From NCBI GenBank assembly GCA_027622315.1, contig JAQBZW010000006.1, positions 1-33,826 on the forward strand: 33,826 nucleotides of DNA, read 5' to 3'. Position numbers and translations under genes: made by a program. This DNA comes from Chloroflexota bacterium (GTDB lineage Bacteria; Chloroflexota; Dehalococcoidia; UBA2979). Below the pieces are notes generated by a model, which saw only the letters and a list, made by a program, of their open reading frames with translations, made no database searches and was not told the DNA's origin. This document shows positions 1 through 33,826 of this stretch, piece after piece (within the stretch, counting starts at the first letter, position 1; every line of letters starts with the position of its first letter).

Positions 1-36
1 CGGGGCTGGCCGAGCATCACTCCGTGGCCAGCCCCG
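1..36. terminator. Strong stem-loop, possible terminator of an upstream gene outside the window
   Basis: CGGGGCTGGCC (1-11) is perfectly complementary to GGCCAGCCCCG (26-36), 14-nt loop; no T tract follows. Confidence 0.45.
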
Positions 37-44
37 GCTGACAA

Positions 45-173
45 GCCGGGTTGTGTGCACGGCGCGACTCCCGCGAACGCCGGTGCATCACGCCGTTGGC
101 CGGGTTGCCTGCGCGGCGTGCCTCCCGCGAACGCTGGTGCCTCACGGCGCGGCTCGCGAACGCCCGTGCCTCA
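45..173. repeat. Imperfect tandem repeat, about 54-bp unit, two copies plus a truncated third
   Basis: GCCGGGTTG...TCCCGCGAACGCCGGTGCATCACG (from 45) recurs as GCCGGGTTG...TCCCGCGAACGCTGGTGCCTCACG (from 99), then a short CGCGAACGCCCGTGCCTCAC (154-173). Confidence 0.6.
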
Positions 174-234
174 CCCCCACCCACCCGCGTACCATCCCGC
201 CCGCCACCAGACGAACGCGCGATCGGGAGCACCA

Positions 235-1254
235 ATGCGAGGCGTGACGAATACCGGCAACCGCGGCGTTGAGGTACGCGACTTCCCAGACCCGCATGCC
301 GGCCCGGGCGAGGCCGTCGTCCAGATCCGGGCAGCCGGGCTGTGCGGGAGCGATCTCCACAGCTACCGGGGCGCCACCGTCACCGGCCTGGTCAACGGCC
401 ACGAGCCGTGCGGCGTGATCGTGGAGCTCGGCGCGGGCTCCCCTCCCGGGCTCGCGATCGGCGATCGCGTGATGGTGCACCACTACGCCGGATGCGGCGT
501 CTGCGAGACCTGCGCCCTCGGTTACGAGCAGCTCTGCCTGCGCGGCAACTCCGTCACCTACGGCGGCGTGACCGGTCACGGCGCGAATTCGGAGTACATG
601 CTCGTCCCGTCGCGCACCCTCGTCGCGCTCCCGGACGAGCTCTCGTTCGAGGAAGGCGCCGCGGTCGCATGCGGCACGGGCACCGCCTGGAATGGCCTGC
701 AGAAGATGGACGTCTCGGGACGCGACACCGTCGTGGTCTTCGGACAGGGGCCGGTGGGGCTGAGCGGCACGCTCTGCGCGAAGGCCATGGGCGCGCGCGT
801 GATCGCCGTCGACGTGATCCCGGAGCGACTACGCCTGGCCACAGAGCTCGGAGCGGATCACGTCGTCGATCCGTCCGACGGTCAGGCTGTCGAAGCGATC
901 CGCGATCTCACGGGTGGCGGCGCGAGCGCCGGGCTCGAGACCTCGGGCAATGCCGGCGCGCGAGCGCTGGTGCTGCGCACGCTGCGGCCGTTCGGTCGCG
1001 CCTGCTACGTCGGGCTCGGCAATCCAAACGTCGCTGAGATCGACTTCAGCAACCTGATCCTGAACGTCACCACCGTCTACGGCTCCTGGACCTTCAGCAA
1101 AGCCGAGCTGATCGAGATCGCGCGCTTCATGGTCGAGGCGAAGGTTCCGCTCGACCGCATGTTCACCCACCGCTGGTCGCTCGAGCAGGCAGACGAGGCC
1201 TTCCGCACCTTCGACGCGGGCGCGACCGGAAAGTGCGTGTTCGTGCTGCCCTAG
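235..1254 (+). CDS. Zinc-binding (medium-chain) alcohol dehydrogenase
   Basis: ORF with GLCGSDLHSYRG, GHEPCGVIVELG, cysteine-rich GCGVCETCALGYEQLC lobe and VVVFGQGPVGLSGTLCAKAMGARVIAVD Rossmann motif; start chosen at ATG 235. Confidence 0.9.
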   Translation: MRGVTNTGNRGVEVRDFPDPHAGPGEAVVQIRAAGLCGSDLHSYRGATVTGLVNGHEPCGVIVELGAGSPPGLAIGDRVMVHHYAGCGVCETCALGYEQLCLRGNSVTYGGVTGHGANSEYMLVPSRTLVALPDELSFEEGAAVACGTGTAWNGLQKMDVSGRDTVVVFGQGPVGLSGTLCAKAMGARVIAVDVIPERLRLATELGADHVVDPSDGQAVEAIRDLTGGGASAGLETSGNAGARALVLRTLRPFGRACYVGLGNPNVAEIDFSNLILNVTTVYGSWTFSKAELIEIARFMVEAKVPLDRMFTHRWSLEQADEAFRTFDAGATGKCVFVLP

Positions 1255-1275
1255 CCGCCGCCTGCCGGGCGGCTA
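1252..1275. terminator. Inverted repeat shared by two convergent genes
   Basis: TAGCCGCC (1252-1259) / GGCGGCTA (1268-1275), 8-bp perfect stem; contains the stop codons of both flanking genes. Confidence 0.55.
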
Positions 1276-2382
1276 CGTCTCGATCGTCACCGCGCGGCCG
1301 CTCTCCGACGAACGCTCGATCGCGGCGAGCAGCCGGTGCCGCGTGACCGCAAGATCGAAGTCTGGATCGAAGGCGGCGCCCCCGCCTCGTGCGTCGGCGA
1401 TACGCGCGTACGCGTGAGCGACGTTGCGCGGAGGCCCGCTCGGCGTGCCCTCGGGCGCCAGCACGTACTCGTCCGGCGGCGCCATCTCCGCGAGCGTCTC
1501 GCCCGCGCGAGCGCCGTGCAGGACGTTCGGACCGATGTTCGCGGAGCCCGACGTCAGGAACAGCGCGCCGTCCCGGCCGTAGATCTCGAGGCGTGTGCCC
1601 CGCGACTGATGCGGCACCGTCCCCACGTGGATCGCCACCTCGCCGCCGCTCACCAGCCGGCCGGCCACGGCTATGTTGTCGGGCGCGTCGACCGGAAGCA
1701 CGGCGCCCGTCTCCTCGTCCCGCCATTCCGTGATGCGGGTCGTGACACGAGCCGACACCTCGGCGATCTCGCCGAGGACGAAGCACAGAGCGTCCATCGC
1801 GTGTCCGCCCGGGATCGTCAGCGGGTTCGCGCCGTTCGCACGCTCGCGCTGCCAGCTCCGGCCGGGACCGCGCTCGAGCACGGCCTGGCTGATCACGCTC
1901 AGGTTCGCGGTCAGCACCTCGCCCACGTAGCCCTGCGCGACGAGGTCACGCGCATAGCGGATGCTCGGATCGCTCCGCGCCTGGAGGCCGACGAAGGTAC
2001 GCAGCCCGCGTTCGCGGGCGAGATTCGCCATCTCCTCCGCCTCGGCGACCGTGGCGCCGAGCGGCCACTCACAGAAGACGTCCTTGCCGGCGCGTAGCGC
2101 GGCCATCACGAGCTGGTGATGCAGCGGCACCCGTACCGACACCGCGACGAGATCGACGTCCGGGTGCGCGGCCATCTCGTCGATGTCGTGGAAGGCGAGC
2201 CTCGCGCCGAACTGCTGCGCAGACGCACGCGCCGTCTCGTCGTGCGCCGTGCAGACGGCGGTCAGCTCGTAATCAGGCAGCGCGCCGAGCGCGGGCACGT
2301 GCGCGTTCGCGCCCCAGCCACTGCCCCCCGGCGTCACCGTCGCGCCCACGATGCCGACCCGAATCGGTGCTGCCATCTGCAT
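1273..2382 (-). CDS. Gfo/Idh/MocA family oxidoreductase
   Basis: MQMAAPIRVGIVGATVTPGGSGWGANAHVPALGALPDYELTAVC N-terminal Rossmann fold; DVFCEWPLGATVAEAEEMANLARERGLRTFVGLQAR motif typical of the family. Confidence 0.88.
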   Translation of the reverse strand: MQMAAPIRVGIVGATVTPGGSGWGANAHVPALGALPDYELTAVCTAHDETARASAQQFGARLAFHDIDEMAAHPDVDLVAVSVRVPLHHQLVMAALRAGKDVFCEWPLGATVAEAEEMANLARERGLRTFVGLQARSDPSIRYARDLVAQGYVGEVLTANLSVISQAVLERGPGRSWQRERANGANPLTIPGGHAMDALCFVLGEIAEVSARVTTRITEWRDEETGAVLPVDAPDNIAVAGRLVSGGEVAIHVGTVPHQSRGTRLEIYGRDGALFLTSGSANIGPNVLHGARAGETLAEMAPPDEYVLAPEGTPSGPPRNVAHAYARIADARGGGAAFDPDFDLAVTRHRLLAAIERSSESGRAVTIET

Positions 2383-2635
2383 GCTCCTCGCGTTCCGGGC
2401 GCCGGGTTTCCGCCGCGCCCGGGCGATGAGAACCGTCCGAACGAGGCGCGTCAAGCGCGGCGATCTGCCGAGGCTCGGCCGAGAGGCCGGCTTGACGGCG
2501 CACCGGCAATCGGACTCGGTCCCGACCACAACAGCGCGACCAGGCCGCACAGCCCCCGGCCGGCGCGTGACTCGCGCCGCACAGCGACCCGGTGGATGCC
2601 TCGCTCACACCCCGTGCGCCCGCCATCATGGGCGC

Positions 2636-4114
2636 ATGTCAAAGCTCGTCGCCGGCGCGCTCGTGTTCTTCACCTCCGCGGCCGTGCTCGTTCTCGAGAT
2701 CATGGCCGGGCGCCTGCTGGCGCCGTATGTCGGCGTGTCCCTCGAGACGTTCACCGGCATCATCGGCGTCGTGCTCGCCGGGATCGCGCTCGGGACCTGG
2801 CTCGGTGGCGCCGCCGCCGATCGCTTCGATCCGCACGCGATGGTCGGGCCGCTCGTGGTCACGGGCGGTGTGCTCGCGCTGGTCGCCCCACCGCTCGTGG
2901 ATCTGTTCGGTTCGGGCCTTCAGGGCGGCGGCCCCCCGGTGATCGTGTTCCTCGCGTTCGTCGGCTTCTTCGCGCCGGCCGCCGTGCTCAGCGCCGTCTC
3001 GCCGACGGTTGTGAAGCTGCAACTCGCCGACCTGCACGAAACGGGCACGGTCGTCGGCCGCCTCTCGGCCCTCGGCACCGCGGGCGCGATCTTCGGGACG
3101 TTCGCCACCGGCTTCGTGCTGGTCGCCGCGATCCCGAGCCGCCCGATCGTGCTCGGCCTCGGCGCGGCGCTCGTGCTGGTCGGCATTGCGTTGACGGTGC
3201 GGCTGCAACGGCGCTCCTCACGGCTCGCGATCGGGCCCGTCGCGCTGATGGCGGCGGTGGCGATCATCGCGCCCGCGAGCATCTCACTCGTCACGCCCCG
3301 CCCGTGCGACGAGGAGACGACCTACTACTGCGTCCGCGTCCGCCACGACCCCGAGCGCGCGTCCGGGCGGCTGCTCATCCTCGATACGCTCTGGCACTCC
3401 TACGTCGACCTCGACGATCCGACACATCTCCAGTTCACCTACGCCCAGACGGCCAGTGACGTGATCGCGGGCAGCTTCCCGGACGGCGAGCCGCTGCGAA
3501 CGCTCCACATCGGCGGCGGCGGCTTCACCATGCCGCGCTACCTCGCGGCCACGCGCCCGGGCAGCACGAACGTCGTGCTGGAGCTCGACGCCGGACTGGT
3601 CAACATCGCCCGTCGCGATCTGGGGCTGCGGGACACGCCCGGCCTCGACATCCGCACCGGCGACGCCCGCATGACGCTGCGAGGCACCGATCGCGGGGCA
3701 TTCGACCTCGTGATCGGCGACGCCTTCGGCGGCCCATCCGTCCCATGGCACCTCACGACACGCGAGTTCGTGGAGGAGATCCAGGCCCGCCTGCGGCCAG
3801 GTGGGGTCTATGTGCTCAACCTGATCGACTACCCACCGCTGGGCTTCGCACGCGCCGAAGCGGTCACGCTGCTGGCGGTGTTTGAGCACGTGACGCTGCT
3901 CGCCCCGCCGCCACGCCTGCTCAACTTCGCCGGTGGGAACTTCATACTCGTCGGCTCAGACGCGCCGATCGCCGTCGATGCGATCCTCGAGCACAACGCC
4001 GGCCGCGGTGACGACGAGTCCGCTTTCTCGGACGCCGCGCTGCGCGCGTTCGTAGAAGGGTCGCGCGTGCTCAGGGACGACTTCGCACCGGTGGATCAGC
4101 TACTGACGCACTGA
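2636..4114 (+). CDS. Fused membrane-domain/spermidine synthase-like protein
   Basis: N-terminal hydrophobic half (SAAVLVLEIMAGRLLAPYVGVSLETFTGIIGVVLAGIALGTWLGG) followed by a methyltransferase-like half (LHIGGGGFTMPRYLAATRPGSTNVVLELD...FDLVIGDAFGG). Confidence 0.88.
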   Translation: MSKLVAGALVFFTSAAVLVLEIMAGRLLAPYVGVSLETFTGIIGVVLAGIALGTWLGGAAADRFDPHAMVGPLVVTGGVLALVAPPLVDLFGSGLQGGGPPVIVFLAFVGFFAPAAVLSAVSPTVVKLQLADLHETGTVVGRLSALGTAGAIFGTFATGFVLVAAIPSRPIVLGLGAALVLVGIALTVRLQRRSSRLAIGPVALMAAVAIIAPASISLVTPRPCDEETTYYCVRVRHDPERASGRLLILDTLWHSYVDLDDPTHLQFTYAQTASDVIAGSFPDGEPLRTLHIGGGGFTMPRYLAATRPGSTNVVLELDAGLVNIARRDLGLRDTPGLDIRTGDARMTLRGTDRGAFDLVIGDAFGGPSVPWHLTTREFVEEIQARLRPGGVYVLNLIDYPPLGFARAEAVTLLAVFEHVTLLAPPPRLLNFAGGNFILVGSDAPIAVDAILEHNAGRGDDESAFSDAALRAFVEGSRVLRDDFAPVDQLLTH

Positions 4115-4117
4115 CGC

Positions 4118-4143
4118 GCAATTGTGGAAGAGTCCACAATTGC
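4118..4143. terminator. Perfect hairpin between convergent genes
   Basis: GCAATTGTGGA (4118-4128), AGAG loop, TCCACAATTGC (4133-4143), just after the stop at 4114 and before the stop of the minus-strand gene at 4163. Confidence 0.7.
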
Positions 4144-4162
4144 CCCCTTCGACCCCGACCGA

Positions 4163-4510
4163 TTACGACCCCTGGTGTGAGAGCGGCACGGTCGCGGTCA
4201 CGCACGGCTCGTTGCCGTGCACGCGCGTGGTGTGCCCGCGGCCGGTCGTGTCTTCGACGAGGCGCGCGTCGCCAGGACCGAACACCTGGTTCGAACCATC
4301 CCCGAGGCCGATTTCGAGGGTGCCCGAGAGGATGATCACGAACTGCCGTCGCGGCGCGGGGTGCCAGTCGATGAAGCGCCCGATCGGGTCTTCACGGAAC
4401 GCGATCTGCGTGGTCGCCAGCCCCGCGATCCATTCTGGGTGTGACGCGAGGTCGATCACCTCAACATGCGACTCGTTGTCGGCGCCGGTGAACAACCGGT
4501 AGGTGGCCAT
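4163..4510 (-). CDS. Cupin-domain protein
   Basis: RFIDWHPAPRRQFVIILSGTLEIGLGDGSNQVFGPGDARLVEDTTGRGHTTRV resembles a cupin barrel (G-D-x...PGD...GxxH). Confidence 0.75.
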   Translation of the reverse strand: MATYRLFTGADNESHVEVIDLASHPEWIAGLATTQIAFREDPIGRFIDWHPAPRRQFVIILSGTLEIGLGDGSNQVFGPGDARLVEDTTGRGHTTRVHGNEPCVTATVPLSHQGS

Positions 4511-4526
4511 CTGGCCTGTCCTCTCG

Positions 4527-5603
4527 TTACGTGAACGCGAAGTCGAGCCCGAGCTCGCCTTCGATCCCGCGGAACCAGTCGATCACTTCCGTGTGGTACG
4601 GGATGCCGTCCGCACGACGGCGTACCTCCTCCTCAGCCTCGAGCAGCCCCGCGTATACCACGCGCTCATGGCCCGGCGCCGGTTTCGTCTCGGCGAGGCC
4701 GCGCAAGAACGTGTCCATGTCGCGCTTGAACTGCGCGACGTCTATGAAGGCGTCGACGCGGTACGCCGCCAGGTGGTAGCCGGGCGTGTTCGCGACGAAG
4801 CCGGGGCCGATGCCCGCGAGCGTGCTGCCGAGAATGTCGACCACGGCACCGAGGCCGTAGCCCTTGTGCGAACCGAGCTCGCGCGTGCCACCGGCCGGCA
4901 GCAGGTAAAACTCGTCCGGCACGTCGACCTCCTCCATCACCGGCGTGCCGTCCATCCGTGCGATCCAGCCGGGCGCGATCTTCGCGCCGACGCGCTGAGC
5001 GAGCCGCATCTTGTTCGCGGCCACCTGTGACGTGCCGATGTCGAAGACGAACGGCGCCATCTCGCCGGCGGGCACGGCCCAGGCGATCGGGTTCGTGCCC
5101 AGCCGCGGCTCGGCGCCCCACGTGGGCACGACGATCGCCCGGCCGCTGGTCGACATCGCGACGCCGATCATGTCGTGATCGAGCGCGAGCATCGCGTGGT
5201 AGCCGGCGCCGCCCATGTGTCCGACGTGGTGCACGACCGCGGAACCCATTCCATACTCACGCGCCTTCGCGATCACGATTCCCATCGCGTGCGGAGCGAC
5301 GTGCAGCCCGAGTCCACCGCCGCCGTCGATCAGCGCTGTCGTCGGGGTCTCGCGCTCCACGATGATCTCTGGCCGCGGCGTGAGCGTCCCCGCGCGGTAC
5401 CCGGCGACGTACGACCGCAGCATGTTCGAGACGCCGTGCGTCTCGATGCCACGCAGGTCGTTGAACATGAGCACGTCCGCCGACTGGCGCGCATCGTCTT
5501 CGGGCAGGCCCAGCGCGACGAAGATCGCCTCCGTTGCGGCACGCATCGGCGCCTCGCGCACGTACACGCGATCCGCCTCTGGCACCTTGAAACGCTCGAG
5601 CAT
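4527..5603 (-). CDS. Ldh family oxidoreductase (malate/L-lactate/ureidoglycolate dehydrogenase-type)
   Basis: DLRGIETHGVSNMLRSYVAGYRAG, DGGGGLGLHVAPHAM, GTNPIAWAVPA, GSHKGYGLGAVVDILGSTLAG are family hallmarks; start chosen at MLERFKVPE. Confidence 0.9.
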   Translation of the reverse strand: MLERFKVPEADRVYVREAPMRAATEAIFVALGLPEDDARQSADVLMFNDLRGIETHGVSNMLRSYVAGYRAGTLTPRPEIIVERETPTTALIDGGGGLGLHVAPHAMGIVIAKAREYGMGSAVVHHVGHMGGAGYHAMLALDHDMIGVAMSTSGRAIVVPTWGAEPRLGTNPIAWAVPAGEMAPFVFDIGTSQVAANKMRLAQRVGAKIAPGWIARMDGTPVMEEVDVPDEFYLLPAGGTRELGSHKGYGLGAVVDILGSTLAGIGPGFVANTPGYHLAAYRVDAFIDVAQFKRDMDTFLRGLAETKPAPGHERVVYAGLLEAEEEVRRRADGIPYHTEVIDWFRGIEGELGLDFAFT

Positions 5604-5633
5604 GGCGACCCCGCTTCCGTGCACTTCCGACGA

Positions 5634-6497
5634 TCAGCGGCCGGCCCGCTCCTCGCGAATCGATTCGAGCGTGGGTGTGCGATAGCGGTCAGCGGGGTCG
5701 TCCCAGCCTGTGAAGTTCGGCGTGCGCTTCTCGGCGAAGGCGCGGCGGGACTCCATGAGATCGCTCATCGCTCCGTGGCCGCGCATGCGGTCGGCGAGCG
5801 CCTCGAACTCGGCTGGGACGGTCGGGCGCATCGCCCGCATCATCGCCAGCGTGTTCACGCGCGAGGCCGGCGGCAACGTGAGCAGATGCGCGGCCATCTC
5901 CCGTGCCATGCTCATCATCTGCTCTTCGTCCTCGGCGAGCCGGTTAATCCAGCCGAGCTCGTACAGCCGCTCTGCGGGGAAGCGAAAGGCGAAGGCCATC
6001 TCGGTTGCGACGGTGTGCGAGAGCCCGCCGATGAAGCCGTGATAGAAGCCGCCGAGCAACCAGCGCTTCGCCTCGGACATCTCGAAGATCGCTGACCGCA
6101 TGGCCACGCGCAGATCGGCGTGCTCGGCGAGCATGAAACCGCCGCCCATCGCGAAGCCGTTGATCGCAGCGATCACGGGCTTGTCGAGCGTGCGCGCGTC
6201 GTAGGGGTTGTCCAGCGGTGGCGGCGCAGTCGCGTCGCCGCGCGCGCTCGCCGGCGCGTTGGCGCTCGAGCCGGGTACGGACCCGCGTGCGACGGACTCC
6301 TTCATGTCCTCGCCCGCGCAGAACGCGCGCCCGCTCCCCGTGAAGATCGCGACCTCGACATCAGCGCTGTCCCGAAACTCGCACCACGCCGCGGCCAGCT
6401 CCGCGCGCATCTCCGCTCCGAGCGCATTCAGTCGCTCCGGCCGGTTCATGCGCACCAACATCACACCGTTGCTGCGCTCGGTCTCAATGATCGCCAT
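5634..6497 (-). CDS. Enoyl-CoA hydratase/isomerase family protein
   Basis: MAIIETERSNGVMLVRMNRPERLNALGAEMRAEL, GSGRAFCAGEDMKE, KPVIAAINGFAMGGGFMLAEHADLRVA: crotonase fold. Confidence 0.92.
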   Translation of the reverse strand: MAIIETERSNGVMLVRMNRPERLNALGAEMRAELAAAWCEFRDSADVEVAIFTGSGRAFCAGEDMKESVARGSVPGSSANAPASARGDATAPPPLDNPYDARTLDKPVIAAINGFAMGGGFMLAEHADLRVAMRSAIFEMSEAKRWLLGGFYHGFIGGLSHTVATEMAFAFRFPAERLYELGWINRLAEDEEQMMSMAREMAAHLLTLPPASRVNTLAMMRAMRPTVPAEFEALADRMRGHGAMSDLMESRRAFAEKRTPNFTGWDDPADRYRTPTLESIREERAGR

Positions 6498-6608
6498 CGC
6501 CCCGCCTCCAAGATCCGCGCTGCTGGCAGCGCGGAGGATACGCGGTCGCTGCATCGGGGCGGCGGCCGGACGAGCCCCCACGGTTCGGTGCGCGATGGGG
6601 TGCGACCG

Positions 6609-7888
6609 TCACCCTCCGGCCAGGCGTCGGCGATACGCCGCCCAAGCGTCTGAGCCGACTTCGACGGTTCTCACGTCATCGACCGTGCCGGAGCCGCATC
6701 CTCCCGGAGCAGGAGCGGTCGCGGTGCCACCCTCGACTGAGTAGACCGCGAGGTCAGAGTGGTAATGCTCCTGCTCGCAGCCTGCGTCCCGAGGCACGCT
6801 ATCGAATTGCTCGAGCGGATAGCCCTCGCCGTCGAGAACAAGCACGTCCGCGGAGACGCGTTCGAGCCCTTCGCTCGTCGGGGACGCGGCTGCGTCCCCG
6901 CTGGCTACGCACTCGCCCGGCCATGCGAACGTCGGCGCGGCCTGGATGATCAGAGCGGAGAGACGTTCACCCGCACGATCGCCCGTTGCGATCGTGAGCG
7001 TCGCCGCCTGTGTGAGTTCGCCCCGGGCGACGAGCATGAACGGGCCCGGCCCGACGCACCGATACTCTTCCTCAATCAGCGGAGTCTGGCCGTCCCCCGT
7101 CGCGATCCCGCTGGACGGTGCGATGACCTCCGCAGCCCCCTCGATGCGGTTCCGGGCCTCAAACATCCAGTAGCTCACCGACCACGGCTTCTCACCATCC
7201 GAGTGCACCCGGAACGCCCCACTCGACGGGGCCGTCGCGCCCCCCCAGTTCACTGACAATCCACCGCCCAGGCTCTCGAGTTCGACGTCGCGGCTGCTGA
7301 CGGCGAGCCTGACAGCGAACCGTTCGCCGACGAGCAGCGGGCGCTCGGGCGTCGCTTCGAGCACTCGGACCACGGGCGCACCGGCCTCGATGTTCGTCCA
7401 GACGAGGATTTCGGAGAAGTGCGGGACCTCGACGACAAACGTCGTTCGCCCCTCGGCCGACGCGGATTCGGGACCGAGGGCGTGCACGACGAGCGCTTCC
7501 GGCCCAGCCGCCCCCACAAGGATCGGCCCCACGATCGTCCCGTTGAGAGGGACGTCGATGGTCAGGGTCACGGGCTCGCGGAAGATCAGACCGTCCGGCT
7601 GAAGGAGCAGCCCGATTGGTGTCGCACCTGTTGTGGGATCCGGCTCGCCGGCGGAGACCTCCACCGACAGGTCGTCGGCGCTCGCGCCCTCGGGCAACGC
7701 GCCGGGAGGGACCGAGAGGGAAACGTTGACATCGGGATCGATCACCGCGGCGGGGGTGGGGGAAGCGGCCGCCGCGGAGGCCGGTCGTTCAACGGTCGGG
7801 GCATCAGGTGACGACCCGCCGGAGCAGGCCCCCAGCAGCGCGAGCGCAGGCCGATGCTCAACAGCTGTGAGCGGCGCCCGCCGTTCAT
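6609..7888 (-). CDS. Putative lipoprotein with ZU5-like domain, apparent frameshift in the signal peptide
   Basis: Main frame contains LALLGAC lipobox and VSLSVPPGALPEGASADDLSVEV. The best start (ATG 7888, GGGGAG upstream) is in a different frame and reads MNGGRRSQLLSIGL. Confidence 0.65.
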
Positions 7889-7985
7889 GACCACTCCCCG
7901 TGCAATCCACGCAGCGGGAACCCTATCCGATCGCCGCGGACCCGATGCTCGACCTTCTCCCGGCCCGCACCGTGCCGTCACGCGG

Positions 7986-9035
7986 TCACGCCGCGGCCGG
8001 AATCACCGCCTGCGCGAACAGCTCGAGCGAGTGCGCCGCCTCGGCGTGCGTGAGGTCGCCCCACTGGAACGCGCCGACGAAGTAGTTCATGCCGCTCTCC
8101 GCGGCGTACCGCTCGACGTACTGCTTGACTGTCGCCGGCGAGCCCGCGATCAGCGCCTCGACCTTCATGGCGAACTGGGCGTCGCCGCCGAAGGACGGGT
8201 GAATGCGCGTATTCGCCGCTTCCCCGCTGCCGGCCTCGACACCGTCGGTGGCGTAGCCCGGCTTCGGCCAGTTCGCGGCGCGCACGCGGAACGCCCGGGT
8301 CGCGATGGCATGGGCCTCGTCGTCGGAGTCCGCGACGAAGACCACGCGCACCGTGCCTACTTTCGGCTCCGAGACGTGCGGGTTGAGTCGACCGAGGTCG
8401 TCGCGATGTCCGAGCCAGCCGTCGCGGTACTTCGCCGCGAGGCCCGGCAGCGATCGGATCGGCCCACCGCCGAGGAAGTGGAACCCGTTCGCAGCCGCAA
8501 ACTCGACGTTGCCCGGGTACCAGATCGGTGGATAGGGCTGCTGCGTCGGCCGCAGCACCATGGGCACGTCGTCGAAGTCGTGAAAGCGACCGTGGTAGGT
8601 GAGACGGTCGCGCGTCAGGCCCTCAACGAGGATGGCGAGCTCCTCACGGAAGCGCTCTCCGGCCTCGTCGGGATCGTTCCCGAAGAAGCGGTGCTCCAGG
8701 TAGGAGATGGCGCGGCCCACGCCGATCTGGAGCCGCCCGTCCGACAGGCTGTCGAGCATCGCGATCTCTTCGATCAGTCGCAACGGGTGGTACAGCGGGA
8801 GGCAGTACACGAGCGGAACGAGGGCGAGGCGGGTCGTGCGCTGGGCGGCCGCGGCGAGGAAGACGTTCTGCGAAGGCGCGACGCTGAGCGGCGACTGGTG
8901 GTGCTCGGCGAGGTGGTAGCCCCAGAAGCCGAGCCAGTCGGCGAGGTCGAGCAGATCGAGCCGTTCGCTGAACTGCTGTGCCAGCGGGATGGCGTGCTGC
9001 CGCTCGAGGTGGTCGAAGATGCCGAACTCGATCAC
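7986..9035 (-). CDS. LLM class flavin-dependent oxidoreductase (luciferase-like monooxygenase)
   Basis: IEFGIFDHLERQHAIPLAQQFSERLDLLDLADWLGFWGYHLAEHHQSPLSVAPSQNVFLAAAAQRTTRLALVPLVYCLPLYHPLRLIEEIAMLD; GTG start proposed at 9035. Confidence 0.9.
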   Translation of the reverse strand: MIEFGIFDHLERQHAIPLAQQFSERLDLLDLADWLGFWGYHLAEHHQSPLSVAPSQNVFLAAAAQRTTRLALVPLVYCLPLYHPLRLIEEIAMLDSLSDGRLQIGVGRAISYLEHRFFGNDPDEAGERFREELAILVEGLTRDRLTYHGRFHDFDDVPMVLRPTQQPYPPIWYPGNVEFAAANGFHFLGGGPIRSLPGLAAKYRDGWLGHRDDLGRLNPHVSEPKVGTVRVVFVADSDDEAHAIATRAFRVRAANWPKPGYATDGVEAGSGEAANTRIHPSFGGDAQFAMKVEALIAGSPATVKQYVERYAAESGMNYFVGAFQWGDLTHAEAAHSLELFAQAVIPAAA

Positions 9036-9080
9036 GTGTTTCCTCCCTCGCGCGGCCGGCGCCACAGTAGGCACGTGCCT

Positions 9081-10241
9081 TCACGCATGCGGCGCTAGCG
9101 TGCGCGCGAAGCGCTGCATGCCGCGGCGATCGTCCGGGTCGTCGTAGACCACGACCCGCTCGCAACGCAGACGCTCGCGCAGCCGGCCGGCGGCGTCATC
9201 ACCGCGGGCGGCGGCCAGCGCCTCAACGCGGTCACGGCGCCCGATCAGCAGCGGGCGGGCGCGCACGTCGCCGCCCTGCAGGGTGGCGACCTCCCAGAGC
9301 AGGTGCTCGGTCGGATCGGACACGTCGACGACGGCAACGGTGGCCTCGTCCGCGAGCGCGAGGACGACGTCGCGCCAGACGGCGTCGGCGACCTTGAGCA
9401 CGACGAGCCGCGGCGCCTGGATGCCGCGCGAGCCCGCCAGCACGCGCGCGACGGTCGGCTCGACCGCATGCGCGTCCGCGATGGCGAGTGCCTTGTCCCC
9501 CTCGGCGCGCCGTACGGCGCGATCCGCTCGCCACGCCCCGATCGTCGCGACGCCGAGCGTCGAGATCGCGCCGAAGATCAGCAGCAGCATGAGCGCGAGC
9601 ACAACGATCGTGACGATCAGACCCACGACGATCGCTCCGATCGCCGCCGCGAAGCCGCTCGCGCCGCTCCCACCCGAGCCGGCGCGCGCATCCTCGAAGA
9701 TGCCGTCAATCGTGCTCTCGATGCCGCCGCCGAACCACCAGCGCGCGGCGAGGAAGATGACGAGCACGAGCGCGGCCAGCGTCAGCCAGCGACCAAGGCC
9801 CCACGCGACACGCGTGCCGCGGCCGACGCCCACGGCTTCGACCTGGCTGTCGTCGAGTGTCACCAACCGCCAGCGCCGGCCGAGCGCGCCGCTGACGGCG
9901 AAGGTCAGCGCCTCGGACGCGTCGCCGAATCCGAACTTGCGCAGGAAGAGCACGAGGTGCCGCCGCCCACGCATGATGCGCAGGCCAAGCGCCATCAGGA
10001 TCGCCGCTCCGACACCGAGGCCGACGAGCAGGGCCCAGTTCGCGCCGGTCGTCTCGCCACCTGTGACCAGCGCGATCGGAAGGATGATCAGCAACGCGAG
10101 CGCCGGGATCGCGAGCACGAGCCCGACGAGCACGATCAGCATCCCGATCACCACGCGCACCGCGGAGAGCGCGCGGGCGGGCCACGGTCGGCCCGGGAGC
10201 TGCGACACGATCGCGAACGGCGGATCCGCTCCGCCGGTCAC
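9081..10241 (-). CDS. Multi-pass membrane protein with a split, TIR-like cytosolic domain
   Basis: Four hydrophobic segments; soluble parts HLVLFLRKFGFGDASEALTFAVSGALGRRWRLVTLDD and WRDVVLALADEATVAVVDVSDPTEHLLWEVATLQ. Domain assignment is by resemblance only. Confidence 0.6.
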   Translation of the reverse strand: MTGGADPPFAIVSQLPGRPWPARALSAVRVVIGMLIVLVGLVLAIPALALLIILPIALVTGGETTGANWALLVGLGVGAAILMALGLRIMRGRRHLVLFLRKFGFGDASEALTFAVSGALGRRWRLVTLDDSQVEAVGVGRGTRVAWGLGRWLTLAALVLVIFLAARWWFGGGIESTIDGIFEDARAGSGGSGASGFAAAIGAIVVGLIVTIVVLALMLLLIFGAISTLGVATIGAWRADRAVRRAEGDKALAIADAHAVEPTVARVLAGSRGIQAPRLVVLKVADAVWRDVVLALADEATVAVVDVSDPTEHLLWEVATLQGGDVRARPLLIGRRDRVEALAAARGDDAAGRLRERLRCERVVVYDDPDDRRGMQRFARTLAPHA

Positions 10242-10266
10242 GATGGGGCTCCGTCCCCGACTCCCG

Positions 10267-11868
10267 CTACGGCCGCACCGCGCGCTTCGGCCGCTGCGCG
10301 AGCTTCGCGAGCAGCGGCTGCGCCAGCTTCACGAACTTGCACGCGAGCATGCGCGTGTCGCGCGGGTCGATCAGGTCGACCACGTCGCCGTGGTGCGCGG
10401 CCTTGAACGGTGAGCGCAGGCGCAGCAGCCGGTTTTCGATCATCTCCCGGTGCGCGTCCGGATCCGGTGCGGCCTCGATCTCGCGGCGGTAAGCCGCGGC
10501 GACGCCTCCCTCGATCGGGATGCCGCCCCACTCGCCCGCCGGCCACCCGAAGCGCAGGTTCAGGCCGTTCGGCTGGCCAATGCTGTGCGGCGCATCGGCC
10601 GCTACCCCGTACGACTTGCGCACCGCGAACTCGACCTTCGGCACTTCGGCCTCGGCGCTCGCGATCAGCGCGCGCACGCCGCGGCGCATCGTGGCCTGCG
10701 ACTCTGCGCGCGATCCGAGCATGAAGCCGGGCATGTCGAGGAAGATCACCATCGGCAGGTTGAAGGTGTCGCAGAGGTCGACGAAGTGCGTGTACTTGTC
10801 GGCGGCATCGCCGTTCATCGCGCCGGCGAGCACCTGCGGATCGTTGCCGATGATGCCCACGCTGTAGCCGTCGAAGCGCGCGAAGCCGGTGATCAGCGAG
10901 CCGCCGTAGTAACGGCGCATCTCGAAGAACTCGCCGTTGTCGACGGTGAGCTTGATCAGCTTGCGCGGGTCGTATCCGCGCCGGCGCTCCGTCGGCATGA
11001 TCGTGAGCAGCTCTTCCGGGCGGCGGTCAGGCGGGTCACCCGTCTCCACACGCGGCGCGACGTCGTTCGTCGTGTTCGGCAGGTAGCTCAGGAACTGGCG
11101 GATCTGATCAAACGCGTCCTCTTCGGACTCGGCCTCGTTGTCGACCTGGCCACTCTCGTGCACGTGGCGCTTCGCGCCGCCGAGTTCCTCCTTGTCCATC
11201 TGCTCGCCGATCGCGCGGCGCACGACCGGCGGGCCGGACGGGAAGATCTGCGACTGCCCCTTCACCATCACCGTGAAGTGCGACATCAGCGCGTACGCGG
11301 CGGGCGCGCCGGCGACCGAGCCCATGATGCCGGCGGCGACAGGCACGCGGCGCAGCAGCTCGGCGTGCATCCACCACTGCTGTCCGGCCGGCAGGCCCAT
11401 GTGCCCCTGGGTTTCGTCGGACTTCGAGCTGTGGCCCACGCCCTCGACGAGCTGCACATACGGGATGCCGTACTGCAGGGCGAGCGGCTGGGTGAACTGG
11501 CGCGGGCCCTTGTGCACGTTGTGCGGGCTGCCGCCGGAGATCGTGAAGTCGTCGCCGCCGACGGCGACCGGCCGGCCGTTGATCTCCGCGAGCCCCATCA
11601 CGTACGCGCCGGGGATGAACTCGCAGAGGTTGCCGTCCTGGTCGTACTCGGCCGCGCCGACGAGCGGCCCGGCCTCGAAAAAGCTGCCCGGGTCGACGAA
11701 CTTCTCGACGCGCTCGCGGATCGTGTACCGCCCGCCGCGGTGCTGGCGCTCGATGCGCTCGGGACCGCCGAGCTCGGCGGCGAGGTCCTTGATGTACGCG
11801 ATGTCGTCGAGCGCGCGCTCCCACTCCATGCCCGGCTTGAACGTCTCGCGCTTCGAATCGATTGGCAT
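10267..11868 (-). CDS. Acyl-CoA (propionyl/methylmalonyl-type) carboxylase carboxyltransferase beta subunit
   Basis: RGGRYTIRERVEKFVDPGSFFEAG, FTISGGSPHNVHKGPRQFTQPLALQYGIPYVQLVEG, DTFNLPMVIFLDMPGFMLGSRAE; C-terminal DLIDPRDTRMLACKF. Confidence 0.92.
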   Translation of the reverse strand: MPIDSKRETFKPGMEWERALDDIAYIKDLAAELGGPERIERQHRGGRYTIRERVEKFVDPGSFFEAGPLVGAAEYDQDGNLCEFIPGAYVMGLAEINGRPVAVGGDDFTISGGSPHNVHKGPRQFTQPLALQYGIPYVQLVEGVGHSSKSDETQGHMGLPAGQQWWMHAELLRRVPVAAGIMGSVAGAPAAYALMSHFTVMVKGQSQIFPSGPPVVRRAIGEQMDKEELGGAKRHVHESGQVDNEAESEEDAFDQIRQFLSYLPNTTNDVAPRVETGDPPDRRPEELLTIMPTERRRGYDPRKLIKLTVDNGEFFEMRRYYGGSLITGFARFDGYSVGIIGNDPQVLAGAMNGDAADKYTHFVDLCDTFNLPMVIFLDMPGFMLGSRAESQATMRRGVRALIASAEAEVPKVEFAVRKSYGVAADAPHSIGQPNGLNLRFGWPAGEWGGIPIEGGVAAAYRREIEAAPDPDAHREMIENRLLRLRSPFKAAHHGDVVDLIDPRDTRMLACKFVKLAQPLLAKLAQRPKRAVRP

Positions 11869-12086
11869 GACGGCTCCCATTCCTATGCGACCGGATCGGA
11901 GTGCGGATCCCGGCGCCGCTGCGCCGCGCACCCACGGTGTGCAAGCGTAATACGCCCGCGACGAAGCGACCCGAGCGGCGGGCGCAAACGGGAAAGCGGA
12001 GCCCGCTTGTCATCGCACGCCGCCGCGCGGAGACTGCGACCGGAAGCTCTCGAGCCCGGAGTCAGAGATCGCGGAAGGTCCGGACG

Positions 12087-14525
12087 ATGCCCTCACCACT
12101 TTATGGAATGACCGTGCTCGACATCTCCGAGGGCATCGCCGGCCCGTTCTGCGCCAAACTGCTCGGTGACCTCGGCGCCGACGTCTGCAAGGTCGAACCA
12201 CCGGGTCGCGGCGACCGCACGCGGCAACGGGGACCGTTCCGCGACGGCATCGCCAACCCCGAAGCGAGCGCGAGCTACCTCTACTTCAACACGAGCAAGC
12301 GCGGGGTCACGCTCGATCTGACCGACGCCTCCGACCGCGAGCGGTTTGCTCGACTACTCCAACGCTTCGACGTAGTGATCGCGGGCGAGACCGAGGGTGA
12401 ACTCGCGGCGCGCGGGCTCGGCTTCGATCAACTGCGCCTGTGGAATCCCCGTGTGATCCTCACGACCGTCTCCGGGTTCGGCTCGACCGGACCGCACGCG
12501 GGATACCGCTGGTCGCACCTGATCGCGTGCGCGACCGGCGGCTGGTCGAATGCCTGCGGGACGCGCGATCGTGAACCGCTGCAGGCCGGCGGCGCGATTG
12601 CGGAGACGTTCGCCGGCGCGTTCGCGGCCACCGCGACGCTGCTCGCGGCGCACGGCCGTGCATCGCACGGCGGCGGCGAGCACGTGGACGTGAGCGCGCA
12701 GGAATCCGCGCTCACGGCGGCGCTCTTCCCCACGCTCGCGTACGAGTACCGGGGAGCGATCGCGGAACGGCACTCCGCGACCGGTCCCGGCCCCTCGTTC
12801 ATGCTCCCCACGCTCGATGGCTACATCGGCGTGAACGTGCTCACGCAGGCGCAATGGGATCTGCAGTGCCAGTTCTTCGACTGCGCCGACATGCTCGACG
12901 ATCCCCGCTTCGCGGCGGGCGCGCGGAACCTGCACGCCGAGGAGGCGCGCGCGCGTTTCGCACCGAAGGTCGCGGACCGCAGCGCGGAGGAGGTCTTCCA
13001 CGATGGTCAGGTCTGGCGCGTCCCATTCGGGCTCGTGCCTGACCTGCGAGCCATCCGAGGGATGTTGCCCCACCAGGAGCGGGAGTTCTTTATCGCAATC
13101 GACCACCCGGTCGCGGGCACGGTGGAGCTGCCGGGCACCTGGTTCAAGTCGACGGCGACGCAGCCGGCGATCACGCGGGCGCCATTGCTCGGCGAGCACA
13201 ACGATCAACTACTCGGCGAGACCGCCACCGATAACGACGCGCCACAGGTGGCCGTCACGGACGCGACGTCTGCTTCGTCCGCGAACCCCCCGCCGCTCGA
13301 GGGCGTCCGCATCGTCGATCTGTCGATGTTCATGTCGGGACCGATGGCGATGCAGATCTGCGCGGACGCCGGCGCCGAGGTGGTCAAGGTCGAGTCACTG
13401 CAACGCATCGACGGCTGGCGAGGGGGCGGCGGCGGACCCGGCGACGCGCCGTGGGAGCAGTCACTCACGTTCAACTGGGTGAATCGCAACAAGACGGGCA
13501 TCACGCTCGATCTGACGGACGCACGCGGCGTCGCACTGGTGAAGCGCCTGATCGCCGACGCCGACGTGGTGATCGAGAACTACACACCACGTGTCATGCC
13601 CAACTTCGGCCTGACGTACGACGTGCTCCGTGAGATCAAACCCGACCTGATCATGATCTCGATGCCGGGCTTCGGGCTCGACGTCTCCTGGCGCGACTAC
13701 GTCGCCTTCGGCATGTCGACGGAACAGATGTCGGGGATGAGCCACCTCACCGGCTACGACGACGGACCGCCGCTGTTCACGACGACGAGCGGCGGCGATC
13801 CGTTCGTCGGCGTGCTGGCAGCAACGACCATCCTTGCCGCATTGCAGCACCGTCGCCGGACCGGCGAGGGCCAGCACGTCGATCTCAGCCAGATCGAGAC
13901 CTGCACGATGTACATCGGCGAGATGCTCGCGGGCTGGTCGCTCGCCGGGGAAGACCCCGGGCGTGTCGGCAACCGCCACCCGACGGCCGCGCCGCACAAC
14001 ACGTACCTGTGCGCCGACGATCGCTGGATCGCGATCGCGTGCGAGGACGATGGCGAGTGGAGCGCGCTCGCATCGTTGATCGGGCACGCCGAGTGGGCGA
14101 CGGACGGATCCCCGTACGCCAACGCGGCCGGCCGGCGGACCGCACTCAACACGCTCGACGCCGCGATCGCGGCATGGACGCGGCCCCACGGCCACATCGA
14201 GCTGATGCACCGCCTCCAGCGCGCGGGCGTGACCGCCGGAGCCGTGATGAACGGCCCGGAGCTGCTCGCCGATCCGCACCTCGCGGCGCGCGACGCGTTC
14301 ATTCCGCAGGACCGCCCCGGCGTCGGCGTGAAGCACTACCCCGGTCAGCCGTACCGCTTCGCGTTCGCGCCGCCACCGCCGACGCGGCGCTCGCCGCTGC
14401 TCGGCGAGCACACCCGTGACGTGCTCTGCGGCCGGCTCGGCGTGAGCGACGAGGAGTACGCCGCGCTCGAGCGTGACGATGTCGTGGGCACGATCCCGAT
14501 CGCGGCACGTGGGGGCGAGCGCTGA
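12087..14525 (+). CDS. Tandem-fused CaiB/BaiF (class III) CoA-transferase, two full domains
   Basis: Domain 1: MTVLDISEGIAGPFCAKLLGDLGADVCKVEPPGRGDRTR; domain 2: VRIVDLSMFMSGPMAMQICADAGAEVVKVESLQRIDGWR...NRNKTGITLDLTDARG. Confidence 0.9.
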   Translation: MPSPLYGMTVLDISEGIAGPFCAKLLGDLGADVCKVEPPGRGDRTRQRGPFRDGIANPEASASYLYFNTSKRGVTLDLTDASDRERFARLLQRFDVVIAGETEGELAARGLGFDQLRLWNPRVILTTVSGFGSTGPHAGYRWSHLIACATGGWSNACGTRDREPLQAGGAIAETFAGAFAATATLLAAHGRASHGGGEHVDVSAQESALTAALFPTLAYEYRGAIAERHSATGPGPSFMLPTLDGYIGVNVLTQAQWDLQCQFFDCADMLDDPRFAAGARNLHAEEARARFAPKVADRSAEEVFHDGQVWRVPFGLVPDLRAIRGMLPHQEREFFIAIDHPVAGTVELPGTWFKSTATQPAITRAPLLGEHNDQLLGETATDNDAPQVAVTDATSASSANPPPLEGVRIVDLSMFMSGPMAMQICADAGAEVVKVESLQRIDGWRGGGGGPGDAPWEQSLTFNWVNRNKTGITLDLTDARGVALVKRLIADADVVIENYTPRVMPNFGLTYDVLREIKPDLIMISMPGFGLDVSWRDYVAFGMSTEQMSGMSHLTGYDDGPPLFTTTSGGDPFVGVLAATTILAALQHRRRTGEGQHVDLSQIETCTMYIGEMLAGWSLAGEDPGRVGNRHPTAAPHNTYLCADDRWIAIACEDDGEWSALASLIGHAEWATDGSPYANAAGRRTALNTLDAAIAAWTRPHGHIELMHRLQRAGVTAGAVMNGPELLADPHLAARDAFIPQDRPGVGVKHYPGQPYRFAFAPPPPTRRSPLLGEHTRDVLCGRLGVSDEEYAALERDDVVGTIPIAARGGER

Positions 14526-14664
14526 GCGGGGCTCCGCCCAGCGCGATCGAGGCGTGGGCGGTCGCGGCGGGCGAGCGCTGGGGCCTGGCCAGGGCGGAAG
14601 CGTTCCGCATGCTCAGCTTCGATGAATCCGCGGCGCTCTTTGCACGACCGAGGGAGACTGCTCC

Positions 14665-15279
14665 ATGAGCCTGCCCGCAACGAGCCTCGCGCTCGTGGTG
14701 ATTGTCGCTGGCCTGGTCGCCGGCGCATGCAACGCGAACTCGACGCCGCCACCGACCCCGACGGCGACCGCGGCGGCGACCGCGGCGGCGAACACGCAGC
14801 CCTACGCCGGCTGGGAGACACGACCGATCGCGGCGCTGGCGCCCGAGCAGGTGGATGACCTGCTCGCCGGTCGGGGCGCAGGCTTCGCCCTGGCCGCCGA
14901 GCTCAACCACTACCCCGGCCCCACGCACGTGCTGGAGCTGGCCGGTGAGCTCGCCCTGAGCGGCGAGCAGGAGCGTGCCATCCGCGAGAACTTCACTGCG
15001 ATGCAGCGCGAGGCGCAGACGCTCGGGCAAGAGCTCGTGGACCTCGAGGCGGAGCTCGACGACGGTTTCCGCACCAATGCCATCACGGCATCGCGGTTGA
15101 CGGAGCTCACCGCGGCGATCGCCGAGGTGGAGGGGCGCCTGCGCAACGCGCACCTGGCGGCGCACATCGAGGTAACGGCGACGCTGACCGCGGAACAGGT
15201 GCGCCGCTATGACGCGTTGCGTGGATACGCCGGAGGCGAATCCGAGCACGACGTGCCGGCGGGCCACGACTCACACTGA
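14665..15279 (+). CDS. Lipoprotein resembling Spy/CpxP-type periplasmic sensor/chaperone
   Basis: Signal plus VAGAC lipobox, Thr/Pro/Ala-rich linker, helical region, LTAEQVRRYDALRGY (LTxxQ-like) and His-containing C-terminus. Confidence 0.6.
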   Translation: MSLPATSLALVVIVAGLVAGACNANSTPPPTPTATAAATAAANTQPYAGWETRPIAALAPEQVDDLLAGRGAGFALAAELNHYPGPTHVLELAGELALSGEQERAIRENFTAMQREAQTLGQELVDLEAELDDGFRTNAITASRLTELTAAIAEVEGRLRNAHLAAHIEVTATLTAEQVRRYDALRGYAGGESEHDVPAGHDSH

Positions 15280-15359
15280 CGAAAGTGCAGCGAGCGGCGG
15301 GCCGCCGTCGTGCGCTGGCGCGCCGGACGGATGATTGCGGTCACGAACAGGCGCGGTCG

Positions 15360-15636
15360 TCAGAGCGCGTCGACGCGCGTGATCTGGAGGAAGTCCTCGA
15401 CGTAGTCCTCATCGGCGAGCGCGTTGAGGTCGACGGGCCGGCCCGAACGAGTGGCCGCAGAGATGATGCTTCCGAGGCGGTCGGCCCGCGGCAGGTCGCT
15501 CGCCGCCGCTTCGGCGCACTCGACCCCCGCTTCGACGGCAGCGGCGTCAACGTATCCGCGCTCCCCAGCCAGCGCACACGGTCGGCCACGACGGTCCCGG
15601 TGCTGTGCAGGAACGCCCGATCCGCCATCACCTGAC
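15360..15636 (-). pseudogene. C-terminal fragment of an unidentified gene, truncated by the IS element, plus one frameshift
   Basis: QVMADRAFLHSTGTVVADRVRWLG in one frame continues as ERGYVDAAAVEAGVECAEAAASDLPRADRLGSIISAATRSGRPVDLNALADEDYVEDFLQITRVDAL* in another; adding one G to GGGG (plus-strand cccc 15563-15566) joins them. Confidence 0.5.
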
Positions 15637-15684
15637 CCCGGATCCACCGAAGCAGGTTCGGGCAAGAACCGTCTAGACGCTGAA

Positions 15685-15755
15685 GCAGGTGCCCCTCTGA
15701 ACTGGGATGATGGTGTTGTGAGACAGCCACCGAAGCCCAGCAAAGGAGCACCTGC
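15685..15755 (+). promoter_or_regulatory. Inverted repeat in transposase leader that would pair with the ribosome-binding site
   Basis: GCAGGTGCCCCT (15685-15696) versus AGGAGCACCTGC (15744-15755), 11/12 complementary; right arm contains AGGAG upstream of ATG 15759. Confidence 0.5.
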
Positions 15756-15758
15756 AGG

Positions 15759-17083
15759 ATGCGATCATCGCACAGCCTCGACCGGGTTGCAGTGGCATTC
15801 GACGACCAGCGGCTGATCGCCGACGCGGGGCTGCTCTTCCCGGCGACGCTGGCTCAGCACCTCGGGCTGCGTGCACTGGTGGACGCCCACGTCGACCTCG
15901 GTGCCGCGGTGGGACGCGCACACGCCGGGGAGAAGGTGGTCGCGCTGGTGGCGTCGGCGCTCGCCGGCGGCGACTGCATCGATGATGCGGATGCGCTGCG
16001 CGCGGGTGGCACCGCCGCGGTGCTCGGCCAGCGGGTCCCGGCGCCCTCCACGCTGGGCACCTTCCTGCGCGGCTTCCGCTGGGGTCACGTCCGTCAGCTC
16101 GACGCCGTCAGCCGGCACCTGCTCGCCCGGGCGTGGGCGGTTGGCGCGGGCCCGGGCGCCGAGCCGTTCACGCTCGACCTCGACTCCACCATCTGTGAGA
16201 CGTACGGGCTGCAGAAGGAAGGGCCCGGCATCACGGCTACACCCACGTCCGTGGCTACCACCCCCTGGTCGCGGTCGGCGCCGGGACCGGCGACGTGTTG
16301 CACGCGCGGTTGCGCGGCGGGACCGCGAACTCCGGCCGTGGCGCCGGGAGCTTCCTCGCGGAGACCATCGAGCGGGCGCGCGCGGCCGGCGCCAGCGGCA
16401 CGTTGACGGTGCGGGCGGATAGCGGCTTCTACAACCACGCGGTGGTGGCGGCGGCGCGCAAACGCCACGTCCGCTTCAGCATCACCGTCCGGCTGTCGCC
16501 CGGGCTCCACCAGGTGATCGAGGCGATCCCGGAGCGCGATTGGACGGCGATCCCGTACTGGTTGGAGGGCGGCGCCGACGTGGCGGAGACGACCTACACG
16601 CCGTTCGCGTCGCAGCAAGACGCTTCGCCCGTGCGGCTGATCGTCCGCCGCGTGCGCCCCACCCCGGGCTCCCAGCTCGCGCTGCTCGCGACCTACGACT
16701 ACCACGCCTTCATCACCGACCGTGAGGGCGACACGCTCAGCCTCGAGGCCGACCACCGCCGTCACGCGGAGATCGAGAACGCGATCCGCGACCTCAAGTA
16801 TGGGGTCGGCCTCAACCACCTGCCGTCGGGGAAGTTCGGCGCGAACGGCGCCTGGCTCGCGGTCCAGGTGCTCACCCACAACCTCGCCCGCTGGACCGCG
16901 CGCCTCGGCCTGGGCGCCGGCATCCTCACCACCAAGACGCTGCGCCGACGCCTCTTCAGCCTCCCCGGACGGCTCGCCCGCTCGGCGTGGCGGCTCACGC
17001 TGCACCTCCCGGCTCGCTGGCCGTGGGCCGAAGACTGCACCACCGCGCTCCAACGGCTGCGCGCGCTCCCCCTCCCCGGCTGA
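15759..17083 (+). pseudogene. IS1380-family-like transposase, frameshifted near 16221-16226
   Basis: Frame 1 FTLDLDSTICETYGLQKEG; frame 2 HGYTHVRGYHPLVAVGAGTGDVLHARLRGG...LTVRADSGFYNHAVVAAARKRHVRFSITVRLSPG...RRHAEIENAIRDLKYGVGLNHLPSGKFGANGAWLAVQVLTHNLARW. Confidence 0.85.
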
Positions 17084-17297
17084 ACCGCGCCATGCCACGA
17101 CTGCTCGCAGCCTGCCCGGCGTCAGCTTGCCCAGCGTCCGCCCGCACAGCATCCACAGCGCCCACGCTGACGCTCACGCGCCGCCTCTCCACATCCCATC
17201 GCCCCCGCGTGCCCTCGCCCCCGCGTCATCCGCCCCGCGAACGCCACGCGTCTACCGTCCGTGCGATCTCGCCCCGCCGATCGGTGGATCCGGGCTT

Positions 17298-17729
17298 ATG
17301 TCCATCCGCGAGCACGGATTGCCGCAGCCGGCCGCAGTCGTCCCGCTCTCCCCATGGACCGACCTCGAGGGCACCGGGGATTCGATGACGTCGAACGCCC
17401 CGAACGACCTGATCATCCAGGAGGACGCGCTCGGAGGGATGGTGGCGGCATTCGTCGGGGAGGGCGATCCGCGTGATCCGCTCGCGGCTCCGCTGTACGG
17501 CGACTACGGCGCGCTCGCGCCGCTGTACATCCAGGTCGGCGGTCACGAGACGCTGCTCGACGACTCCACGCGAGTCGCGGAGAAGGCGAAGGCCGCGGGC
17601 GTCGAGGTGAAGCTCGACGTCTTCCCCGAGATGCAGCACGTGTTCCAGACATCGGTGGGCAACATGCCCGAGGTGACGGACGCCGTGCAGCGCGCGGGGG
17701 CGTGGCTGCGCACGAAGCTGGGGCTGTAG
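17298..17729 (+). pseudogene. 5'-truncated alpha/beta hydrolase fold-3 (HSL-type) esterase remnant
   Basis: MSIREHGLPQPAAVVPLSPWTDLEGTGDSM...PLYIQVGGHETLLDDSTRVAEKAKAAGVEVKLDVFPEMQHVFQ: C-terminal half with Asp and His, lacking HGGG and GDSAGG; begins directly at the IS right end. Confidence 0.82.
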
Positions 17730-17754
17730 CCCCTGGGGGCGGACTGCGCTCCCC

Positions 17755-17965
17755 GGTCACGCTGAGGCTCTCGTGAGCGAGGCGAGGGGCTGACCGAAGG
17801 ACGCGGGGAGCCCGTCACTCCGCGCCCAGGTGGGCCGATCCCCGCGATCGGGCGGCTTCACGACTGCGCTCGTCCTTCGACAGGCTCAGGATGAGCGGTA
17901 GGCGGCATGGGCGCGCGAGGGCGCACGCCCTCGCCGAACGCGGCGAGGCGTCTCCTCATTCCGAG
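17755..17965. repeat. Cluster of REP-like intergenic repeat elements
   Basis: GTCACGCTGAGGCTCTCGTGAGCGAGGCGAGGGG (about 17757-17790), GCTCGTCCTTCGACAGGCTCAGGATGAGC (17868-17896) and CTCATTCCGAGCGAAGCCGAGG (about 17953-17975) resemble common dispersed bacterial intergenic elements. Confidence 0.6.
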
Positions 17966-17998
17966 CGAAGCCGAGGGGCGCGGCTCGCGAACACCAAA

Positions 17999-19204
17999 TC
18001 AGAACGCGCCGCGCTCCCGGAGCTCTGCGATCTGCTCCCAGCTGTAGCCGTGCTCGGCGAGCACGGCCTCGGTGTGCTGGCCCGCCTCAGGCGCCGGACC
18101 GAACTGCAGGGCAACGCCGCGCAGCGCGAACGGCGGCGCGAGCGTCTCGACCGTCCGACCCGATCGGTGCTGCTTCGCCACGATGTAGCCGTTTGCGCGC
18201 GCCTGCTCGTCGGCGACGACGTCGCCGAGCTCGAGGATCGGGGACCACGGCAGGTCGCGTGCATCGAGACGCGCGCCGAGGTCCTCGAGCTCGAAGCCGG
18301 CGATCGCACCGTCGAGCTCGGCGATCGCCTCGCGCGCATGCGCCAGCAGCGCAGCGGGCCGCGCGAAGCGTTCGTCAGTGCGGAGGTCATCACGATCGAG
18401 CGCCGCGCACAGCGGCGCCCAGAAACGCGCCGGCTGGAGCATCGCGAACTGTAGCCAGCGCCCGTCGCGGCAGCGGTAGCTGTTGTACAGGGGGCTGAAC
18501 GCGTGCTCACGGCCGCGGTGCGGCCGGGGCGCCGCACCCACGAGCGCCTGCTGCAGCATCCAGCCGTTCGCCCACATGCCGTTCTGAAAGAGCGAGACGT
18601 CGACGATTGCACCTCGGCCCGTGCGCTCGCGCCGGAAGAGCGCCGTCGTGATCCCGGCCACAAGCGAGATCGCGGAGGGCAGATCGCCCATGGCGCCGAC
18701 CAGCCCGACCGGTTCGCCGTCATCGACGCGGAGCGTTGCCGCAATGCCCCCGCGCGACCAGTACGCCAGCTCGTCGAACGCCGGCCGGTCGACGTCCTCG
18801 CCTGCCGTCCCGTAGCCCGTCGCGTGCGCCACGATCAGCCGCGGATAGCGCTCGGCCAGGGCCGCCGCGCTCAGCCCCGCGCGCTCGAGCGCGCGCGCCC
18901 GCACGTTCGTCACGAAGACGTCTGACGCCGCCATCAGGCGGTGCGTGATCTCGCGTCCCGCGTCAGTCGCGAGATCGAGGTGCACGCTGCGCTTGCGGTT
19001 GTTCGCGAGCTCGAAGCCCGCCTCGATCGCCTTGCCGTCGACCGTGACGGTGGAGCCGCGACTCGGGTCGCCGCTCCCGGCCGGCTCGATCTTGATCACG
19101 TCGGCGCCGTAGGCCGCGAGCACCGCCGCGGCAGCCGGCGCCATCACCCACGACGCGAGCTCGATCACGCGGATGCCGGCCAGCGGCGCCTCGTCGTCGG
19201 TCAT
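17999..19204 (-). CDS. CaiB/BaiF (class III) CoA-transferase
   Basis: MTDDEAPLAGIRVIELASWVMAPAAAAVLAAYGADVIKIEPAGSGDPSRG; NNRKRSVHLDLATDAGREITHRLMAASDVFVTNVRARALERAGL. Confidence 0.93.
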   Translation of the reverse strand: MTDDEAPLAGIRVIELASWVMAPAAAAVLAAYGADVIKIEPAGSGDPSRGSTVTVDGKAIEAGFELANNRKRSVHLDLATDAGREITHRLMAASDVFVTNVRARALERAGLSAAALAERYPRLIVAHATGYGTAGEDVDRPAFDELAYWSRGGIAATLRVDDGEPVGLVGAMGDLPSAISLVAGITTALFRRERTGRGAIVDVSLFQNGMWANGWMLQQALVGAAPRPHRGREHAFSPLYNSYRCRDGRWLQFAMLQPARFWAPLCAALDRDDLRTDERFARPAALLAHAREAIAELDGAIAGFELEDLGARLDARDLPWSPILELGDVVADEQARANGYIVAKQHRSGRTVETLAPPFALRGVALQFGPAPEAGQHTEAVLAEHGYSWEQIAELRERGAF

Positions 19205-19341
19205 CGGGCTCCCTCCTTCGTGGGGACGCTCGGGTCTCAGCCCGAACCTCACGGGCGCGACTCGTCGCTACTGGCGGGAGGCGTCGCGTCCGCCCGGACG
19301 TCGCCTGCGGCGGGGAACACACGGCCCATCGACCAGCCCAG

Positions 19342-19686
19342 CCCGGTCGTCGCGCCCAGCCCGATCGTCGCTGCCCAACCCGCTCGTCGCGTCCAACCCG
19401 CTCGTCGCGTCCAACCCGCTCGTCACGCCCAGCCCGCTCGTCGCTCCCAGCCCGATCGTCACGCCCAGCCCGATCGTCGCTGCCCAGCCCGATCGTCACG
19501 CCCAGCCCGCTCGTCACGCCCAGCCCGATCGTCGCTGCCCAACCCGCTCGTCGCGTCCAACCCGCTCGTCGCGTCCAGCCCGCTCGTCGCGCCCAGCCCG
19601 CTCGTCGCGCCCAGCCCGCTCGTCGCTCCCAGCCCGCTCGTCACGCCCAGCCCGCTCGTCACGCCCAGCCCGCTCGTCACGCCCAG
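19342..19686. repeat. Minisatellite: 19 tandem units of 18 bp (three units of 19 bp)
   Basis: Units of the form CCCG(C/A)TCGTC(G/A)CG(C/T)CCA(G/A), with variants GCTCCCAG and the 19-bp GCTGCCCA(A/G); counted by hand, 16x18 + 3x19 = 345 bp. Confidence 0.95.
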
Positions 19687-19800
19687 CCCGATCCTTCCGT
19701 TCCGCTCAGACAGCATTCCCTGGCGTGCGATGCGAACCTCGCCCTGCGGAGCAGCGTGCCCCACGAATCTATCCACTCGCCGTCGTACAGGGCTGCCCAG

Positions 19801-19832
19801 GCGTCCGGGCGTCCGGGCGTCCGGGCGTCGTG
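19801..19832. repeat. Short 9-bp tandem repeat (GCGTCCGGG x3 plus partial)
   Basis: gcgtccggg gcgtccggg-type repetition read directly at 19801-19827, followed by gcgtc. Confidence 0.8.
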
Positions 19833-19928
19833 CCCGGCTGCCGAGGCGTCGGGTCGGGGCGTCGGGGCAAGTGCGGGCATCCGGCCCGCCGCGGATCGCG
19901 CGGACGACCGACGTGCCTCGGCCGGGCA

Positions 19929-20696
19929 TCAGCGGTCGTGGAACGTAGGCATGCGCTTCTCGACGAACGCGCGCGGGCCCTCGTGCGCGTCCTCGGTGGC
20001 AGCCGCGATGCGCGTGTACTCGCGATAGAGGCGCAGCCCCTCCGCGAGCGGCAGGTCGCGCCCGCGGTAGACGAGCTCCTTGATCAGCCGCGTCGCGGCC
20101 GGACCATTCGCGGCGATGCGCGCGGCCAGCGCCTGCGCCCGCGGCATCACGTCGTCGGGCGGCAGCACCTCGCTCACGAGCCCCGTCCGCAGCGCCGCCG
20201 CGGCGTCGATGAACTCGCCGCTGAGCACCAGCTGCAGTGTGTTGCTCATGCCGATGAAGTCGGGCAGGCGCAACGCGCCATACCCGTGGAGCACGTTCCA
20301 CTTCACCTCGGGCGCGCCGAACTGCGAGCGGTCGGAGGCGATGCGGATGTCGCAGAAGAGCGCGAGCTCGAGCCCGCCGGCGAGGCAATAGCCGTCGATC
20401 GCGGCGATCGTTGGCTTCGCGCACTCCATGCCGTTGTCCCAGCGGCGGGGCCGATACGGCGTCCATGCCCCGCGCTCGCGATCGCCGCCCAGCTCGTTCA
20501 GGTCGTGGCCCGCCGAGAACGCGCGCCCGCCGGCGCCCGACACGATCACCGCGCGTACGTCGCGGTCTGCCTCCGCGGCGCGGAAGCCCTCGCTGACCGC
20601 CTCGTACATGGCGTCAGTCATCGCGTTCATCCGCTCGGGGCGGTTGATCACGATCCGTGCGACCGCGCCTTCGACCACGTACTCGACCTCAGTCAT
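19929..20696 (-). CDS. Enoyl-CoA hydratase/isomerase family protein
   Basis: MTEVEYVVEGAVARIVINRPERMNAMTDAMYEAV, GAGGRAFSAGHDLNELGG, KPTIAAIDGYCLAGGLELALFCDIRIASDRSQFGAPEVKW. Confidence 0.93.
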   Translation of the reverse strand: MTEVEYVVEGAVARIVINRPERMNAMTDAMYEAVSEGFRAAEADRDVRAVIVSGAGGRAFSAGHDLNELGGDRERGAWTPYRPRRWDNGMECAKPTIAAIDGYCLAGGLELALFCDIRIASDRSQFGAPEVKWNVLHGYGALRLPDFIGMSNTLQLVLSGEFIDAAAALRTGLVSEVLPPDDVMPRAQALAARIAANGPAATRLIKELVYRGRDLPLAEGLRLYREYTRIAAATEDAHEGPRAFVEKRMPTFHDR

Positions 20697-20732
20697 CTCT
20701 CACCCCCTCTGCCTGTGGCGTACGAGTCGTCC

Positions 20733-21470
20733 TCAGGCGGTCATGCCCCCGTCGATCACGAACTCAGAGCCCGTGGAGTAGCTGCTGTCGTCGGAGGCGA
20801 GGAAGAGCGCGAGCTTCGCGACCTCATCCGCCTCGGCGACGCGACCCATGGGGATACGCGCGAGCCACGGCTCCATGTGGCCGGCGTCGATGCCCGGGAG
20901 CTGGTGGAGCATGGCCGTCTCGATCAACCCGGGGTGGATCGAGTTCACGCGGATGCCGTGCGGCGCGAGCTGCACCGCGGCCGACTTCGTCATCCCGCGT
21001 ACCGCCCACTTGCTGGCGGTGTAGGCGATCGAGCCACCGCCCCCGCGCAGCCCGGCGATCGACGAGATGTTCACGATCGAGCCGGAGCGCTGCTCGATCA
21101 TCGGCCTGGCCACCGCCTGCATGCCGAGGAATACGCCGACCTGGTTGATGTCGATCACCCGACGGTAGTCCGCCTCCGTCGCCGCCATCAGGCCGGCCGC
21201 GTGGTAGATGCCGGCGTTGTTGATCAGCACGTCGACGCGGCCGAACCAGCCGACGACCTCGTAGACGACCGCGCGCCAGCGCGCCTCGCTCGTCACGTCG
21301 TGGTGCAGGTAGCGCGCGTCGATCGCCGACGCCGTGCGCTCACCGTCCTCGTCGAGCACATCGGTCAGCACCACCGTCGCGCCCTCGGCCGCGAACAGCG
21401 TGCCCTCGGCCGCGCCCTGCCCGCGCGCGCCACCCGTGATCAGCGCGATCTTGCCGTCGAGTCTGCCCAT
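20733..21470 (-). CDS. SDR family NAD(P)-dependent oxidoreductase
   Basis: MGRLDGKIALITGGARGQGAAEGTLFAAEGATVVLTD, NNAG, SSIAGLRGGGGSIAYTASKWAVRGMTKSAAVQLAPHGIRVNSIHPG. Confidence 0.95.
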   Translation of the reverse strand: MGRLDGKIALITGGARGQGAAEGTLFAAEGATVVLTDVLDEDGERTASAIDARYLHHDVTSEARWRAVVYEVVGWFGRVDVLINNAGIYHAAGLMAATEADYRRVIDINQVGVFLGMQAVARPMIEQRSGSIVNISSIAGLRGGGGSIAYTASKWAVRGMTKSAAVQLAPHGIRVNSIHPGLIETAMLHQLPGIDAGHMEPWLARIPMGRVAEADEVAKLALFLASDDSSYSTGSEFVIDGGMTA

Positions 21471-21587
21471 GGTGTCCTCCTCGCGCGCGAGTGTAGGGGT
21501 GGCGATTCCGCGGGAGCGGTGTGCTATCACTCGTACGGCGGTCGACGCCTGAACGCGCCCTACCGCCGAACAGTCACGGAGGCCCCG

Positions 21588-22871
21588 ATGAAGTTCGGTC
21601 TGTTCTACGAGTTGCAACTCCCCCGCCCACTGGGTGACGCCACGTGGGACCCCGACGCCGAGCGTCGCCTCTTCGAGGAGATGTTCGAGCAGGTCGAGCT
21701 CGCCGACACGCTCGGCTACGACTACGTCTTCTTCGTCGAGCACCACTTCCTCGAGGAGTACGCGCACTCATCGGCGCCGGAGATCGCGCTGGCGGCGCTC
21801 TCCCGGACGACGAAGCGCATCCGGCTCGGCCACGGCGTGATCCAGATGCCGCCGGGCATGAACCACCCGGTTCGCGTCGCGGAGCGCATCGCCGCGCTCG
21901 ATGTCGTGAGCGGCGGCCGCGTGGAGTTCGGGACGGGCGAGGGCACCTCCGACTCCGAGCTGGACGGCTTCCAGGTCTCGCGCGCGCTGAAGAAGTCGAT
22001 GTGGGAAGAAGCCACCCGCGAGTGCGTGAAGATGCTCTCGCAGACGCCCTACCCCGGGTACGAGGGCGAGTTCTTCTCGATGCCGCAACGCAACGTGATC
22101 CCGAAGCCGCTACAGAAGCCGCATCCGCCGCTGTGGGTCGCCGCCTCCCGGCGCGAGACCACGCTGCTCGCCGCGCGCTTCGGCATCGGCTCGCTCGGCT
22201 TCGGCTTCGAGACCCCGGAGGAGACCGCGATCCGCGTGGAGGAGTACTACCGGCTGATTCGCGAGGAGTGCTTCCCGATCGGCGAGGCGATCAACCCGGC
22301 GTTGCTCGTGCTCAACCAGTTCATGAGCGCGAAGACGGACGAGGAAGCGGTGCGGCGGAGCGCGAACGGCCCGGGCTTCTTCGCCTACTCCCTCGGGTAC
22401 TACTCGACGACGCGGGGCACACAGCGCGACGCCAGCGGCCAGGCGCTGATCGAGCGGCACCGCCCGGGCGTCACGAACATCTACCAGGAGTTCGACGCGC
22501 TGCCGCAGGAAGAGAAGGACGGCCGCACGCAGCTGCGCGAGGCGCGGCTGCTCACGCAAGAGCAGATTGCCGCGCAGGAGCCTGAGAGCGAGACGGCGCG
22601 CGCACTCTTCCGCGCCGCGCGGAGCGGTTCAGCGATCGGCTCGCCGGCCACCATCCGCGAGAACATCAAGCGCTATGAGGACGCGCATCTCGACGTGATG
22701 GTGCTGAACGCGCAGTGCGGGGACCGCAAGCACGAGCACATCATGGAGGCGATCGAGCTGTTCGGGACGCAGGTGCTGCCGGAGTTCCGAGAGCGCCACG
22801 AAACGACGCACCGCCGCTGGCGCGAGCAACAGCTCGCCGGCGTCGAGTACCCGATCAACTCCTCGGTCTAG
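21588..22871 (+). CDS. LLM class flavin-dependent oxidoreductase
   Basis: MKFGLFYELQLPRPLGDATWDPDAERRLFEEMFEQVELADTLGYDYVFFVEHHFLEEYAHSSAPEIALAALSRTTKRIRLGHGVIQMPPGMNHPVRVAERIAALDVVSGGRVEFGTGEG; GGAGG upstream of ATG 21588. Confidence 0.93.
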   Translation: MKFGLFYELQLPRPLGDATWDPDAERRLFEEMFEQVELADTLGYDYVFFVEHHFLEEYAHSSAPEIALAALSRTTKRIRLGHGVIQMPPGMNHPVRVAERIAALDVVSGGRVEFGTGEGTSDSELDGFQVSRALKKSMWEEATRECVKMLSQTPYPGYEGEFFSMPQRNVIPKPLQKPHPPLWVAASRRETTLLAARFGIGSLGFGFETPEETAIRVEEYYRLIREECFPIGEAINPALLVLNQFMSAKTDEEAVRRSANGPGFFAYSLGYYSTTRGTQRDASGQALIERHRPGVTNIYQEFDALPQEEKDGRTQLREARLLTQEQIAAQEPESETARALFRAARSGSAIGSPATIRENIKRYEDAHLDVMVLNAQCGDRKHEHIMEAIELFGTQVLPEFRERHETTHRRWREQQLAGVEYPINSSV

Positions 22872-22905
22872 GCGACCGGTCGCGGACGACAGGCGAGCAC
22901 GAACG

Positions 22906-23235
22906 ATGCCACGATACGAACAGGTTCAGGACCCCGAGATACGCGCCCTGCTCGCGCAGGCAACGGCGGAGATGCGTGGCGGCAACCCGACGGCGGCAGT
23001 ACGCGCCTCGGCCGACGCCTTCATCCGGCTGATCGCCCTCAAGCCCGCCCTGCTCGAGTCGAACCTCCCGGACCCGGACGCGATCCATCACCAGCAGTTC
23101 CCCCGACTGGGCGCCATGCTCACGTCCGTGGACGGCCGCCCCGAGGTGCAGTTCGAACGCGAGCGCTTCTCGACCGGTGACGCGATCACGTACCTGGAGT
23201 TCACGACGGACACGGCGCTGCGCGAGGGCCTGTAG
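22906..23235 (+). CDS. Conserved-looking small protein of unknown function, co-directional with the LLM oxidoreductase
   Basis: 109-aa ORF starting 34 nt after the LLM gene stop; soluble, mixed composition; no family recognised. Confidence 0.65.
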   Translation: MPRYEQVQDPEIRALLAQATAEMRGGNPTAAVRASADAFIRLIALKPALLESNLPDPDAIHHQQFPRLGAMLTSVDGRPEVQFERERFSTGDAITYLEFTTDTALREGL

Positions 23236-23249
23236 CCCTCCGGGAGCAG

Positions 23250-23268
23250 CGTGGGGTGTGACCCCACG
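23250..23268. terminator. Perfect 8-bp hairpin between convergent genes
   Basis: CGTGGGGT - GTG - ACCCCACG; nearby smaller hairpins GAGGGC-CTGTA-GCCCTC and GCGGGC-GTAT-GCCCGC. Confidence 0.6.
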
Positions 23269-23370
23269 ACGCGACATGCGATCGGCCCCGTCCGCCACGT
23301 GTCCTTGGGCTCACGCCTGCGGATCGCCCGACCGTGGCGTGCCGCGGGCGTATGCCCGCAGCTTGGCGTG

Positions 23371-23799
23371 TTACAGATCGCTGAGCCGGCCCTCGACGAA
23401 GCGCTGCACTTCCTCAGCGATCGCGAGCGCGCGCGCGGCGTCCTCGGCTTCGTATGCCTCGGCCGGCACGCCGCCGGGGAGCGTCGAGGGATAGCGCGCG
23501 CCGAGGTAGTGCTTGTCCAGCAACGCCGCGCTCGACTTGAGCAAGTCGAACGAGGGGTCGAGCGCCATCGCGTCCTCGCACAGATCGGCGAGCGCGTGGC
23601 CCCACACCCGTTCCGCGCCGCGCGCGATCAGGTAGGCGGTCACGGCCTTCTCGGCGAACTGGTGGCAGAGGAAGCACGCGAGCGCGTGGCGGCCGCCGGC
23701 CGCCGCGAAGCGCGCGTCGTCGAGATCGTGGCGCGCCTGGGCGAGCCAGCGAGCGTGCTCGCGACCGGGGCGGCCCGCACCGTCGCCGTCAGGCGACAA
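23371..23799 (-). CDS. HEPN domain-containing protein
   Basis: ARWLAQARHDLDDARFAAAGGRHALACFLCHQFAEKAVTAYLIARGAERVWGHALADL: HEPN-like helices; TTG start overlapping the upstream MNT gene by 11 nt. Confidence 0.82.
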   Translation of the reverse strand: MSPDGDGAGRPGREHARWLAQARHDLDDARFAAAGGRHALACFLCHQFAEKAVTAYLIARGAERVWGHALADLCEDAMALDPSFDLLKSSAALLDKHYLGARYPSTLPGGVPAEAYEAEDAARALAIAEEVQRFVEGRLSDL

Positions 23800-24124
23800 A
23801 GATCGGCTCGCCGAGCTGGAGCGTCTCGATCAGCACCGGGTCGCGCTCGGCGAGCGCTTCGAACTCGTCGGGCGTGTACACGAGATAGCGAGTGCCGGCC
23901 TGCGGCCGCAGATGGTCCACGAAGAAGTCCGCGCGGCGGCGAAACGGCTCGTCCGTCGCCTGCACGATTACGAGCATGAGCTCGGACTCAGGGCCCACGA
24001 CGTCGTGGGCCAGGTCACCGGCGAGGTAGGCACGGTGCACGCCGAGGCGCGGCAACTCCTCCGTGACGCGCACCAGCTCCGCCTCGAGCAGGCGGCGGCG
24101 CTCCGCGGCGAAGCCGAACATCAT
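23789..24124 (-). CDS. Degenerate nucleotidyltransferase (MNT)-like protein paired with HEPN
   Basis: MMFGFAAERRRLLEAELVRVTEELPRLGVHRAYLAGDLAHDVVGPESELMLVIV...FFVDHLRPQAGTRYLVYTPDEFEALAERDPVLIETLQLGEPIF; MNT-like outline, catalytic motif not conserved. Confidence 0.72.
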   Translation of the reverse strand: MMFGFAAERRRLLEAELVRVTEELPRLGVHRAYLAGDLAHDVVGPESELMLVIVQATDEPFRRRADFFVDHLRPQAGTRYLVYTPDEFEALAERDPVLIETLQLGEPIFVA

Positions 24125-24144
24125 CGGCACGCGCAGCCGCCCGG

Positions 24145-25152
24145 CTAGACCGTGGACAGCATCGGCGCGCGCGGCTGCGGCATGATGTCGCGCTCGGTCA
24201 GATGCACCACGTCCTTCTTGTAGACCTGGACGCGGTGGCATGCGTAATCCGCGACGAACATGTGGCCCTCGGCGTCGAACCGGATGGCGGTCGGGCCGCG
24301 GAATCGCTTCGATGGCTCGAGGTTCGCCATGTCGCGCAACCGCAGCACCTTCTGGTTGGCGAGGATGTACGTGCGTCCCATCTTCGAGAGCGTCGCATCG
24401 CCGGCGAACTGCTCGACGAAGCGCCCGTTCCGATCGAAGAGCTGTACGCGGTTGTTGTCGCGATCGGCGACGTAGATATCGCCGTCGGCATCCACAGCGA
24501 CGCCGGCCGGCCGTCGCAACTCGCCGTCGCCGCTGCCCGAGGTCCCGATCGACATGACGAACGACCCGTCGGCGTCGAGCTTCTGCACGCGATCGTTCCG
24601 CCAGTCACCCACGTAGAGGCAGCCCTCGCCGTCGACGGCGATACCCCACGGCATGTTGAACTCGCCGGGGCCGCTGCCGAAGCCGCCGATGGTGCGGAGG
24701 TGCTCGCCTTCCTTCGTGAATTGCTGGATGCGGTGATTGTGCGTGTCTGCGATCCAGAGGTGTTGATCGGCGTCGAACGCCATGTGCGAGGGACCGTTGA
24801 GCTCGCCAGGTGCCGAACCCGGGGTCCCCCACGCCGCGAGCTTCTCGTCTTCCTTCGAGATCACGTGGATCTTGTGAGTCGCCTCGTCCGAGACGTAGAT
24901 GCGCTCATCGGCGTCGAGCGCGATGCCCGCCGGCCAGGTCCAGCCGCCGCCGAGGCCGCCGAGGTCGTCGTCCTCCCAGTTCACGACCCGAATCGCGCCG
25001 CCCACGTCGAAGCGTGCCAGCGTGTAGACGTGCCCATCGCTCCCGACCGCGATGTCCGTCGGGTACCACGTCACGCGGCGCATACCGAGCGTCTTGACGT
25101 ACGGGAACCCCGCGCGCAACAGCGTGATCGCGTGTCCATTGGAATCGCTCAC
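24145..25152 (-). CDS. NHL-repeat beta-propeller protein
   Basis: Repeating GIAVDGEGCLYVGDWRNDRVQKLDADGSFV, GVAVDADGDIYVADRDNNRVQLFDRNGRFV, HMAFDADQHLWIADTHNHRIQQFTKEGEHL units. Confidence 0.93.
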   Translation of the reverse strand: MSDSNGHAITLLRAGFPYVKTLGMRRVTWYPTDIAVGSDGHVYTLARFDVGGAIRVVNWEDDDLGGLGGGWTWPAGIALDADERIYVSDEATHKIHVISKEDEKLAAWGTPGSAPGELNGPSHMAFDADQHLWIADTHNHRIQQFTKEGEHLRTIGGFGSGPGEFNMPWGIAVDGEGCLYVGDWRNDRVQKLDADGSFVMSIGTSGSGDGELRRPAGVAVDADGDIYVADRDNNRVQLFDRNGRFVEQFAGDATLSKMGRTYILANQKVLRLRDMANLEPSKRFRGPTAIRFDAEGHMFVADYACHRVQVYKKDVVHLTERDIMPQPRAPMLSTV

Positions 25153-25202
25153 GGCCTTCTCCTCTCACCCCGCGCGCCGCCGTGCGCCGCGAGGCGGCAC
25201 CA

Positions 25203-26354
25203 CTACGGGGCGACGAGCGTCCGCCGGTACGGGCGGATCTGCTCGTACGTTCCGCGCACGATCTGCGTCGGATCCAGGCCCATCCACTGTTCGAGCACCG
25301 TGCCGTAGACGCCACGGAAGTCGATCGTGTGCTTCAGGTCCTCGCCGTACAGCCAGTCTTCGGGCTTGATCGAGGGGTACTCCGCGTAGAGACCGCCCTC
25401 GACGAGATCGCCGATGATGTAGGCGCCGCCGCCGGAGCCGTGGTCCGTGCCTGAGCCGTTGTCCCTGATGCGACGACCGAACTCCGTGAAGACCAGGATC
25501 GTGACTTCCTCGGCCGCCTCATGCGCGCGCAGGTCGCGCATGAAGTCGTTGATCGCCTCCGTAAGCTCGCGCAGGAGCTTCTGGTGCATCAACGGCTGGT
25601 GCGAGTGATAGTCGTAGCCCGCGTGCTGCGTGTAGAAGACACGCGTGCCCAGGCCCGCGGTGTGCACGCGCGCGACGTCGCGCAGCGCCTTCGCGATCGG
25701 ATTGCTCGCGTACTCGACATCAGACTGGTACTGGCCGGGCACCTCCTTGAGCAGGTCCGCACCTTTGAGCACGCCCTGCCCGGTCGTCGCGAGGTAGTCG
25801 CGCACAATGCCGGTGCCGACACCCGGCGTGTACATGCGCTTGAAGAGTTCGAGATCCTTCGTGCGCTCCTGCTCGATCTGGATGTTCGTCATCAGGCCGA
25901 AGTGATCGAGGTCGCCCACGGAGGTCGCGGTCACGCCTGGTGCGGCAAGTGCGCGCGGCAGGCCGCGGCCGAAGCTCACGGCGGTGAGCGGATTCTCGCC
26001 CGTGGGGTCGAGCTCCCGCGTCACGTGCGCGAGCCAGCCTTCGGTCGCGATCGCGTTCGGCTCGCATGTGTGCCAGATGTCCATCGCGCGGAAGTGCGAG
26101 CGGCTCGAGTTCTCGTAGCCGATGCCCTGGATCACCGCGACGTTGCCGGCGTCGTACAGCTCCTTCAGGCCGGCCGCTGCAGGGTGCCAGCCCAGCCTGT
26201 CGCTGAGCCGCAGCGTCTCCTCGGCCGCGATCCCGACGGTGGGACGAGCGTCGTAGTACTCCCCGCTCGTGATCGGGATCAGCGTGTTCATGAAGTCCAG
26301 CCCACCGCTGAGCTGGATCACGACGAGCACGGGGTCCTTCTTCGTCGCGGTCAT
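25203..26354 (-). CDS. DUF1501 domain-containing protein
   Basis: VLVVIQLSGGLDFMNTLIPI, DNGSGTDHGSGGGAYIIGDLVEGG, KHTIDFRGVYGTVLEQWMGLD. Confidence 0.92.
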   Translation of the reverse strand: MTATKKDPVLVVIQLSGGLDFMNTLIPITSGEYYDARPTVGIAAEETLRLSDRLGWHPAAAGLKELYDAGNVAVIQGIGYENSSRSHFRAMDIWHTCEPNAIATEGWLAHVTRELDPTGENPLTAVSFGRGLPRALAAPGVTATSVGDLDHFGLMTNIQIEQERTKDLELFKRMYTPGVGTGIVRDYLATTGQGVLKGADLLKEVPGQYQSDVEYASNPIAKALRDVARVHTAGLGTRVFYTQHAGYDYHSHQPLMHQKLLRELTEAINDFMRDLRAHEAAEEVTILVFTEFGRRIRDNGSGTDHGSGGGAYIIGDLVEGGLYAEYPSIKPEDWLYGEDLKHTIDFRGVYGTVLEQWMGLDPTQIVRGTYEQIRPYRRTLVAP

Positions 26355-26367
26355 GCGTTCTCCCTCG

Positions 26368-27771
26368 CTAGCAGAACTGGTACTCGGGTGCGGCCACGAT
26401 CATCGAGAGCATATGGGTGACGCGACCCGTGCTGATCGCGCGCGCGGCCTCGTCGGCGAACGAGAGCGGGCCACCCTCCGCCGCGAGCGCATCGAGCGCC
26501 TGCCGCGTGTCCTCGCCGACCTCGAGCGAGCCGACCAGATCGAGGCAGCGCTCAACGAAGGCCTCCGGTGTCAGCGGCTCGCCGTTCTCCGCCAGCCGCC
26601 GCAGGATCGCCTTCACTCCCGGCTGCTTCGGATCTGCGACCTGATCGACGGCGAAGTTCACGCGCTCGGTGAGCGTCCCGCCGTCGATCCACTCCTTGCC
26701 CGTGTGCCAGCCCTCGACGCTGGGCGGATCCATCAGCTTCTGCCCCATGACCTCCGCCGCGCCCACCATCTTCACCGCCAGCGGGTCCGGGGAGCTGAGC
26801 GCGCCCGAGAGCTTGACCGCGCCCGCGACCAGTTCCGCCGGGCTCTTCACGCGTCGGAACCGCGCAGCCTTGAACGCCTCCGAGTTGAGCAGCGCGCGCA
26901 TCACGACACGCATGTCTGCGTCGGACTGCTGGTACGCGGCGACGAGCAGATCGATCGCGGCCGGATCCTGTGGCGGGGTCACGCTCCACGCCGGCACCTG
27001 CGGCTCGTCGGCAACGAAGTAGTTGTAGAGGTGGCGCGCGATGAAGCGCGCGCAGGCCTCCTCCTGCACGATGATGTCGATGATGTGCTCGCCGTTGAAG
27101 TTGCCGGTGTGGCCCAGGAAGGTCTTCTCGCTGTCGTCGTGCTGGTCGGCACGGTAGACGAAGTGGGATGGGTAGCCGCCAAAGGGGTAGAGCGGGATTG
27201 GCTGTGCGAAGGTCCAGCCGGTGAACGCCCGGGCCGCCTCCTTGATGTCGGTTTCGGTGTAGTTCCCGATGCCCATCGAGAACAGCTCGAGCAGCTCGCG
27301 TCCGTAGTTCTCGTTGATCGCGCTCGCCTGGTTCTCGCAGTTGTCGAGCCAGTAGATCATCGCCGGGTCTCGTGACAGGTCGAGCAGGATCTGTCGCAGG
27401 TTCGAGAGCCCGTTTTCCTTGAACGTCTCGATCTGCGCGGCCATGGACGGGCCATGCTCGCTCTTGAACCAGCCGGTCGCGAAGACCTGGTGCCAGAACA
27501 GCGCCATCTTGTGTCGAAGCGGCCGCCGGCTGTTGATCAGCTGGTACAGCCAGCGCGCGACCCACGGGGTCGGGGTGTCGTTGCTGCGTGAGGTCGGGAA
27601 GTAGCGATCGAGCGCATCCACGTCGTCGTCTTCGAAGCGCTCGGGGTGAACGAGGTCCTCGACGACCTCCTCGTACGGCCGCGTGGCGAGCACTTCGAGC
27701 TCGTCGCGCGTCGCGCCCACCCCGACGCGGCGCATCAGGTGCGCCATCAATGCAATCGCTTCATCGGCCAT
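26368..27771 (-). CDS. DUF1800 domain-containing protein
   Basis: HLMRRVGVGATRDELEVLATRPYEEVVEDLVHPE, RPLRHKMALFWHQVFATG, NENYGRELLELFSMGIGNYTETDIKEAARAFTGW, PPSVEGWHTGKEWIDGGTLTERVNF. Confidence 0.95.
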   Translation of the reverse strand: MADEAIALMAHLMRRVGVGATRDELEVLATRPYEEVVEDLVHPERFEDDDVDALDRYFPTSRSNDTPTPWVARWLYQLINSRRPLRHKMALFWHQVFATGWFKSEHGPSMAAQIETFKENGLSNLRQILLDLSRDPAMIYWLDNCENQASAINENYGRELLELFSMGIGNYTETDIKEAARAFTGWTFAQPIPLYPFGGYPSHFVYRADQHDDSEKTFLGHTGNFNGEHIIDIIVQEEACARFIARHLYNYFVADEPQVPAWSVTPPQDPAAIDLLVAAYQQSDADMRVVMRALLNSEAFKAARFRRVKSPAELVAGAVKLSGALSSPDPLAVKMVGAAEVMGQKLMDPPSVEGWHTGKEWIDGGTLTERVNFAVDQVADPKQPGVKAILRRLAENGEPLTPEAFVERCLDLVGSLEVGEDTRQALDALAAEGGPLSFADEAARAISTGRVTHMLSMIVAAPEYQFC

Positions 27772-27984
27772 CCGAAACTCCTGACACCGGCTGCGCTCGA
27801 CCGGCAAGCGCGAGCGACTCGTACATCACCGACGTTGTAGCACTGGCGGGCGATCGTTCGCACGCTGCTGTCGCGCCCGAGGAACGTGGCGGGTCGGCTG
27901 CCACGGTCGAAGGGCCGAGCTGTGCAGCGAGTGTGCCGAGGGGCCGCCCTCACCGGTCGACGGGCGACCCCACGACGCAACGTG

Positions 27985-29028
27985 TTACGAGAAGTCCGTG
28001 ATCGTCGTGAAGCCGATCGTCTGGAAGGTCGTCATCGACTCGATCGCGGCCGGCGTCTCCGTCAGCGAGATGCGGTCGCCGATGATCGTCTCCGGGTGCA
28101 GCTTGCCCGTCGCCACCATCGCGAGCATCGGCGCGTAGTGGTGGTTCGGGTTGCCGAGCGAACCGCGGAACTCGATCTCGCTCATCGTGATCAGATCGAT
28201 CGGCAGCGCGACCTGCCCTGCCTCGGCCGCGGACGTCACACCGATCTGCACGTGGATGCCGCCCCGGCGTAGTGAAAGCAGCGAGTTCAGCATCGTCGCC
28301 TTGATGCCGAGCGCGTCGACGGAGACGTCGGCGCCACCCTTCGTGATCTCCTTGACCCGCTCCGGTACGTCGCCGCTGCGCGCATCGATCGTCTCGACGG
28401 CGCCTTCCTTGCGAGCCATGGACAGCTTCGACTCATCGAGATCAACTGCGATCACGTTCGCGCCGAGCGCTGCGGCGACCTGCACGGCCGAGAGGCCGAT
28501 GCCACCGCAACCGTTCACGACGACCCAGTCCCCGCCCTTCACTTCGCCGCGGTCGGCGACCCCGTGGTAGGAGGTCATGAAGCGGCAACCCATCGCGGCG
28601 CCGGATTCGAAGGACACTTCGTCCGGGATCGGGATCGCGTTGAAGTCCGCGTTGCCGATCGCCGCGTATTGCGCAAAGCCACCGGTGCGACGACCGCCAC
28701 TCTCGCAGATGTTCGAACGGCCGGCCTGGCACATGCGGCACTTGCCGCAGCCGTTGTGGAACGGTGTGAGCACGCGCATCCCCGGCTTGATGTTCTCGAC
28801 CTGCGAGCCGACTTGCTCGATCACGCCCGACTGCTCGTGGCCGAGCACTTGCGGACCGGTGAAGGTCAGTCCGGCCCACGACAGATCGCCCTGCCAGATG
28901 TGCCAGTCGCTGCGGCAGACGCCGCAGGCTTCCACCTTCATCAGCGCGTCCTTCGGTCCGATCTCGGGATCCGCGAACTCCCTGACCGTCATCGGGACCT
29001 TCACGCCATCCATCACGACGGCCTTCAT
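27985..29028 (-). CDS. Zinc-binding alcohol dehydrogenase family protein
   Basis: MKAVVMDGVKVPMTVREFADPEIGPKDALMKVEACGVCRSDWHIWQGD, GHEQSGVIEQVGSQVENIKPGMRV, NGCGKCRMCQAGRSNIC. Confidence 0.95.
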   Translation of the reverse strand: MKAVVMDGVKVPMTVREFADPEIGPKDALMKVEACGVCRSDWHIWQGDLSWAGLTFTGPQVLGHEQSGVIEQVGSQVENIKPGMRVLTPFHNGCGKCRMCQAGRSNICESGGRRTGGFAQYAAIGNADFNAIPIPDEVSFESGAAMGCRFMTSYHGVADRGEVKGGDWVVVNGCGGIGLSAVQVAAALGANVIAVDLDESKLSMARKEGAVETIDARSGDVPERVKEITKGGADVSVDALGIKATMLNSLLSLRRGGIHVQIGVTSAAEAGQVALPIDLITMSEIEFRGSLGNPNHHYAPMLAMVATGKLHPETIIGDRISLTETPAAIESMTTFQTIGFTTITDFS

Positions 29029-29160
29029 CGGACTTCCTCTCGCTCGCCGCGCTCGTTCGCCGGCGGGAGTGTATCGCGGGCCGAAGGCGACTCGCAGAGC
29101 GGGTACCATCAGCGGCGAGCAACCTACGGGGTGACATGTGGCCCTGAATACAGACGTGAC

Positions 29161-30036
29161 ATGACGGCCGCGATGCCCGGAGCCGGCGACGATCCCTGGC
29201 CGGTGCCGGCGATCGACGGAGACGACTTTACCCGTACCGTCGCGACGCTCGGCGCCACCGCCGAGGCTGCTGCCGGGGACGCCGGACGCGGAACCGCGCC
29301 GGAACTCGGGCGCTTCGCGATCGTCGCCTGCTTCGTGGGCCGCTTCGACGACTCCGCCCGTTACGCGCAGATCCTCGCGGACCGAGCACGCGCGGTGGAC
29401 GATGCCGCAGCGCTCGCGCGCGCGGAACTGGCGTCCGGGATTCGCGCGCTCTTCCTCGGCGAGCACACCGCCGCCCGTGCCTACCTGGCGCGCGCAATAC
29501 CGCCGCGGACCGCCCCGCGCCACGGGCCGGAGTCGTACGCGGCCGCAGTCGGTGCCGAGGTGGAGCTGTACAACGGCGACGACGAGCTCGCGCATGCGCT
29601 CGCGCTCGCCACGGTGAAGGCCGCGGAACGCGACGGCGACGTGCTGGCGCTCACGTCCGCGCAGCTCGTGGCGGGGCTGGCCGCCGCGCGGCTCGGGCAG
29701 GCGATCGCGGCCCGCGTCTCGCTCCGTGCCGCGATCGACACTGCGGTCGACGCGCGCGACGCGCGCTCGCTGATGCGCGCGGTCGAAGCGATCGGACTGC
29801 TCGAGGGCGACGGCGCCAGCCCCGCGCTCGCGCTGCGGCTGCTGACCGCGGCCGGCCGTCATCGCCGCCGGCTCGACCTCGCGCGTCCGAACGAGCTGGC
29901 GCGACGCGTCGCGCTCCGCCTCGGAGAGCTGCGTTACGCGCTCGGCGACTCGCCCTTCGAAGAGGGCGCGCACGCCGGCCAGCAGCTTGCGTTGAACGAC
30001 GCCGCGGCGCTCGCACATCAGAGCGTCGACCCGTAA
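29161..30036 (+). CDS. Stand-alone TPR-like helical protein resembling the C-terminal region of large STAND/LuxR-type regulators
   Basis: Ala-rich helical hairpins; ALRLLTAAGRHRRRLDLARPNELARRVALRLGELRYALGDSPFEEGAHAGQQLALNDAAALA resembles the tail of such regulators; no P-loop or HTH recognised. Confidence 0.65.
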   Translation: MTAAMPGAGDDPWPVPAIDGDDFTRTVATLGATAEAAAGDAGRGTAPELGRFAIVACFVGRFDDSARYAQILADRARAVDDAAALARAELASGIRALFLGEHTAARAYLARAIPPRTAPRHGPESYAAAVGAEVELYNGDDELAHALALATVKAAERDGDVLALTSAQLVAGLAAARLGQAIAARVSLRAAIDTAVDARDARSLMRAVEAIGLLEGDGASPALALRLLTAAGRHRRRLDLARPNELARRVALRLGELRYALGDSPFEEGAHAGQQLALNDAAALAHQSVDP

Positions 30037-30190
30037 CGATCACCCGTTCGGAGCGCGACCGGCGCGGCGCAACGCCGCGATCGATAGTGCGCGGGAGCGC
30101 GCGTAACGTGCGTCCCGCCGACAGCGACCGGCCCGGCCGCCCCGCCGCTGCCGTCCACCGTTATCGACCGCCGAAGGAGCACCGCCCGCG

Positions 30191-31507
30191 ATGACCGCTC
30201 CTACCCCCCTGGGCGTCCGCGTGCTTCCGCGTCGCCTCTTCTATGGCTGGTACATCGCGATCGGGGCGTCGGTCGTGATGTTCGTGGGCGTGGGCATCGG
30301 CTACTACGGGCTCGCCGTGTTCCTGCGACCGCTCCAGGAGGAGCACGGCTGGTCGAACGCGACGGTGAGCGGCGCGACGAGCGCGTACTTCATCATCTCC
30401 GGCCTCTCCGGCGCGCTCTTCGGCCCTTACACCGACCGCCACGGGCTGCGGCTCATGCTTCCCGGCTTCGTGCTGATGGCCGCGGCTGCTGCCCTGATCG
30501 GGCGGGTACACGAGATCTGGCAGCTCTACGCCGTCTATGCGCTGCTCGCCGTGTCCTTCGGCATGGCGGCCGGCGTCGTGATCAACGCGATGATGGCGCG
30601 CTGGTTCGTGCGCGCACGTGCGCGCGCGATGAGCATCTCCGCGACCGGCATTTCAGTGGGCGGCGTGGTGCTCACGCCGGTCGTGAGCTGGCTCGTCGAT
30701 CGCGGCGGGGTGGCGCTGGCGGGACCCGTGCTCGCGGTCATGCTGATCGTGATCGCCATGCCCGTGATCGCGTTCGTGCTCGTCTTCGACCCGCGGGAGA
30801 TCGGGCTCCGTCCCGATGGTCTGGCCCCGGGGGCGGTCGCCCCGCTGCGCGCCGGACCGACCGAGGCATCGCAGCAGCGCCGATGGCGGGTGAGCGCGGC
30901 CGTGCGCACCGTGCCGTTCTGGGGAATCACGATCGCCTTCGTGCTCGTGCTCGCCGCTCAAACCGGGTTCGTGATCCACCAGATCGCGTTCCTCGAGGAT
31001 CGACTCGGCTCTCGCAACGCGGCCGCGCTCGCCCTCTCGACCACCGCCTTCGGCGCGATCGTCGCGCGCCTCGTGGTCGGTCTGTTCGCGGACGCCGTGG
31101 ACAAACGGTGGCTGACGGTGGCGCTCTTCGTGATCCAGGGCTCCGCCGTGCTCGCCGTGTTGCACGTCGAGAGCCGGTGGGCGACATACCTGCTCACGCT
31201 GACCTTCGGCTTCACAATCGGGAACGTGTACATGATGCAGTCGCTGTTGGTGGGCGAGATCTTCGGCATGGTCTCGTTCGGCGCGATCTTCGGCATCGTG
31301 GCGATGGCCGCGCAGGCTGGTTCCGGGCTGGGACCGTTCGCCGTCGGCTGGCTCGAAGATCGCACGGGCAGCTACATGCTGCCCTTCACGCTCAGCGCCG
31401 CCATCACGTACCTCGCGGCGATCGCCGTCGTCTTCGCGCGACCGATCCCCGACGCAGCGCGGGGATCGGCGACCGTGCCCACGCCTGAAGACGCCGCCGG
31501 GGGCTAG
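30191..31507 (+). CDS. MFS transporter
   Basis: LFYGWYIAIGASVVMFVGVGIGYYGLAVFLRPLQEEHGWSNATVSGATSAYFIISGLSGALFGPYTDRHG; multiple hydrophobic segments. Confidence 0.93.
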   Translation: MTAPTPLGVRVLPRRLFYGWYIAIGASVVMFVGVGIGYYGLAVFLRPLQEEHGWSNATVSGATSAYFIISGLSGALFGPYTDRHGLRLMLPGFVLMAAAAALIGRVHEIWQLYAVYALLAVSFGMAAGVVINAMMARWFVRARARAMSISATGISVGGVVLTPVVSWLVDRGGVALAGPVLAVMLIVIAMPVIAFVLVFDPREIGLRPDGLAPGAVAPLRAGPTEASQQRRWRVSAAVRTVPFWGITIAFVLVLAAQTGFVIHQIAFLEDRLGSRNAAALALSTTAFGAIVARLVVGLFADAVDKRWLTVALFVIQGSAVLAVLHVESRWATYLLTLTFGFTIGNVYMMQSLLVGEIFGMVSFGAIFGIVAMAAQAGSGLGPFAVGWLEDRTGSYMLPFTLSAAITYLAAIAVVFARPIPDAARGSATVPTPEDAAGG

Positions 31508-31553
31508 CACTCGGGTCTCAGGTGTCGCGCCTCGCTCTCGCGAGGGTGAACGT

Positions 31554-31589
31554 GAGGGGCAGGCGGGGCACCGGGCCCCACCGCCCCTC
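31554..31589. terminator. GC-rich imperfect hairpin between convergent genes
   Basis: GAGGGGC (31554-31560) ... GCCCCTC (31583-31589), with further internal pairing GGGGC/GCCCC. Confidence 0.5.
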
Positions 31590-31604
31590 GCACTTATCGC
31601 GGCG

Positions 31605-32865
31605 CTACGGACAGGCAGGAAGCCCGGCCCGGTAGGGGCTGGATCCCGCCGTGAACTGGCATCCGAAGGCAGGGTGGGCGACTGCCACCGGGTTGAGGAT
31701 GTCGTCACCCGCCGGCTTGACGCCGTTCACGACCCAACCCACCAGGTCGTCGAACGCCTGCGACTCTTCCTCGAGGGTGAAGCCGCAGTGCAGCACGTCG
31801 CGGATCGCGCGCACGACGAGCAGGTCCGCCTTGCCATGCGCAGCGGCCCGTGTGGCATAGATCTGCTCCATGTGGAACGGGACGAAGAGCTCCCCGAGCG
31901 TGTGCAGCGAGAGCACGGGAATCGGGAGATCGCCGCTGATCGGCGGCGAAACCGAGTTCGATCCCGGTACGCCCCCAGGCCGTTCTTGTGGCGATACTGC
32001 GGATCAGCGGCGAGCCGCACGATGCCGTCGTTGAAGGCCTGCTCGTCCGGGTTGAGCGCCGGGTCCGTGTCGAACTGATAGACCGTCGTCAGGTTCTCTC
32101 GGCCCGCTCCCGCGCCGCCGAGACCGAAGGTGAAGCTGCCCCCGTACGGCCCGAGCCAGCCCTCATCGAAGGTGGGCCGGTCGCCGCCGGTCAGGTTCTC
32201 GATCACCGCCTTGAAGCGCTCACCGGTCGGGGTCAGCACGGCCGGGAATGCAGGACCCAACGCTGCCTTCGTCGTCAGACCGCCGGTCGCCTGGTAGTCC
32301 GCAGGCGTCGGCACGATCGGCACGTTTCCGACGAGCGTCTCCGCGGTCAGATAGACGTCCTGGAAGTAGTCGAAGAGTTCGTTGTCGGCCATCACGCCGC
32401 ACATCGGCAGCGCACCGGCGAACGTGTTCGGCCACTGCTCGATGGCCACGCCGGTGACCTGCCCACCCATCGAGTGGCCGGTGAGGTACACGCGCTTGGG
32501 CTTGCCCACCTTGCCGCCGAAGAACTTCGCGAGCGCGTGCGTGTCCTTGGCGCCGAGGCCGGGGACATAGCCGTTTTCCGGTAGCTCGACGCTGCCCACG
32601 CGTAGCCGTTCGCGATCAGGTGCGCACGGATGCGCGGGGCGCTCACGGTCAGCGCGGGCCCCGTCCCGCGGTAGCCGTGGGCGTACATCACGAGATCGCC
32701 GTTCCAGTTGTCGGGTACCTCGATGCGGTAGCCGGCGCCGGCGTGGGTGCCCCACGACGCGGTTGCTCCGGGTAGCGGCGCGAACGGCAGCGCGGCCTCG
32801 TCGACGTACCAGATCGGTTTCGCTGCGACCGCCGGGTTCGCGTTCGCGAGCCCTGCGAAGATCAC
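31605..32865 (-). pseudogene. Secreted alpha/beta hydrolase (esterase/PHB depolymerase-like) broken by two frameshifts
   Basis: Three reading frames join: YRIEVPDNWNGDLVMYAHGYRGTG...GYAWAASSYR / ENGYVPGLGAKDTHALAKFFGGKVGKPKRVYLTGHSMGGQ...KNGLGAYR / GSNSVSPPISGDLPIPVLSLHTLGELFVPFHMEQIYA... Confidence 0.8.
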
Positions 32866-33025
32866 CCCCGCGAGGGCGACCCTGATCAGTAATCGGACCG
32901 TGCGCGCCTACTCCTCCGTTTCGGCGCCCGGCCCCGCGCCAGCTGTCGCTGTGGGCGGCGATTGTCGATGGCCAAACGGGGAAGTCAACACTGAGCCCCG
33001 GACGCCGAGCGGCGAACGGAGCGCC

Positions 33026-33826
33026 TCAGCGACCGCCCGGGCACTCAACGCGAAACGCGTCGTCGAGATCGAGGGGCAGCACGAGCGTGGCGATACCGAG
33101 TCGCGCGGCGTCGGGGCAGACGTCGTCGGCGAGCGCCGTCGCTTCGGCCTCGTCGCCTGTGTACTCGGCGTCGAACACCGGCTTGCCCGCCGCGATGAAG
33201 GGCGCCACGTCCTCGCACCAGCCCTGCTCGTGGCATTGCTCCGTGACCGCGAAGTCGAAGACATCCACGAGCGCGGGGATCAGCTCCGGCGCGTTCTTCA
33301 GCGCCACGGCGAGTCCCCGTGCGTGCGCCGCGTCCGCGAGCGCTCGATTGAACGCGATCTGGTCGCGCTCCGTCAGCGGGAAGCCCGTGTCGTTCGCGAA
33401 GCCGTCCACGTTGTCCGGCTCGACACCATCGCAGCCGCGCTCGCCGGCGAGGTCGAGCCGCGACGTGAGCACGGCCATCACCGTCGGCGACCGAATGTCG
33501 AGCCAGCGCTCGCCCTCCCAGTCGCCGAGCGGTTCACCGATGACGTCGGCGGGGAAAGCAGCAGCGTCGGCGCGCCAGTCCTCGTGCGAGCCGGCCGAGA
33601 AGTAGCAGATCACGCCGCGACCGGCGTCATGCAGCGCCTGGATCACCGGGTCCGGGGTGTCGAAGAGATCGACGTCGTACACGTCAGCGGCGTAGGCGGT
33701 GTTTACGTCGCCGGTCAGCTGCCACTGCCACGTCGCATCGACCGCCGGGCGGAACCAGCCCGGGGCGGCGGCGGCCGTCGCTCCGGGCACAGTGACAGTC
33801 GCCGACGAGCCCGCTGGTGCGGCGGT
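33026..33826 (-). CDS. GH114-like (endo-alpha-1,4-polygalactosaminidase-type) protein, partial at window edge
   Basis: WQWQLTGDVNTAYAADVYDVDLFDTPDPVIQALHDAGRGVICYFSAGSHEDWRAD, RGCDGVEPDNVDGFANDTGFPLT; frame stays open to 33826. Confidence 0.88.
   Translation of the reverse strand, partial: TAAPAGSSATVTVPGATAAAAPGWFRPAVDATWQWQLTGDVNTAYAADVYDVDLFDTPDPVIQALHDAGRGVICYFSAGSHEDWRADAAAFPADVIGEPLGDWEGERWLDIRSPTVMAVLTSRLDLAGERGCDGVEPDNVDGFANDTGFPLTERDQIAFNRALADAAHARGLAVALKNAPELIPALVDVFDFAVTEQCHEQGWCEDVAPFIAAGKPVFDAEYTGDEAEATALADDVCPDAARLGIATLVLPLDLDDAFRVECPGGR

Follow-up and report, generated by a model that had tools for sequence, protein, structure and literature searches.

The tandem array that separates an enoyl-CoA hydratase gene from a CoA-transferase gene in this Chloroflexota (Dehalococcoidia) genome is probably an intergenic bacterial minisatellite, neutral or nearly neutral, that has grown by slippage and unequal recombination. 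The window, by which we mean the whole 33,826-nucleotide stretch analysed, corresponds to contig C140 in a 3.13-Mb draft assembly that comprises 309 contigs. The array and its surroundings comprise the following features, with positions given in the window.

17999-19204, minus strand: CoA-transferase family III (CaiB-type) gene (PF02515, E 3.5e-91; ATG at 19204)
19205-19928, minus strand: noncoding spacer of 724 bp that holds the array
19336-19693, G-rich strand minus (mRNA-sense): minisatellite array, 19 full 18/19-nt units and a partial one
19353-19413, unstranded: 61-bp exact internal duplication, copy 1 (units B-C-C)
19517-19577, unstranded: 61-bp exact internal duplication, copy 2
19800-19829, unstranded: second, minor tandem repeat within the spacer, 3.8 copies of the 8-nt unit GGCGTCCG (TRF)
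19929-20696, minus strand: enoyl-CoA hydratase/isomerase gene (PF00378, E 8.9e-54)
20733-21455, minus strand: short-chain dehydrogenase gene (PF13561, E 1.4e-63; start approximate)

Genomic setting of the array

Transcription on the minus strand runs from the short-chain dehydrogenase gene through the enoyl-CoA hydratase gene and the array-bearing spacer to the CoA-transferase family III gene. A gap of 36 bp separates the dehydrogenase gene from the hydratase gene that follows it, and the two probably share one operon. The array fills half of the 724-bp gap within this co-directional cluster. The original prediction had assigned both flanking genes to the minus strand, which gene and domain matches confirmed, and had correctly placed the array upstream of the CaiB gene. 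The CaiB start codon is preceded by GAAGGAGGGAGCCCG, a ribosome-binding-site-like sequence (GGAGG). The nearest named relatives of the CaiB protein are encoded in Dehalococcoidia/Chloroflexota metagenome genomes, with 60% identity at best, and 52 matches to it were found in its own genome. A consensus scan, in itself a weak test, detected neither promoter-like nor terminator-like sites in the spacer. No Rfam family matched the spacer either, and a known RNA family was therefore rejected as the identity of the array.

Two further loci in the window were noted. A plus-strand gene at 12108-14525 encodes an 805-amino acid protein in which one CoA-transferase family III domain directly follows another. 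Roughly 0.9 kb past the CaiB gene, at 16295-17083 on the plus strand, lies what may be a remnant of a DDE transposase; it matches only the C-terminal part of the profile (positions 182-434 of 435).

Structure of the array

Between 19336 and 19693, 19 consecutive full units, of which 16 measure 18 nt and 3 measure 19 nt, are followed by a partial 20th copy, with the full units spanning 19338 (first start) to 19682 (last end). TRF set the boundaries at 19336-19690/19693 and scored the array at 515 (period 18) and 630 (period 164), compared with a maximum of 78 when the 724-bp spacer was shuffled 500 times with its dinucleotides preserved. The array is thus confirmed to lie above chance expectation, and chance is excluded. 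Eight unit variants occur in the order ABCCDEFBFGBCCHHEGGG, and the minus-strand sequence of a unit is GGGCTGGGC, GGGTTGGGC or GGGTTGGAC. Unit listing and TRF therefore uphold the original description of a 19-unit, 18/19-bp array with several variants, and the G-tract unit forms are much as claimed there. The recurrence of 19360-19414 at 19524-19578 with one difference, also described earlier, holds as well; the exact repeat at these sites is 61 bp long (19353-19413 = 19517-19577). This exact repeat, together with the variant order, shows that a block of several units was duplicated, as had been proposed, and the duplication accounts for the 164-bp TRF period. The array accordingly has the marks of a minisatellite, namely head-to-tail units of 10-100 nt above chance, and unit variants combined with multi-unit duplication.

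The statement that all frames remain open across the array was correct for the three plus frames and incorrect for the minus frames, each of which contains 2-3 TGA stops. A protein-coding array was rejected because of these stops and because the hydratase and CaiB proteins match same-genus relatives on both sides of the spacer.

Comparison with relatives and with other arrays

In the same-genus genome G001, the orthologous hydratase and CaiB genes (74% and 70% identity) are direct neighbours, and the 40 bp between them contain no tandem repeat. Since the spacer measures 724 bp here, its length varies between species, in a comparison that covers one same-genus genome and one genome of the window species. 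The hydratase-CaiB gene pair was absent from all other CaiB loci compared. A search of the window's own genome for the unit, which had been suggested as a check, recovered an array at the window locus only. No array of this unit was found in 60 relatives, where weak partial matches reached at most 49 bits. Likewise, a shallow search of a 393-genome draw from the class, in which two candidates were scored per genome, returned nothing at 1e-6. In another Dehalococcoidia genome, a C-rich tandem array of period 167 (L053 1028-1507), with sub-units containing CCAGCCCC, bears a loose apparent resemblance to the window unit.

We also surveyed other tandem arrays, with genome-wide counts resting on sampled stretches. 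A 230-kb sample of the window's genome, about 86% coding and picked regardless of repeats except for C275 (a weak unit match), contained eight other arrays scoring at least 80, seven of them intergenic and with units unrelated to that of the window. In the same-genus genome, three of five arrays at this score were intergenic in 177 kb. These intergenic fractions are approximate because the gene calls came from a simple codon-usage caller, which positioned one gene or more wrongly, the dehydrogenase among them. Intergenic tandem arrays are thus common and ordinary in this genome, and their unrelated units point to a general tendency of the genome, not to a device at CaiB. GC skew revealed no consistent rule of strand preference among 11 arrays. 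The window array is nevertheless not an average member of this group, as it outscores every other array in the 425 kb examined of its own genome and exceeds everything in the 230-kb sample in G-skew over 300 nt, with the coding strand as its G-rich strand.

Quadruplex potential and possible regulation of CaiB

We considered whether the array is a length-variable regulatory element, in which the number of units tunes or switches CaiB expression, either by changing the spacing or by forming G-quadruplexes in DNA or mRNA. This reading, which the original prediction had itself called speculation, is very unlikely and finds no support here. It draws on the 36 GGG tracts that the minus (coding) strand of the array places ahead of CaiB, on a 300-nt G-skew that exceeds everything in the 230-kb sample, and on the difference in the spacer between two species of the genus. 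The predicted G-tracts on the coding strand are real, but the quadruplex potential attached to them is weak. The loops measure 2 and 10-15 nt, with the longer ones lying between GGG pairs, and no stretch of the array fits the rule of four G-tracts with 1-7-nt loops (G3N1-7). G4Hunter gave a mean of 0.91 and a borderline maximum of 1.28, with values of at least 1.2 in 19 of the 334 25-nt windows of the array. Across the genome sample, 0.6% of 25-nt windows scored as high as the array's peak. Ordinary RNA folding would compete, as the array RNA folds somewhat better than its shuffles (z -2.56). Judged from the sequence, long-loop quadruplexes in the array are possible but not favoured. Canonical four-G-tract stretches occur elsewhere in the window, at 17195-17222 on the minus strand and at 19851-19877 on the plus strand, the latter in the array's spacer on the opposite strand.

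Two published systems bear on this reading. In Mycobacterium tuberculosis, copy-number change of promoter tandem repeats was measured within populations and gene switching was reported (PMC12817950). The window array resembles these repeats in lying upstream of a metabolic gene, whereas no promoter was found in its spacer and the analysis covered one genome of its species. In Xanthomonas and Nostoc, GGGNATC repeats, whose 7-nt units leave short loops, are spread over many loci and fold into quadruplexes in vitro (PMC4692102). They share with the window array G-rich tandem units and a mostly intergenic location, many of them between co-directional genes. In contrast, the window array occupies a single locus and has 18-nt units with 10-15-nt loops, so it has neither four G-tracts joined by short loops (1-7 nt) nor a unit present at many loci.

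Mobile-element and assembly explanations

The array could alternatively be cargo or a remnant of a mobile element, either a MITE holding a minisatellite or a derivative of the genome's palindromic family. We regard this as improbable, and the evidence largely refutes it. An interspersed palindrome, CGTTCGTCCCGAGTGAAAGCGAGGGAC(G), has 16 copies at two or fewer mismatches in the window's genome, intergenic where inspected, and several copies lie within or beside tandem arrays. Outside the window its sites are L068 6310-6662, L083 3091-3283, L114 1992-2060 and L115-L120. The palindrome was absent from a reversed control and from 12 relatives, including the same-genus genome. A palindrome-associated array unit, GGACGAACGGGGAGGCC, resembles the window unit GCGACGAGCGGGCTGGGC, but the resemblance between the window unit and the L083 array unit is only modestly above control. 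Moreover, an nhmmer profile of the palindromic family (CGTTCGTCCCGAGTGAAAGCGAGGGACG) built from 18 copies had no match in the window, and membership in this family was rejected on these two grounds. A mobile-element origin was rejected because the sequence on either side of the array occurs once in the genome and good terminal inverted repeats are lacking at the array's ends, the spacer containing just 10-11-nt inverted pairs. BrickBuilt, a MITE of Porphyromonas gingivalis, comprises a 23-nt minisatellite with leader and tail bearing inverted ends, in 19 copies per genome (PMC4596501). It is likewise an intergenic minisatellite of similar unit length, whereas the window array has single-copy flanks in place of repeated ones and no terminal inverted repeats of this kind.

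An assembly artefact, with the array or its copy number arising from mis-joined short metagenome reads, is very improbable: the draft is fragmented (309 contigs) and such assemblies fail at repeats, but the units are diverse and ordinary short reads exceed the longest exact repeat (61 bp) in length. They should therefore span ambiguous stretches, so that gross misassembly is not expected.

Discussion

The minisatellite reading is supported by the tandem score, the variant order, the array-free gene pair of G001, the confinement of the unit to a single locus, the abundance of unrelated intergenic arrays, and the absence of promoter, terminator and Rfam matches. In its head-to-tail noncoding units of roughly 10-100 nt, its variants and its multi-unit duplications, the array resembles the bacterial minisatellites/VNTRs used for MLVA typing. 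Copy-number variation between strains is the hallmark of VNTRs; the analysis covered one genome of the window species. In the simplest origin, a short GC-rich segment between the hydratase and CaiB genes would have served as a seed and been multiplied in tandem by replication slippage and unequal recombination. A block of several units was duplicated later, as the exact 61-bp repeat and the order of the variants show. Any effect on CaiB expression would be at most incidental and would come either from the distance that the array puts between CaiB and the transcript upstream or from a weakly structured G-rich leader. Neutrality is most likely, with the absence of a detected function counting as weak evidence.

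As it stands, the array adds one more well-formed intergenic minisatellite from an uncultured Chloroflexota (Dehalococcoidia) lineage, and its significance is small. It documents a gene pair separated by 40 bp in one species and by 724 bp in another of the same genus, and it could serve as a strain marker for the window species. We think it quite improbable that the array is a leader element of variable length in which the number of units tunes CaiB expression through G-rich DNA or mRNA structure, acting as a rheostat in a catabolic cluster. If copy number does vary and alter expression, however, the array would represent a rare case in Chloroflexota of a catabolic gene tuned by a repeat.
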